DNA of 64,000 bases from an uncultured SAR86 cluster bacterium (GTDB taxonomy: Bacteria; Pseudomonadota; Gammaproteobacteria; Magnimaribacterales; Magnimaribacteraceae). Positions 1 to 64,000 of the stretch are shown in pieces. Location: NCBI GenBank assembly GCA_902517565.1, contig CABYCU010000001.1:62001-126000 (forward strand). Direction: 5' to 3'. The notes below the pieces were generated by a model. That model made no database searches. It saw only the letters and a list, made by a program, of their open reading frames with translations, and was not told where the DNA came from. Within the stretch, counting starts at the first letter, position 1; each line of letters begins with the position of its first letter. The position numbers and the translations under genes were made by a program.

Positions 1-27
1 TATTTTTAAATAGCCCACCATAAAGAT

Positions 28-408
28 TTACGATTCTTTGGTATTCCTAACAAGAAACCTATTGTCTAGATCTTTTGAAAGAACAAAATACTTCTCTCTT
101 TTACTTTTTTTACTGTCTAGATTAACTTGAAAAATATCCCCATCTTTGAAACTGTCAACTATCTCAAAAATGTCACCTCTTCTAATGTTGTATAAATCTC
201 TTTTATCAACAGATGCGTAAAAGATGAAATCATCTAAAGAAAAAGCAAAATCTCTTGCTGTATCAAGCCTAGTAGCGTCTGATCTGTAAAAATAAAGTGT
301 TATAGCCTTATATTTACGTGCTTCAAACCTATCACCCTCATGGAAAATAGTATCCTCAGACATAAGGAGACTAGAGGCTGCTAGAATTAATGTAATGAAG
401 TATTTCAT
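28..408 (-). CDS. Small exported protein of unknown function
   Basis: I do not recognise this 126-residue protein. Residues 1-17 look like a Sec signal peptide (basic MK start, hydrophobic ITLILAASSLLM core), so the mature part of about 108 residues is probably periplasmic. The rest is charged and rich in Asp, Phe and Lys, with no cysteines, no lipobox and no family motif I can name. It lies just downstream of purA, the start codon separated from the purA stop by a single base, so it is probably translated from the same mRNA. It could be a lineage-specific envelope protein. Confidence 0.6.
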   Translation of the reverse strand: MKYFITLILAASSLLMSEDTIFHEGDRFEARKYKAITLYFYRSDATRLDTARDFAFSLDDFIFYASVDKRDLYNIRRGDIFEIVDSFKDGDIFQVNLDSKKSKREKYFVLSKDLDNRFLVRNTKES

Positions 409-409
409 A

Positions 410-1687
410 TTAAATTTTTTCTCTAATTATAGTATCTTCTCTTTTTGGACCAGTCGAAATCATGATAACAGGTACTCCTGCGATTTCTTCTATTTTATCT
501 ACAAATAATTTAGCATTTTCATTTAAGTCTTCGTAATTGGTTTTACCTGAAGTCGGTTCAGACCAACCATCTAATTCTAGATAATTGGGTTTAACTTCTT
601 CAATATCCATTGTCTCAATAAGCGTTGATGGGGTCGCATGACTAATATAGTCAGTAGAAATTTTTACTTTTTCTAAACCGTCTAGTACATCTATCTTGGT
701 TAAGCAGAGTCCGTCCACTCCGCTGACCTTGACCATATTAGAAAGCAGAAAACCATCTAACCAACCACACCTTCTGGGTCTTCCTGTTGTTGCCCCTACT
801 TCCCCACCTTTTTCTGCTAAGTATTGTCCAGTTTCATCGAATAACTCAGTTGGAAAGGGTCCTTCACCAACTCGAGTTGTATACGCTTTTGTTATGCCAA
901 TTGTGTAGTCAATATCTGAGGGGCTGATACCAGTACCTGCAGGAATACCTCCTATAAGATTACTTGAAGTAACAAATGGGTATGTTCCCAAGCTGACATC
1001 GAGGAGTGCGCCTTGAGCACCCTCATAAAGAATTTTCTTTCCGGTTTGTTGTAAATTTCTGATTTCTTCTATCACATTTCCTACATAAGGTTTCAGTTCT
1101 TCAGCTTGTTGCAAATTAATATCAAATAACTCGTTTACTTCTATCTTTGGAGAAGCGAAAGAGTGCTGGAAAATCGAATTATAAAATTCTAAGGACTGTT
1201 CTAATTTATCTTTTAACTTAGTTTCATTATAAAGATCAGTAATTCTTATAGATCTCCTGCCTACTTTATCTTCATAAGAAGTCCCTATACCTCTGCCTGT
1301 TGTCCCAATCTTAGTTAAATTATTTGATAGTTCTCTAAGTTGATCTAACTTTATATGATAGGGTTGTATAAGACTGCATGCAGGACTTATGGTCAGCCTA
1401 TCTTCAATATTTCCTAGGACCTCTTTTGCTTCTTTGATTTCAGAGAATAAGGCTTCAAGACTTACAACGACTCCTCTTCCTATATAACACTTGATATTTT
1501 CATGACATATGGCTGAAGGCAGAAGATGAAATACTATCTTTTTTCCATCTACAATTAATGTATGTCCAGCGTTATGGCCGCCTTGATATCGCACAGCTGC
1601 ATCCAAATCATTGGCTAGATTATCTACCACCTTACCTTTTCCTTCGTCTCCCCATTGGAGTCCTAATAAAGAAATATTTTGATTCAT
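410..1687 (-). CDS. purA: Adenylosuccinate synthetase
   Basis: Joins IMP and aspartate with GTP to form adenylosuccinate, the first committed step to AMP, in the cytoplasm. The family signatures are all present: the GDEGKGK phosphate loop at residues 13-19, QGGHNAGHT just after it, the GTTGRGIG segment, the GATTGRPRRCGW block that binds IMP, and TKIDVLDG for guanine recognition. Length (425 residues) is normal for the family. It is the penultimate gene of the hflX-hflK-hflC-hisZ-purA run, 10 bases after hisZ, which is the usual gammaproteobacterial order. Confidence 0.97.
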   Translation of the reverse strand: MNQNISLLGLQWGDEGKGKVVDNLANDLDAAVRYQGGHNAGHTLIVDGKKIVFHLLPSAICHENIKCYIGRGVVVSLEALFSEIKEAKEVLGNIEDRLTISPACSLIQPYHIKLDQLRELSNNLTKIGTTGRGIGTSYEDKVGRRSIRITDLYNETKLKDKLEQSLEFYNSIFQHSFASPKIEVNELFDINLQQAEELKPYVGNVIEEIRNLQQTGKKILYEGAQGALLDVSLGTYPFVTSSNLIGGIPAGTGISPSDIDYTIGITKAYTTRVGEGPFPTELFDETGQYLAEKGGEVGATTGRPRRCGWLDGFLLSNMVKVSGVDGLCLTKIDVLDGLEKVKISTDYISHATPSTLIETMDIEEVKPNYLELDGWSEPTSGKTNYEDLNENAKLFVDKIEEIAGVPVIMISTGPKREDTIIREKI

Positions 1688-1697
1688 AATTTATATC

Positions 1698-2666
1698 CTA
1701 TAAATTAGATACTGCAATTAAGTCTAGATCAAAGCCAACTGCAGGCCTATCTTTATCTGAAGACTTTCTTAAGCCATCATATCTTCCACCCTTCGCTAAG
1801 ACGTATCCAGCAGAGCCTGAGTAAGCTGAAAATACAATTCCATTGTGATATTTGAATCCTTGAATCTCTCCAAGATCGATATGAATTTCAAGATTTCTAT
1901 CTTTTCCAAGTTCTGTAATTATAAAATCTATATCTTCTAGATATTCTGTAACATTATCAATATAGGAGAAAACGTCCTTCGCCTTATCTAGTATCTTTTT
2001 ATCTCCGTACATATCACATAAAGTAATCAGAGATTTTTTATGTGCAAATGTTTCCGGTATGAGTGACTGCAGATCGGATTTAGATTTCTTAGAAATTGCA
2101 GCTTCAATTTTTGAGAATAACTCTAGTTCTAGTTGTTTGAAAGGTTCTAAAACAGCGGCTGTGAAACCTGCATGGCCTATACTTAAAGTAGTATCTTGAA
2201 TTCCTGCAATATCGAGACTATCTAGCATTAATCTAATGCTTTCTAATTCAGATTCGCTAGAAGAATCACCAAATATTTCCGCTCCAGCTTGAATAGTAGT
2301 CCTTGACCTTAAAACTTTAGATGCTTTACTCTTAACAACCTCTCCAGAGTAACAGAGTCTTACAACCTCATCTGATTGAATCCTATAAGCATCAATCCTT
2401 GATGCTTGTTCGGATATATCTGGTCTTATAGAAAGAGACTTTCCAGTTAAATTATCTTTGAAGGTAAAAGCATGTGATTTGATTTCAGCATGAGCTTCTC
2501 CACCTATAGTTTCAGATAACTCCAATATGGGAGGAATAATAAATTCATAACCCGAAGAGATGTATTTATCTATTAGATCTCTACGTAGTCTTTCAACCTC
2601 AATCGCTTTTGGTGGAAGCAGTTCATCTACGCCATCAGGTAAGCTCCAGCGTATTTTCGAACTCAT
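1698..2666 (-). CDS. hisZ: ATP phosphoribosyltransferase regulatory subunit HisZ
   Basis: HisZ is a histidyl-tRNA-synthetase-like protein without synthetase activity. It assembles with the short form of HisG and gives it histidine feedback control at the first step of histidine synthesis. The 322-residue protein opens with the WSLPDGVDELLPPKA segment typical of HisZ, has the class II fold motif RPDISEQASRI, and ends with a GGRYDGL motif like that of HisRS. It has no anticodon-binding domain, which separates it from HisS. Its presence predicts a short-form hisG elsewhere. It sits 3 bases after hflC and 10 bases before purA, as in many gammaproteobacteria. Confidence 0.92.
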   Translation of the reverse strand: MSSKIRWSLPDGVDELLPPKAIEVERLRRDLIDKYISSGYEFIIPPILELSETIGGEAHAEIKSHAFTFKDNLTGKSLSIRPDISEQASRIDAYRIQSDEVVRLCYSGEVVKSKASKVLRSRTTIQAGAEIFGDSSSESELESIRLMLDSLDIAGIQDTTLSIGHAGFTAAVLEPFKQLELELFSKIEAAISKKSKSDLQSLIPETFAHKKSLITLCDMYGDKKILDKAKDVFSYIDNVTEYLEDIDFIITELGKDRNLEIHIDLGEIQGFKYHNGIVFSAYSGSAGYVLAKGGRYDGLRKSSDKDRPAVGFDLDLIAVSNL

Positions 2667-2669
2667 TTA

Positions 2670-3545
2670 CTAGTCTTTTGCTTTAGAATCGTCGAGATAT
2701 TTAAAGAAATCACTATCAGGATTGATTAATAAAATATCTGACTTACTTCTAAAAGTAGACTGATATGCTTTCAAACTTCTTGTGAAGTCGTAAAACTCAG
2801 GATCTTTTGAATAAGCATTAGCATAAGTTGAAGTTGCTATAGCGTCTCCATTACCTTTAGTTTCTTCTGCTTGCCTATAGGCATCGGCCAAAATAATAGT
2901 TTTTTCTTTATCTGCCGTTGCTCTTATCTTCTCAGCTACCTCATTACCCTGAGCTCTTAATTCCTTAGCCAATCTTTCTCTCTCAGTTCTCATTCTGTTA
3001 TATACAGAATCACTGACTTCAGGAGGAAGATCAATTTTCTTAACTCTTAAATCTATTACCTCTACACCAAGTTCCTCTGAAGCTATCGAATTTAGCTGAA
3101 GGGTCAGTTTGTCCATTAGCTCGTCTCTTTCTCCTGAAACAACTTCATTAACGGTACGGCTACCAAATTCATTCCTCAAGCCTGCATCAACCCTTTGAAT
3201 TAATAATCTTCTTAACCTTTCCTCATCTCCACCGGTTGTTGTGTAGTATTTTTCAACATCACTAACTCTCCATTTCACAAAAGAGTCAACTGTCAGTGCT
3301 TTCTTCTCAGAGGTTAAATAACTTTGAGGAGCAGCATCTAAAGTTAGGATTCTTGCATCAAATTTAATCACTGTATTAACTACAGGAATTTTGAAATGTA
3401 ATCCAGGTTCAACATCAGCGTCTACAACAGCACCGAATTCTAATTTAACTGCTCTTTGGGTTTCTAGAACCACATATATAGATTGGCTTATAGCTATAAC
3501 TGCAACTACCAAAAATGGAATAAGTAATACTCTTAATGCCTTCAT
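2670..3545 (-). CDS. hflC: FtsH-modulating membrane protein HflC
   Basis: SPFH/band-7 protein that forms a large periplasm-facing assembly with HflK around the membrane protease FtsH and modulates its degradation of membrane proteins. The 291-residue protein has one N-terminal membrane segment (about residues 5-25), then the band-7 domain starting at TQRAVKLEFG, then a long coiled region rich in Glu, Lys, Arg and Ala (about 190-235) typical of HflC. The start codon shares one base with the hflK stop, so the two are translationally coupled, as expected for partners made in fixed ratio. Confidence 0.94.
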   Translation of the reverse strand: MKALRVLLIPFLVVAVIAISQSIYVVLETQRAVKLEFGAVVDADVEPGLHFKIPVVNTVIKFDARILTLDAAPQSYLTSEKKALTVDSFVKWRVSDVEKYYTTTGGDEERLRRLLIQRVDAGLRNEFGSRTVNEVVSGERDELMDKLTLQLNSIASEELGVEVIDLRVKKIDLPPEVSDSVYNRMRTERERLAKELRAQGNEVAEKIRATADKEKTIILADAYRQAEETKGNGDAIATSTYANAYSKDPEFYDFTRSLKAYQSTFRSKSDILLINPDSDFFKYLDDSKAKD

Positions 3546-4675
3546 TATCTTCTTTCCTCTTGTCTATTTCTTCGTCTAATTTCTTCAATAACCTGATTGG
3601 TAAGATCTCTTATAGATGCATTGCCTGAAGAATTTGCAGGTATGTTTAAATTCTCAACACCTCTTGCTGATTCTGCTATCTTATCAAGTGGGAGGTACAA
3701 AATATTGTTCCCGCCCTCTACATCAATCATAACTTTTGTACTGTTAGACATTACACCTTGTATTGAATCTAAATAAAGGCGATTACGTGTTACATCAGGT
3801 GCCTTCTGGTATTCAGCTAATAATAAGTTGAAGCGTGTTGCATCTCCTTGAGCTTCTGCAATAACTTGTTCCTTATATGCTTCTGCATCCTGCAACATTC
3901 TTTGTGCTTCTCCTCTCGCTTCGGGGACTAAGCCATTTGCGTATGTCTCAGCCTCGTTCCTAGCACGAACTTCGTCTTCTCTTGCTTTTATAACATCATC
4001 GAACGCTTCTTGAACTTGATTAGGAGGGGAAGAATCTTCGATATTCACGATAACAACCTCAAGTCCAGTATTGTATTTGTTGAGATAGCGTTGAAGCCTA
4101 GTCTTTACTTCTTGGGCTATGACCTCACGACCAGTTGTTAAGGCATCATCCATAATTGAGCCTCCGACTACATGCCTCAAAGCACTTTCTGTTGCTTGAA
4201 CTAAGCTTGCATCGGCATCTCTTATATCTAGTACATATTTCTTTGGATCTGCTATTTGGTACTGAACGGAGACAGTAACATCAACGATATTCTCATCCTT
4301 TGTTAACATGAGGGCATCGTGCCTATGAGGTCTAACTCGAACAACGTCAACCACGGATACAGAATCAACGATTGGAGGATTCCATCTTAACCCTGGGCCT
4401 TTAATTTCAGAGAATTCACCAAATCTGAGTATCACCGATCTTTCAGCTTCCTCTACCTGGTAGACTCCGAGTGCGCCGTATGCAAAAACTGCAAAAACGA
4501 AACCATAAGCAGCGGTTTTCATTGAAAAACCTCCTCCCGATGATGAGCCTCCTGAAGACCCCCCACCAAAAATAGAATCTACTTTTTCTTTAACTTTTTT
4601 TATTACTTCATCAATCTCTGGAGGAGTGTCATTCCTTCCCCACGGATCTTTATTATCATTTCCATTCCAAGACAT
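3545..4675 (-). CDS. hflK: FtsH-modulating membrane protein HflK
   Basis: Partner of HflC in the HflKC complex that surrounds FtsH. The 376-residue chain begins with MSWNGNDNKDPWGR, the cytoplasmic HflK hallmark, followed by a Gly/Ser-rich linker (residues 37-49), one membrane helix (about 53-71), and the band-7 domain from VEEAERSVILRFGE. A coiled-coil follows (around 230-280), then a polar tail ending in charged RRRNRQEERR. It abuts hflX with no gap and overlaps hflC by one base, giving a coupled hflX-hflK-hflC block. Confidence 0.95.
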   Translation of the reverse strand: MSWNGNDNKDPWGRNDTPPEIDEVIKKVKEKVDSIFGGGSSGGSSSGGGFSMKTAAYGFVFAVFAYGALGVYQVEEAERSVILRFGEFSEIKGPGLRWNPPIVDSVSVVDVVRVRPHRHDALMLTKDENIVDVTVSVQYQIADPKKYVLDIRDADASLVQATESALRHVVGGSIMDDALTTGREVIAQEVKTRLQRYLNKYNTGLEVVIVNIEDSSPPNQVQEAFDDVIKAREDEVRARNEAETYANGLVPEARGEAQRMLQDAEAYKEQVIAEAQGDATRFNLLLAEYQKAPDVTRNRLYLDSIQGVMSNSTKVMIDVEGGNNILYLPLDKIAESARGVENLNIPANSSGNASIRDLTNQVIEEIRRRNRQEERR

Positions 4676-5977
4676 TTATATTGCTTCCTGTGTTTGTTTA
4701 TTATTGATTAAGGTGAAACCTTCAACATCTAATAACTTTATGAGGTCATTTTGATAACTTTCAAGGTGTAATTCTATCAGACCTTGTTCAGATATTCTCT
4801 CTTCTAAGACACCTCCAGAAGAATAAAGCTCTGCCCTTAACCAGCCCAGATCTGAACTTAAGCTAATCCAATTTGAAGTTATCTTACCTTTTAGATTGAA
4901 ATTTATAGAATCAAACAAACTTTCAAATCCTTTATAAGTAGTAGAAGACAGCCAAATTTGATTATGGCTATTTTTGGAGTTCTCTTCTAAATTTGAGATA
5001 TCTAATTTATCGCATTTATTATTTACTCTTATACAAGGTTTTTTTGATAAACCTAAATCATTAAGGATCTTCTCTACCTCTTGAACTTTAAATCTATGAT
5101 CTTTGTCTGATATGTCTACTACATGTAATAAGAGGTCAGCAGAACTTAGGTCATCTAAAGTTGCTTTGAAGGATTCAATAAGTTGAGTAGGTAAATTAGA
5201 AATAAAACCTACAGTATCAGAGAATAAAACATTCTTGAGTTCTTGCTTGTTGTTCTTTCTAGTTACAGAATCCAGTGTGGCAAAAGGCTTGTCAGCAGCA
5301 TATAAATTATTTTGAGTAAGGTAATTAAATAAAGTAGTTTTTCCAGCATTTGTATAGCCCACAAGCGCAACGACATTTTCCTTACCCTTACTCCTTGCGT
5401 AACGATTTACTTCCTTTTGATTGTGAGCTCTATCTAATCTCTTTTTTAGACTCTTAATTCTATGGCCAATTAATCTTCTATCAGTTTCTAATTGTGTTTC
5501 TCCTGGTCCTCTCAGACCAATTCCACCCTTTTGCCTTTCTAAATGACTCCAGCCTCTTACAAGCCTTGTTGATAAATGTGTTAATTGGGCCAACTCTACC
5601 TGAAGTTTACCGATATGACTGCTCGCTCGTGTTGCAAATATATCTAATATCAAAGAAGTCCTATCTAAAACTCTCGCTCCTAAGAATTTTTCTAAATTTC
5701 TTTCTTGAGATGGGGTCAAATCATTATTAAATATTACTATATGTGCTTTATTAGATTTAACTAGCTCCTTAATCTCTTCTAGTTTCCCTTGTTTAATAAA
5801 GAAATTAGGAGAAGGTCGGTCTATTTTTCCTGAGACCTCAGCCATAACTTGCGTCCCTGAAGATAGACATAACTCTTTAAATTCTTGCAATGCTTCTAAC
5901 TGCAAATCTTTATTCAAAGAGAATCTATCAATATGAACAATTATTGATAAGGGAATTTCTGTCTCTTGATTCATCAT
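4676..5977 (-). CDS. hflX: Ribosome-associated GTPase HflX
   Basis: GTPase of the TRAFAC class that binds ribosomes and can split stalled ones under stress. The protein shows the N-terminal HflX domain, the glycine-rich GPGETQLETDRR motif, then a G domain with GYTNAGKTT (P loop, near residue 207 with this start), DTVGF (G3) and NNKCD (G4). The frame stays open up to 6049, but I start it at the ATG at 5977: it overlaps the miaA stop as ATGATGA, removes a 24-residue extension the family lacks, and gives 433 residues, close to known HflX. In most gammaproteobacteria hfq lies just before this gene; here miaA does. Confidence 0.92.
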   Translation of the reverse strand: MMNQETEIPLSIIVHIDRFSLNKDLQLEALQEFKELCLSSGTQVMAEVSGKIDRPSPNFFIKQGKLEEIKELVKSNKAHIVIFNNDLTPSQERNLEKFLGARVLDRTSLILDIFATRASSHIGKLQVELAQLTHLSTRLVRGWSHLERQKGGIGLRGPGETQLETDRRLIGHRIKSLKKRLDRAHNQKEVNRYARSKGKENVVALVGYTNAGKTTLFNYLTQNNLYAADKPFATLDSVTRKNNKQELKNVLFSDTVGFISNLPTQLIESFKATLDDLSSADLLLHVVDISDKDHRFKVQEVEKILNDLGLSKKPCIRVNNKCDKLDISNLEENSKNSHNQIWLSSTTYKGFESLFDSINFNLKGKITSNWISLSSDLGWLRAELYSSGGVLEERISEQGLIELHLESYQNDLIKLLDVEGFTLINNKQTQEAI

Positions 5978-6909
5978 TTTTCTAAGATCAAGTTCTTTAC
6001 TAGGTGTGAAAGTTTTGAGTTGTTTTCGAACATTAATAAATCTTCCCAACTATTGATCCAGGTCATTTGTCTTTTAGCAAGTTGTCTTGTCGCATTAATT
6101 GACTTATCAATCATATCATCAAGGTTAATATCTCCTTCTAAAAAGTTACATACTTGTCTATAACCAATACTTTTCATAGATTGAGAGTTTCTTGTCATAT
6201 CATTTAGAGATAAGATTTTTTCGACCTCTTCCACAAGACCTTTATCCATCATATTTTGAAATCTAGTCGCAACTGACTCACGATGAAAGTCCCTATCTTC
6301 AGGTTTAATCGCTATTTGTATAAGTTCAGAAGAGCTAATTAACTCATTTATCTCCCTTTTATGTTCTACTCTCCATCGAGAAAATTTTTTACCAGTGGCT
6401 TTAAATACCTCCAATGCTCTTTTAATTCTCTGAGAATCATTTGGATGAATTTTTAAAGCAGACTCGAGATCTACATTTTCTAGATATTGATACATTTCTC
6501 TTATGCCCTTTTCTTCAAACTCTTTTTCTAAAGCTGACCTAATTTCATTACTCACCGAAGGTAATCTTGATATGCCATTTATAAGATGATGAAAATACAT
6601 CATAGTGCCTCCAACAAGAACTGGTATTTTATTTGCTTCGAAAGCTTGATTAACTCTTTTCAAACAATCATTTTGAAATTTTGCTGTTGAATAATTTTCT
6701 GAGGGTTCCAAAATATCTATTAACTCATGTGGATAAACTTTAAGAACTTCTTTAGAAGGTTTCCCGCTTCCGATATCTAGATTTTTGTATACTTGGACAG
6801 AGTCAACACTAATAATCTCAATTGGAATCTGTTGATATAAATCAACGGCCAGATCTGTTTTACCAACCCCAGTAGGCCCCATGATTGATAGAATCAATTT
6901 GTCTTTCAA
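5974..6909 (-). CDS. miaA: tRNA dimethylallyltransferase
   Basis: Transfers a dimethylallyl group to N6 of A37 in tRNAs that read codons beginning with U. Key motifs are the P loop GPTGVGKT at residues 11-18, the substrate loop DSVQVYKNLDIGSGKPS, and the GGTMMYF and SQRIKRALEV segments seen across the family. Length 311 is normal. The stop codon overlaps the favoured hflX start (ATGA), which implies coupling. A terminator hairpin lies just upstream and separates it from the amtB operon, so miaA probably starts its own transcript from the roughly 25-60 bases in front of it. Confidence 0.96.
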   Translation of the reverse strand: MKDKLILSIMGPTGVGKTDLAVDLYQQIPIEIISVDSVQVYKNLDIGSGKPSKEVLKVYPHELIDILEPSENYSTAKFQNDCLKRVNQAFEANKIPVLVGGTMMYFHHLINGISRLPSVSNEIRSALEKEFEEKGIREMYQYLENVDLESALKIHPNDSQRIKRALEVFKATGKKFSRWRVEHKREINELISSSELIQIAIKPEDRDFHRESVATRFQNMMDKGLVEEVEKILSLNDMTRNSQSMKSIGYRQVCNFLEGDINLDDMIDKSINATRQLAKRQMTWINSWEDLLMFENNSKLSHLVKNLILEK

Positions 6910-6933
6910 AATATATACACTAGTTAAATACTG

Positions 6934-6964
6934 AAAAAAAACCGGCTAGATAGCCGGTTTTTTT
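6934..6964 (-). terminator. Bidirectional intrinsic terminator after the first amtB
   Basis: An 8-bp perfect stem (ACCGGCTA / TAGCCGGT) with a 2-base centre, flanked by seven A on one side and seven T on the other. Read on the minus strand it ends the glnK-amtB transcript 15 bases after the amtB stop; its symmetry would let it also stop antisense reads. Confidence 0.9.
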
Positions 6965-6978
6965 ATAATAATCGATTT

Positions 6979-8256
6979 CTAAGTTAAATCATAACCTCTT
7001 TCTTCATGTTCCACGACATCTAAGCCTTCATATTCTTCTTCTTCGGTTACTCGCAATGAAGTGAAAGATCCAATGAATTTTAATATGACCCATGAAGCGA
7101 CAGCAGTCCATAACCCAATTACAAAAATTCCTTTAAATTGAATAAGTAATTGTTCCATTGATACCCATGATTCGCCAGCACTAGATCCTAAGAATCCACC
7201 TTGGACACCCAAAAAACTGACCATAATTATTCCAATGATTCCTCCGACGCCATGCACTGGAAAAACATCTAAAGAGTCATCTATACCAAAAACACCTTTT
7301 ACAGTTTGCGTAGCATAAAAGCATATTGAACCAGCCATTAAACCAATCAGTAACGCACCTTCTGGACCTACACTACCAGCAGCAGGTGTTATCGTAGCAA
7401 GGCCTGCAACCATTCCTGTAGCTATTCCTACAATAGTTGGTTTACCGCCCTTCAACCATTCAATGGCCATCCATGTTAGAGCTCCTGTAGCTGCACTTAT
7501 GTGTGTAACCAACATAGCCATGCCTGCTAAGCCATCAGCAGCCCATGAACTACCAGCATTGAAGCCAAACCAACCTACCCAAAGCATAGCGGCACCAGTA
7601 ACTACCATAGTACGATTATGCGGCGGCATGGCTGTAGAGGGAAAACCTTTTCTTGGGCCAAGCACAATAGCAATGACTAATGCACCTACTCCACAAGTTA
7701 GATGAACTACTAGGCCTCCAGCAAAATCTTTAACATCAGCTAAATATCCACCACCCCATATCATATGGCAAGCTGGTAGATATACCGCAGTGAACCAAAG
7801 AAGAGAAAATAGGCACATAGCTCCAAATTTCATTCTTTCAGCGAAAGCGCCAACCACCAAAGCAGGAGTGATAATTGCGAAGGTCATCTGAAAAATAACG
7901 AATAAAGAATGTGGCATTGTAGTGCCTGGAGCAAGAGTGTCTCTACCTATACCACTTAGAAAAAACGCACTAGTTCCACCGATGAAGGCATTACCTTCCG
8001 TAAAAGCAAGACTATAGCCGTAAATAACCCAAGCAACAGACACAATGCAAGCTATTGCAAAGCACTGCATTAGTACAGAGATTGCATTTTTACTTCTCAC
8101 TAGTCCAGCATAGAATAATGATAATCCTGGCAAAGTCATAAAAAGAACTAAGGCAGTTGAAGTAAGTATCCAAGCTGTGTCACCTGAATTTAGCTCATCA
8201 GCTGAAATGCTAAAAGAAAATAAAGCTACTGAAAGAAGTAATAATTTTTTAATCAT
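6979..8256 (-). CDS. amtB: Ammonium transporter AmtB, copy 1 (with signal peptide)
   Basis: Trimeric inner-membrane ammonium channel. The 425-residue protein starts with a cleavable signal peptide (about 1-19, ending SISA-DE), as in Escherichia coli AmtB, and then shows eleven hydrophobic helices. The twin pore histidines are visible in VVHLTCGVGA and VFPVHGVGG, and the family signature AGLVRSKNA is present. The C-terminal cytoplasmic tail (EEEEYEGLDVVEHEERGYDLT) is the part that contacts GlnK. It follows glnK by 13 bases behind a sigma-54 promoter. Its ribosome binding site is weak compared with that of the second copy. The two copies are clearly different subtypes, not a recent duplication. 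Confidence 0.95.
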   Translation of the reverse strand: MIKKLLLLSVALFSFSISADELNSGDTAWILTSTALVLFMTLPGLSLFYAGLVRSKNAISVLMQCFAIACIVSVAWVIYGYSLAFTEGNAFIGGTSAFFLSGIGRDTLAPGTTMPHSLFVIFQMTFAIITPALVVGAFAERMKFGAMCLFSLLWFTAVYLPACHMIWGGGYLADVKDFAGGLVVHLTCGVGALVIAIVLGPRKGFPSTAMPPHNRTMVVTGAAMLWVGWFGFNAGSSWAADGLAGMAMLVTHISAATGALTWMAIEWLKGGKPTIVGIATGMVAGLATITPAAGSVGPEGALLIGLMAGSICFYATQTVKGVFGIDDSLDVFPVHGVGGIIGIIMVSFLGVQGGFLGSSAGESWVSMEQLLIQFKGIFVIGLWTAVASWVILKFIGSFTSLRVTEEEEYEGLDVVEHEERGYDLT

Positions 8257-8269
8257 TTTTTACCTATTT

Positions 8270-8617
<348 letters not shown>

Positions 8618-8688
8618 CTAAATAATTGGTCTAGTAACTATAAATTGAAATAACTGTTTATCAAATAGAAAACCTCTCATCTGGTATA

Positions 8689-8704
8689 TGCAATCCTAGT
8701 GCCA
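8689..8704 (-). promoter_or_regulatory. Sigma-54 promoter of glnK-amtB copy 1
   Basis: On the minus strand the sequence is TGGCAC-N5-TTGCA, a full match to the -24/-12 consensus with correct spacing. It lies about 80 bases before the glnK start, leaving a leader of roughly 70 bases. RpoN-dependent, NtrC-activated control under nitrogen limitation is the expected mode for this operon. Confidence 0.88.
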
Positions 8705-8777
8705 AATTGTAATAAAAAGTGTATTTAAGGGTAAAAAAGGGTTTCAGGAGTTATATGATTTTTTTGATGTAATAAAA

Positions 8778-8804
8778 TGGTGCAATCTAGAGCAGGCCGC
8801 ACCA
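8778..8804. promoter_or_regulatory. Inverted repeat TGGTGC-N15-GCACCA, possible enhancer site
   Basis: A perfect 6-bp inverted repeat with a 15-base spacer sits about 75-115 bases upstream of the sigma-54 promoter, the distance at which NtrC enhancers usually lie. Each arm matches an NtrC half site (GCACCA), but the arms are in the opposite order to the standard GCACC-N-GGTGC palindrome, so this is suggestive only. Confidence 0.4.
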
Positions 8805-8850
8805 AAAAGTTGCTTGAACTTTTTATTTTAGAGAAACTAAATGATAAAAC

Positions 8851-9030
8851 TTAAATTGCAACTTTAGATCCCTCTATAAAACTAAGAATATCCTCAGTTT
8901 TATATAAAATCTTTCCTTCTATCTTGTAGTAACAGGGTCCTTTAAATTCTCTTCTCCAGGCCTCTAGTGTTCTTTCGCTGCACATAAGAATTTCTGCAGC
9001 TTTTTTGGGTTTAATAAGTTTTAAGTCCAT
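8851..9030 (-). CDS. 59-residue helix-turn-helix protein
   Basis: A small gene between the two nitrogen operons. The translation runs MDLKLIKPKKAAEILMCS, then ERTLEAWRREFKGPCYYKI, then EGKILYKTEDILSFIEGS and VAI. This is a single winged-helix DNA-binding domain of the excisionase/MerR (HTH_17) type: KKAAEILMCSERTLEAWRRE is the helix-turn-helix and the rest the small wing. No integrase or attachment site is nearby, so an excisionase role is doubtful. The ribosome binding site is weak (AAGGAT about 18 bases upstream). It could regulate the flanking glnK-amtB operons, but that is only inferred from position. Confidence 0.7.
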   Translation of the reverse strand: MDLKLIKPKKAAEILMCSERTLEAWRREFKGPCYYKIEGKILYKTEDILSFIEGSKVAI

Positions 9031-9080
9031 AATTATATTGAGTTAACATCCTTGTTATCAAAGTAAATCCATTTACGCTC

Positions 9081-9124
9081 AAAAAATGAATAGGTGACCT
9101 AAATAAAGGTCACCTATTTTTTTA
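9081..9124 (-). terminator. Intrinsic terminator after the second amtB
   Basis: A 12-bp perfect stem, AATAGGTGACCT (9089-9100) with AGGTCACCTATT (9107-9118), closed by a 6-base loop and flanked by A and T runs on both sides. It lies about 40 bases past the second amtB stop and could work in both directions, insulating the helix-turn-helix gene. Confidence 0.9.
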
Positions 9125-9158
9125 TTATGCAAAAGATTTGACATAATTTTGCGCAGCG

Positions 9159-10382
9159 TTATTTGAAATCAGGATAAGCCTCTACTCCGATCTCAGCTTT
9201 ATCTAGTCCCATTTCTTCATCTTCTTCTGATGCTCTAATTCCTACTATAGAGTCAAGAACCTTTAGAACAACAAAACTAGTTATAAATACCCAGGAGAAT
9301 ATGATTAAAGCTCCTAAGAATTGAGTACTGAATGCTCCTGCCCCTGATAATGGAGTTGCCATAATTCCCCAGATACCGACGGTACCATGGGCAGATATAG
9401 CGCCTACCGGATCATCTATCTTCAATTTTGTATCTAAGATAATCACTGAGAAATATACAATTACGCCACCGATAAGACCTATCAATGTTGCTAAACCACC
9501 AGTAGGTGTATCGGGAGCAGCTGTTATAGCTACTAATCCAGCAATAGCTCCATTAATCGCCATAGTTACATCAGCTTTACCACTGAATATTTTACTGGCA
9601 AATAAGGCACCTAGTACACCTCCAGCAGCGGCCATATTAGTATTTAGAAATACCTGACCTACGGCTATGGCATCAGCAGCTGTATTAATAGCCAACTGAG
9701 AACCACCATTAAAACCAAACCAACCTAACCAAAGCACCAAAGCACCTAAGGCTGCTATTGGTATATTAGATCCAGGAATAGCATAAACAGATCCGTTGTC
9801 TCCATATTTTCCTTTCCTAGCCCCTAAAATAGTAACGGCGGCTAGAGCAGCTGCAGCACCACAAAGATGAACAACTCCTGACCCAGCGAAATCAGTATAA
9901 CCAAGAGCGTCTAGTCCGCCCCCACCCCATTTCCAGTAACCTTGCACAGGATAGATGAAACCTGTTAATACAACTGCAAATGCGAAGAAAGGCAGCAATT
10001 TCATCCTTTCGGCTACTGCACCTGAAACTATAGACATAGCAGTTGCAACGAATACAACTTGGAAAAAGAAGTCTGATCCTTCTGAGTAGGACCCATAAGA
10101 CATGTCTTGATCACCCATTCCAAGCCCTAGATAAGATAAGCTAAATCCAGGTATCCAAGCTGAAACTGCCGAATCCCCAGGATACATTATGAAAAAGCCA
10201 CATACCAAATACATTACACAAGCTATAGAAAATAGACCAAGGTTCTTAGTTACTATCTCTGCAGCGTTTTTTGAACGAACCAATCCAGCTTCCAACATAG
10301 TGAAACCTGCAGCCATCCACATGACTAAAGCACCACTCATCAGAAGGTAGAAGGTATTAAGCGCAAATTCTATTTCTGTCAT
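9159..10382 (-). CDS. amtB: Ammonium transporter, copy 2 (no signal peptide)
   Basis: Second Amt-family ammonium channel, 407 residues. It starts directly with a membrane segment (MTEIEFALNTFYLLMSGALVMW) and the AGFTMLEAGLVRSKN motif, the form found in many bacterial Amt proteins without a cleaved leader. Pore histidines are present in VVHLCGAAAA and AISAHGTVG. The tail (EEDEEMGLDKAEIGVEAYPDF) keeps the acidic, Gly-Leu-Asp GlnK-contact pattern of the first copy. A strong Shine-Dalgarno (AAGGAGAT) precedes it. It lies 14 bases behind its own glnK, so each transporter comes with its own PII partner. Confidence 0.94.
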   Translation of the reverse strand: MTEIEFALNTFYLLMSGALVMWMAAGFTMLEAGLVRSKNAAEIVTKNLGLFSIACVMYLVCGFFIMYPGDSAVSAWIPGFSLSYLGLGMGDQDMSYGSYSEGSDFFFQVVFVATAMSIVSGAVAERMKLLPFFAFAVVLTGFIYPVQGYWKWGGGGLDALGYTDFAGSGVVHLCGAAAALAAVTILGARKGKYGDNGSVYAIPGSNIPIAALGALVLWLGWFGFNGGSQLAINTAADAIAVGQVFLNTNMAAAGGVLGALFASKIFSGKADVTMAINGAIAGLVAITAAPDTPTGGLATLIGLIGGVIVYFSVIILDTKLKIDDPVGAISAHGTVGIWGIMATPLSGAGAFSTQFLGALIIFSWVFITSFVVLKVLDSIVGIRASEEDEEMGLDKAEIGVEAYPDFK

Positions 10383-10396
10383 TTTATCTCCTTAAT

Positions 10397-10735
10397 TTAT
10401 AGCGCGTCTTCGTTTAGATCTCCGGTCCTAATTCGAACCAGTTGATTAAGATCTACAACAAAAATTTTACCGTCACCTATTTTGTTTGAATTAGCAGAAG
10501 TACTTATAGCTTCTACAACCTCGTCAGCTTTATCATCAGATACTGCAATCTCGAGCTTTGTTTTTGGTAACAAATCTACTTCGTATTCAGATCCTCTATA
10601 AAGCTCTGTATGGCCTTTTTGTCTGCCATAACCTTTTACATCTGTCACAGTCAATCCAGAAACACCTACGCTTAAAAGGGCTTCCCTGACTTCGTCAAGC
10701 TTAAAAGGTTTAATAACTGCTGTTATTAACTTCAT
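10397..10735 (-). CDS. glnK: PII signal protein GlnK, copy 2
   Basis: Second 112-residue PII protein with the same T-loop tyrosine (Tyr51 in [11 protein letters not shown]) and the C-terminal VRIRTGDLNEDAL. It differs from the first copy through the body of the protein (for example [17 protein letters not shown] versus VVDFLPK), so the two could form homo- or heterotrimers. A strong Shine-Dalgarno (AAGGAG) and a sigma-54 promoter about 45 bases upstream point to high expression during nitrogen shortage. Confidence 0.95.
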   Translation of the reverse strand: MKLITAVIKPFKLDEVREALLSVGVSGLTVTDVKGYGRQKGHTELYRGSEYEVDLLPKTKLEIAVSDDKADEVVEAISTSANSNKIGDGKIFVVDLNQLVRIRTGDLNEDAL

Positions 10736-10777
10736 TATTTTCTCCTTAAAAATTTTAGAAAAATACAGAAATTAATA

Positions 10778-10793
10778 TGCAATCTATATGCCA
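10778..10793 (-). promoter_or_regulatory. Sigma-54 promoter of glnK-amtB copy 2
   Basis: Read on the minus strand: TGGCAT-N5-TTGCA, one base from the best -24/-12 consensus and with correct spacing. It is about 43 bases before the second glnK start. I see no clear NtrC palindrome upstream; that region runs into the 3' end of waaA. Confidence 0.82.
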
Positions 10794-10886
10794 ATCCCTT
10801 TATAGGCTAATTTTGCGTATTTTGTATTAAGATGTTCTAAGACTGTGCTTAGATAGCAAAACTAGCTCTAGAATCGTGCAGACAGT

Positions 10887-12167
10887 TCATCTATTTAATG
10901 GTTCGCTGAGATGATCAAGTATTACTCCCAAGGCCCCTCGGTTTTGATTAAATACATCTAAAGCTGCCTTGCCCTTTGTATATAAAGTAACATCATCGTC
11001 CATTAGATCTAAAAACTCTTTTGAAATCTCATCTGCACTATGAACGATCTTTAAAGCTTGGTTAGCTCTCAGTTGGTCAGATATATCAGAGAAGTTTCTT
11101 AAACTAGAACCGGTTAATAAAGCTAAGCTTTGTGCAGATGGTTCGAGAAGATTTTGTCCACCGTGGTCAATTAGGCTACCTCCGACGAAAGCAACATCTG
11201 CTAGTGAATATAAAAAATTTAGTTCACCAATAGTATCGCCTAAAAGTACTTGGATATTATTACCCACTTCTGATTTTTTAGATCTTGAGGCAAATGATAA
11301 ACCTGAATCTTTGATAATTTTTTTAACTTTATCAAATCTTTCGAGGTGTCTAGGCACCAATATAAGTAAAGCATTTGGCAGTCTTTTATGTATCATTTTG
11401 AAGGCATTTAAAATTATATCTTCTTCTCCTTCATGAGTGCTTGATGCAATTAGCGTCGGTCTCAATTTCCCTTCTATGGACCAGCTTTGTCGGATGGACT
11501 TTGATATTTCATGAAGTTCATCTGGAACGTCCTGATCAAATTTTAAATTGCCACAAAGATAAATTTTTTTGTCCTTTATAATTTCCATAAAACGAGATTT
11601 ATCAGATTCGAATTGAGCTAAAAGAATGTCTAAGGAATAGAGTGCTGGTTTAATTAAAGCAGAAAATTTAAGATAATTACTTTTAGACTTCTCTGACAAT
11701 CTTGCATTAACTAGTGCTGTATATATTGCTTTTCTTTTGCAACTGAAAATTAAGTTAGGCCATATTTCAGTTTCTATAAGAATTAGCATTCGTGGTTTCC
11801 ATCTTTCCAAGAATAGATCAATGAAAAAAGGTATATCAACAGGTAGGTACTGATGCTTAATTTTACTACCAAGTCTCTCGAGTAATAATTTAGAGCCTGT
11901 TGGTGTTGTGGTGGTTACTAATATTTCAGAATCAGGAAAGTCTTCTATTAGTTTCCTTAATAAAGACATTGACGCGTTAACCTCTCCTACAGATACAGCA
12001 TGAATCCATATAATAGATTTATCTTCTGAAGGTTTATTCTTGCTAAGGCCTAACCTTTCACCCCATCTATATAAATATTCCCTATTATTTAAACTCTTCC
12101 AACATAATCGCAAAAAATAGACAGGCAGTAATAAGGAAAATAAAGCTGTGTAGAGGTTTCTAGACAT
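10887..12167 (-). CDS. waaA: 3-deoxy-D-manno-octulosonic acid (Kdo) transferase
   Basis: Membrane-bound enzyme that adds Kdo from CMP-Kdo to the lipid A precursor on the cytoplasmic face, starting the LPS core. The 426-residue protein has an N-terminal hydrophobic anchor (about 4-22), then IHAVSVGE, where Glu62 corresponds to the catalytic base, ETEIWPN, the VPRHLERF segment, and the GGSLIDHGGQNLLEP donor-binding motif. It is divergent from hldD, with a 7-bp inverted repeat in the 46-base gap. There is no clear terminator before the downstream glnK promoter. Confidence 0.96.
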   Translation of the reverse strand: MSRNLYTALFSLLLPVYFLRLCWKSLNNREYLYRWGERLGLSKNKPSEDKSIIWIHAVSVGEVNASMSLLRKLIEDFPDSEILVTTTTPTGSKLLLERLGSKIKHQYLPVDIPFFIDLFLERWKPRMLILIETEIWPNLIFSCKRKAIYTALVNARLSEKSKSNYLKFSALIKPALYSLDILLAQFESDKSRFMEIIKDKKIYLCGNLKFDQDVPDELHEISKSIRQSWSIEGKLRPTLIASSTHEGEEDIILNAFKMIHKRLPNALLILVPRHLERFDKVKKIIKDSGLSFASRSKKSEVGNNIQVLLGDTIGELNFLYSLADVAFVGGSLIDHGGQNLLEPSAQSLALLTGSSLRNFSDISDQLRANQALKIVHSADEISKEFLDLMDDDVTLYTKGKAALDVFNQNRGALGVILDHLSEPLNR

Positions 12168-12169
12168 GA

Positions 12170-12187
12170 GGCTATGCTAACATAGCC
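12170..12187. repeat. Short inverted repeat between waaA and hldD
   Basis: GGCTATG-CTAA-CATAGCC, a perfect 7-bp stem with 4-base loop, begins 2 bases upstream of the waaA start codon. It could be an operator for the divergent pair or a hairpin in the waaA leader near the start codon. No U run follows, so it is not a terminator. Confidence 0.55.
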
Positions 12188-12213
12188 ATTATTCCTTAAT
12201 TAAATTAATAATT

Positions 12214-13182
12214 GTGATAGTAGTAACCGGCAGTAATGGATTTATAGGATCAAATCTAATAAAAGGTCTTAACAAAGAAGGCTATAAGGATATCATCGCT
12301 GTAGATGATCATTCCAATCCTGAGCTCAAAGAAAATATTGCACATTGTGATATTCAAGAATATGTAGAAATAGATGAATTCCTTCGTGATGTTCAACAAA
12401 ATAAGATTGATGGATCAGATCTTAGAGCAATTTTTCATCAAGGGGCCTGTTCTAATACTATGGAATGGGATGCAGAATACTTATATAAGAATAATCTTTT
12501 GTATTCAAAAGAGCTTTTAAATTTATCAAAGAAATCTAATACACCACTAATATACGCCTCTTCCGCCTCTGTATACGGGAGCGGTAAGGTTTTCGAGGAG
12601 TCTATAGAAAATGAGGACCCGATAAATTTGTATGCATATTCCAAATTTAAATTTGATCAGTTAGTAAGACAAGAATTGAACCAAAATCATACTCAAATTG
12701 TGGGATTGAGATACTTTAATGTTTATGGGCCCCAAGAAAACCACAAAGGTAATATGGCAAGCGTTGCTTATCATCTGCATAATCAATTGAAAAGTAATAA
12801 CAAGATAAAGCTATTTGAAGGATCTGATGGATTTGACGATGGAGAGCAACGAAGAGACTTTATATATGTAGAAGATGTAGTAAAAGTAAATCTTTGGTTT
12901 CTAAAAAATATAACGATTTCGGGAATATTCAATGTTGGTACTGGAAAAAGTCAGACGTTTAATGATGTTGCTAACGCAGTTATAGATTGGAATGGAAAAG
13001 GTAAGATAGAATATATTAAATTTCCAGAAAATCTCAAAGGCGCTTATCAGAGTTTTACAGAGGCGAATATATCTAAATTAAGAGAAGCTGGTTACAACGA
13101 TGAATTCCTCAGTGTCCAGGAAGGTGTAAAATGCTATATAGATAGTCTAGAGGCTTGGCCAAAAAATGAACCACCCAAATAA
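12214..13182 (+). CDS. hldD: ADP-L-glycero-D-manno-heptose 6-epimerase
   Basis: Last step of ADP-heptose synthesis for the LPS inner core; inverts C6 of ADP-D-glycero-D-manno-heptose. The protein begins at a GTG codon, so that the NADP-binding motif TGSNGFIG falls at residues 5-12, as expected for an extended SDR enzyme with almost no leader. The catalytic YAYSK (YxxxK) and the GLRYFNVYGP segment are present. Length 322 is close to the usual 310. Its last 17 bases overlap the next gene, which also works on the LPS precursor. Confidence 0.93.
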   Translation: MIVVTGSNGFIGSNLIKGLNKEGYKDIIAVDDHSNPELKENIAHCDIQEYVEIDEFLRDVQQNKIDGSDLRAIFHQGACSNTMEWDAEYLYKNNLLYSKELLNLSKKSNTPLIYASSASVYGSGKVFEESIENEDPINLYAYSKFKFDQLVRQELNQNHTQIVGLRYFNVYGPQENHKGNMASVAYHLHNQLKSNNKIKLFEGSDGFDDGEQRRDFIYVEDVVKVNLWFLKNITISGIFNVGTGKSQTFNDVANAVIDWNGKGKIEYIKFPENLKGAYQSFTEANISKLREAGYNDEFLSVQEGVKCYIDSLEAWPKNEPPK

Positions 13183-14134
13183 TCTGCTTAAAAATAAAGA
13201 TCCTCAATTCTCTGTAAACCTTTTTTCCCCTAAGAATATAATAACTTGGTTAGGAGTTATTTTTCTAAGATTGTTATCAATGCTTCCTTACAAAATTCTG
13301 ATGAGAATTGGCAACTCCACCGGAAACTTAATATACAAAGCTAGCCCACATAGAAAAGAAATAAGCAGGACTAACATCAATAGATGTCTTGATATTGAAG
13401 GCGAAATTTTAGAAAAAGTTGTTCGCTTAAATTTTCAAGCTGTTGGAAGAGGAATCTTCGAAATGGCACTTGCTTGGTGGGCTTCTGATTACAGAATCAA
13501 AAAGTTAGACACAAAATTAATCAATGGGGACTTATTAAGAAATCAAGAGACTGGTGTTCTAGTTCTTATCAAGCACTCTACACATCTAGAATTAGATTTG
13601 AGGCTATTAAGTCAATTTTTTAATTTGACAGGGATGTATAAAATACAAACAAATGATGTAATCAACTATGTAATGATCAAAGCTAGAAATAATTACATAA
13701 AAGGCTCATTAACAAATAAAGAAGCTCTCAAAGCTATTAGATGGATACGTTCTGGAGAAATTTTTCTTTATGCTGCGGATCAAGATTACGGTTCTAAAGT
13801 CTCTAGGATGATTCCTTTTTTTGGATATGATGCTGCCACAGTTACCTTTCCTGCTCTCTTTGCGAACAAAAATATTAAGATAGTATTTGCTGACGTGTCT
13901 AAAGTAGAAGATGTTTATGAAATCGAGCTTCATGAATTAGAAAACGAAAAAGATGAAGAAGTTTTTCTAACACAAATGAACAAACATTATGAAAAATTTA
14001 TAAAAAAGGAACCTGAAGGCTATCTTTGGATGCACAGACGTTTTAAATCGAACCCAGAAGGTTCAATTTATTCACCCTGGGCGAGGAGAGAGAAAAAAAG
14101 GAAGAAAAGGAGATTCGAAAGAGAGTCAAATTAA
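13166..14134 (+). CDS. Lipid A late acyltransferase (LpxL/LpxM family)
   Basis: Member of the lysophospholipid acyltransferase family that adds secondary acyl chains to Kdo2-lipid A at the inner membrane. It has an N-terminal hydrophobic stretch (about 23-45), the catalytic H-x4-E pattern (His137 to Glu142 in KHSTHLEL), the AADQDYG segment that matches the LpxL/LpxM ADQDxG block, and a strongly basic C-terminus (RREKKRKKRR) that would sit on the membrane. Length 322 fits. I cannot tell LpxL from LpxM from sequence alone. It overlaps hldD by 17 bases and its stop codon interlocks with the convergent hldE stop. Confidence 0.88.
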   Translation: MNHPNNLLKNKDPQFSVNLFSPKNIITWLGVIFLRLLSMLPYKILMRIGNSTGNLIYKASPHRKEISRTNINRCLDIEGEILEKVVRLNFQAVGRGIFEMALAWWASDYRIKKLDTKLINGDLLRNQETGVLVLIKHSTHLELDLRLLSQFFNLTGMYKIQTNDVINYVMIKARNNYIKGSLTNKEALKAIRWIRSGEIFLYAADQDYGSKVSRMIPFFGYDAATVTFPALFANKNIKIVFADVSKVEDVYEIELHELENEKDEEVFLTQMNKHYEKFIKKEPEGYLWMHRRFKSNPEGSIYSPWARREKKRKKRRFERESN

Positions 14135-15543
14135 CGCATCTTTGAAATGATATTTGTTGTAGATAAACCATCAACTAGTGGAACGGTTACTACCCTGCCA
14201 CCAGACTCTGTTACCACTTTATATCCAACTATTTCCTTTACCTTGTAATCTCCTCCTTTAACCAAGATATTAGGCTTTATGGCTTTTATAAGTTTAATAG
14301 GAGTTTTATCTTCAAAAACAACCACCTTATCTACACACTTTAAAGATGCTAAAACTTCTGCCCTGTGCACTAGATTATTTAATGGCCTTCCCTTACCTTT
14401 TAGAGCTTTTACTGATTGATCTGAGTTGATACCAACAATCAGTTCATCTCCAAGTTGTTTAGCAGCCTTGAGGTATCTAATATGTCCAGCATGAAGGATA
14501 TCAAAACAACCATTAGTAAAAACGATCTTTTTATTTCTTTTGCGAAGATCATTTGAGTATGACTCGGACTCATCTATAGATAAAAAGGGTTCTGCTTGAT
14601 TTAAGAGGGGACTAATCTCTGGTTGACTAACTGTTGCTGTTCCTGATTTTCCTACAACTATTCCAGCGGCAATATTAGCCAGTTTTATTGAATCTGACAG
14701 ACTAAAACCTCCGGCAAGTCCTGCACCAATACTTGCAATGACGGTATCTCCAGCACCCGATACATCGAAGACATCTTTTGCTTCTGTTGAGAAATCAAAC
14801 CTGGCAACCCTTCCATTTACATTCTCGAGTAAAGTCATGCCTTTCGAACCTCTTGTTATTAAAAGTGAATCTAATTTTAGAGACTTAATTAACTCTTTAC
14901 CTTTTTTTGTAATATCAGCTTCTCTTTTAATACTGCCAACAACTCTTTCAAACTCCAAGAAGTTTGGAGTAATGATATTTGCTGATTTATATTTAGTAAA
15001 ATCATCACCTTTAGGGTCTATTAAAATTATTTTATTTAGTTTTTTCGCTTCTCTTATAAGTGCAGGTATATTTTTTAGAGTGCCTTTCCCGTAATCAGAA
15101 ATAATCAATACATTATTCTTTTTCAGGTTTATATGCTTTTTGTAGTTGGATAAAGTGGAAGTCCAGTCCTCATCAGTAAATTCTTCTTCTTCGTCTATTC
15201 TAATGAGTTGTTGTTGTGCAGCTAACAGTCTTAACTTGGTAATAGTAGGATGCTTAGATACACTTATTACATTTTTAATGTTGTTTTGTTTAAGTAATGC
15301 TTTAATTTGTTTAGAAGAGTTATCTCTTCCAGTTACACCAATTAAAGTAACATTAGTCCCTAAGCTAGATAAATTAAGTGCCACATTTGCTGCACCGCCC
15401 AATCTAATTTCTTCTTTGGATGGTTTTAGAACGGGAACCGGTGCTTCTGGTGAAACCCTATCAACACTTCCAGATACATATCTATCTAATATGATGTCTC
15501 CAAAAACGACAACATTTCCTTTCGATAACATTTTAAGATTCAT
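14131..15543 (-). CDS. hldE: Bifunctional heptose 7-phosphate kinase / heptose 1-phosphate adenylyltransferase
   Basis: Performs two steps of ADP-heptose synthesis. The N-terminal half (about 1-315) is a ribokinase/PfkB domain with GGAANVALNL and the catalytic DVSGAGDT. The C-terminal part (about 335-470) is a nucleotidyltransferase with FTNGCFDILHAGH (HxGH) and the KGGDYK segment. At 470 residues it is the normal fused form. It supplies the heptose epimerised by HldD and used by WaaF, both encoded close by. The gene is convergent with the lipid A acyltransferase, the stop codons overlapping by 4 bases. Confidence 0.96.
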   Translation of the reverse strand: MNLKMLSKGNVVVFGDIILDRYVSGSVDRVSPEAPVPVLKPSKEEIRLGGAANVALNLSSLGTNVTLIGVTGRDNSSKQIKALLKQNNIKNVISVSKHPTITKLRLLAAQQQLIRIDEEEEFTDEDWTSTLSNYKKHINLKKNNVLIISDYGKGTLKNIPALIREAKKLNKIILIDPKGDDFTKYKSANIITPNFLEFERVVGSIKREADITKKGKELIKSLKLDSLLITRGSKGMTLLENVNGRVARFDFSTEAKDVFDVSGAGDTVIASIGAGLAGGFSLSDSIKLANIAAGIVVGKSGTATVSQPEISPLLNQAEPFLSIDESESYSNDLRKRNKKIVFTNGCFDILHAGHIRYLKAAKQLGDELIVGINSDQSVKALKGKGRPLNNLVHRAEVLASLKCVDKVVVFEDKTPIKLIKAIKPNILVKGGDYKVKEIVGYKVVTESGGRVVTVPLVDGLSTTNIISKMR

Positions 15544-15644
15544 ACACCTATCAATTATATACCTTGAGATACTATTGCTGATCTATATTATTTAAATAAG
15601 TATTTCACTTAAAGTAATTAATTTTTTATATATAGACTAACGCT

Positions 15645-16265
15645 ATGCCAATTAACCTACCAATAGATATTAATAAAGTAAAAGGCTTCTTAGACCCTAT
15701 AGAAGGTGAAGCTATTTATTCTTATGCTAAAGAATATACTAAGAATGGTCATGCTTTGGAGATTGGAAGTTACTGCGGTAAGTCTGCCGTATATATAGGC
15801 TCAGCAGTCAAAGAAAATAATCAAAGACTATATTCAATAGATCATCATAAAGGTTCTGAAGAACAACAACCGGGAGAGGAGTTTTTTGATCCAGACCTTG
15901 TAAATAAACAAGGGAATGGGATTGATACACTTCCACACTTTCTGGAGACTATTAGATTATCTAATCTTGAGAAGATTGTAATTCCTATAGTTTCATCATC
16001 GAAAGAGGCTTATGAAGATTTAAAAATAGACTTCAATATGGTTTTTATAGATGGAGGTCATAGCGAGGAAGCTGCTCAATATGACTATAGAATGTGGTCT
16101 AAGAGATTAAATCCTGGAGGTTTATTAGCAATACATGATGTCTTTCCAAATCCAGAAGATGGTGGCAGACCTCCTTATAATATTTATTTAAAAGCTCTTG
16201 AAAGTGGAGATTTCCAAGAAATAGAATTGATTAAATCTCTTAGTCTATTGAAGAAGTTGGACTAG
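15645..16265 (+). CDS. Class I SAM-dependent methyltransferase (Methyltransf_24 type)
   Basis: A 206-residue protein with a SAM-binding Rossmann fold: motif I LEIGSYCGKSAVYIG (around residues 38-52), the acidic YSIDHH after strand 2, and VFIDGGHSEEAAQYD followed by LNPGGLLAIHDV. This layout is typical of Methyltransf_24 enzymes that are often found near glycan or surface polysaccharide genes. The substrate is unknown. It ends 5 bases before the convergent toroid-protein gene. From context it may act on a sugar or glycolipid, but only position supports this. Confidence 0.8.
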   Translation: MPINLPIDINKVKGFLDPIEGEAIYSYAKEYTKNGHALEIGSYCGKSAVYIGSAVKENNQRLYSIDHHKGSEEQQPGEEFFDPDLVNKQGNGIDTLPHFLETIRLSNLEKIVIPIVSSSKEAYEDLKIDFNMVFIDGGHSEEAAQYDYRMWSKRLNPGGLLAIHDVFPNPEDGGRPPYNIYLKALESGDFQEIELIKSLSLLKKLD

Positions 16266-16270
16266 GTACT

Positions 16271-17281
16271 TTAAACCCAAGATTTAGAAAATAGTTCTGA
16301 GCCTGGAGAAAAATGATATAAAGCATCTGCTGCTAACAATACGGCTCCTGCTGTCCAAGTTGGTTTCTCTACCGGCCAAAACTTTTTATCCGTATATACA
16401 TAACCTGTCCAATACAATCCGTCTTTTTCGTCACGCCATTGATGTAAAGAATTAAAAAGAGCCTCAGCCTCATGGAGCAGTCCTATTTTTACAAGAGCTG
16501 TTACTAGCTCAGAACTTTCCGCAACAGTCACCCATGGCTCTTCTTTAACACACTTACATCCCATATCTTCCACTAAAAATTCTGCCCACTTAGAATTTAT
16601 CTGTTCAATGCTCTTTTCTTTATCATAAACGCCGCATAAAACAGGATAGTACCAATCCATACTGTATCTCGATTTACTTTCCCAACTTCTATCATATCTT
16701 TCTGGATTTTCATTAATTGAGTATTTTAGTTTTTTCATTGAGAGCAGAATGTCCTCTGAAGACTTACCGAAAAGATTAAAAATTGCAGCTGAGCACTCTA
16801 AGCTCTTATAAATCGAGCTGCTGCCAGTAATCAATGAATCATCCAGTATCTCTTTACCTTCTTCAGATGCCCAATAAATATCACCATTCTCTGTTTGCAT
16901 TGAGAGCACAAAATCTATTGCCTTCGATAAAGTAGGCAGCATTTTTTCAATAAAAATTTTGTCTTCAAAGATTAAATAGTAATGCCATAATCCAGTTGCG
17001 ATATATGCAGAAAAGTTAGTTTCCCTTCTTTTAGTCATGGGAATGGAGTTCAAGTATTCCGCATACCAAGAACCATCAGTCAGTTGATTATCTCTTAACC
17101 ATAAGAATGCTTTCTCACTTTCTACCTTTTTTTTTGCTATCGAAAGACCCATCGCTGCTTCAATGTGGTCCCAAGGATCTAGTTTCTCCTCAGATTCCCA
17201 TGGGATAGAGCCATCTTCATTTTGAACAGACAAGATGTAGTCTATTGAGTTGCTGTAAAACTCTAGGTTAGAACTTCGCAT
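16271..17281 (-). CDS. Alpha/alpha-toroid protein, prenyltransferase/squalene-cyclase-like
   Basis: A 336-residue, Trp-rich protein built from repeated helical units, each with a QxxDGSWxxE-like signature: VQNEDGSIPWESE (near 19), LTDGSWYAEY (near 68), MQTENGDIYWASEE (near 133), and WRDEKDGLYWTGY (near 285). This is the pattern of (alpha/alpha)6 toroids such as terpene cyclase and prenyltransferase beta-like domains, or some glycan-active barrels. It has no signal peptide. The cyclase DXDD acid motif is not evident, so enzymatic squalene cyclisation is unlikely. It is the last gene of the ilvE-waaF run and abuts the methyltransferase gene with no gap. The role is unknown. Confidence 0.7.
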   Translation of the reverse strand: MRSSNLEFYSNSIDYILSVQNEDGSIPWESEEKLDPWDHIEAAMGLSIAKKKVESEKAFLWLRDNQLTDGSWYAEYLNSIPMTKRRETNFSAYIATGLWHYYLIFEDKIFIEKMLPTLSKAIDFVLSMQTENGDIYWASEEGKEILDDSLITGSSSIYKSLECSAAIFNLFGKSSEDILLSMKKLKYSINENPERYDRSWESKSRYSMDWYYPVLCGVYDKEKSIEQINSKWAEFLVEDMGCKCVKEEPWVTVAESSELVTALVKIGLLHEAEALFNSLHQWRDEKDGLYWTGYVYTDKKFWPVEKPTWTAGAVLLAADALYHFSPGSELFSKSWV

Positions 17282-17989
17282 CTAGATGGGCTTTCTAAAA
17301 TACATTACGAGACTTTTACCAATAAGCGGCTGAAGAATCGCTTCTAATATTTTTGTAAAAAGAGGCTTTTTCATTAAATCCCATACCAATAGCTTATGGT
17401 AAATCTTCACTGCATATGAAGTTTCTTTTGTATCCCAGAATAGACATTGAAGCCACCAATAAGGGGAGTGTAATCCATGTGCCCAATGAAAAGACTCATA
17501 TTTTAAACCATTTAGAACCGCTAATTCCTTTAATTGATTGTGTTTAAAGATCCTTACATGGCCTCCAGGTGTCTTTGAATATTCTTCACTCAATTTCCAG
17601 CAAATTAACTCAGGTAAATATCTTGGAACACTGAGTGCCATTATTCCACCTGGCCTTAGAACTCTAACTAATTCTTTAATTGAGTCTTCTGGGGAGTCTA
17701 CATGCTCTAAAACTTCACTACACATAACCGCATCAAATGAAGAACTCTCAACTGGAATATCGTTGATATTACATACCCCAAAAGTACAAAAAGTATCAAG
17801 CCCTGAAAGATCAAAATCTTTTAATCTAGACTTTGCCGTATTTAAGTCCTCTAAGGAAAGGTCTAAGCCTATGACATTTGCAGGAGTTTCCAATAAAGCG
17901 CCTATAGAATGCCTCCCTTCACCGCAACCCATGTCCAGTAATAGTTGATCCTTTTCAAGATTAAGTTTTTTATACTTTATTGTGTTCAT
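17282..17989 (-). CDS. Class I SAM-dependent methyltransferase
   Basis: Methyltransferase of the UbiE/Methyltransf_11 type: motif I LLLDMGCGEGRHS, the post-I acidic GLDLS, motif II-like DAVMCSEVLEHV, and motif III VLRPGGIMALSVPR. The open frame reaches 18055, which would overlap the upstream glycosyltransferase by 86 bases. I start it at the ATG at 17989 (protein MNTIKYKKLNLEK...), leaving a 20-base overlap and a more normal N-terminus of 235 residues. Sandwiched between a GT4 enzyme and a toroid protein, it may modify the same glycan or lipid-linked product; the substrate cannot be read from sequence. Confidence 0.8.
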   Translation of the reverse strand: MNTIKYKKLNLEKDQLLLDMGCGEGRHSIGALLETPANVIGLDLSLEDLNTAKSRLKDFDLSGLDTFCTFGVCNINDIPVESSSFDAVMCSEVLEHVDSPEDSIKELVRVLRPGGIMALSVPRYLPELICWKLSEEYSKTPGGHVRIFKHNQLKELAVLNGLKYESFHWAHGLHSPYWWLQCLFWDTKETSYAVKIYHKLLVWDLMKKPLFTKILEAILQPLIGKSLVMYFRKPI

Positions 17990-19214
17990 TGTTAAAAGAT
18001 TCGATTGCTTCTTTGAAAGAAGATTCATAAAAACCAGCTGCAATCTTCCAATCAAACTTAGACTCCATTCTTTGCCTACCTTTTATAGAGAGTTCTTTCA
18101 TTCTCTCTTGATTATTAAATAAGTGTATCACTGCCTCCTCTATTTCCCATGCTGAAGAAGATGGTATTTTGAAAGCACAATCACCCACAACTTCTTTTAA
18201 TCCACCAGAATGGGTACTGATAAGGGGCACACCGCAGGCCATAGCTTCTCCAGCACCAAAACCAAAGCCTTCGTATAGAGATGGAATAACAGCTATTTGT
18301 GAAGAATGATATAAGTCAACAATTTCATTCTCACTAATGCCAGACTTAAAAGTAATTACGTCATTCAGCTCTAGATTATCTATCAGTCTGCTAACTTCAC
18401 TATCGGAAGGTGATTTTCCTATGACAGTCAATTTTGTTTTTGGGAAATGTCTCAAAATCTTTGGCAGAGCTTCTACTAAATACTTTAATCCTTTCAGTGG
18501 AATATCAGCACTTGCGGTAGTGATGATCCTATTCTCTTCAATTAAATCTAATGGCCCAGGTATGAACTTATGAATATCAATCCCATTTAAAATTACTTCT
18601 ATCTTATGGGCTTCCACTAAGAACTCTTCAACTATATCTGCTTTGGAAGGCCCACTCACACAAATAATTTTATTTAATTTTGGGGCAACTCTCTTCTGCA
18701 TTGGAAGAAAATTATGCCACCTAATGGATGAGAGCTTTGCCTTCCAGTTGGTTGCATTCTGCATCTCAAGTTTATGATCTTTTGTAATTGGATGATGGAT
18801 AGTCACAACAAGAGGTAGGATATGCTGAATCTTTAAAAGAGAGCTGCATAAGGATTGATTATCTAAAATAATATCAAAATCTTTTTTACTATTTTTTAGG
18901 TATTTATGCACTCTTTTGCCATAAGTATAAGGTTCAGGGAATCCGCCTGTCATAACTGTTAACCATTCGTAGAGATCTAAAGGTCTAAACAATAAACCAA
19001 GACTAAATACCTTTAATCGATGATCTGTCTCAAACATTCCTAGACTAGGAATTTTAATTAATTTGATGGAATTATTTAGCTCAGGATAAGGTGGACCAGA
19101 TAAAACAGAGACTTCATGGCCCAAATCATGTAAAGCTTTGCTTAAGTGTTTTATGTAAATACCCTGTCCACCAGAATAAGGATGGCTTCGATAGCTTAAT
19201 AGTCCAATCTTCAA
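17970..19214 (-). CDS. Glycosyltransferase family 4 protein
   Basis: A 414-residue retaining glycosyltransferase of the GT-B fold. The N-terminal acceptor domain begins KIGLLSYRSHPYSGGQGIYI with the glycine-rich loop. The C-terminal GT4 domain has NGIDIHKF and the E-x7-E donor motif EGFGFGAGE, followed by AMACGVPLISTHSGGLKEVV. No signal peptide or clear membrane helix. It is one base after the double LPS kinase gene in the same operon, and it is followed by a methyltransferase and a toroid protein. A role in outer core or another surface glycolipid is likely; donor and acceptor are unknown. Confidence 0.86.
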   Translation of the reverse strand: MKIGLLSYRSHPYSGGQGIYIKHLSKALHDLGHEVSVLSGPPYPELNNSIKLIKIPSLGMFETDHRLKVFSLGLLFRPLDLYEWLTVMTGGFPEPYTYGKRVHKYLKNSKKDFDIILDNQSLCSSLLKIQHILPLVVTIHHPITKDHKLEMQNATNWKAKLSSIRWHNFLPMQKRVAPKLNKIICVSGPSKADIVEEFLVEAHKIEVILNGIDIHKFIPGPLDLIEENRIITTASADIPLKGLKYLVEALPKILRHFPKTKLTVIGKSPSDSEVSRLIDNLELNDVITFKSGISENEIVDLYHSSQIAVIPSLYEGFGFGAGEAMACGVPLISTHSGGLKEVVGDCAFKIPSSSAWEIEEAVIHLFNNQERMKELSIKGRQRMESKFDWKIAAGFYESSFKEAIESFNNEHNKV

Positions 19215-19215
19215 A

Positions 19216-20721
19216 TTAACTTCCTTGTAACCTTTTATATAATTTTGAATATACTTTATTGTGTTGTTTTATACTCCGTAAAATCCTGTCCTTATCTTTA
19301 GAAATTGCTCTTAGATGTAAAAAATATGAGAATTTTCTTTTAGATGAATCAAGATCAAAAGTAATTAATTCTTTTTGGTTGAAGAAAAAATTTGAAGTTT
19401 TTGCGTCTCCATGGCTGAATTTTATCCAGCTCATCCTTTTAAAGAAAGCTGCTATTCTTGAAACCATTAGATCCGTATTAATATTTTGTTCTATTGCCTC
19501 ATCCAATCTTTTTCCCTCTATTTCTTCAGTTACTAAAAATGATTCTCTATAACCTAAAATACCATTTCCTTCGTATATGGATACTGGTTTAGCGGTCCTT
19601 ATCCCAATAGATTTAAGCCATTGAATTGTTAACCAAGAATTATAGGCTCTTGTTTTTTTAAATAATCTAGAGGTTCCATGCAATAGATTTTTTATCCTGT
19701 ATTTCTTTATATAGAGATATTTATCCTGTACTAAAACTTTTACAATCAAGTGTCCCTTTTCATTTTTTATAACCTCGCCATTACGAATTAATAAATTTTC
19801 ATCTCTAAAAAATGGCAAGAACTGATTTGGATCAAAGCTTTTCTTAATAAGCCATCTGCCAGATGGACAGTTAGGTTGTATAAATGAACTTTCTTTAGAT
19901 AATATTTGTGAAGATTTAAGTGAAAACTCCTTAAGGGTCGGTTTCAGGTACATAGAGAATGCTCTATCTAATATCTTTCTTAGGATGCTTTTATGTCTAG
20001 TAATTAAATCTCTAAAAGAACAATTATAGTAAGTCATCATAAACCGGTAGAAATCTCTTTCCGTTAAATTAAATTGGATAGCAGAATGGATAAAACCTCC
20101 TAAATCTTTGACAATCCACCTAAGCGGAACAGAAGATCTTATTTGAGCCCTATGCAAATCAATCAAGTAAATTTCAATGTTATTAAAATCAATTTCTTCT
20201 TTTATATGAAAGTGACAAAGATATAAATCTCTATGATTTAGACCACTCAAGTGCATCCTACGAATCAATTTTGCTGCAGACTCTATTAGATAAAGCTTCT
20301 GTTTGAATGAAAGATCTTTATGAAGATCTTTTAAAAAAAAGTCTTCGAGTGATATTGTTTTATAAAGTTCTTCAGTAACTAAAAAAGAACAGGATTGAGC
20401 TGGATTTAAACCTTTCTTACCAAATCCCTTGATTTGTGGGCAATTGATAGAATGTTTAGACAAGTGATTTAAAGCTTCATATTCTCTTTGAGCCCCTACA
20501 ACAGGTATCTTGACTTGAAAAAGATTTTTAAAGATTTCTTTCCAACCAACTGAGCCATGATATTTTATAAAATAACTTCTATCTTGAATTTCAAATTTCT
20601 TTGTAACGCGATTTTCGTATTTTCTGAAAACTATCCCGTCGATGTTTTGAGCAACACTAAAAGTCTCTCTATCTTCAAAGAGTTGTTTGAGGTCTTTATC
20701 TAAAAAACGGACTTTTTTCAT
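19216..20721 (-). CDS. Tandem LPS core kinase: two WaaP-like kinase domains in one chain
   Basis: This 501-residue protein carries two kinase folds. Domain 1 (about 20-265) resembles heptose kinase WaaP/RfaP: Lys53 in YFIKYH, the catalytic loop LNHRDLYLCHFH (His163, Asp165), which matches the NHRDCYICHF of WaaP, and LIDLHR (Asp188). Domain 2 (about 285-495) is a second small LPS-kinase-like fold: Lys339/340 in YIKKY, loop SHGDAKTSNFFF (His437, Asp439) and ITFDLD (Asp456). Both catalytic sets look intact. Family WaaP proteins are usually about 265 residues with one domain, and Pseudomonas encodes several separate core kinases; here two seem fused. It overlaps waaG by one base, the standard waaG-waaP order. 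Targets are probably core heptoses. Confidence 0.85.
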   Translation of the reverse strand: MKKVRFLDKDLKQLFEDRETFSVAQNIDGIVFRKYENRVTKKFEIQDRSYFIKYHGSVGWKEIFKNLFQVKIPVVGAQREYEALNHLSKHSINCPQIKGFGKKGLNPAQSCSFLVTEELYKTISLEDFFLKDLHKDLSFKQKLYLIESAAKLIRRMHLSGLNHRDLYLCHFHIKEEIDFNNIEIYLIDLHRAQIRSSVPLRWIVKDLGGFIHSAIQFNLTERDFYRFMMTYYNCSFRDLITRHKSILRKILDRAFSMYLKPTLKEFSLKSSQILSKESSFIQPNCPSGRWLIKKSFDPNQFLPFFRDENLLIRNGEVIKNEKGHLIVKVLVQDKYLYIKKYRIKNLLHGTSRLFKKTRAYNSWLTIQWLKSIGIRTAKPVSIYEGNGILGYRESFLVTEEIEGKRLDEAIEQNINTDLMVSRIAAFFKRMSWIKFSHGDAKTSNFFFNQKELITFDLDSSKRKFSYFLHLRAISKDKDRILRSIKQHNKVYSKLYKRLQGS

Positions 20722-21821
20722 TAGAATACTTCTTCAATAAAGTCTGCCACAAAATTGAATCTAGAAAAGAAATAATCACTAACAGCTAAAGGCTTAATTA
20801 GATGCTTCACTTGGGTTAATTTCTCATTGGATATATTTTTTTCCAAAAGAAGATTAAATTTTTCTTGCTCGAATTCTCCTTCTACTACGAACCCAGATTT
20901 ATGTTTTAAAACTTCACCTGAAAAACCAACTTCTCTAGAAACTAAAGAAGGCAGGCCAGAGACTAAAGCTTCTATTATTATGTTTCCGGCGGCCTCTTCT
21001 CTCGCAGGATGAACTAACAGGTGAGATGACTTCATAAAAGAGGCTACATCTTTTCTAGGACCTAAAAAGATTACCTTTTTATTGAGAGATAGCTGCTCCA
21101 CTAACTTTGTATATTTATCTTTATTGTCATCTCCTATAACCAATAATGTTGCTGATATATCTTGTTTTGATAAATGACTTATGCCTAATATAGCTCTGTC
21201 CAATCCTTTCCTAGAGAAGTCTGACCCTACAAACAAAATAATTCTTTCTTTTTGGGGTAGATTCAGGAGAATGTTGATATCTATAGGTTCTTGTTGATTC
21301 CAATTTTTTTCTATACCGGGAGGTATGATTAACAATCTTTCGTCCTGTGTGGAATAGAATTCTTTGAAATCTTGATATTGGTTGTCATTCAGAAGAAGGA
21401 TTTTAGATTTTGAATCCTTAGAAAAAACGTCATTTTCAAATACCATAGCTTGTTTGTATCTTCTGGTGTATTTCTGTAATGGGTTCTTGTTTATTGCCTG
21501 TTTAGCAAAACAGGTATCAGCAGCAAAATATAAATCTAGACCTGGCATTTTATTGAAACCAAAAACGACATCGGGGTGGTATTCTTTGAGAGATTTAAGA
21601 GTTTTAGATACGTAAGTCCTATTCTTTGAGTAGTTTGAAAATCCTTTTTCTCCCAACTCAACTACATCTATATTTTTAGGAATCTCACCTTCCCAACTTC
21701 TTGTATAAACCTTAATTTCGTGACCCCTGGCAAGAAGCTCTTTGGTTATTCCTAGAAAATCTTTTTGTAATCCACCATAAGGAAAGTATCTATATAACAG
21801 TAATGCTAACTTTTTTTTCAT
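20721..21821 (-). CDS. waaG: LPS core glucosyltransferase WaaG
   Basis: GT4 enzyme that adds the first outer-core hexose to heptose II, at the cytoplasmic side of the inner membrane. It is close to known WaaG along its whole length: YRYFPYGGLQKDF near the start, YTRSWEGE, VVFGFNKMPGLDLYFAADTC, IPPGIEKNW, and the E-x7-E donor motif EEAAGNIIIEAL. Length 366 (usual 374). It lies 6 bases after waaF. The waaC gene that often stands between these two is not there. Confidence 0.93.
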   Translation of the reverse strand: MKKKLALLLYRYFPYGGLQKDFLGITKELLARGHEIKVYTRSWEGEIPKNIDVVELGEKGFSNYSKNRTYVSKTLKSLKEYHPDVVFGFNKMPGLDLYFAADTCFAKQAINKNPLQKYTRRYKQAMVFENDVFSKDSKSKILLLNDNQYQDFKEFYSTQDERLLIIPPGIEKNWNQQEPIDINILLNLPQKERIILFVGSDFSRKGLDRAILGISHLSKQDISATLLVIGDDNKDKYTKLVEQLSLNKKVIFLGPRKDVASFMKSSHLLVHPAREEAAGNIIIEALVSGLPSLVSREVGFSGEVLKHKSGFVVEGEFEQEKFNLLLEKNISNEKLTQVKHLIKPLAVSDYFFSRFNFVADFIEEVF

Positions 21822-21827
21822 AAAGAT

Positions 21828-22841
21828 TTAAAGCTCTTCAAGAGCTCTCATAACCTCTTCAGGCTCAATAGATACAAGAGAGTGATGATAACCTTCAATA
21901 TCATCTCCTATTCTAATTTTTTCGTATCCTTCTGCCTTTCTCAGAATAATTTTCTTATCCAACAAGGGAGGCGTGTATTCAGGAGAGGAAGGTCCATAAA
22001 GAGCTACTAATGGAGTTTTAACTGCAGCTGCAACATGCATTAAGCCAGAATCATTCGTAACTACACTCTCGCAATGAGCCAATAGATCTATGGCATCTAC
22101 TAATGACGTCATACCAATTAAATTGATGAATTTATTCTCTTGATGTAAATCATTCAAAACTTCAATTTTTTTTCCTGTATCTGAATCATTCTTAGATCCA
22201 AAACAGAAAACATTCCACCCTTTTCTAACATAATTTTTTGCTACTTCAGAGAAGTACTTTTCTGGCCATCTTTTTGAAGGGCCAAACTCAGCTCCGGGAC
22301 AAATTGCTAGGCAAGGCAAATCTAAATTTATGTTTAATTTTTTTAATTGTTCCTTTTGATTTTCTAGATCTATTTTTAAACAGGGAAAAGATAAGTTTTC
22401 TAAAGAATAATTTTCTTTTTGAACAGAAAGGGCTGCGAATTTCTCTACCATTAAACTATTAGATTGTCGTTTTAGAATCCTAATATCATTTAATAATCCA
22501 TATCTCATCTCACCTAACCATCCTGTACGAATAGGTATATCAGCAAAAAAAGGAATCAATGCAGATTTAAAAGAGTTTGTAAGTATTATCGCTCTGTCGT
22601 AGTGAGATTCTTTTAGCTTTTTACCAAACTTGTATCTTGATACAAATTGAATATCTCCATGTAAATACGGAGAAACAATAGCTCTTGAAACTTCAGGCAT
22701 TCTTTCCATTAAAGGTAATGACCATTTTGGAGAAAGAGTCTCAATAATACTATTAGGCTGTTCATCTTTAAGTCTTTTATAAAGAGTTTGAGCCATAACA
22801 GAATCGCCAACCCAAGATGGACCAATGATTAAAATCTTCAT
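21828..22841 (-). CDS. waaF: ADP-heptose:LPS heptosyltransferase II
   Basis: GT9 enzyme that adds heptose II to heptose I of the inner core. Diagnostic segments are ILIIGPSWVGDSVMAQ at the N-terminus, IRTGWLGEMRYGLLND, the CPGAEFGPSKRWP motif (WaaF rather than WaaC type) and TNDSGLMHVAAA with PLVALYGPSSPEYTPP. Length 337 is normal (E. coli 348). It follows ilvE by 5 bases, the same arrangement as in Pseudomonas, and probably shares its transcript. Confidence 0.95.
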   Translation of the reverse strand: MKILIIGPSWVGDSVMAQTLYKRLKDEQPNSIIETLSPKWSLPLMERMPEVSRAIVSPYLHGDIQFVSRYKFGKKLKESHYDRAIILTNSFKSALIPFFADIPIRTGWLGEMRYGLLNDIRILKRQSNSLMVEKFAALSVQKENYSLENLSFPCLKIDLENQKEQLKKLNINLDLPCLAICPGAEFGPSKRWPEKYFSEVAKNYVRKGWNVFCFGSKNDSDTGKKIEVLNDLHQENKFINLIGMTSLVDAIDLLAHCESVVTNDSGLMHVAAAVKTPLVALYGPSSPEYTPPLLDKKIILRKAEGYEKIRIGDDIEGYHHSLVSIEPEEVMRALEEL

Positions 22842-22846
22842 GATAT

Positions 22847-23767
22847 TTATTTGATGTAGGTATGCCAGGAAGGATTTGAATCCCTTACTCCTCTTACTTG
22901 ATCAAAATATGTGCTCTGTAACCTTTCAGTTATGGTGCCTCTGGAACCCGTGCCTATAGGGCTTCCGTCAAGTGAGTTTATTGGGACAACCTCTGCAGCA
23001 GTTCCTGAGAAAAAAGACTCGTCAGCTTGTAAAACATCTTCAACAGTAATCTTTTTAATTTCGTATTCTATATCTAATTCTTCAGCCAGTTCTAAGATAG
23101 TCCTTCTGGTAATACCGTCTAGGCAGGAATCTAAATCCGGTGAAAAAAGCTTGTTGTCCTTAACAATAAAAAAATTTTCTCCGCTCCCTTCTGCAATATA
23201 CCCTTCCGCATCTAGCATCAATGCTTCGTCAAATCCCTCCTCAAGGGCTTCGTTTAACGCAACTATTGAATGAACGTAATTACCATTAACTTTCGAATTT
23301 GAGACAGGGTTTCTAACTTGTCTTTTGTATGAAGAAAGTTTGACTTTAATTCCTTTTTCTCTGGCTTCAGGTTCCATATATGATGGCCATTCCCAAGCCG
23401 CGACCATAGTATGAACCTTTAAATTATCTGCCCTTAATCCCATTCCCTCCGAGCCATAAAAACACATGGGCCTTATATATGCTTCTTTTAATCTATTGGC
23501 CTTTATTATATTTTGGTGGGCATTATTTATTGTCTCTTTAGAATATGGGATCTCCATATTCACCGTAGACGCAGATTTAAAAAGTCTTTCTGTATGATCA
23601 TGGAGTCTAAAGATGGAAGGTCCTTTTTCAGTTCCATATGCTCTCACACCTTCAAAAACTCCTAGGCCATAGTGAAGTGTATGAGTTAATAAATGTGTAT
23701 TAGCTTCTTGCCAATCTATCATCTCGCCATCGAACCAAATTTCACCGCTTATTTTTGAAAGATCCAA
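22847..23767 (-). CDS. ilvE: Branched-chain amino acid aminotransferase
   Basis: PLP-dependent class IV transaminase, last step of Ile, Leu and Val synthesis. Visible are GEIWFDGEMIDWQEA, HTLHYGLGVFEGVRAY, the lysine that binds PLP (SKVNGNYVHS), EGSGENFF, and SGTAAEVVPI. The frame stays open to an ATG at 23827, but that adds 20 atypical residues (MVYIKLFISIEYKK...) and leaves only 29 bases to the divergent algC. I prefer the TTG at 23767: AGGA lies 7 bases upstream, and the 307-residue product matches the usual 309. First gene of the waaF-waaG operon, as in Pseudomonas. Confidence 0.93.
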   Translation of the reverse strand: MDLSKISGEIWFDGEMIDWQEANTHLLTHTLHYGLGVFEGVRAYGTEKGPSIFRLHDHTERLFKSASTVNMEIPYSKETINNAHQNIIKANRLKEAYIRPMCFYGSEGMGLRADNLKVHTMVAAWEWPSYMEPEAREKGIKVKLSSYKRQVRNPVSNSKVNGNYVHSIVALNEALEEGFDEALMLDAEGYIAEGSGENFFIVKDNKLFSPDLDSCLDGITRRTILELAEELDIEYEIKKITVEDVLQADESFFSGTAAEVVPINSLDGSPIGTGSRGTITERLQSTYFDQVRGVRDSNPSWHTYIK

Positions 23768-23856
23768 AACAAATTCCTTTAGTATTTTCTTATATTCTAT
23801 CGATATAAATAATTTTATATAGACCAAATAGATTATTCAGCAGATATAATCTCTTA

Positions 23857-25218
23857 ATGGAGCTTAACGAGCATATTTTTAGGGCCAATGACATTAGAGG
23901 TGTTTCATACAGGGACCTCACTGAAGAGGTTATCTACAAACTCGGAAAGGCCTTAGGTTCAGAAGCGCAAGATAGAGGTATAAATGAATTTATTATTGGG
24001 CGTGATGGAAGGCTTTCTAGTCCTGATATGTTTGAATGGCTTTCTTCTGGGGTGATTTCAACTGGGTGTGGTGTTATAGATATTGGAATTGTTACAAGCC
24101 CTATGTTTTATCATTCAACATTTTGGTTGAATTCATCTAGCGGTGTTGTGATAACTGGAAGTCACAATCCAGGTGAATATAATGGTTTCAAAATTGTTTT
24201 TAATAATCAATCTACTTCTAGTGATGAGATTCTTCTTCTCAAGAAAAGAATGCTCAATAATGATTTCAAAGATGGTTCTGGGATGATTAGGGGCGAAGCC
24301 ATTGAAGAAAGCTATATAAATAAAATAGTTGAGAATATTAATCTCGAAAAAAAGCTCAATATCTCTATAGATTGTGGCAATGGTGCAGCGGGGGTTGTTG
24401 CAAAAAAAGTTTACGAAAAATTAGGGTGCAATGTTGTTGAGCTATTTGGTGAACTAGATGGATCATTTCCGAATCATCATCCCGATCCATCCAGAATAGA
24501 AAACATGCAAGACCTAATAGATAGTGTCAAAAATAATGACTCGTCAATTGGGCTGGCTTTTGATGGAGATGCAGATAGATTAGGGGTCATATCTCCAGAT
24601 GGCGAAATGATATATCCCGATAGGCAAATGATCTTATTTGCCAGACAAGTTATTCAAAGTAAGCCTAATGCAAAAGTTGTATTTGATGTTAAGTGTTCAA
24701 AATTATTATCTGATGAAATATTAAAACTAGGCGGAGAACCACTTATTTGCAAAACAGGTCACACTTTTATTAAACAAAAAATCAGGCAGACAGGAGCACA
24801 AATTGGGGGTGAAATGAGCGGTCATATCTTCTTTAACGACAGGTGGCCGGGTTATGATGATGGCATCTATGCCGGAGCAAGAATGTTAGAAATAGTGGCA
24901 GCTTCTGAAAATAATATATTTATAAATATTCCAAATATGGTCTCCACTCCCGAGATAAATATTCCTGCTGATGATGATAAGAAATTTAAGATAGTTGATG
25001 AATTTATAGAGAATTCTAAATTTACTGAAGCGAATATAGTTGATATTGATGGAATAAGAGTAGAATTTAAAAAAGGATGGGGTTTATTGAGAGCTTCTAA
25101 TACCTCGCCAGTTTTAGTGCTTAGATTTGAAGCTGAAACTAAAGAAGCTTTAGATAATATAAAGAATATTTTTTACCAAAACTTAAAAAAGGTATATCCA
25201 GAGGTTAGAAATTTTTAA
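23857..25218 (+). CDS. algC: Phosphomannomutase/phosphoglucomutase
   Basis: Alpha-D-phosphohexomutase that interconverts hexose 1- and 6-phosphates for LPS and other glycans. Four family motifs are clear: the catalytic phosphoserine TGSHNPGEYNG, the magnesium loop DGDADRLG, the sugar-recognition GGEMSGHIFF and the phosphate-binding RASNTSPVLVLRFEA. The protein starts FRANDIRGV, typical of AlgC, and is 453 residues (usual 463). argB follows after 2 bases. The gene is divergent from ilvE. Confidence 0.94.
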   Translation: MELNEHIFRANDIRGVSYRDLTEEVIYKLGKALGSEAQDRGINEFIIGRDGRLSSPDMFEWLSSGVISTGCGVIDIGIVTSPMFYHSTFWLNSSSGVVITGSHNPGEYNGFKIVFNNQSTSSDEILLLKKRMLNNDFKDGSGMIRGEAIEESYINKIVENINLEKKLNISIDCGNGAAGVVAKKVYEKLGCNVVELFGELDGSFPNHHPDPSRIENMQDLIDSVKNNDSSIGLAFDGDADRLGVISPDGEMIYPDRQMILFARQVIQSKPNAKVVFDVKCSKLLSDEILKLGGEPLICKTGHTFIKQKIRQTGAQIGGEMSGHIFFNDRWPGYDDGIYAGARMLEIVAASENNIFINIPNMVSTPEINIPADDDKKFKIVDEFIENSKFTEANIVDIDGIRVEFKKGWGLLRASNTSPVLVLRFEAETKEALDNIKNIFYQNLKKVYPEVRNF

Positions 25219-25220
25219 AA

Positions 25221-26084
25221 ATGTCCATAACTAGAATACAAGCTGAAAATATTGCTTCAGTATTGAGCGAAGGGCTTCCTTACATACAAAAATTTAAAGA
25301 TAAAATCATTGTCGTTAAATATGGAGGAGCAGCTATGACAGAAGAATTGTTGAAAGAAAGCTTTACAAGAGATATTGCACTAATGCGATTAGTAGGAATG
25401 AAGCCTGTGATCGTTCATGGAGGTGGTCCACAAATAGGTAAAGAACTTGCAAGATCTGGAGTAAAGTCAGAATTTATTAATGGACTTCGAGTCACTACAA
25501 AACCTGCAATGAATGTTGTGAAGAAAGTCCTTGGAACACAAATCAATCATGAAATTGTTAAACTAATAAGAAAATTTGGTGCCAATGCTATCTCCTTTAA
25601 TCACAACAAATTTCAAATTATAAAAGCTTCCAAAAAGATTGATGAGATGGGTATAGATTACGGCCTTGTAGGGAAAGTAGATAAAATTATGACTGGCGAA
25701 CTGAAAAAAAGAATTGATAGAGGATTTATTCCAGTTATTGCTCCGATAGGTAAATCTGCAACTAACAACTTCTTGAATATTAATGCAGATGTTGTAGCGG
25801 GAGAAATAGCTAAATCTTTAAGAGCAGAAAAGCTAATACTCCTAACAGATGTTAAAGGAATCGAAGATTCTGAGAATAAACTCATCTCGAAAATTACCCC
25901 ATCAAAGGGTCAAAAGTTACTTAAAGAGAAGTTTATTAAGGGAGGCATGAGACCAAAACTTACGGCCGCTTTAGAAGCAAAAAAGAGAGGTGTGAAGTCT
26001 TGCCACATAATTGATGGCAGAGTTCCGCATGCGGTCCTTCTAGAGGTACTCACTGAAGAGGGTGTAGGAACTATGATAAGCTAA
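25221..26084 (+). CDS. argB: Acetylglutamate kinase
   Basis: Phosphorylates N-acetylglutamate, second step of arginine synthesis. Lys in VVKYGGAAM, HGGGPQIG, the INADVVAGEIA segment and LLTDVKGI are all typical. Length 287 places it with the longer (about 300-residue), often arginine-inhibited type rather than the E. coli form of 258, and the N-terminal AENIASVLSEGLPYIQKF helix supports this. The algC-argB neighbourhood is conserved in Pseudomonas and relatives. The next step, argC, lies about 32 kb away in the window. Confidence 0.96.
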   Translation: MSITRIQAENIASVLSEGLPYIQKFKDKIIVVKYGGAAMTEELLKESFTRDIALMRLVGMKPVIVHGGGPQIGKELARSGVKSEFINGLRVTTKPAMNVVKKVLGTQINHEIVKLIRKFGANAISFNHNKFQIIKASKKIDEMGIDYGLVGKVDKIMTGELKKRIDRGFIPVIAPIGKSATNNFLNINADVVAGEIAKSLRAEKLILLTDVKGIEDSENKLISKITPSKGQKLLKEKFIKGGMRPKLTAALEAKKRGVKSCHIIDGRVPHAVLLEVLTEEGVGTMIS

Positions 26085-26092
26085 ATCTAAAT

Positions 26093-26680
26093 ATGAATCA
26101 GTTGAAGCCACGCCAATTAGATATCATGCAAAGTCTAGCTAAAATGCTAGGAGAAAAAGGTCCGGTGAAGATTACAACGTCACTTCTTGCAAATGAATGT
26201 GGAATTACTGAAGCTGCTATATACAGACATTTTCCTAGTAAAAAGAAGATATATTCTGGATTAGTGGATTTCTGCGAACAAAATATCTTTGATTTAATAT
26301 CAAATATTAATTCTTCAGATGGGAGTGAACTGGAGAAAGTTAAAAAAATACTAGTCTTATTAGTAACTTTTAGTGAAAAAAATCCTGGCTTAGCAAGGCT
26401 TTTAACAAGAGAAGCCTTTTCTGTAGATGAAACCAGCCTCGATAAGAGGATTGGTCAAATGATGTCTAAAATTGAGTTACTTATTAAACAAAATCTTCAA
26501 AAGTATGAACAAGAGACGAAAGAAAAATTAAACTTGCCAACTGCTTCAGCAGCAAATTTATTACTTGCCTGCTCTGAAGGAATTATCCAACAATTCGTGA
26601 GATCTGGTTTTCAAGATTCTCCTTCAAAGAGGATAAATGATCAATTTGAATTTCTAATTTCATCCCTAAATCCTAATTAG
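26093..26680 (+). CDS. slmA: Nucleoid occlusion factor SlmA (TetR family)
   Basis: TetR-fold DNA-binding protein that blocks FtsZ ring assembly over the chromosome. The N-terminal helix-turn-helix reads ITTSLLANECGITEAAIYRHFPSKKKIY, close to SlmA, and the second domain keeps FSEKNPGLARLLTREA and CSEGIIQQFVRSGF, the most recognisable SlmA segments. Length 195 fits. It follows argB by 8 bases and is convergent with mrcA with an 8-base overlap. The slmA slot next to algC/argB/dut is typical, which supports SlmA over a generic TetR regulator. Confidence 0.88.
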   Translation: MNQLKPRQLDIMQSLAKMLGEKGPVKITTSLLANECGITEAAIYRHFPSKKKIYSGLVDFCEQNIFDLISNINSSDGSELEKVKKILVLLVTFSEKNPGLARLLTREAFSVDETSLDKRIGQMMSKIELLIKQNLQKYEQETKEKLNLPTASAANLLLACSEGIIQQFVRSGFQDSPSKRINDQFEFLISSLNPN

Positions 26681-29042
26681 GAATATTCTCTTCAAGATAA
26701 TACTCGAACATTGGTTCGATAGTATTTTGATCTGCTAACTTACCAGTCTCTTTATCAATTTTTACTATAGACAGACCTTTTGGAGGCAGGGTTACAGATA
26801 CGGGTATTCTATCAATAATCTCCTTCTTATAATCTAACCAAATCGGTAAAGCTATCGAAGATCCAAACTCTCTATCACCTAGACTCTTGGGCTGGTCGAA
26901 CCCCACCCAGATTGATGTCACAATATCCTCATTATAGCCAGTAAACCAAGTGCTCTCAGCCTGATTAGTTGTGCCTGTTTTACCGGCGAAGTCATTTCTT
27001 CCTAATTCAGAAACTTTTCTAGCTGTACCTCTGACTGCAGCTTCCTTTAATATGTCATTAATCAAAAAAGCTACCCTTGGATCTATGACTTGTTCAGGCT
27101 CTTCTAAATTCTTTTCGAAAAGCACTGCTCCAGACCTATCTATAATCCTAGAGATCAAGTAAGGCTCAATCTTCTTTCCTCCATTAGCAAAAACAGAATA
27201 AGCTGCAGCATTGCTCAAAGGGTTAAGGGATGCCGTTCCTAAAGAGAGAGAAAGGTCAGCTGGAAGTCTTTGTTTATCAAATCCGAACTTCTCTGAATAG
27301 CTACGAACCTTTTCTACACCCAATTCTCTTAAAAGCCTAACTGAAACAAGGTTTCTGCTTTGTAGCAGTCCTTCTCTAAGTCTTGTGAGTCCATAGAATC
27401 TACCACTGGCATTTCTTGGCCTCCACTTTTCTTCTAACGCTTCATCCTCAAATATAATAGGCGCATCATTTATAAGTGATGAAGGAGTGAATCCTTCTTC
27501 AAAGGCTGCTGCATATAGAAAAGGTTTAAAATTCGATCCAAGCAAAGGAGAAGCTTGCTCTACTCTGTTAAATTTACTTAGAAAGAAATCATATCCGCCA
27601 ACTAAAGCAATTATAGAACCAGACTTTGGATCTAATGAAATTAAAGCGCTCTGAGCATCAGGAATCTGTGTGATAGAGATAGACCCAATCAATGTATCCT
27701 CCTTCAACCAGACCAAGTCCCCTAATGAAAAAATATCTTCAAAAGATCTTGGCTTTGCTCCTCTCCTATTCTCTGAAATATAAGGTCTAGCCCAATTCAG
27801 ATCTTCTGACCAAGAAATTTCAGATATCTCTCCAGTTCTTCTTAACACCTTAAGAACTTGTTGAGTATTAGTAACGACACCTAATAGACGGTTCTTGCTT
27901 TCACTATAGCTATCAAGATATTCAAATACTTCAGATAAGCCAGAATCGTCTCCAGATTCATTAGATTCTATACTTAGAGTATTTACTATCTGTGCAAGTT
28001 GTTCTTGCATTGTAGACTCAAAAAAATTCTCTGGAAAAAGATCAATTATATTGTCTGGTTTCCTAAATCCATGTCTCTTGTCGTATATTTCTAAGCCACT
28101 AATTACAGCTTTAGAGGCTTGATTTTGAAATCTAGAGTCTATGGTGGTGAAAACCTCTAAACCTTCTGAATAAGCATTCAGACCATATTCTTGGATCATA
28201 TATCTTCTTACCTTTTCTGCTACATATGGTGCTTCAACTTCAGAAACTAGACCATAATAATTAGCTGTTAAAGGTGCCTGAATTGCCAGTTTAAATTGTT
28301 CCTGATGGATATATTTTAAATCTAACATTCTTTGAAGAATCCAATTTCTTCTAATAAGTGCTCGTTTAGGATTTGCTAGGGGATTTATAGTTGATGGAGC
28401 TTTAGGCAATGCAGAAATCATTGCCCATTGTGCTAAATTTAATTCTGATAAAGGCTTACCGTAATAGACTTCACTTGCTGCAGCTATACCATAAGCACGA
28501 TTACCAAAAAATATTCTATTAACGTAAAACTCAAATATTTCTTGTTTTGAATAAGCTTCTTCTAGTCTATAGGCCAAAAAGATATCTTTAATTTTTCTAA
28601 AAAGACTTACATCTCTACTGGTTAAATAGTTTCCTGCTACCTGCATAGTTATAGTACTGCCACCTCCCTGAATCCTCCCAGAGACAATAATCCTATAAAG
28701 TGATCTTAAAAGACCTGTATAACTAACTCCAGAATGGTTAAAGAAATTGTCATCTTCTGCTGCTAAAACAGCATTAATATAGTGATTGGGTATATCTTCA
28801 AAATTTAGTGCCGTTCTTCTTTTTTCTCCAAATTCTCCTATCAACTTAGCATCAGATGAAAAGATTTTTAATGGAACCTGAAGTTCAATATCTCTTATAG
28901 ATTCTTCATTAGGCAGCTTACTGTCAACGTATATGTTCAAGCTTGAAAGGAACATAATGAGAAGGCACATCAAGATGACACTTGCTATACCTATGTAAGT
29001 ACTTGTTAATGAAATCCAATATGTTTTTAATCTATAAAACAT
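26673..29042 (-). CDS. mrcA: Penicillin-binding protein 1A (class A)
   Basis: Bifunctional peptidoglycan synthase in the inner membrane. It has one N-terminal membrane helix (about 12-36), a GT51 glycosyltransferase domain with AEDDNFFNHSGV and QGGGSTITMQVAGNYL, an inserted OB-like region (about 300-430), and a transpeptidase domain with SNFK (SxxK), SRN (SxN) and KTGTTN (KTG). Length 789 fits PBP1A (about 800-850). It is divergent from aroK with only 20 bases between, as in other gammaproteobacteria, but the pil genes that usually sit between them are gone. Confidence 0.95.
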   Translation of the reverse strand: MFYRLKTYWISLTSTYIGIASVILMCLLIMFLSSLNIYVDSKLPNEESIRDIELQVPLKIFSSDAKLIGEFGEKRRTALNFEDIPNHYINAVLAAEDDNFFNHSGVSYTGLLRSLYRIIVSGRIQGGGSTITMQVAGNYLTSRDVSLFRKIKDIFLAYRLEEAYSKQEIFEFYVNRIFFGNRAYGIAAASEVYYGKPLSELNLAQWAMISALPKAPSTINPLANPKRALIRRNWILQRMLDLKYIHQEQFKLAIQAPLTANYYGLVSEVEAPYVAEKVRRYMIQEYGLNAYSEGLEVFTTIDSRFQNQASKAVISGLEIYDKRHGFRKPDNIIDLFPENFFESTMQEQLAQIVNTLSIESNESGDDSGLSEVFEYLDSYSESKNRLLGVVTNTQQVLKVLRRTGEISEISWSEDLNWARPYISENRRGAKPRSFEDIFSLGDLVWLKEDTLIGSISITQIPDAQSALISLDPKSGSIIALVGGYDFFLSKFNRVEQASPLLGSNFKPFLYAAAFEEGFTPSSLINDAPIIFEDEALEEKWRPRNASGRFYGLTRLREGLLQSRNLVSVRLLRELGVEKVRSYSEKFGFDKQRLPADLSLSLGTASLNPLSNAAAYSVFANGGKKIEPYLISRIIDRSGAVLFEKNLEEPEQVIDPRVAFLINDILKEAAVRGTARKVSELGRNDFAGKTGTTNQAESTWFTGYNEDIVTSIWVGFDQPKSLGDREFGSSIALPIWLDYKKEIIDRIPVSVTLPPKGLSIVKIDKETGKLADQNTIEPMFEYYLEENIPN

Positions 29043-29062
29043 CTAAGAGTTATAATAACCTA

Positions 29063-29581
29063 ATGAGGCTAATAATTATCGGGCCTATGGCATCTGGTAA
29101 GTCAGTTGTAGGAAGAAGACTCTCCAAAAGAATGGGGCTAGAATTTATTGATACAGACGAAAAGATAGAGGAAGTATCTGGGGCCAGCATTTCATGGATA
29201 TTTGATATTGAAGGAGAAGAAAAATTTAGAGATAGAGAATCTAAAATATTCTCTGAATTGGCCGGTCTAGATAACACATTATTATCAACTGGAGGTGGGA
29301 TTATATTGCGAAAAGAAAATAGAGAAATTCTAAAAAAGAATATTGTTATTTACCTTGATGTCTCAATTCAAACGCAACTAGAAAGAACTTTGAATGATGA
29401 ACAAAGACCCCTTATTAGCGGCAAAACAAATAAAGAAGCTATACTTCGTGATATGGCTGATAAAAGAAACTCTCTCTACAAAGAGTGTTCAAGTATAAAG
29501 ATAAGTGAAAAAGATAGTCCTGATTTAGTTGTAGAAGAAATATTAATCAAGCTCAATGCTCTAGAAGATGGAAATACTTAA
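29063..29581 (+). CDS. aroK: Shikimate kinase
   Basis: Phosphorylates shikimate in chorismate synthesis. The P loop GPMASGKS follows directly after the start, DTDEKIEE is the shikimate-binding aspartate segment, and STGGGI and RPLISG are typical. An open frame reaches back to 28982 but would overlap mrcA and add 27 unrelated residues. The ATG at 29063 gives the normal 172 residues. A TATAAT box ends 6 bases before this ATG, so the transcript may start at or next to the start codon. The last 14 bases overlap aroB. Confidence 0.95.
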   Translation: MRLIIIGPMASGKSVVGRRLSKRMGLEFIDTDEKIEEVSGASISWIFDIEGEEKFRDRESKIFSELAGLDNTLLSTGGGIILRKENREILKKNIVIYLDVSIQTQLERTLNDEQRPLISGKTNKEAILRDMADKRNSLYKECSSIKISEKDSPDLVVEEILIKLNALEDGNT

Positions 29582-30638
29582 TATAAAAACTGCCTCTAAG
29601 GACTACAGTGTCGTCGTTGGAAAAAATCTAATACAAAGGGATAATTTTGAAGAATCAAAGAATAGAGAAGTTTTTCTAACAGTAGATGAAAACATACCAG
29701 AAAACTTAAAACAAAAAGTAATTAGGATTCTAGAAGAAGAAGCGTCTAAATTCTCAATGCTAGAAATCAAGGCAACCGAAGAGAACAAATCCTACTCTTC
29801 TCTAGAAGTGATACATGATTCTTTAATTAATGCCGGTTACAGCAGAAATTGTATTTTGTATGCTTTAGGGGGCGGAATAATTTGTGATATGACAGGTTTT
29901 GCGGCAGCGACATATCAAAGAGGGGTGGATTTTGTATTAATACCCAGTACGCTCCTTTCGCAAGTTGATGCTTCAGTAGGAGGGAAAACAGCAATAAATC
30001 ATAAGATTGGAAAAAATATGATAGGAGCATTTCATCAGCCTACTAAAGTTATTAGTGATGTGAACTTCCTCATGACATTAGAGCCTAAAGAAATTAGGGG
30101 TGGCCTTGCAGAAATAGTCAAACACGCAATTATATTAGATAAAAAATTCTTTGATTGGCTAGAGCATAATATTGAAGGGTTACTTGCATGTGATGAAGGT
30201 CTTTATGAATATGCTGTTTCTAAATCAATTAAACTAAAGGAATCTGTTGTTTCTCGAGATGAAACTGAAAAAGGAATCAGAAAATGGCTCAATTTTGGTC
30301 ATACATTCGGTCATGCCATTGAAATATATGGACAATATAAACAGTTTTCTCATGGAGAGGCAGTGGCTTTGGGTATGATGATGGCAATAAATCTATCGAT
30401 AAAAACATCGGGGCTGGACATTAAATCTGCAACAAGAATAAAAGAATTGGTCAAAAATATCTTGAATGAAGAGTTAATAGAAAAACAATTCAATCCTGAG
30501 GAGTTATACAAAATGATGTCTTCTGATAAGAAAAAAATTGGAGAAGTGCTTAATTTTATTACTGTCAAAGATATTGGACATGCAGAAATCATAAAAGATA
30601 TAGATTCAGAAACAATACTGAAGTCGATAACTTTGTAG
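29568..30638 (+). CDS. aroB: 3-dehydroquinate synthase
   Basis: NAD- and metal-dependent second step of the shikimate pathway. GGGIICDMTGFAAATYQRG, PSTLLSQVDASVGGKTAIN, GGLAEIVKHA and the metal ligands in LNFGHTFGHAIE and FSHGEAVALGM are all present. Length 356 is normal. Overlaps aroK by 14 bases, so the two are translationally coupled. A 114-base gap with its own promoter-like sequence separates it from gltB. Confidence 0.97.
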   Translation: MEILNIKTASKDYSVVVGKNLIQRDNFEESKNREVFLTVDENIPENLKQKVIRILEEEASKFSMLEIKATEENKSYSSLEVIHDSLINAGYSRNCILYALGGGIICDMTGFAAATYQRGVDFVLIPSTLLSQVDASVGGKTAINHKIGKNMIGAFHQPTKVISDVNFLMTLEPKEIRGGLAEIVKHAIILDKKFFDWLEHNIEGLLACDEGLYEYAVSKSIKLKESVVSRDETEKGIRKWLNFGHTFGHAIEIYGQYKQFSHGEAVALGMMMAINLSIKTSGLDIKSATRIKELVKNILNEELIEKQFNPEELYKMMSSDKKKIGEVLNFITVKDIGHAEIIKDIDSETILKSITL

Positions 30639-30646
30639 TACCAAAC

Positions 30647-30675
30647 TTTCCAGAAAAGCTCTAAAAAGGTACAAT
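30647..30675 (+). promoter_or_regulatory. Possible promoter of gltBD
   Basis: TTTCCA and TACAAT hexamers with a 17-base spacer (4/6 and 5/6 matches to sigma-70 boxes) lie about 80 bases ahead of the gltB start. A small hairpin, TCAGCT-N8-AGCTGA, follows in the leader around 30711-30730. Supported by sequence match only. Confidence 0.35.
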
Positions 30676-30752
30676 AGCCGGTTCTACGCCGACCAAACTT
30701 ATATAATAAATCAGCTATCTATTAAGCTGAGATGCATAAAACACTTTAGAGA

Positions 30753-33700
30753 ATGGATAAATTGAAATTACCTTTGAAATTCGGTCTTCCTCCGAAGAAA
30801 GGTCTCTATGATCCTCAATTTGAAAAAGATTCATGTGGTGTTGGGTTAGTCGCTAATATTAAGGGAGTTCCATCCAGAGAAATAATGGATGATGCTTTCC
30901 ACATAAACTCCAGAATGGATCATAGGGGTGGATGTGGTTTTGAAGAAAACACAGGAGATGGTGCAGGTATTCTAATGGCTATTCCTGATAATTTCTTTCA
31001 AATTGAGGCTAAAAAACTCAACTACAGTCTTCCGAATCAAGGGGAATATGCAGTAGGCAATATATTTCTTCCTCAAAACAAGAAGGAAAGAAATTTCTGC
31101 ATAAAAGAAATCGAGAAAGTGGTCATAAATAGAGGCCTTAATTTGATTGGCTGGAGGGAGGTGCCTACCAATCCAGAAAAAGCGGATGTTGGACCAGCAG
31201 CACTTGATGCTCAGCCTTATATTTCCCAAATCTTTATAGGGAATAATAAAGCTATAAGCCAAGATGATTTTGAAAGAGAAGTTTACTTAATAAGAAAGAT
31301 ATTCACTCGCCTACTTAGAAATAATAATGATCTGACAGAAAGGAATCTTTTATACGCTTGCAGTCTTTCTTCAACTGTCATGGCTTATAAAGGAATGCTT
31401 ACACCGGCTCAATTATTCCCCTTCTACCCTGATCTTGAAGATAAGAATTTCCAAACACATCTGGCAATGGTTCATTCGAGATTTAGCACTAATACATTCC
31501 CTTCTTGGGATAGAGCTCAACCAAATAGATATATGTGTCATAACGGTGAGATTAATACCCTTAAAGGGAATATGAATGCAATGCTTTCTAGACAAGGCCT
31601 AGCAAAGAGTGATTATTTCCAAGAACACCTAACTGACTTATTTCCTATAGCAGAACCAGATTGTACTGACTCAGGGAGCTTTGATAATGTTTTAGAATTT
31701 CTTTTGCTCAATGGAAGAAGCCTCAAAGAGTCAATCATGATGATGATACCTGAGGCCTGGCAATCTGATGTAAATATGGCAAAAGAAAAGAAAAGCTTTT
31801 ATGAGTTCTCTTCTTCAGTTATGGAACCCTGGGATGGTCCCGCCTCAATAGTCTTTACCGATGGAAAATGTGTAGGAGCAGTTCTTGACAGAAACGGTCT
31901 TAGACCTAGTCGTTACTACGTTACAAAAAAAGATAAAGTGATAATGGCTTCTGAAGTTGGTGTGTTGAAAGTTGATCCAAAAGAAGTTCTTATCAAGGGA
32001 AGGTTACAACCTGGAAAAATGTTTCTAATTGATTTTGAAGAAGGAAGAATGATTCCAGATGAAGAGATTAAGGAAGAGATCTGTAATTCTAATCCTTACG
32101 AACAGTGGGTAAATGATCAGGTGGTAGACCTTGATAAAATAATAAATACTTCAGAGCATGAAAATATAAATGTAGATTTAATCCCGAGAATGCAGTCTTT
32201 TGGCTATACAACAGAAACGATGCAATTTATGCTCTTGCCTCTAGTGACTGAGTTAAGAGATCCTCTTGGTTCTATGGGTAATGATGCTGCCCTAGCCTGT
32301 CTATCTGATAAGCCTAGGCTCTTATATGATTATTTCAAACAACTATTCGCTCAAGTCACTAATCCAGCAATAGATTCGATTCGTGAAGAGGTAATAATGT
32401 CTCTTGAATGCCTTATAGGTCCTGAATCTAATCTATTAGATAGTAAGCCTGAAAATGCCCATAGGCTTAGATTGAAAAATCCAATTCTTTCTGACGCTGA
32501 GCTAGAAGTTATCAAGGATATGAGCGCGTATGGATGGAAAGCACAGGTAATAGATATAACCTATGCAAAAGATTTAGGGCAAGAAGGTATGGTAACAAGA
32601 CTAGATCAAATTTGCCTAGATGCAGAAAATGCTTGTGATGAGGGATATCATTTCATTGTTCTATCTGACCGATTAGTGGATAAAAATCGTATTCCTATCA
32701 GTACTCTTCTGGCTTGTTCTACTGTGAATAATCACCTCGTCAATAATCAAAAAAGAAAGAGGATAGGAATTATCCTAGAAAGTGGTGAAGCGAGAGAAGT
32801 TCATCATCATTGTTTGCTATTTGGTTATGGTGCTGACGCAATAAATCCTTACTTAGCATTTGAAGCTATTTGGCAGGCCAAGATTGATGGGCATCTTGAA
32901 AAATCGGATATATCTGACTATAACTCTATGATAGAGGCCTATAAAAAAGGTGTGAAAAAAGGAATCATGAAGGTCATGGCAAAAATTGGTATATCTACCC
33001 TTCACTCTTACAAAGGAGCTCAAATATTTGAAGCAGTTGGTCTATCTGATGAGATTATAAATAAATGTTTTCCTGGCACTGCCAGCAGAGTTCAAGGTAT
33101 TGATTTTAAAGGTTTGACTCAAGAAATGCAGAGAAGACATGACTTAGGATACCCAATAGATTATGAAGGCAAGCTTTCTGTTCTACCTAATCCTGGAGAT
33201 TTTCACTGGAGAAATGGTGGAGACTCACATATGTGGGATCCCAAAACTATTTCTAGTCTGCAAGTAGCCGCCAGAACAAATAATGAAGATGCTTATTGGG
33301 AATTTGCTAAACATGCAAATCAAAATACTACAAAAAATAGCACGCTAAGAGGCTTACTCAATTTCAGAAACGTAAACAAACCGATTGATATTGAAGAAGT
33401 AGAATCAGAAAAAGAAATTGTAAAAAGATTTGCTACAGGAGCTATGAGCTTAGGCTCTATTTCGACCGAATCACATGAATCACTTGCTTTAGCAATGAAT
33501 CAACTGGGAGGAAAATCTAATACCGGTGAAGGTGGAGAAGATCCAATACGATTCAAGACCTTAGAAGATGGTAGCTCTAAAAGATCTTCAATAAAGCAAG
33601 TCGCTTCTGGTAGGTTTGGTGTGACTATGTGGTATCTAACGAATGCTGACGAATTACAAATAAAGATCTCACAAGGCGCGAAACCGGGTGAAGGTGGAGA

Positions 33701-35312
33701 ACTGCCTGGTAAAAAGGTCGATGAATACATAGCTAAAATTCGCCACTCTACTCCTGGTGTCGGTTTAATAAGCCCTCCACCACATCATGATATATATTCT
33801 ATAGAAGACATTGCACAGTTGATTCATGACTTGAAAAACGCCAATCGGGCTTCTCGAATAAGTGTCAAGCTTGTATCAGAGGTGGGAGTAGGAACAATCG
33901 CTTCAGGGGTAGTAAAAGCAAAAACTGATCATTTAGTTATTGCAGGTCATGATGGTGGCACTGGCGCTTCCCCTCTCACGTCTATCAAGCATGCTGGTTT
34001 ACCTTGGGAATTAGGAGTAGCTGAGACACACCAAACATTAGTCATGAATAACCTGAGATCTCGTGTGGTATTACAAACAGATGGTCAAATAAAGACCGGA
34101 AGAGATGTAGCTATAGCTGCCCTACTAGGTGCCGAAGAATTTGGATTTGCTACAGCTCCTTTAGTAACTCTGGGTTGTATTATGATGAGAAAATGCCATT
34201 TAAATACCTGTCCAGTAGGTATTGCAACGCAAGATAAAGATTTAAGGAAGAAGTTTAAGGGGCAGCCGGAGCATGTAGTAAATTATCTTTTCATGGTGGC
34301 TAAAGACTTAAGAGGAATAATGGCTGAACTGGGGTTCAAAAAAATAGAGGATATGATAGGTAGGGTCGATTGTCTGGAATCGGATATTGCAATTGATCAT
34401 TGGAAAAGGAGTGGTCTAGACTTTTCTAATATTTTGCAACCTGCAGAAAAGATATTTAAAAATACTGATGTTTTTAATACTAGAAAACAAGATCATGGTT
34501 TAGAAAAAGCTCTAGATAATATTCTCATAGAAAAGAGTAAGGCTGCAATAGAAAAAGGTACCAAGGTCAGTATTGAAGAAGGAATAATAAATACTAATAG
34601 AGTTGTAGGTACTATGCTCTCAAATGAAGTTAGCAAAGTATGGGAATCTGAAGGGTTACCAGATGACACCATCAACATTAAATTAAAAGGCTCTGCAGGT
34701 CAGAGTCTAGCTGCTTGGCTGGTAAAGGGTATTACCATGACATTAGAAGGAGATGCTAATGACTTTGTAGGTAAAGGTTTGTCTGGTGGAAAGTTAATAA
34801 TATATCCTCCTAAAGATAGTAGTTTTAAAGCAGAGGAGAATGTGATTCTTGGTAATGTCGCGTTATATGGAGCTACGTCAGGAGAAGCTTACTTTCGAGG
34901 TATCGCTGCAGAGAGATTCTGTGTGAGGAATAGTGGAGCCACTGTTGTGGTTGAAGGAATAGGAGATCATGGTTGCGAGTATATGACAGGCGGTAAAGCG
35001 ATCATTCTCGGTGATACAGGAAGAAATTTCGGAGCTGGCATGAGTGGCGGAGAGGCTTATATCTTTGATCCAAAGAATCAGTTCAAAGAAAAATGTAATT
35101 TTGATACTTTTGAGCTTGAAGAACTAGAAGATGAAAATGAGATTTCCATACTCCATGGCCTTATCAAGAATCATCAGCAATATACGGAATCAGAGATTGC
35201 GAAAGAAATACTTAATGACTGGTCAAGTAATCTAAGGAAATTTGTAAAAGTTATGCCAACAGATTACAAACGGGTATTGAAAGAAATTAATTTAAAGAAA
35301 CAGGCTGTCTAG
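30753..35312 (+). CDS. gltB: Glutamate synthase (NADPH) large subunit
   Basis: With GltD it converts glutamine and 2-oxoglutarate into two glutamates, completing ammonium assimilation. The chain begins with a 27-residue leader ahead of the catalytic Cys28 (KDSCGVG), the N-terminal nucleophile after processing. Regions in order: class II amidotransferase (28 to about 430), central domain, FMN-binding synthase domain (about 870-1200; KPGEGGELPG, AGHDGGTGASPL), the 3Fe-4S cysteines in CIMMRKCHLNTCPVG, and a C-terminal GxGxG beta helix. Length 1519 is normal. It is 2 bases ahead of gltD. Confidence 0.98.
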   Translation: MDKLKLPLKFGLPPKKGLYDPQFEKDSCGVGLVANIKGVPSREIMDDAFHINSRMDHRGGCGFEENTGDGAGILMAIPDNFFQIEAKKLNYSLPNQGEYAVGNIFLPQNKKERNFCIKEIEKVVINRGLNLIGWREVPTNPEKADVGPAALDAQPYISQIFIGNNKAISQDDFEREVYLIRKIFTRLLRNNNDLTERNLLYACSLSSTVMAYKGMLTPAQLFPFYPDLEDKNFQTHLAMVHSRFSTNTFPSWDRAQPNRYMCHNGEINTLKGNMNAMLSRQGLAKSDYFQEHLTDLFPIAEPDCTDSGSFDNVLEFLLLNGRSLKESIMMMIPEAWQSDVNMAKEKKSFYEFSSSVMEPWDGPASIVFTDGKCVGAVLDRNGLRPSRYYVTKKDKVIMASEVGVLKVDPKEVLIKGRLQPGKMFLIDFEEGRMIPDEEIKEEICNSNPYEQWVNDQVVDLDKIINTSEHENINVDLIPRMQSFGYTTETMQFMLLPLVTELRDPLGSMGNDAALACLSDKPRLLYDYFKQLFAQVTNPAIDSIREEVIMSLECLIGPESNLLDSKPENAHRLRLKNPILSDAELEVIKDMSAYGWKAQVIDITYAKDLGQEGMVTRLDQICLDAENACDEGYHFIVLSDRLVDKNRIPISTLLACSTVNNHLVNNQKRKRIGIILESGEAREVHHHCLLFGYGADAINPYLAFEAIWQAKIDGHLEKSDISDYNSMIEAYKKGVKKGIMKVMAKIGISTLHSYKGAQIFEAVGLSDEIINKCFPGTASRVQGIDFKGLTQEMQRRHDLGYPIDYEGKLSVLPNPGDFHWRNGGDSHMWDPKTISSLQVAARTNNEDAYWEFAKHANQNTTKNSTLRGLLNFRNVNKPIDIEEVESEKEIVKRFATGAMSLGSISTESHESLALAMNQLGGKSNTGEGGEDPIRFKTLEDGSSKRSSIKQVASGRFGVTMWYLTNADELQIKISQGAKPGEGGELPGKKVDEYIAKIRHSTPGVGLISPPPHHDIYSIEDIAQLIHDLKNANRASRISVKLVSEVGVGTIASGVVKAKTDHLVIAGHDGGTGASPLTSIKHAGLPWELGVAETHQTLVMNNLRSRVVLQTDGQIKTGRDVAIAALLGAEEFGFATAPLVTLGCIMMRKCHLNTCPVGIATQDKDLRKKFKGQPEHVVNYLFMVAKDLRGIMAELGFKKIEDMIGRVDCLESDIAIDHWKRSGLDFSNILQPAEKIFKNTDVFNTRKQDHGLEKALDNILIEKSKAAIEKGTKVSIEEGIINTNRVVGTMLSNEVSKVWESEGLPDDTINIKLKGSAGQSLAAWLVKGITMTLEGDANDFVGKGLSGGKLIIYPPKDSSFKAEENVILGNVALYGATSGEAYFRGIAAERFCVRNSGATVVVEGIGDHGCEYMTGGKAIILGDTGRNFGAGMSGGEAYIFDPKNQFKEKCNFDTFELEELEDENEISILHGLIKNHQQYTESEIAKEILNDWSSNLRKFVKVMPTDYKRVLKEINLKKQAV

Positions 35313-35314
35313 AA

Positions 35315-36766
35315 ATGGGAAAACCTACAGGATTTAAAGAATTTAGCAGAGCTGTTGCACCTTATAGGCCACCTAAAGAAAGACTGCTTGACTATAAAGA
35401 AATTTATACAGAACACCAAGATACGAAACTGGCAACCCAAGCATCCCGATGCATGGACTGTGGGGTACCTTTTTGTCAATCAGGAGAGGGTTGTCCTGTT
35501 TATAACCTAATACCAGAATGGAATGACCTGGTTTATCAAAATAGATGGGAAGAGGCTTTCAATAGACTTATGAAAACTAATAATTTTCCAGAAGTAACTG
35601 GTAGAGTTTGTCCAGCAGTCTGTGAGGGTGCGTGTGTACTTGGGATAACTGAAAGTCCAGTTGCCATAAAGAATCTAGAATTTGCGATAGCAGATAAAGG
35701 TTTTCAAAATGGTTGGCTAAAGCCCAATATTCCCTCGTTCAGAACAGGTAAAAAAATTGGAATTGTAGGTTCAGGGCCTGCAGGTCTATCAGCAGCTCAA
35801 CAACTAAATAGTGTTGGTCATCTAGTTAAAGTTTACGAGAGAGCCGATAGAATTGGTGGATTGATGATGTATGGCATACCTAATATGAAACTAGAAAAAT
35901 CTATACTCGATCAACGATTAGAACAAATGGAAGCGGAAGGTATTGAATTCATTACTAACACAGATGTAGGTGGTACAGGGCTTAATGGCATTAGTATGTC
36001 TGAACTTGAAAATTCTAATGACATCATTCTCATGACTACTGGAGCTACTAAACCGAGAGATCTTCCAATACCCAATAGAGAAGGTGTCGGAGTTCATTTT
36101 GCTATGGACTTTTTAAGAGCAAATACTAAGAGTCTCCTCGATTCGAATCATGATGATGGAATGTTTATTTCTGCCAAAGATAAGAATGTCATCGTTATTG
36201 GAGGTGGCGATACAGGAACAGACTGCATAGGAACTTCTTTGAGGCATGAATGTAAGACATTAGTTAACTTTGAAATTGCTCCTGAACCGCCCAAGGAAAG
36301 AACTGAGAATAATCCTTGGCCACTCTTCCCGAGAGTTTATAAAGTTGACTACGGCCATGAAGAATCAGCCGAAGTTTATGGCAGTGATCCTAGAGTTTAC
36401 TCAATTTCAGGTAAGGAATTCTTAAGAAATGATGATGGCACTCTCAGAGGCATAAAGACTGTAGAAGTCGATAATAACTTTCAAGAGATTCCTGGAACGG
36501 AAAAGGATTGGGAAGCTGATTTAATATTGCTTGCAATGGGCTTCTTAGGACCCGAGCATTATGCAATTGAGGAACTTGATATAGAACTAGATGAGAGGTC
36601 TAATTACAAGGCTGAGCATAATGTGCATAAGACTTCCAATCCTAAAGTCTTCGCAGCTGGTGATTGTCGCAGGGGTCAATCTCTTGTAGTCTGGGCTATT
36701 AATGAAGGAAGGGCTGCTGCCCGCGAAATTGACGAGCACTTAATGGGGTCTACGACTCTTGAATAA
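35315..36766 (+). CDS. gltD: Glutamate synthase (NADPH) small subunit
   Basis: Electron-entry subunit of glutamate synthase: takes electrons from NADPH through FAD and 4Fe-4S clusters to GltB. N-terminal cysteines CMDCGVPFCQSGEGC and VCPAVCEGAC bind the clusters; GIVGSGPAGLSAAQ is the FAD loop and VIGGGDTGTDC the NADPH loop; the end has AAGDCRRGQSLVVWAI. Length 483 is typical. It ends 35 bases before the convergent tesB; I see no strong terminator there, only a GATCTATAGATC palindrome. Confidence 0.97.
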   Translation: MGKPTGFKEFSRAVAPYRPPKERLLDYKEIYTEHQDTKLATQASRCMDCGVPFCQSGEGCPVYNLIPEWNDLVYQNRWEEAFNRLMKTNNFPEVTGRVCPAVCEGACVLGITESPVAIKNLEFAIADKGFQNGWLKPNIPSFRTGKKIGIVGSGPAGLSAAQQLNSVGHLVKVYERADRIGGLMMYGIPNMKLEKSILDQRLEQMEAEGIEFITNTDVGGTGLNGISMSELENSNDIILMTTGATKPRDLPIPNREGVGVHFAMDFLRANTKSLLDSNHDDGMFISAKDKNVIVIGGGDTGTDCIGTSLRHECKTLVNFEIAPEPPKERTENNPWPLFPRVYKVDYGHEESAEVYGSDPRVYSISGKEFLRNDDGTLRGIKTVEVDNNFQEIPGTEKDWEADLILLAMGFLGPEHYAIEELDIELDERSNYKAEHNVHKTSNPKVFAAGDCRRGQSLVVWAINEGRAAAREIDEHLMGSTTLE

Positions 36767-36800
36767 CGCTTCAATCTCTTTCTGATCTATAGATCCTAAC

Positions 36801-37670
36801 TTATTTCTTAACAACCCTCATTAATCCCTCTTGTACTGCAGAAGCAACTAATATGCCCTTTTCTGTATAGACGCTCCCTCGATTAAACCCTCTAGCATTA
36901 CTTGCGCTCGGGCTATCAGTAGAATACAACATCCATTGGTCGGCTCTAAAAGGTCTATGGAACCACATGGCGTGGTCTAAGCTGGCACTCATAACATTTC
37001 CTTTAGCATAACTAAGTTTATGAGGATTCATTGAAGTACTAAGTAGTCCCATATCAGAAGCGTATGCCAAAATGGCCTGATGTTGCAAGACATTGTCCGG
37101 CAACTTTCCTACTGCCTTCATCCATACATGTTTATAAGGTAGTTTATTTTTAGGTTCATCGAACATACTTTCACCAGGTAAATGTCTCATTTCTATAGGT
37201 CTTTCTCGTAAGAAAAAATCTCTATGTTTTGCGGGAATCTTATCAATTATTTTCTTTTTAATATCCAGCTCACTAAGGCATTCGTTAGGGCCCGGAATAT
37301 CTCCCATATCAATTTGATGAGAGGGTCCCTTCTCTTTTTTATGGAAGGATAATGCCATATCAAATATTGGTTCTCCTTTCTGAATAGCAACTACACGACG
37401 GGTAGTAAAACTCCCTCCATCTCTTGTTCTCTCTACATTATAGATAATTGGATATTCCATATCTCCTGGACGAAGAAAATAAGCATGTAAAGAATGTGCA
37501 AATCTCTTCTCAGGTACTGTTCTGGCAGCAGCTGTTAGAGCCTGTCCAATTACTTGACCGCCAAAAACTCTCGGTCCGCCAATATTTTCACTCTGGCCTC
37601 TAAAAAGGTTTTCTTCTAAGGTTTCAAGATCCAATAACTTGATTAATTTATTTAAGGCTTTCTTTTTCAT
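36801..37670 (-). CDS. tesB: Acyl-CoA thioesterase II
   Basis: Double hot-dog thioesterase that hydrolyses medium- and long-chain acyl-CoA. Matches TesB throughout: ENLFRGQSENIGGPRVFGGQVIGQAL near the N-terminus, LHAYFLRPGD, ASDMGLLST (catalytic Asp), SLDHAMWFHRPFRADQW and ASAVQEGLMR (catalytic Gln). The open frame reaches 37760, inside the crotonase gene. I start it at the ATG at 37670, giving 290 residues (E. coli 286) and one base between the genes. Coupled to the crotonase, so the two probably act in the same acyl-CoA route. Confidence 0.93.
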   Translation of the reverse strand: MKKKALNKLIKLLDLETLEENLFRGQSENIGGPRVFGGQVIGQALTAAARTVPEKRFAHSLHAYFLRPGDMEYPIIYNVERTRDGGSFTTRRVVAIQKGEPIFDMALSFHKKEKGPSHQIDMGDIPGPNECLSELDIKKKIIDKIPAKHRDFFLRERPIEMRHLPGESMFDEPKNKLPYKHVWMKAVGKLPDNVLQHQAILAYASDMGLLSTSMNPHKLSYAKGNVMSASLDHAMWFHRPFRADQWMLYSTDSPSASNARGFNRGSVYTEKGILVASAVQEGLMRVVKK

Positions 37671-37671
37671 T

Positions 37672-38553
37672 TTAAGTAAACTTCTTTTCATCCCACCAAG
37701 GATAATATTCAGGCATATCTTCAGAGACTTTATTTGGAAAATTGGGTGCTCTCTTTTCAAGGAAAGAGTTCACGCCTTCTTTTGCATCATCCCCTCTTCC
37801 AAGTTCATAGATAAATCTAGAATCAACTTTATGGGCCTCCATGGGATGATCTGCTCCTAGCATCTTCCAAAGCATTTGCCTGGTTAACGAAACAGATATC
37901 GAAGAAGTATTTTGAATAATTTCCTTTGCGATAGACCTAGCTTCTTGCAATAACTCTTCGGGTTTATGAACAGATCTAATTAAGCCGCCTTCTTTTGCCT
38001 CTAAAGCACTGAACACCTTTCCAGAATATGTCCACTCAAGTGCTTTACTTATACCAACCAAACGAGGTAGAAACCAGCTTGAAGCAGCTTCAGGTACTAA
38101 CCCTCTTCTTGCAAATACAAATCCAAACTTAGCATCCTGGCTAGCCAGTCTTATATCCATTGGCAGTGTCATTGTTACACCTACTCCTACAGCAGGACCA
38201 TTAATTGCTGCGATAATAGGTTTTGGGCAGTCATATATAGCTAAAGTCGTTCTACCACCACCATCTCTCATCCATTCTGGATCCTTTTTATGATCCGATT
38301 CATCACCCTTATTATTCCTTACATCCCTATTGAAGGTATTTGAACCAGAAGATAGATCTGCTCCAGCACAAAACCCTCTTCCTTCTCCGGTAACAATTAT
38401 GACTCTTACTTCATCATCCTTTCCTGCACTATCAAATGCAGAAATTAATTCATCCATCATCTGACCGGTAAAAGCATTTAGCTTTTCTGGTCTATTTAAA
38501 GTCAAAGTTAGAATATTATTATCTACTTCATATTTTATAGTTTCGTAATTCAT
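37672..38553 (-). CDS. Enoyl-CoA hydratase/isomerase family protein (crotonase)
   Basis: Crotonase-fold enzyme acting on acyl-CoA thioesters. The oxyanion hole segments GFCAGADL and INGPAVGVGVTMTLPMDIRLAS are present, as is the catalytic-glutamate region RRGLVPEAASSWFLPRLVG. At 293 residues it is longer than the 255-residue core because of an insert at about 75-100 (rich in Asp, Lys, Arg) and a C-terminal extension. It is likely a hydratase, but isomerase or dehalogenase activity cannot be excluded. One base separates it from tesB and 9 bases from cysE. Confidence 0.88.
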   Translation of the reverse strand: MNYETIKYEVDNNILTLTLNRPEKLNAFTGQMMDELISAFDSAGKDDEVRVIIVTGEGRGFCAGADLSSGSNTFNRDVRNNKGDESDHKKDPEWMRDGGGRTTLAIYDCPKPIIAAINGPAVGVGVTMTLPMDIRLASQDAKFGFVFARRGLVPEAASSWFLPRLVGISKALEWTYSGKVFSALEAKEGGLIRSVHKPEELLQEARSIAKEIIQNTSSISVSLTRQMLWKMLGADHPMEAHKVDSRFIYELGRGDDAKEGVNSFLEKRAPNFPNKVSEDMPEYYPWWDEKKFT

Positions 38554-38562
38554 AAAAATTTC

Positions 38563-39351
38563 CTATTTAATTAAATGATCTATTTCATCTGCCGGAACAC
38601 TATTTATAGTTTGTCCAACTTCTTTTGCAGGCACTCCGGCAACTGTAGCACCTTCTCTAACATTATCTAATACCACGCTTCCAGCTGCTATTTTGGCATT
38701 TCTGCCTATCTCGACTCTTCCAAGAACTGTTGAAGAAGCACTCAACAAAACACCTTCCCTGACTATCGGGTGTCTGTCACCTATTTCCTTTCCTGTTCCT
38801 CCTAAGGTTACTCCTTGGAAGATTGAGACATTATCTTCAACAACTGAGGTTTCTCCAATGACAACTCCTGTTCCATGATCAATCATTATTCCTTTACCCA
38901 ATTGTGCAGCTGGATGAATGTCTACACCGTAAACCTCAGAAGTCCTGCTTTGAAAATAATGAGCCAAGGTATGCCTTGAGTTTTTCCACAACCAGCTAGC
39001 TACTCTATGAGATTGCAGAGATTTAAAACCTTTAAAAAATAAAAGAGGTTCTGAAAGATATTTGCAGGAAGGATCTTTTTCTTTTGCAGCAAGTAAATCT
39101 GTCATAGTCCCATCAAGTATTTCATCACTAGAATTAATAGCGTCTTTTATCACACTTCTTAACATCATAGGCTGGACAGAAGAGCTACCTAAGTCATTTG
39201 CAATTAAATCAGCTATAGCAGAAGAGAAAGAATCATGCTCTAGAATAGTTGTGTGAAAGAAACTAGCAAGAACGGGTTCTGCCTTTACCCTTCTTTCAGT
39301 TTCTTCTTGAATTATTTTCCATGTACCATTTATTAATTTCTTATCTTCCAT
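38563..39351 (-). CDS. cysE: Serine O-acetyltransferase
   Basis: Acetylates serine with acetyl-CoA, first step of cysteine synthesis. The N-terminal helical SATase domain (WKIIQEETERRVKAEPVLASFFHTTILEH) is followed by a left-handed beta helix of hexapeptide repeats (from DIHPAAQLGKGIMIDHGTGVVIGETS). The C-terminal tail that normally gives cysteine inhibition is present. Length 262 (E. coli 273). Divergent from cobS, with 81 bases between. Confidence 0.95.
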   Translation of the reverse strand: MEDKKLINGTWKIIQEETERRVKAEPVLASFFHTTILEHDSFSSAIADLIANDLGSSSVQPMMLRSVIKDAINSSDEILDGTMTDLLAAKEKDPSCKYLSEPLLFFKGFKSLQSHRVASWLWKNSRHTLAHYFQSRTSEVYGVDIHPAAQLGKGIMIDHGTGVVIGETSVVEDNVSIFQGVTLGGTGKEIGDRHPIVREGVLLSASSTVLGRVEIGRNAKIAAGSVVLDNVREGATVAGVPAKEVGQTINSVPADEIDHLIK

Positions 39352-39432
39352 GAGCTTATTGTACTTCAGGCTAAGTATTGCTGAAACGATTCAAATCAGG
39401 ATAATGGGGCGCCTTTCTTTAAATAATTTAAA

Positions 39433-40416
39433 ATGAACGACAAAAAAAATAACGGAATACCCAATAAACAGATAGATGTCAGGAAGATATTTGATATAGA
39501 TGTCGACATGCAAGTATTAGCCTTTGATGAGCCTAATGAATATGTACCTACTATTGATGAATCCTATAAATTCGATAAAAATACAACTTTAGCTATTTTG
39601 GCAGGATTTACTCACAATAGAAGAGTGATGATTCAAGGCTATCACGGGTCCGGAAAATCAACTCACATAGAACAAGTTGCTGCTAGATTGAATTGGCCTT
39701 GTATTAGAGTAAATCTTGATAGCCACATAAGTCGAATAGACTTACTAGGCAAGGATGCCATCACCTTGAAAGATGGTAAACAAATTACTGAATTTAAAGA
39801 AGGAATTTTGCCTTGGGCATTACAAAGTCCTACTGCATTAGTTTTTGATGAATATGATGCAGGAAGACCTGATGTCATGTTCGTCATACAAAGAGTCTTA
39901 GAAGTAGAGGGCAAACTAACCTTACTGGATCAAAATAAAGTCATATCTCCACATTCTGGATTTAGGCTATTTGCCACTGCTAACACTGTGGGATTGGGTG
40001 ATACATCAGGTCTATATCATGGAACACAGCAGATAAATCAAGGGCAGATGGACAGATGGCATATCGTATCAACACTTAATTATCTCGACACAGATTTAGA
40101 GTTAAAAGTTATCCTCTCTAAGGTGCCCAGTCTAGACAATAAGGAAGGTCAAGAAATTGCAAAGAATATGATTTCAGTAGCCAATCTATCAAGACAAGGT
40201 TTTGCGAATGGTGATATATCTACTTTAATGTCTCCTAGAACGGTCATAAGCTGGGCAGAAAATAATCAAATTTTTGAAGATCTCAGTAAATCTTTTGAAA
40301 TAACGTTCTTAAATAAATGTGATGATACTGAAAGAGTTATTATTGCTGAATATTACCAAAGATGTTTTGATTCTGAAGTTCCTGATTCTATAGCGGAAGA
40401 AATAGAAAAAGTTTAG
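39433..40416 (+). CDS. cobS: CobS-like AAA+ ATPase
   Basis: MoxR-type AAA+ ATPase matching CobS, the ATPase subunit of aerobic cobaltochelatase. N-terminal IPNKQIDVRKIFDID is the CobS lead-in; Walker A GYHGSGKST is at residues 69-77; Walker B is ALVFDEYDAG; RLFATANTVG and the sensor region follow. Length 327 fits. It is 3 bases before cobT. The large chelatase subunit CobN is not in the window, and the partner genes of cobalamin synthesis are absent here. CobST homologues also occur in organisms that do not make B12, so another role is possible. Confidence 0.9.
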   Translation: MNDKKNNGIPNKQIDVRKIFDIDVDMQVLAFDEPNEYVPTIDESYKFDKNTTLAILAGFTHNRRVMIQGYHGSGKSTHIEQVAARLNWPCIRVNLDSHISRIDLLGKDAITLKDGKQITEFKEGILPWALQSPTALVFDEYDAGRPDVMFVIQRVLEVEGKLTLLDQNKVISPHSGFRLFATANTVGLGDTSGLYHGTQQINQGQMDRWHIVSTLNYLDTDLELKVILSKVPSLDNKEGQEIAKNMISVANLSRQGFANGDISTLMSPRTVISWAENNQIFEDLSKSFEITFLNKCDDTERVIIAEYYQRCFDSEVPDSIAEEIEKV

Positions 40417-40419
40417 CCA

Positions 40420-42174
40420 ATGGCTCCAAAAAATTCTCAGCAAGAGACTATAAAAGAAGTAGTTTCTGCAGCCACTAGAGCAATCTCTGGTAACCCTGAA
40501 ATAGAAATAAATTCTGGGGGTATGGGATCCTCTTTACCTAATCCACCTAAATCTCTAGAAGAACTTTCTGTATACAGAGGGAAGGCAGACGCTCTTGCTT
40601 GCGCAGAAAAATACAGAGATAAAACAATAAGAGAGAAGATAGGAAGCGGAAAGTTTAACTCTTTAATGAAAGTGATGGAGGATACGAGAGTTGAAATACT
40701 CGGATCATTAAATTATCCCGGAATTGCCACAAATATTTCTTCAAAATTTAATGATAAATGCAAGTTATATGAAAGCTTGGAGGATCAAGAAGATTATCTC
40801 GAAATAGCTCTAGAAACTTGGTTAAGAAAATTAAGCTTACCTGACGAAACATCTTCAAAGTCTAATCTTTTTCTTAAATTCTGGGGAAACCTCTTTGATA
40901 GTCAAGATGAAGGGCTTAAAAAAGAATTAATAGACAACCTAAAGGATCAATCAAAATTTCAAGAGATTGCTGAAAATTTTATTAAAAATCTAAACATCGA
41001 AGAAGAAGATGAATCTGAAGATAATGACTTGGAAGATGAAACAGAACAAGAAGAAGAGTCGGCTACTGAAACTGGAGAAGATGAAGAATCCCAAGAATCT
41101 GAGAGTTCACCTGAACAAGATAATCAAGAAGGTGATGAGGAGACCGATACAGAAGCGGGAGAGGCTGACGAAGATACAATTGTAGATGAGAATGAAGAGA
41201 TAATGACAAACCAATCTTGGTTAGAATCTCTTGTCGGACAAACTTCAAATTTTACCTATAAAGTCTATACAAGAAGTTTTGACGAAGAAATTAAGGCCGA
41301 AGAACTTTGCAGTCCTGAAGAGCTTCAGAGATTAAGAAAACACCTAGACCAATTAATGGGCCCTAGCAAAACTACTATTTCAAAGTTAGCACACAGACTA
41401 CAAAGATTCCTTATGGCTCAGCAAAATAGATCTTGGGAATTTAATAAAGAAGAAGGCATGTTAGATTCAGCTAGATTGCATAAAATCATTACCGACCCTC
41501 TTACACCTCTTACTTACAAGATAGAGAAAGATACAGAATTCAGAGATACAAGTGTTTCTATCTTGGTAGATAGTTCTGGTTCTATGAGAGGAAGATCGAT
41601 GACAGTTGCGGCGATATGCGCAGATATTATTAGTACTACATTAGAACGTTGTAATGTAAAAACTGAAGTACTAGGCTTTACTACTAAGCAATGGAAGGGT
41701 GGAGAAAGTAGAAAGATGTGGATGGAAGATGGAAAACCTGAAAATCCAGGAAGACTTAATGACATCAGACATATCATCTTTAAATCTGCAGATACTCCAT
41801 GGAGAAGAGGACAAAAAAACTTTGGGCTCATGCTGAGAGAGGGACTTCTCAAAGAGAATGTAGATGGAGAAGCTTTAATTTGGGCTCATGACAGACTTGC
41901 CAGAAGAAGTGAACAAAGAAAAATACTTATGGTAATTTCTGATGGAGCACCTGTAGACGACAGTACATTATCGACTAATCCAACCAACTTTTTGGATCTA
42001 CATCTAAGACAGGTAATCCATTCTATTGAAACTAAGTCTGATATAAATCTAATCGCAATAGGGATTGGACATGATGTTACTCGTTATTATAAAAATGCGG
42101 TGACTATACACAGAGCTGAAGAATTAGGCGGTGCGATGCTAGAGCAGCTAACAGATCTATTTAAAGTAGATTAA
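40420..42174 (+). CDS. cobT: CobT-like VWA-domain protein
   Basis: Partner of CobS. Three parts: an N-terminal helical region (to about 190), a very acidic Glu/Asp linker (about 193-265), and a C-terminal von Willebrand A domain with MIDAS motif DSSGSMRG near residue 385 and the [16 protein letters not shown] block typical of CobT. Length 584 (typical about 630). Such AAA+/VWA pairs load or remodel metal-bound partners; in cobalt insertion the target is CobN. The tandem diiron genes start 78 bases downstream on the same strand, so CobST might act on them; that is a guess from position. Confidence 0.9.
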
Positions 42175-42252
42175 AAATTCAAAAATTATTTTTTTAATAT
42201 AGGGCAGTTTTATAGAATTTACTGTAGAATTTGCAACCTATAGGATATAAAT

Positions 42253-43356
42253 ATGAAAATAACAGAAGTAGATAATTGCCCACCAGATTTAAGATATTTT
42301 GATAATGATGATCTGGAAAGTAAGCTCAAACCACAGGACGTAGAAGACATTGTAGAGATCTTTCAGACTCCTTTAACCGGCTCTTACAATTGGGATTATA
42401 CTCAAGCAGATAACAGGCTTAAGAAACTCTATGAGCTTGGCAAAAAACTTAATTGGAATGCTACTGTTGATTTAGATTGGACCAGAGAACGATATTCTCA
42501 TACAGATTGGGCAACTAACCCTGAATTCCAGCAATTAACTGGTTTTAAGCCTTATGATGACCTTCCAGAAGATAAAAAAATTGAATGTTCTTGGCATTTG
42601 TTAGCGAGCGGCCTAAGTCAGATAGTCCATGGTGAACAGGGAGCGCTATTAGTTGCGTCGCAGTTAGTTTCATGTGCTCCAACCTACAATGCAAAACTTT
42701 ATGCTGCTTCCCAAACCTTTGATGAAGCAAGGCATGTTGAAGTTTTTAATAAATATCTACAAGAAAGAATAGGATGGAATTACCCTGTAATGCCTGGTCT
42801 AAAGTTACTTCTAGATAAAATACTTTCTGACCCTAGGTGGGATCTAAAATTCATTGGAATGCAAATAATTATTGAAGGTCTTGCATTAGCTGCGTTTGAG
42901 AGGCAAAGAGCCGCTGTAATGGATCCTCTTCTGAAAGATCTTTTTTACCTAGTTATTAGAGATGAAGCAAGACATGTCACCTTTGGTGTTAACTATCTTG
43001 AAGAATTTGTTGATACCCTGTCCGAAAAAGAAAAAGAAGATAGAGCAGAGTTTGCTTATGAGGCTTGTGTTGTAATGAGAAATAGATTCGGTTCAGACAA
43101 TGTTATGAAGCATTATGGATGGAATGTAGATGAAGCTCAGGAAGTTTTAAATCAATCCGAAACATCGAGGCTCTTCAATAATCTTCTATTTTCAAAAATT
43201 ATGCCTAATTTAAAAAGGATTGGTCTTCTTACAGAGAAAACTCAAGAAAAGTATGAAGAAATGGATATATTACAATTCCAAGATTTAGAGGACCATGGTG
43301 CAATTGATTGGGACGAACTATCACAGCCTCTAGATTACTCATCGCAAACAGCTTAA
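42253..43356 (+). CDS. Ferritin-like diiron protein, first of a tandem pair
   Basis: A 367-residue four-helix-bundle protein with two complete EX29EXXH repeats: Glu128 (HGEQGALL) with Glu158/His161 in DEARH, and Glu208 (IIIEGLAL) with Glu238/His241 in the second DEARH. This is the carboxylate-bridged diiron pattern of R2, AurF-type N-oxygenases and related oxidases. No radical-bearing Tyr or ribonucleotide reductase signature is evident, and no NrdA is nearby. The substrate is unknown. No signal peptide. Four bases before the next gene's ribosome-binding region it is followed closely by a paralogue, so a heterodimer is possible. Confidence 0.85.
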   Translation: MKITEVDNCPPDLRYFDNDDLESKLKPQDVEDIVEIFQTPLTGSYNWDYTQADNRLKKLYELGKKLNWNATVDLDWTRERYSHTDWATNPEFQQLTGFKPYDDLPEDKKIECSWHLLASGLSQIVHGEQGALLVASQLVSCAPTYNAKLYAASQTFDEARHVEVFNKYLQERIGWNYPVMPGLKLLLDKILSDPRWDLKFIGMQIIIEGLALAAFERQRAAVMDPLLKDLFYLVIRDEARHVTFGVNYLEEFVDTLSEKEKEDRAEFAYEACVVMRNRFGSDNVMKHYGWNVDEAQEVLNQSETSRLFNNLLFSKIMPNLKRIGLLTEKTQEKYEEMDILQFQDLEDHGAIDWDELSQPLDYSSQTA

Positions 43357-43372
43357 GCTCGTTTTAGTAAAT

Positions 43373-44512
43373 ATGAAGATTAAGGTACTTGAAAATACTC
43401 CTGTTGACCCTAGAGAATTCGACCTTCCAGAGCAGTTTGGTGAAGAACATATTGAAGACATAGTAGAAATTTTCAATACTCCTTTAATTGGTCACTATAA
43501 TTGGGACTATACAGACGCTGACTCACGAATTAAAAAACTATATGAACTTGGCAAGAAACTTAATTGGGATGGGTCTATAGATTTAGATTGGTCGAAGGGA
43601 ATCAAAAAAGGCGAAGCGCCAGTAAAGGCAGAACTCTTAGCAAGAATGGAGGGACCGCTAAGCGCGCTACCTGAAGAAGAACGCCTAGAATATATGTGGC
43701 ATGATAGTGCCTGGTCCCTCAGTCAATTTCTTCATGGAGAGCAAGGTGCACTTTTGGTTGCTTCACAGCTAGTCTCATGCGCACCGACTTACCAAGCTAA
43801 GCTCTATGCAGCATCACAAACTTTTGATGAAGCTAGGCATGTAGAAGTATTTGCTAGGTATTTACGTGAAGTCTCAGGTGTAGAATATCCCGTAAATAAG
43901 AATCTAAAATCGTTATTAGATAAAATTCTTGCAGACCCTAGATGGGATCTAAAATTCATTGGAATGCAAATAATTATTGAAGGTTTAGCCTTGGCAGCTT
44001 TTCAAACTACCAAGGAGACATCAAACTGTGCTTTACTCAGACAGCTCGTTCACTATGTCATAAGAGATGAAGCGCGACATGTTACCTTTGGAGTTAACTA
44101 CTTAGAGGAGTTCCTAAAAACCCTAACTGAGGAAGAAGTAGAAGATAGAGCTATGTTTGCCTATGAGGCATGTGTGGTGATGAGAAACAGAATTATAAAT
44201 ACAGAATTGCCTGCAAGATGGTTCAATGTAAGCGAAGAAGAAATCATTGAGATGTTAGTGAATGATGAAACCCAGGATATGTTTACTAATCTCTTGTTTA
44301 GCAGAGTTATGCCTAATCTTAAGAGGATAGGTCTTCTGACTGATAAAGTTATGCCTTTGTATGAAAAACTGAACCTTACGTCTTATATGGATTCTAATAA
44401 TGAATTTGAAATTGACTGGGCAGAACTTAATAAACCTCTTGAATCTTCCAAGGAAATTGACAAACAGTCCGAAAAAGAATTAGCCGCACACACGGCCCAA
44501 GGATTGTTTTAA
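43373..44512 (+). CDS. Ferritin-like diiron protein, second of a tandem pair
   Basis: Paralogue of the preceding gene, 379 residues, with the same four ligand sets: Glu123, Glu153/His156, Glu203, Glu233/His236 (two DEARH motifs). The N-terminal region (EDIVEIFNTPLIGHYNWDYTDADSRIKKLYELGKKLNW) is shared nearly word for word with its neighbour. It has its own C-terminal tail of about 25 residues (SSKEIDKQSEKELAAHT). Both keep every metal ligand, so neither looks like a dead subunit. A 42-base stretch is identical in both genes. The stop codon overlaps the convergent protease stop by 4 bases. Confidence 0.85.
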   Translation: MKIKVLENTPVDPREFDLPEQFGEEHIEDIVEIFNTPLIGHYNWDYTDADSRIKKLYELGKKLNWDGSIDLDWSKGIKKGEAPVKAELLARMEGPLSALPEEERLEYMWHDSAWSLSQFLHGEQGALLVASQLVSCAPTYQAKLYAASQTFDEARHVEVFARYLREVSGVEYPVNKNLKSLLDKILADPRWDLKFIGMQIIIEGLALAAFQTTKETSNCALLRQLVHYVIRDEARHVTFGVNYLEEFLKTLTEEEVEDRAMFAYEACVVMRNRIINTELPARWFNVSEEEIIEMLVNDETQDMFTNLLFSRVMPNLKRIGLLTDKVMPLYEKLNLTSYMDSNNEFEIDWAELNKPLESSKEIDKQSEKELAAHTAQGLF

Positions 44513-47016
44513 TCTAATCTCAACTCCACATCGATCATAAAATAAGGTTCTATTTTAGATTTTTGATGTCCCTTATCTTTAGAAACACCCATTCGTCCAT
44601 ATAAATCTAATCTATTTGTACTAAGTTCATATACAAATTCAGAATTAATTTCTCGGTATTTGGGCGACAAGTCAAAATCTATAGAGCTAAATTGGATCTC
44701 TCTATTTTTATTTCTACGGTAAGGCATTGCCAGTTCTATGACAGATTCTTCAACCTTTAATGGCTGATCTACTCGAAATCCAAAATAATCATTGGCTTTA
44801 AGAAAACCTTTTTTGTAAATACCTATATTGAAGGAGCCAGAAACAATGTCTTGCATGGCAGTGATTAAGCTTTGCTCTTGAAAAGAAGGCTTAGTCTTTC
44901 CAATAAAGACTGAGCCTCTAGTCTCTATGCTTCTGTCTTGTCTGGTTATCTCTATACCGCCAAAATAAGTTTTACTTGATTCAAGCCCAAATGCTCCAGA
45001 AAGGGTTGATCCTAGAAGACTTTCTGCTTCATTTGTAATCCCTCCTTGAAGTGAAATAGAAGTTTTATTATGTCTAGATCTAAATTCAGTCAGCAAGCCA
45101 TTTGAAGCTTTTGACTTAATCAAGTAGCTATCATTCTCTCTATGACGACCAGAAAATAAAGCAAGAGATATTTCATTCTGAGCTGATAATATATTTCTAT
45201 ACCCTATAAAAGAACCGTCATAACTTAGTTCTAGGTATGGAGAGCCATAAAACCCCATGGTCTTATCTTTTGTAGACATGGATTCAGATTCATTGCCGAA
45301 ATATAGATTTGGACTATGTCCACTACCAGCAAATACAAGGTTCTTATCTGAAATAGGATGAATTATAGAAAAATAATTTAATACCTTTTTATTATCAGCC
45401 CATAGAGAAAGGCCTTCACTCTCAAAAGACAATCTTTCATTAAGACCAAAAGTGAGCCGGGCACCTTCAGCGGTCTTAAGCTCTCTGCGCTTTAATTTTC
45501 TTTTTATAAATGACTGATTAGATGCAAGCCAATTAGGTGAATAAAGATTAGAAAAAGATTTTGATCCTAGGCTCTTCCGAAATGGCGCTCCTAACTCATC
45601 TATAACGATTAAATTTGCACTTCCCATAAATTCGCCAATACCGCCACCAAATGCAGGACCTAACGAAAATATCTTTGTTGAGATTTCACTCAGTTTGAGA
45701 TTAGACAAGGCTTCACCCATAGTAGCTATCATTGTTGTACCTTGGGGCTTGGTAGCTTCATCTAGATCCATCAAGCCCTGACCATAGATATCTGAATCTG
45801 CATAAATCCCTGATTTGTCTGCTGTTAAAAAAAGTCTTTGTAATATTTCCGTATTACCGAGCTGCCCATCAAAAAAATCAACTAGTAGGGCTAAGCCTCC
45901 TGATACATGAGGTGCGGCCATTGAGGTTCCACTATATTCAGCGTAGTAATTATAATCTGGGGCATCTTGAGCATATGCACTTGTGATAGATCCTCCAGGA
46001 GCTGCTATGCAGTAATCTTTAGCAACACCGCATCTATTAGAAAAACTACTAATTTCTCCATTAGAATCTATAGATACAACTGCTGCACTATTGTTTCTTA
46101 ATTCAGAAATTAAAAAGGGTAGTCCCCCAAACACTTCTGGACTAGAGTAATCGACTCCCTGATCTGCATATCCTCCACCATTACCAGCTGACCATATAAA
46201 TAAGGTCTTGTCTGCTTCAGGAGTATCTTCTTGAGCAAGTACTTCTATTGTTTTAGGAAATGCACCTCTTAGATTATCTTCTGTATAGTCATTTATATTA
46301 CCCTGATAGCCAAAGCTACCATTAACAATTGTTACTCCTCTTTCAACAAAATAATTTTCTAATTGAGACCAACTATCATCTACTCCTGAATAATCTACCG
46401 ACGAATCTATTTGTGCTGGTTCGTAGTCTTCTCCTGCAGTACCTAGTTTTATCGAAATAAAGTAAAGTTGAGCATCAAAGGCTACGCCGTGCATTCCAGA
46501 TCCATCTCTTTCTCCAAGAGCTATTGCTGAGACATGTGTTCCATGCCTTTTTTCTTCTGTAGTAGGACTTCTATCTGAATAAACTAAATAACTGTCGGAA
46601 GTTAATTTATTCTCCCCATTTAACTCTTGATGAGTATTGTCTACACCTGAATCCATTATTCCTATAAGAGTTCCCTGGCCTGTTGCTCCTCTTGCATAAG
46701 CAGATGAGGCTTTAATCAATGACAAGCCTGTTTGTTCGATATACTCATCTGCACTTTCATAGGTTGCCTTATCTTGTTCAAAATCATTTGTAAGAATAAT
46801 TGCTCCAGAAATAGGTAGGCTACTGGATGGTGTTGGTGTTGGTGTTGGTGTTGGTGTTGGTGTAGGTGTAGGTGTAGGTGTTGGTGTAGGGCTTGGTGTT
46901 GGGGTAGAGCTACCAGTTGGATTTGTAGGAGAGGGATCACTTCCCCCGCCGCCTCCACCACCACAAGAAACTAACGTAAATAAGCAAGCCAAAAGTAAGA
47001 TAGAAATCTTCTTCAT
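44509..47016 (-). CDS. Surface S8 (subtilisin-type) protease lipoprotein with C-terminal beta-rich domain
   Basis: Secreted serine protease, 835 residues. A lipoprotein signal ends LVSC (Cys18), followed by a glycine run and a Thr-Pro tract (about 37-60). The S8 domain has Asp119 (IMDSGVD), His158 (RHGTHVS), oxyanion Asn276 (SAGNGGG) and Ser362 (YSGTSMAAPHVSGG), so all catalytic residues are present. From about 440 to the end the sequence is beta-rich, alternates hydrophobic and polar residues and lacks a domain I can name; it resembles an autotransporter barrel, though it ends ELRLD instead of Phe/Trp. It overlaps the upstream VOC gene by 4 bases. Confidence 0.85.
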   Translation of the reverse strand: MKKISILLLACLFTLVSCGGGGGGGSDPSPTNPTGSSTPTPSPTPTPTPTPTPTPTPTPTPTPSSSLPISGAIILTNDFEQDKATYESADEYIEQTGLSLIKASSAYARGATGQGTLIGIMDSGVDNTHQELNGENKLTSDSYLVYSDRSPTTEEKRHGTHVSAIALGERDGSGMHGVAFDAQLYFISIKLGTAGEDYEPAQIDSSVDYSGVDDSWSQLENYFVERGVTIVNGSFGYQGNINDYTEDNLRGAFPKTIEVLAQEDTPEADKTLFIWSAGNGGGYADQGVDYSSPEVFGGLPFLISELRNNSAAVVSIDSNGEISSFSNRCGVAKDYCIAAPGGSITSAYAQDAPDYNYYAEYSGTSMAAPHVSGGLALLVDFFDGQLGNTEILQRLFLTADKSGIYADSDIYGQGLMDLDEATKPQGTTMIATMGEALSNLKLSEISTKIFSLGPAFGGGIGEFMGSANLIVIDELGAPFRKSLGSKSFSNLYSPNWLASNQSFIKRKLKRRELKTAEGARLTFGLNERLSFESEGLSLWADNKKVLNYFSIIHPISDKNLVFAGSGHSPNLYFGNESESMSTKDKTMGFYGSPYLELSYDGSFIGYRNILSAQNEISLALFSGRHRENDSYLIKSKASNGLLTEFRSRHNKTSISLQGGITNEAESLLGSTLSGAFGLESSKTYFGGIEITRQDRSIETRGSVFIGKTKPSFQEQSLITAMQDIVSGSFNIGIYKKGFLKANDYFGFRVDQPLKVEESVIELAMPYRRNKNREIQFSSIDFDLSPKYREINSEFVYELSTNRLDLYGRMGVSKDKGHQKSKIEPYFMIDVELRLD
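46829..46906 (-). repeat. Hexanucleotide tandem repeat coding the Thr-Pro tract
   Basis: About 13 copies of a 6-base unit (GGTGTT or GGTGTA on the plus strand, ACACCA-type on the coding strand): ten near-perfect, then three degenerate. Each unit codes for Thr-Pro, so gain or loss keeps the frame and only changes the linker length between the lipid anchor and the protease. Confidence 0.9.
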
Positions 47017-47747
47017 ACTAAATAAAATTTTACTCCTCCAATAACAACCTCTCCTGCATTTATGTATCCAAGCTCATTAGCTTTTTTAATTAATTTTTGT
47101 GGATCATTAACCTTTAAGCTGAAGGCTGATACACCTGCCCCCCTTCCATCTTGATCTTCCACAAATTTTATCCAAGTATTATCAAGAAATATTGATTTAG
47201 ACTCTAAATCTATTTTATTTGTGCCTAAAACCTCATTCCAGCTGTTAAACATCTCTTCAGGATTTGTAGACTGTATCTCAACTCCATCTACAGCCTTAAC
47301 ATAGCCAGACATATGGCTTTTCCAGTCAGGTCCAGCCCATTTCCAACTATCTTTTGGGTTCATCCAATCTAAAGATAAAATTGCACCGCCCATTTCTTTT
47401 GGATGAAGATGGATTGCTTTAGCTTCCGGTAAATCTGTTTCCCATACAATGCCTACATCATTTTGATTAACCCGTTCTTTGGAAGTATCAAAATCATCGA
47501 CTTGAATAATAACCATATAGCCACCATCGCCATTACGCTTATCTAGGAATCTTCCGGCAGTTGTATTCTCTTCTATCGGACTCACTACTTCTAAGAAATC
47601 TGTTCCAATAGGAATAACAGCATTTTCTAATCCAAAATGTGCAACACCAGGATCATTAAAGGATACTTCAAATTTAAATAAATTACAGAGGTCTTCAACA
47701 ATCGGATCACGTAGCTGTGAAACCATTACTATTTGCCTTATATCCAC
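47013..47747 (-). CDS. VOC-family (glyoxalase-like) protein
   Basis: A 244-residue protein that looks like a glyoxalase_3-type vicinal-oxygen-chelate fold: MDIRQIVMVSQLRDPIVEDLCNLF at the start, FLEVVSPIEENTTAGRFLDKRNGDGGYMVIIQ in the first half, then a second module around GYVKAVDGVEIQST with a KVNDPQKLIKKANELGY helix. No signal peptide. The product could be a dioxygenase-like, lyase or binding protein; I cannot name the substrate. Its stop overlaps the protease start by 4 bases, so co-translation is likely although no functional link is obvious. Confidence 0.72.
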   Translation of the reverse strand: MDIRQIVMVSQLRDPIVEDLCNLFKFEVSFNDPGVAHFGLENAVIPIGTDFLEVVSPIEENTTAGRFLDKRNGDGGYMVIIQVDDFDTSKERVNQNDVGIVWETDLPEAKAIHLHPKEMGGAILSLDWMNPKDSWKWAGPDWKSHMSGYVKAVDGVEIQSTNPEEMFNSWNEVLGTNKIDLESKSIFLDNTWIKFVEDQDGRGAGVSAFSLKVNDPQKLIKKANELGYINAGEVVIGGVKFYLV

Positions 47748-47819
47748 TTACAAACTCCCCTTATAAACATTTATAATATTCACTCACCTTATAATAACTT
47801 AATTAAAAAAATAATCTTA

Positions 47820-48650
47820 ATGAATATATCAGTTGATTTTGGAATAACTGTAACAGATACGATCAGAAAAAAGGGGTCAGAAATAATTCATAAAATGGAG
47901 TTAAGTTCTGAAGAAGTTAGTCATAACAGAGTAAAGGATTTATTTCCTGATATAGATTTTAGTTCTAATTCTGGATTTCTAGCAGTGACTGGAGGAAAAC
48001 ATCTTCAATTAGGTGAGATTATAGAATCTACACCAATCATTCATGTTAATGAGATAGATGCAATCGGCGAAGGGTCTATGCATCTTTCTGGATTGAGTAA
48101 AGAACAATCTGTGATCATTGTAAGTGCTGGATCTGGTACAGCTTGTATTCATGCTCATAAAGGAATTTTTACGCATTGTTCAGGAACGGGTGTGGGAGGA
48201 GGAACTGTTTTAGGTTTAAGCAAACTCATGTTGGGAACAGATAATCCTGAAGAAATTGCCTTGTTAGCGAATAAGGGTAGTGAAGGCAATGTAGATTTAA
48301 TATTAGAAGATGTTGTGTCAGGACCTATAGGACAACTTCCTTCAGATACTACGGCTGTAAACTTTGGTAAAGTTCCTAAAGTTAATGATAGATTTGCAAA
48401 GGAAGATATTGCAGCAGGAATTGTCAACTTAGTAGGTCAGACGGCAGCGAGAATAGCTACCTCCGTAGCTATGATTTTTAAAGCTGATCAGATTGTTGTA
48501 GTGGGAAGAACTCCTACATTTATTGGTCTTAGAAATTCACTTGAACAAGCAGCTGCTCTAACTGGTTTTACACCTCATTTTCCTGAAAATGGAGAATATG
48601 CTTCAGCTTTAGGTGCTTTGTTAATGGCAGAAAAAAACCCTCCTAATTAG
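47820..48650 (+). CDS. coaW: Type II pantothenate kinase
   Basis: Phosphorylates pantothenate, the first step of coenzyme A synthesis. It matches the Staphylococcus type II PanK in order: ISVDFG near the start, VTGG, VSAGSGTACI, GTGVGGGTVLG, DTTAVNFGKV, VVVGRTP and PENGEYASALGALL. The open frame begins at 47733, but the ATG at 47820 gives 276 residues with VDFG at the start, close to the usual 267. Most gammaproteobacteria use type I CoaA or type III CoaX. The last codons overlap the rRNA terminator. Divergent from the VOC gene by 72 bases. Confidence 0.85.
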   Translation: MNISVDFGITVTDTIRKKGSEIIHKMELSSEEVSHNRVKDLFPDIDFSSNSGFLAVTGGKHLQLGEIIESTPIIHVNEIDAIGEGSMHLSGLSKEQSVIIVSAGSGTACIHAHKGIFTHCSGTGVGGGTVLGLSKLMLGTDNPEEIALLANKGSEGNVDLILEDVVSGPIGQLPSDTTAVNFGKVPKVNDRFAKEDIAAGIVNLVGQTAARIATSVAMIFKADQIVVVGRTPTFIGLRNSLEQAAALTGFTPHFPENGEYASALGALLMAEKNPPN

Positions 48651-48668
48651 AAATTAGAAGGGTTTAAA
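48631..48668 (-). terminator. rRNA operon terminator, inside the end of coaW
   Basis: Read on the minus strand: CCCTTCTAATT, loop TCT, AATTAGGAGGG, then seven T. The stem has about 11 paired bases with one mismatch. It is 6 bases beyond the 5S 3' end. On the plus strand the same bases encode the last residues and stop of coaW, where no U run follows, so the site is one-way. Confidence 0.85.
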
Positions 48669-48673
48669 AAAAA

Positions 48674-48789
48674 GTCTGACGATGTCCTACTCTCACATGG
48701 TCGCAACCACACTACCATCGGCGCTAAGAGGTTTCACTTCTGAGTTCGAAAAGGTATCAGGTGGTTCACTCTTGCTATTGTCATCAGAC
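48674..48789 (-). rRNA. rrf: 5S ribosomal RNA
   Basis: About 116 bases whose termini pair (GTCTGATGAC... with ...CGTCAGAC) and which hold the conserved core, including CCGAACTCAGAAGTGAAAC-like and GGTAGTGTGG-like segments, read on the minus strand. The ends are set from the terminal stem. It follows 23S by about 60 bases and is followed by the terminator. No tRNA lies behind it. Confidence 0.95.
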
Positions 48790-48840
48790 AGAAACTTATA
48801 AATTCAACCATTAATAATTTGGCTTATATCAAGAAATTAC

Positions 48841-48850
48841 TTGATGTAAT

Positions 48851-48859
<9 letters not shown>
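48841..48859 (-). repeat. 23S processing stem, 3' arm
   Basis: Nineteen bases here (TTGATGTAATACGGTCAAG on the plus strand) pair with 51754-51772, one G-U pair being the only deviation. This brings the two ends of 23S together as the usual RNase III substrate. Confidence 0.85.
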
Positions 48860-51753
<2,894 letters not shown>

Positions 51754-51760
<7 letters not shown>

Positions 51761-51772
51761 ATATTACATCAA
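51754..51772 (-). repeat. 23S processing stem, 5' arm
   Basis: Complement of 48841-48859 (CTTGACCATATTACATCAA on the plus strand). It contains the mature 5' end of 23S and the last bases of the 16S-23S spacer. Confidence 0.85.
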
Positions 51773-52062
51773 TTAACTTAATGATATTTTCAAGAATTTC
51801 TATCTACTATATGTGTTTAAAAAACACATTATTTGTGTTTTGAAAAACACAAAAAACGCCAAATTACTTTGCAGTTATTCAACAATATATTATTTAAAAA
51901 TAAAATATTGAAGAATACTTAATTTGCATATCTAAAACATAAATGCTTTTGATATGACTTGATTGAACTTATAAAAATGTTAAAAAACTCATCTTTTATC
52001 TTATTAAAGATAAAGATAAATAAGTAATTCGTGTGAACGCCTATAAAAAAACGATTTTATTT
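51761..52062 (-). other. 16S-23S internal transcribed spacer without tRNA genes
   Basis: About 300 bases, very AT-rich. I looked for the tRNA-Ile and tRNA-Ala acceptor ends and T-loops (GGTTCGA-type) on both strands and found none. It contains two short hairpins around 51811-51850 (ATGTGTTT-AAA-AAACACAT and TTTGTGTTTT-GAAAAACACAAA), the 5' arm of the 23S stem, and the 3' arm of the 16S stem. Confidence 0.88.
52020..52035 (-). repeat. 16S processing stem, 3' arm
   Basis: ATAAGTAATTCGTGTG is the exact complement of bases 53719-53734 in front of 16S. The 16-bp helix would hold the 16S precursor for RNase III cleavage. Confidence 0.88.
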
Positions 52063-53614
<1,552 letters not shown>

Positions 53615-53718
53615 GAATTTTGAATTAAGTGCCAAAAATGACACTAAGTCAGCTTATTTATACATATAAATACATATAAATTACCGACTTTGGTAAGTTG
53701 CGCTTAATTATAAGCGCC

Positions 53719-53734
53719 CACACGAATTACTTAT
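53719..53734 (-). repeat. 16S processing stem, 5' arm
   Basis: CACACGAATTACTTAT, the 16-base exact complement of 52020-52035, in the rRNA leader about 105 bases upstream of 16S. Confidence 0.88.
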
Positions 53735-53776
53735 TAAAACTTTTAAAAAACTTCCCTTCGCGAACGAGGGACGCGC

Positions 53777-53804
53777 AGTATACATCAAAAACTATTGTTT
53801 CAAA
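53777..53804 (-). promoter_or_regulatory. rRNA operon promoter with GC-rich discriminator
   Basis: On the minus strand, TTTGAA then 16 bases then TATACT, followed at once by GCGCGTCCCTC. A GC-rich discriminator after the -10 box is the mark of stringently controlled rRNA promoters that respond to ppGpp and DksA. A/T tracts upstream, overlapping the end of tyrS, could be an UP element. The predicted start is about 160 bases upstream of 16S. Confidence 0.72.
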
Positions 53805-53818
53805 GAAGTTTTTATCTA

Positions 53819-55009
53819 TTAATCAATAATAATTTTTGCAGCTTTTTTCTTGCCTACTTGCACTAAATTTGAGGTTCCTCTTTTTATTTTAAATTTGTCA
53901 TCTAAAACTTTTTCTTCATTAACTTTTACAGCACCCTGTTTGATCATACGCATGGCTTCAGAGGTGCTATTTAGAAGCCTTGAATCCTTTAAAATTCTTG
54001 TTATGAGCTCATCTTCGGTATCAATCTTCACAATGATTTCTTCTAATTCTTGTGAAATGTTTCCCTTTTGAAATCTATTAACAAAATTTTCTTTTGATTG
54101 GAGTCCTTTCCCGTTATGGAATCTGTCGACTATTTCTTCTGCAAGGATAAACTTTATATCTCTTGGGTTTGAGCCCTGTTTTATCTCTTTTTTAAATTGA
54201 TCAATTTCACCTGAAGTCTTAAAACTTAATAAAGAAAAATACCTCCACATTAATTCATCAGAAATAGACATAATTTTACCAAACATTTCATCCGGGCTGT
54301 CTTCGAGTGCTATGTAATTCCCCAAAGATTTGGACATCTTCTTTACACCATCAAGCCCTTCTAAAAGCGGTACGGTTAAAATAGATTGTTGTTTTTGACC
54401 ATAATGTTTTTGAACCTCGCGACCAAGAAGCAGATTAAACTTTTGATCTGTTCCACCCAATTCTATATCAGCCTCTAATTTTACAGAGTCAAACCCTTGC
54501 AGGATTGGATACAAAAATTCGTGAATGGAAATAGGTAGTTGAGATTTATACCTTTTTGAGAAATCATCCCTCTCAAGCATTCTTGCGACTGTATAAGAAG
54601 ATAGCATCTTAATAAATTCTGAGGGATGCACTTCTTGCATCCATTCTGAATTAAATCTAATTTCTGTTTTATTAGGGTCTAGAATCTTGAAAACTTGTTC
54701 TTTATAGGTTTCAGCATTCTTACTTAATTGTTCTTCTGTTAGTACAGGGCGAGTTTCATTCACGCCTGATGGATCACCAACTAGCCCGGTAAAGTCTCCT
54801 ATTAAAAAGATAACTTGATGACCTAAATCTTGAAATATTTTCATCTTATTAAGGAGCACTGTGTGCCCTAAGTGTAAATCAGGTGACGTTGGATCAAATC
54901 CCGCTTTGACTCGAAGTTTCTTCTTTGATTTTATTTGTTCTAAAAAACTTTCTTCAGGAATGATTTCTTCAGTGCCCCGAGTTAGTAGTTCTAGATTTTC
55001 TTTGGTCAT
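53819..55009 (-). CDS. tyrS: Tyrosyl-tRNA synthetase
   Basis: Class I synthetase that charges tRNA-Tyr. HLGHTVLL (HIGH motif) is near residue 46 and KMSKS in [11 protein letters not shown] near 233; the C-terminus has an S4-like RNA-binding domain ([11 protein letters not shown] region). It is the TyrRZ-type of 396 residues. It ends about 40 bases from the rRNA promoter and reads in the same direction. No terminator is visible between, so some readthrough is possible. Confidence 0.96.
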
Positions 55010-55052
55010 TGTTTATCTATTATATGTCCTTTTTCAGGTATCATTCGACTTT

Positions 55053-56357
55053 ATGCTGGTTGCAGAATTTATAACCATCTTAAAAAACTTTCCTAAGAAG
55101 CACATTATTACTCTGTTTCTTGGCTTTATGCTGCTCATTTCAGTAAGCATCTTAGGCAGTAAGGATTTTGCGAACGAAGAAAAAAATTTGGAACTCACTA
55201 AATCCCTGAAACTTAATACCCTCACTGAGAATACCCAAATAAAGATACCTCTTATAGAGAAGGAAAAATTAATTAAAAGAAATGACTCTCTTTTTACAAT
55301 CCTAAAAGAGCTGGGTGTACTTCAGGAAGACATCATAAAATTAGTAAATAGTAAAAATAGTAACTTGCTTTCAAAGATAGAAGTGGGAGATAAGATTAAG
55401 ATTCTGATTAGTTCCAAAGGAGAGCTGGATCAACTCTTTTATAAAGACAATGTTAAGGAAGGTGTCAGGGCTGAGAAAAAAGAAAATAATTTCATAATAA
55501 AAAAATATGAGTCAGAAATTGAAAAAGTTAAAGTTTTTAAACATGTGATTATAGAAGACTCTATGTACATGTCTGGTTTGAGAGAGAATGTCCCAGATAG
55601 CGTTCTAATGGACTTGGCATATATCAATGGTTGGGACATAGATTTTACTCATGATATAAGACCTGGAGATAGCTACAGCATAATTTATGAAGAAATAATT
55701 ATTGATGGAGAAAAGGTAATTGATGGAGACATTCTGATATCTGAATTTAATAATAGAGGAAAGCAGTTCGTAGCAGTAAGGTTTGATCTAGACGCGAATA
55801 CTTCAGAATATTTCAATACTAAAGGAGAGAATGTGAAAAAAGCATTTCTGAGATCTCCGGTTAAATTAAGTTACATCAGTTCAAAATATAATCTTAAGAG
55901 AAGGCATCCGGTTCTGCATACCATCAGAGCTCATAAGGGTGTGGATTATGCAGCAAATAAAGGTTCACCTGTGAGGGCTACTGGTGACGGAACTATTCTA
56001 TTTGCTCAATATAATGGAGGATGTGGAAATGAGATCAAAATTAAACACTCAGAAGATTATGTTACTCGTTATTGTCATCTTGATAGATTTGGTTCAAGGG
56101 CAAAAGTTGGTAGAAAGGTCAAACAAGGCCAGACAATAGGTTATGTAGGCAGTACAGGTTTAGCAACTGGGCCTCATTTGCACTATGAATTTCATGTTAA
56201 TGGGAAACATACTGATCCTCTCAAAGTAAAATTTCCTAATGCCTCTCCTGTAGAAGAAAAACAAGTGCTAGCCTATAAAAGGAAATCCAAAAATCTTCTT
56301 AGCGAACTCAATAACTATAAATACTTGATAGACCAAATAGAAGTATATGGTGGATAG
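55053..56357 (+). CDS. mepM: Murein DD-endopeptidase, M23 family (MepM-type)
   Basis: Cell-wall hydrolase that cleaves peptide crosslinks to allow growth. A membrane anchor is at about residues 17-36, then a middle region with a LysM/OapA-like SLFTILKELGV segment, then an M23 domain with HKGVDYAANKGSPVRATGDG (first zinc His and Asp), TRYCHLDRF and HLHYEFHVNG (HxH). The frame is open from 54861, but that stretch overlaps tyrS in the opposite strand. I start it at the ATG at 55053 (434 residues, E. coli 440), 43 bases from divergent tyrS. It overlaps anmK by 11 bases; the order tyrS/mepM-anmK is typical. Confidence 0.92.
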   Translation: MLVAEFITILKNFPKKHIITLFLGFMLLISVSILGSKDFANEEKNLELTKSLKLNTLTENTQIKIPLIEKEKLIKRNDSLFTILKELGVLQEDIIKLVNSKNSNLLSKIEVGDKIKILISSKGELDQLFYKDNVKEGVRAEKKENNFIIKKYESEIEKVKVFKHVIIEDSMYMSGLRENVPDSVLMDLAYINGWDIDFTHDIRPGDSYSIIYEEIIIDGEKVIDGDILISEFNNRGKQFVAVRFDLDANTSEYFNTKGENVKKAFLRSPVKLSYISSKYNLKRRHPVLHTIRAHKGVDYAANKGSPVRATGDGTILFAQYNGGCGNEIKIKHSEDYVTRYCHLDRFGSRAKVGRKVKQGQTIGYVGSTGLATGPHLHYEFHVNGKHTDPLKVKFPNASPVEEKQVLAYKRKSKNLLSELNNYKYLIDQIEVYGG

Positions 56358-57456
56358 CATATATATTGGATTGATGACTGGAACAAGCGCAGATTCTTTG
56401 GATTGCGCAGCAGTGAATTTTTCTAAAAAAGAAATGAATATCATTGGTTTAAAAAATTATGATATTCCAAATGCATTAAGACAAAAGATTCAAGAAAGCT
56501 CCCAGGCTCTTGAACTCAACCAATCTCTAATAAAAGATCTAGATATTAAGCTGGGTAATTTTTTTTCAGAGAGTATTAAAGATTTGATTAAAACTCTATC
56601 TTTAGATAAGAATCAAGTTTCAGGAATTGGTAGCCATGGTCAAACTATAAAACATGAACCGAATGCAGAGAATCCTTACTCTATGCAAATTGGCGATCCG
56701 CAATTAATAAGTAATAACTTAGGAATTAAAACAGTTGGTAGATTTAGAGACGATGATATTCTTGCCGGAGGACAAGGCGCTCCTATATCTCCGGTCTTCC
56801 ATAGAGAAGTTTTTGCACAAACAGGTGAAAAAAGGTTAATAGTAAATATCGGTGGAATAACAAATATTTCGGTAATCTCTGATCAAGAAATTATGGGTTT
56901 TGATACCGGTCCAGGAAATTGTCTAATGGATACTTGGTGTCGGAAAAATCTTAAAGGAGACTTTGATGATGAGGGTAATTGGGCAAAATCTGGTGAGGTA
57001 AATAAAACTCTCTTAGATTTTATGATAGATGATAACTACTTCAAAAAGGAACATCCTAAGAGCACAGGACCAGATTATTTTAATGAAAGCTGGTTATTGA
57101 ACTGCATCAACGAAGTTGATCAAGACTTAAATGCTAATGATGTACAAGCTACACTAGCGGAATTAACAGCGTTAAGCTTATCCATGAGCTTAAACGAGAT
57201 TGAAGATGTTTCTGAAAAAGTCTATTTCTGTGGTGGCGGTACACATAATCTTCACTTGTTAAAAAGGATTAATTTAAAAATAAAAAAAACTTGTTTAACA
57301 ACACAAGAGCTAGGTATAGATCCAGACTATCTAGAGGCAATTTGTTTTGCTTGGCTAGCCAAACAAAGACTAGATGACAGAAAGTTTGATATGCAAAATA
57401 TAACCGGTAGCAAAAAAGCTGTTTACCTAGGAAGAGTCTTTTTACCTGCTATATAG
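56347..57456 (+). CDS. anmK: Anhydro-N-acetylmuramic acid kinase
   Basis: Recycles cell-wall sugar: phosphorylates and opens 1,6-anhydro-MurNAc to MurNAc-6-phosphate. [16 protein letters not shown] at the N-terminus, [25 protein letters not shown] and [12 protein letters not shown] are typical. Length 369 (E. coli 369). Co-transcribed with mepM, whose product starts cell-wall turnover, overlapping it by 11 bases. Convergent with erpA, overlapping by 8 bases. Confidence 0.96.
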
Positions 57457-57799
57457 AAAAAGATTCTCCGCAACCACAAGTAGTAGTAGCATTGGGATTA
57501 GAGATTATAAATTTTGAACCTGTTAAGTCCTCGATGTAATCAACAGTGGAGCCTTGAAGATATTGGAGACTCAAGGAATCAATTACCAGGTTAGCCCCCT
57601 CTTTCTCTATACAAGTATCATCTTCATCTACAATATGATCAAAGGAGAATCCGTATTGGAAACCAGAGCAACCGCCCCCGGTAACATAAACACGCAGGTT
57701 TAAAATGTTTTCTTCTATTTCATCTTGTTTTAGAGATAGAATTTTTTCAACCGCTCCATCGGTAAGTTGCATTAACGAAGGAATATAAGTTTCAACCAT
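57449..57799 (-). CDS. erpA: Iron-sulfur cluster insertion protein ErpA
   Basis: A-type carrier that hands 4Fe-4S clusters to targets such as IspG/IspH. Three conserved cysteines appear in [11 protein letters not shown] and the C-terminal [11 protein letters not shown]. Length 116 fits ErpA. The start overlaps the argC stop by 8 bases, so it is coupled to that gene. The argC-erpA-anmK neighbourhood is conserved in this class, supporting ErpA over IscA. Confidence 0.93.
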
Positions 57800-58799
57800 T
57801 ATTTATACCTTCCATTTGATCATAACCATAAATTAAATTGTAACACTCCATGGCTTGCCCAGCAGCCCCCTTCACCAGATTATCAATAGCAGAAATAACT
57901 ACCATTTGGTTTTCTATTGCAGAAGGATAAATCCCTATTTGGCAGTCATTCGTTTCAGAAACTTTCAAAATTTCCGGAATTTCATCATCCTGCATTAAAC
58001 ACACATTAGGAGAGTCTTGGTAGAACTGATTGTAGAGATCTAAAAGATTATCTTCAGGCGTATCTTGAAAATTTATATATATAGTTGCGTATATTCCTCT
58101 CATTGCAGGTATTAAATGAGGCAAGAAATTAATCCTCAAAGAAGAGCCATAAATTTCTTCTAAAATTTGTTCAATCTCTGGTAGATGTCTATGTCCAGAT
58201 GTCGCATAAGCTTTAAAGTTTTCTTTTATGTCATCTTTTAGAGTATTTTCTACAGAACTCCTACCTGCACCACTAATGCCTGATTTAGCATCAATTGTAA
58301 TTGACTCAATATTAGTAATATTTTTTATTATAGGGGCTAAACCTAAGATAGAAGCTGTTGGGTAGCAACCAGGAACAGCTATTAAGCTGGCAGTTTTAAT
58401 GAGATCCGCATAAAGTTCAGTGAGGCCATAAACTGCACCCTCAAGGTTGAGCAAATCTTGATGATCTGTGCCATACCATTTCTTCCATACTTCTGAATTC
58501 TTAATTCTAAAATCTGCAGAGAGGTCAATGACTTTTATGCCTTTTTCAAGGAAACTCTTTGCTTTATTCATCGATATACCATGAGGTGTTGCAAAGAAAA
58601 TCACATCGCATTCATAGAAGACATTGTCATCGGGATCTACAAAAGTTATGTTAGTCCCCTCTACAAGATTTGAAGTTGTCTGACCTTTGAGTTCTCTAGA
58701 ACTCACGGCTAATATAGAAGAATAACTATGTGAATCTAAAAAACGAATCAGTTCTTCACCTGCAAAACCTGAAGCACCTATGATTCCTACATTTTTCAT
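57792..58799 (-). CDS. argC: N-acetyl-gamma-glutamyl-phosphate reductase
   Basis: Third step of arginine synthesis, NADPH-dependent. [19 protein letters not shown] is the nucleotide loop, [11 protein letters not shown] carries the catalytic cysteine and [11 protein letters not shown] the catalytic histidine region. Length 335 is normal. A likely promoter lies 35-65 bases upstream. The preceding step, argB, is encoded elsewhere in the window. Confidence 0.97.
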
Positions 58800-58834
58800 T
58801 TCTTTAATCTAACTCTATTAATTTGAGGGCGCGG

Positions 58835-58863
58835 ATTATATATTCTTGATGATGGACTATCCA
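58835..58863 (-). promoter_or_regulatory. Possible argC-erpA promoter
   Basis: On the minus strand TGGATA, 17 bases, TATAAT, then CCGCGCCC. The -10 box is perfect and the -35 box matches 4 of 6. The GC-rich discriminator again suggests stringent control. The spacing to argC (about 36 bases) fits. Sequence match only. Confidence 0.5.
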
Positions 58864-58866
58864 GCT

Positions 58867-59307
58867 TCAGTTTTTTAAATAAACATTTAGTAGTAGTCTT
58901 TCCCAAGAAGATATATCGGATAAAAGCAAACCTTTTGAAGCAAAAGACTCTGATTCTTGCAATAAACCTTGTTTATAGCGCAAATGAGCAAGCCTCAAAT
59001 ACAAAGCTCCATCTTGCTTGGTAATCCTATAAGCCCTTTCTAATTCCGAATTAGCTTGAAGAAATTTTTGCTTTATTAGGAGGTCATCTGCACTAATTAG
59101 TATCCTTTGCACAGAAGGGCTTTGAGCATTTATTTTTAAAATTTCTTCTTCTAAAAATTCTTCATTAGCAACAAGCAATTCAACAGTTTTCGAAAAATTG
59201 TCTACGGGAACGGAATAATTAGATATATCTCTGGGACTTTGACTGGAAGCACATGACCAGATATTTATAAAAATAAATACAATTATGGTTATTCTTGTGA
59301 ATCTCAA
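58867..59307 (-). CDS. TPR lipoprotein next to PBP1B, LpoP-like
   Basis: A 146-residue protein with a lipoprotein signal (IWSC lipobox, Cys19) and a C-terminal part that reads as about three TPR-like helix pairs: LLIKQKFLQANSELERAYRITKQDGALYLRLAHLRYKQGLLQESESFASKGL. Its start overlaps the mrcB (PBP1B) stop by 4 bases. In Pseudomonas the PBP1B activator LpoP is a small TPR outer-membrane lipoprotein encoded next to the PBP1B gene, and the size, lipobox, TPR and coupling here match that. A role as PBP1B activator is therefore an inference from known biology. A generic TPR lipoprotein remains possible. Confidence 0.75.
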   Translation of the reverse strand: MRFTRITIIVFIFINIWSCASSQSPRDISNYSVPVDNFSKTVELLVANEEFLEEEILKINAQSPSVQRILISADDLLIKQKFLQANSELERAYRITKQDGALYLRLAHLRYKQGLLQESESFASKGLLLSDISSWERLLLNVYLKN

Positions 59308-61601
59308 CCTTGACCTCTTTCGAACACTTTTCTTAGTTTATCAAGCGCTCCCGAATTAGCTCTATCAAGCTTATTGGCACACTTTCTTCTGACACTAGGA
59401 ATTGTCTTAGGTTCAGTGCCTTTTATAAAAGGAACAAGTAGAGAATTTTTACATTTTTTTCCACTTAGTAATCCATCTCTCATGTCAGTCCAAACATATT
59501 CTATACGAGGTAGAGTATTCTTATTGCTCTTCACTGGGTTTATTGCATTTATATAATTTTTCCATACTTGAAATGCTCCAGTTCTTCCCGTGAGAGGTGT
59601 AGGCCTGTTATCATCAAAACCTAACCAAACTAAAACTAATAACTCTCCTGCAAAACCAACAAACCAGCTATCCCTTTGGTCATCAGATGTCCCTGTTTTT
59701 CCACCGGCATTCCATGACTCGATTTTGTCTAATGGATAACCTCTAGCAGTTCCTCTAATAAAAGTCTGTTGCATTGCAAATTTTAATAAAGCTACAGGTT
59801 CTGGACGTATCCTTTGTTCAATACTATAAGGGTAAGAGAATTCTAACTGACCTTTGGTATCTTTTATTTGTCTAATGGACCGTAAGGGAGTGTAAAAACC
59901 ATCAGCAGCAATAGTCTGATAGGCTTGTATCGCCTCATAAGGTGATAGCTCAAATGATCCTATAAACATAGAAGGATATTTTGGAACAGCTTTTTGTATA
60001 CCTAGATTCAAAAACATTTTCTCAACACTTTCAAACCCTATCTTTAAACCAAGTCTAGCGGAAGCAATGTTATAGGACTGCCATAGAGCAATATGAAGAG
60101 GGATCTCTCCATGAAACTTTTTATCAAAATTATCAGGCTCCCAAACTTTGCCCCCACTAACTAGACTTAATTCTGAATCATCTAAAATCGTTGTCAGGTT
60201 ATATTCATTGTATTTATCCAAGGCAGTAAGATAAATAAAAGGTTTTACGAGCGAACCAATTGGTCTAATGGCATTTATGGATCTATTAAATCCAAAACTT
60301 GAAGGAGATGTGCTGCCAACCACAGATTTTATTTCGCCGTTAGTTATATCAACTGCAATAGCTGAGCCTTCAAGATCATTTAATTGGGTGCCGTATTTCT
60401 TTATTAACTGCTCTTTAGTTTCTCTTATGCTGTTTTCAAGCGACTCTTGAAGCACAGGATCGATATTAGTTTCAATTGCCAATCCCGTAGTTCTTAATTC
60501 TTCTTCATCAAAGTTTTTCTGAAGTTCTAATCTAACGAGGTCATGAAAAGCGGGATATCTTGTTTCGGTTTTATAGTTAGGTGCAGATAAACCTAATGGT
60601 TTATTTTTCAAGCTCTCAAAATTAGAATCATCTATTTTATTACTTCTATTAAGGACCTTTAAAACTAGGTTCCTTCTAGCGGTTGCATTAATTGGATTCC
60701 TTCTAGGATTATACATAGAGGGTCCTTTTAGCATTCCAACCAACATAGCAATCTGATCTGTTGAGAGATTCTTGATTGATGTCCCAAAGAAATGCTGTGC
60801 CCCCATTCCAAAGCCATGGATAGCACGTTTACCAGATTGGGCTAAAAAGACATCATTTATATATGCCAAAAGAATTTCTTCTTTAGAATAATGGTACTCT
60901 ATAAGCAAGGAGGCTATAGCCTCCATAACTTTTCTTCTAATTGTTTGTTCAGATGAAAAAAAAAGGCTTTTAGCTAGTTGCTGAGTAATAGTACTTCCAC
61001 CCTGCTCTACCTCACCTGCTTGAATATTTTTTAGGAATGCTCTTGAAATAGATTTTGGAGAAACTCCGTAATGATTAAAGAAATTTTGATCCTCAACTGT
61101 AAGAATTGTATCTATCAGAATCTGGGGAACTTCTGGCCAGTTTAATAGCACACGATCCTCCATATGTGCTGGGTACATACCTCCTATAACGATAGGCTCT
61201 AATTTAATTAAATCCTCAGCAATACCCAATTGATTGCTGATCTTTTTTATTTGGGACTGCTCAAATTCAACATCAAAAATACCAGAGCGTTGATCTTGAT
61301 AACCTCGCAAAAATATTCTTAGACTGTTATTTGATAGGTAAAATTGTCCAGGTCTATCCGGATTACTAACTCTTTCATATGAAAGCATTTCCAGTTCTCT
61401 TGTTAAATTGTCTTGATTAAGTTTCAGCCCTTCAGCTAATTCCATAGGCCTGGAATAGACCTTTGCTGGGATGGTCCAGAGAACTCCATCAAGTTTTGCT
61501 GTAACTCTATAGTCAATTACTGCTACAACTGCTGATAAGAAGATAAGGATTATTATTGAGATAGATCCAATAAGAAACCCAATTGTTAGCTTAAACTTCA
61601 T
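59304..61601 (-). CDS. mrcB: Penicillin-binding protein 1B (class A)
   Basis: Bifunctional peptidoglycan synthase. One N-terminal membrane helix (about 8-28), a UB2H-like region (about 60-150), GT51 with VEDQNFFNHYGVSPKSI and QGGSTITQQLAKSLF, and a transpeptidase domain with SLVK (SxxK), SYN (SxN) and KTGTSDD (KTG). Length 765. The UB2H region is the part that lipoprotein activators bind in E. coli. It is coupled to the LpoP-like gene. Divergent from the PfkB gene by 65 bases. Confidence 0.95.
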   Translation of the reverse strand: MKFKLTIGFLIGSISIIILIFLSAVVAVIDYRVTAKLDGVLWTIPAKVYSRPMELAEGLKLNQDNLTRELEMLSYERVSNPDRPGQFYLSNNSLRIFLRGYQDQRSGIFDVEFEQSQIKKISNQLGIAEDLIKLEPIVIGGMYPAHMEDRVLLNWPEVPQILIDTILTVEDQNFFNHYGVSPKSISRAFLKNIQAGEVEQGGSTITQQLAKSLFFSSEQTIRRKVMEAIASLLIEYHYSKEEILLAYINDVFLAQSGKRAIHGFGMGAQHFFGTSIKNLSTDQIAMLVGMLKGPSMYNPRRNPINATARRNLVLKVLNRSNKIDDSNFESLKNKPLGLSAPNYKTETRYPAFHDLVRLELQKNFDEEELRTTGLAIETNIDPVLQESLENSIRETKEQLIKKYGTQLNDLEGSAIAVDITNGEIKSVVGSTSPSSFGFNRSINAIRPIGSLVKPFIYLTALDKYNEYNLTTILDDSELSLVSGGKVWEPDNFDKKFHGEIPLHIALWQSYNIASARLGLKIGFESVEKMFLNLGIQKAVPKYPSMFIGSFELSPYEAIQAYQTIAADGFYTPLRSIRQIKDTKGQLEFSYPYSIEQRIRPEPVALLKFAMQQTFIRGTARGYPLDKIESWNAGGKTGTSDDQRDSWFVGFAGELLVLVWLGFDDNRPTPLTGRTGAFQVWKNYINAINPVKSNKNTLPRIEYVWTDMRDGLLSGKKCKNSLLVPFIKGTEPKTIPSVRRKCANKLDRANSGALDKLRKVFERGQG

Positions 61602-61666
61602 TATTTACTTGATTAGTTTCTCCTTTTCGCACAGTCTACGTTTTTTAGAATTTTTTGGGTAATTAA

Positions 61667-62674
61667 ATGGAATATGACATATGCAGTATCGGAAGTGCTT
61701 TAGTAGATTTAACTTTTAAGATCGATGAAGAATTTACCAGAAGAAATGAACAAAAAGGTATTGTCAAAGGGGGTATGACATTAATAGAAAAAGATGAACA
61801 AGATGATCTGGTAGAGGAATTAATACGATCTGGAAAAATACCAGATAGGGCCTGCGGTGGTTCTGCAACCAACTCAGTAGTTGCTGCTTCTCTTTTTGGA
61901 TCAAGTTGTTTCATGTCCTGTATTGTGGGAGATGATGATAATGGTAAATTTTATCTAAAAGACCTGTCTACGAATGGTATTGAACATAATTCAAGTCCAA
62001 TTTATTCTGAAACTCCCTCTGGTCAATGTCTTGTAATGGTTTCTGATGATGCGGAAAGAACAATGTGCACTAATCTTGGAATAAACAATGAATTTTCTCC
62101 AAATAATATCGATGAGGAAATAATTAAAAATTCTAACTATCTTTTTCTTGAAGGTTACCTTATTGCTTCACCAGAAGGCTTTGATTCATTTAAAAAAGCT
62201 TTTAATCTTGCCAAAGAACATGATGTGAAAGTTGCCCTATCTCTTTCAGATATTTTTATTGTCAGTACTTTTAAAGAAGAGTTGAAAGAGTTAATTGCAA
62301 CGAGTTGTGATCTAATCTTTTGTAATGAAGGTGAGGCTTCTGAGTTTGCCAACTCAAATGCTAAGGACGATATATTCAAATTTTTTAAAGGCTATACTCC
62401 TAATCTTTTAATTACCCAAGGATCGCGGGGTTGTATTGGTTACGATCAAGAGAATCTCATTGATATTCCTGGAATAAAAGTAAATGCCATTGATACCAAT
62501 GGAGCTGGAGATATGTTTGCCGGATCTGTTCTTAACTCTTTAAATCAATTAAAAAATTTAAAACAATCAGCTGAGTTTGGATGCTTTGCTGCGTCGAAAA
62601 TAGTACAAAGTTTTGGTCCGAGACTAACGCAAGAAGAATATGCGGAAATTAAAGAAAATTTTTCTAGCTATTGA
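61667..62674 (+). CDS. PfkB-family sugar/nucleoside kinase
   Basis: Ribokinase-fold enzyme, 335 residues. CSIGSALVDL and CGGSATNSVVAASLFG form the N-terminal substrate region, and NGAGDMFAGSVLN carries the catalytic Asp (GAGD). It is most like bacterial adenosine-kinase-like PfkB proteins, but the exact sugar or nucleoside cannot be read. A single gene between mrcB and dksA; the gap to dksA is 59 bases. Confidence is high for the fold, low for the substrate. Confidence 0.85.
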   Translation: MEYDICSIGSALVDLTFKIDEEFTRRNEQKGIVKGGMTLIEKDEQDDLVEELIRSGKIPDRACGGSATNSVVAASLFGSSCFMSCIVGDDDNGKFYLKDLSTNGIEHNSSPIYSETPSGQCLVMVSDDAERTMCTNLGINNEFSPNNIDEEIIKNSNYLFLEGYLIASPEGFDSFKKAFNLAKEHDVKVALSLSDIFIVSTFKEELKELIATSCDLIFCNEGEASEFANSNAKDDIFKFFKGYTPNLLITQGSRGCIGYDQENLIDIPGIKVNAIDTNGAGDMFAGSVLNSLNQLKNLKQSAEFGCFAASKIVQSFGPRLTQEEYAEIKENFSSY

Positions 62675-62733
62675 AAAATTATTCTGCTAAATTGCTGCGC
62701 CTTCAAGGTTAAACAATACATAAATATTAAAAA

Positions 62734-63339
62734 ATGCCTGCTAAAAAAACCGTAAAGAAAGTAATAAATAAGAAAACTCCTGCTAAAAAAGCAGCAGTCA
62801 AGAAGGCCCCTGCTAAGAAAGCAGCAGTCAAGAAGGCCCCTGCTAAGAAAGCAGCAGTTAAGAAGGTCATAGCTAAAAAGACTCCTGCAAAGAAATTAAA
62901 AAAACAAGATAAGTATGAAGAAGCACAATTCTTAGCTTCCATTAAGCCTTATGTTCTTAAAAAGAACGAAAAATATATGAATGCTAAGCAGCAGAAACAT
63001 TTTCAGGATATCTTGGGAAGCTGGAAAGACCAGCTACAATTAGAACAAGATCGAACTGCGGATAAAATACAAAAGAATGTAAGTCATTTCCCTGATGAAT
63101 CTGATAGAGCTACACATGAGGAAGAATTTACTTTAGAACTCAGAACAAGGGAAAGAGAAAGAAAGCTACTGTCAAAAATTAATGAATCGATTGATGATCT
63201 GAAATCTGATGATTATGGATATTGCGCATCTTGTGGAATAGAAATTGGAATAAGAAGACTGGAAGCTAGACCAACAGCGACCAGATGCATAGACTGTAAA
63301 ACTATAGAAGAGATTCATGAAAGGCAACAATATGGCTAA
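62734..63339 (+). CDS. dksA: RNA polymerase-binding factor DksA with histone-H1-like tail
   Basis: DksA binds the RNA polymerase secondary channel and, with ppGpp, shuts down rRNA promoters. The core is intact: coiled-coil tip FPDESDRATHEEEF with the two aspartates, and a zinc finger CASCGIEIG...CIDC with all four cysteines. Unlike ordinary DksA (about 150 residues), it begins with some 55 residues of Lys/Ala-rich repeats (KKAAVKKAPA type), like histone H1 tails and bacterial H1-like proteins. The total is 201. The tail begins at the ATG and no later start would remove it while keeping the whole core. It precedes pcnB, as in other gammaproteobacteria. Confidence 0.93.
   Translation: MPAKKTVKKVINKKTPAKKAAVKKAPAKKAAVKKAPAKKAAVKKVIAKKTPAKKLKKQDKYEEAQFLASIKPYVLKKNEKYMNAKQQKHFQDILGSWKDQLQLEQDRTADKIQKNVSHFPDESDRATHEEEFTLELRTRERERKLLSKINESIDDLKSDDYGYCASCGIEIGIRRLEARPTATRCIDCKTIEEIHERQQYG
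62791..62880 (+). repeat. 30-base tandem repeat in the dksA tail
   Basis: Bases 62791-62820 and 62821-62850 are two identical 30-base units; 62851-62880 is a degenerate third. Each codes for AAVKKAPAKK-type residues. Since the unit is a multiple of three, copy changes would alter tail length but not frame. Its minus-strand frames are artefacts. Confidence 0.92.
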
Positions 63340-63345
63340 ATTGTT

Positions 63346-64000
63346 TTGGTTTTAGGCCAATACGGTAAACGCTCAGAGATCTTAAAGATCTCTAATCATC
63401 ATATAAAAAAGGAAAGCATAGATAAGGATGCACAATCTGTTATCTATAAGCTCCATGAGGGTGGTTTTGAGGCCTTTATTGTTGGAGGTTTCGTCAGAGA
63501 TTCCTTACTAGGCCTCAAGCCAAAAGATTGTGATGTTGTTACAAATGCAACTCCTGAAGAAATCAAAAATATAGTTCCCAGAACAAGAATTATTGGGCGA
63601 CGATTTAAAATAGTTCATGCAAGGTCAGGAAGAAATATAACGGAGATATCTACCTTCAGATCTTCTGACCAAAAGGCTACTAAGAAATCAAGTAAAGGGA
63701 TATTACTAAGAGACAATAATTACGGAACTATAGAAGATGATGCCTTTAGGAGAGACTTTACAATCAACTCCTTGTACTTAAACCTAAAGAATATGGAGAT
63801 AATAGACTTTGTTGGTGGTTTCAAAGACTTAAGACATAAAATACTTAGGTCTATTGGGGATAGCGGTCAAAGGTTTAGAGAAGATCCGGTTAGGATACTA
63901 AGAGCAATTAGATTTAAATCAAAATTGGGTCTAACTTTAGAAAATAAACTTGAAAAGGATATAACTAAGCTTTCTTATTTGTTGTCAGAAATATCCTCCG
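63346..64000 (+). CDS. pcnB: Poly(A) polymerase I, 3' end cut off by the window
   Basis: Adds poly(A) tails that mark RNAs for decay. Visible: FIVGGFVRDSLLGLKPKDCDVVTNATPEEI, with the catalytic Asp-x-Asp pair, IIGRRFKIVHA, DAFRRDFTINSLYLN, and EDPVRILRAIRFKSKLG. The reading frame follows straight on from the dksA stop and has no ATG or GTG before the catalytic domain. The only candidates are TTG at 63346 (used here) and ATT at 63340, which touches the dksA stop. E. coli pcnB is known to start at AUU. The remaining 3' part lies past the end of the window. Confidence 0.88.
   Translation, partial: MVLGQYGKRSEILKISNHHIKKESIDKDAQSVIYKLHEGGFEAFIVGGFVRDSLLGLKPKDCDVVTNATPEEIKNIVPRTRIIGRRFKIVHARSGRNITEISTFRSSDQKATKKSSKGILLRDNNYGTIEDDAFRRDFTINSLYLNLKNMEIIDFVGGFKDLRHKILRSIGDSGQRFREDPVRILRAIRFKSKLGLTLENKLEKDITKLSYLLSEISS

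Follow-up and report, generated by a model that had tools for sequence, protein, structure and literature searches.

A tandem pair of AurF-superfamily dimetal proteins encoded behind an orphan cobS-cobT pair in SAR86 bacteria

AAA+ ATPases of the MoxR class, working with VWA proteins, are an established type of metalloenzyme maturase. NorQ and NorD insert non-heme iron into cNOR; the MIDAS of NorD is required for active cNOR and dispensable for NorQ binding, and the energy of ATP hydrolysis is proposed to open the client through a twisting and stretching of NorD (PMC9976466, PMC13036017). At the CuSMo cluster of CO dehydrogenase, the acting proteins are CoxD and CoxE (PMC4240915), and CobST is the motor of cobaltochelatase (PMC7689651). 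The locus described here resembles NorQ/NorD, CbbQ/CbbO and CoxD/CoxE in that an AAA+ ATPase and a VWA/MIDAS partner are encoded beside a metalloenzyme. Unlike in those systems, the two partners belong to the CobS/CobT type and would have a ferritin-like dimetal protein as their client. Our search of the literature returned no report of a CobS/CobT-type pair with such a client.

The window, that is, the whole stretch of 64,000 nucleotides analysed, comes from a SAR86 genome of 1.21 Mb, 75% complete, belonging to a family designated f1. Gene A (42253..43356, + strand) encodes a protein of 367 residues and gene B (43373..44512, + strand) one of 379 residues, with 16 bases between them (43357..43372, +). 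The sequence-only reading of this DNA had described tandem paralogues of these lengths and spacing, each with two complete EX29EXXH sets, and both points were confirmed. In A, the half-sites are E128-X29-E158xxH161 and E208-X29-E238xxH241, giving the ligands E128, E158, H161, E208, E238 and H241, assigned from the sequence and from an alignment of 130 relatives. In B, they are E123-X29-E153xxH156 and E203-X29-E233xxH236, hence E123, E153, H156, E203, E233 and H236, assigned from the sequence. All four EXXH sites of the pair have the form DEARH, and the six ligands are invariant in 130 out of 130 collected relatives. A and B are 58% identical over their full length (BLASTP, E 2e-146), with 75% identity in the catalytic core (118-260) and 48-49% in the N- and C-terminal parts. 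Against the AurF family, PF11583, A scored 57.0 bits and B 36.0 bits, both above the gathering score of 29.6. With the ligands kept throughout, the AurF score exceeded and the tandem preserved at every f1 locus (see below), neither the arrangement nor the ligand sets can be put down to chance. As the A-to-B spacer only varies from about -4 to 18 bases in relatives, a single operon is indicated.

The AF2 model of A (mean pLDDT 77.4, with poorly modelled stretches at 1-22, 35-56 and 360-367) has, by Foldseek and structural Z, a predicted ferritin-like fold, a four-helix bundle with two E...EXXH half-sites. The best structural Z scores, 21.3 for ADO, 20.2 for R2lox, 19.8 for the VlmB group and 19.4 for AurF, are effectively tied on this model. 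A sequence search of the PDB gave R2lox and ADO as nearest, at low significance (best R2lox 7qbk, 1.3e-6). By family score, ligand set and modelled fold for A, and by family score and tree placement for B, the two proteins are assigned to PF11583 and to the broad dimetal-carboxylate ferritin-like superfamily, in line with the R2-/AurF-type diiron pattern first read from the sequence.

Within this superfamily, A and B share with AurF and CmlI the passing PF11583 score, the ferritin-like fold (AurF 3chu, Z 19.4 over 267 residues) and the two E...EXXH half-sites. However, identity in the structural alignment is only 12-13%, and no biosynthetic cluster is found near A and B. AurF and CmlI have a seventh ligand, a His that precedes the last Glu by four residues; at the corresponding position (234 in A), 116 of the 130 relatives have Val and the other 14 have Ile. 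ADO gave the top structural Z (21.3, at 2.6 A over 207 residues) and has a six-ligand site, but A and B exceed it in length by about 130 residues, have no gene for an acyl-ACP reductase beside them, and score below the family cut-offs (PF11266, 17.6 and 19.5 bits for A and B, cut-off 28; the NCBIfam model TIGR04059, 18.2 and 20.5 bits, far below 222.65). R2lox and RNR R2 are alike in fold (Z about 20) and ligand pattern, whereas the curated cut-offs were not reached: PF00268 (R2) gave 16.8 and 17.3 bits for A and B against 33.6, and the NCBIfam R2lox models (PRK08326) 32.9 bits at best against 194. In class Ia and Ib R2, the radical Tyr lies four residues after the His of the first half-site; this position is Phe in A (F165) and in B (F160). 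The statement of the sequence-only reading that neither nrdA nor a reductase is close was right for the A-B locus. DUF455 and Phenol_Hydrox (Pfam) gave only sub-threshold matches. An identity as AurF-type arylamine N-oxygenase, R2, ADO or R2lox is thus out by the tests run, and the pair adds a new, uncharacterised set of members to a known superfamily. As to the substrate of A and B, the long-chain fatty ligands bound by ADO and R2lox give only a hint, by analogy.

Upstream of A lie a cobS-like gene encoding a MoxR-class AAA+ ATPase (39433..40416, +; AAA_5 and CobS_N above cut-off) and a cobT-like gene encoding a VWA-domain protein (40420..42174, +; CobT_C 1.8e-95, CobT 6.9e-31). cobT starts 3 bases after cobS, and the A-B pair comes directly after these two genes, which the sequence-only reading had passed over although they are the strongest clue at the locus. 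The Walker A (GYHGSGKST) and Walker B (LVFDE) motifs of CobS are intact, as is the MIDAS motif (DSSGS) of CobT. The locus has homologues of CobS and CobT arranged as for the CobNST aerobic cobaltochelatase, but both proteins fall under the cobaltochelatase equivalog cut-offs (CobS, TIGR01650, 528.7 bits against 558.55; CobT, TIGR01651, 617.8 bits against 759.05). The same was found for CobS and CobT of AqS3, a sponge symbiont outside SAR86, while among unlinked comparison proteins the CobS of genome G410 and the CobT of genome G437 passed, and the CobT of G410 was just below. Cobaltochelatase requires CobN. No CobN (PF02514) was found in any of 41 SAR86 genomes, in a search whose control was positive in 5 of 14. 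Without CobN, the SAR86 CobST cannot serve cobalt insertion into B12, and a role as B12 cobaltochelatase is ruled out; where CobN is missing, CobS and CobT can easily be mistaken for a sign of B12 synthesis.

A gene-content survey of 61 SAR86 genomes, in families f1 to f4, was used to follow the linkage. A diiron gene was the next gene downstream of CobT, on the same strand, in 44 of 45 CobT-bearing genomes from three families, the single exception being G029; in G003 (seen as L006), cobT and the diiron gene are separated by an extra ORF. Behind cobT, the A-B tandem was present in 28 genomes of f1, where it was kept at 28 of 28 loci, and a single diiron gene in 15 genomes of f2 and f3. The flanks of the cobS-cobT-diiron block differ between families and the block itself is constant. 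Nevertheless, gltBD, a thioesterase gene and a pantothenate-kinase-like gene surround the locus in several families, and the linkage is partly inherited synteny. The cobT-to-A spacer in the window is A+T-rich and 78 bases long (42175..42252, +); it measured 24 to 246 bases, and once 1039, in f1 relatives, versus -8 to 74 bases between cobT and the diiron gene in the other SAR86 lineages. It may hold a separate promoter for A-B.

In AqS3, a diiron gene and cobS-cobT point away from each other, about 0.5 kb apart, and the flanks, rplM/rpsI/cytochrome bc1-type genes, are not common to SAR86. The chance of this linkage is about 0.2%, a rough and post hoc estimate from 3 diiron genes and 1 cobST locus among about 3000 genes. 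The linked CobST of SAR86 and AqS3 stand on one side of a branch supported at 99%, with the unlinked CobST on the other, AqS3 being a long branch. This separation makes it possible that the linkage is old and has survived rearrangement. Of the features of a MoxR/VWA maturase locus, a Walker A/B ATPase encoded together with a MIDAS VWA protein is present in the window, and an adjoining gene for the presumed client metalloenzyme is found for 44 of the 45 SAR86 CobT genes and in AqS3. In related sponge-symbiont genomes, a VWA_CoxE gene (PF05762, 1.6e-37) directly follows the diiron gene (L061, 9782-12750; L064, 876-3434; also neighbouring loci); VWA_CoxE is another type of MoxR-associated VWA protein, here with no MoxR partner located.

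Outside these groups, the association was loose. Relatives about 60% identical occur in Alcanivorax, Moraxellaceae and others, and CobT was absent from 15 of 22 such diiron-bearing genomes. Three other genomes carried both CobST and diiron genes at separate places, and none of 10 loci fetched from a phylum-wide search had CobST beside the diiron gene. Conversely, many gammaproteobacteria have CobST without this diiron family. A universal dependence of the family on CobST was rejected on the 15 CobT-less genomes and the 10 phylum-wide loci. Family f4 lacks CobT and carries a single diiron gene, and together with the CobT-less relatives this implies that the fold in general needs no CobST. The f4 gene (L113, 7438-8574; L095, 1450-2565) is located elsewhere and has a long branch (0.58). 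CobT was lost in f4, and the long diiron branch fits a protein freed from the need for a chaperone.

In the tree, B falls together with the cobT-linked f2 and f3 copies, and the B-type copy reaches across SAR86. A was found only in f1 among the SAR86 genomes searched; it stands apart and tends toward AqS3 and other gammaproteobacterial genes, with moderate support (SH-aLRT 89). A recent local tandem duplication was rejected, as a tree holding A and f1-B alone as one clade gave a p-AU of 0.0055. Holding all SAR86 cobT-linked and f4 copies together was as good as the free tree (p-AU 0.506). From these two values, the split between A and B predates f1 and possibly the diversification of SAR86. 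One helical turn before ligand E128, A has Ile124 where all other relatives have Phe or Tyr, and after the E208 helix it has an ERQR stretch (216-219) that few or no other relatives share. These changes suggest an altered substrate pocket in A, and not a degenerate partner. Two further sets of copies were seen. Genome G056 (f2) has, in addition to a full cobT-linked copy, a second, N-terminally shortened tandem copy (L107, 7590-9617), apparently an independent tandem event. A third diiron paralogue, C, lies between dnaB and pyrG across SAR86, the window genome included (L002, 1501-2574; L075, 10001-11113; G021, G026 and G033), and in three genomes of one genus (g4) its frame has an internal TAA.

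No gene for an electron donor is encoded at the A-B locus, and none neighbours the close subfamily. Distant relatives, 37-40% identical, adjoin PaaE/BenC/MmoC-type FAD/NAD/2Fe-2S reductases in three genomes (L127, 2467-4972; L185, 8396-10559; L186, 5294-8399), and from these gene pairs they are probable two-component oxygenases. This supports an oxygenase role for A and B. In SAR86, no PaaE-type reductase (TIGR02160) was found above cut-off, and the weak partial matches, at about 45 bits, are probably NqrF-like, plus short ferredoxins. The neighbours did not yield a substrate either, as the upstream thioesterase, enoyl-CoA hydratase and serine acetyltransferase genes are not all kept across families. 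The function had been called unknown from the sequence alone; the field is narrowed by the CobST link and by the PaaE-type reductases of the distant relatives.

Our favoured reading, to which we give a rough probability of 0.45, is that A and B are two AurF-superfamily dimetal oxygenases, each a homodimer, matured by the orphan CobS/CobT acting like NorQD. Its parts differ in strength: from family scores and modelled fold, dimetal oxygenase is the likely enzyme class, and by analogy CobST is a plausible maturase. A and B would be long-separated paralogues in an uncharacterised AurF/R2-like ferritin subfamily, each most likely its own homodimer binding two metal ions (Fe/Fe or Mn/Fe) via the six conserved Glu and His. 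They would activate O2, draw electrons from a general cellular donor and oxidise a substrate that is small, organic and probably hydrophobic. CobS, as AAA+ ring, and CobT, as VWA/MIDAS adaptor, would form an ATP-driven maturase or activase of the NorQ/NorD kind: the CobT MIDAS would dock on the folded apo-enzyme, and ATP hydrolysis by CobS would open it for metal loading or reactivation. That CobST serves A and B is plausible given that there is no CobN to serve, that the linkage is conserved and recurrent, and that NorQD and CoxDE offer precedents. We are more guarded about the broader proposition, that orphan CobS/CobT is an ATP-driven machine dedicated to loading metal into ferritin-like dimetal oxygenases or to reactivating them. 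If true, it would add a new client class and fold to the MoxR/VWA metal-insertion machines, explain CobST in bacteria unable to make B12, correct the annotation of CobST in an abundant group of ocean bacteria, and give a first handle on an uncharacterised oxygenase subfamily found in Gammaproteobacteria and in further classes of proteobacteria. What makes the locus interesting is the association with orphan CobST, although many close relatives of the diiron proteins have no CobST.

A serious competitor, somewhat less probable, takes A and B as ordinary AurF-like oxygenases, with CobST as an unrelated orphan chaperone that has another client and merely shares their compact operon. It agrees with the small and syntenic genomes of SAR86, with the many gammaproteobacteria carrying CobST without the diiron family and with the diiron genes that lack CobT in most other lineages; the long and variable cobT-A spacer in f1 would moreover leave A-B its own promoter. 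However, the cobT-diiron junction stays intact in 44 of 45 genomes while the outer neighbours change, AqS3 shows the linkage again with other flanks and a different gene orientation, CobN is absent, and CobST has diverged from the true cobaltochelatase subunits.

Two other explanations concern the enzymes themselves, and we consider each of them improbable. According to one, A and B act on no external substrate and are either oxidases resembling R2lox or ferritin-like proteins for handling iron. R2lox is indeed among the nearest structures and sequence matches, and the locus has no dedicated reductase and SAR86 none of the PaaE type; yet distant relatives adjoin oxygenase-type reductases, and the R2lox models remained far from their cut-off. 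According to the other, already raised by the sequence-only reading, A and B assemble only with each other, giving a heteromer that has two complete dimetal sites and would be a new arrangement. The tandem fixed in f1, with its tight spacing of about -4 to 18 bases, would suit this, and the contrast between a 75% identical core and ends of 48-49% identity would permit an asymmetric interface. AurF and R2lox, however, are homodimers, and B-type genes stand alone in f2 and f3 just as A-like genes do elsewhere, so that neither needs the other and an obligate heteromer is unlikely. The reading had counted conservation of only one of the pair as evidence against its idea; this is partly the case, since B is distributed more widely than A. 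A and B were modelled as one read-through chain, on the basis that they are in one frame in some relatives, which gave a pLDDT of 39.9 and a pTM of 0.28, too low to bear on the pairing in either direction; a larger mixed alignment was left unused, as all its single rows fell on the B half. In our preferred reading, A and B are probably separate homodimers.

Downstream, a gene for a secreted subtilase (Peptidase_S8, 1.1e-42; 44509-47016, - strand) converges on B, the two stops overlapping by 4 bases. In its product, the signal peptide is followed by a long linker of Pro/Thr repeats, and there is an apparent C-terminal beta-barrel, and the gene is present in most f1 relatives. Further on, a type II pantothenate-kinase-like gene (Fumble, 2.7e-19; 47733-48650, +) is kept downstream in several SAR86 families. 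It is followed by a complete 5S-23S-16S rRNA operon (48674-53615, -), which accounts for the ORF-free stretch downstream of A-B.
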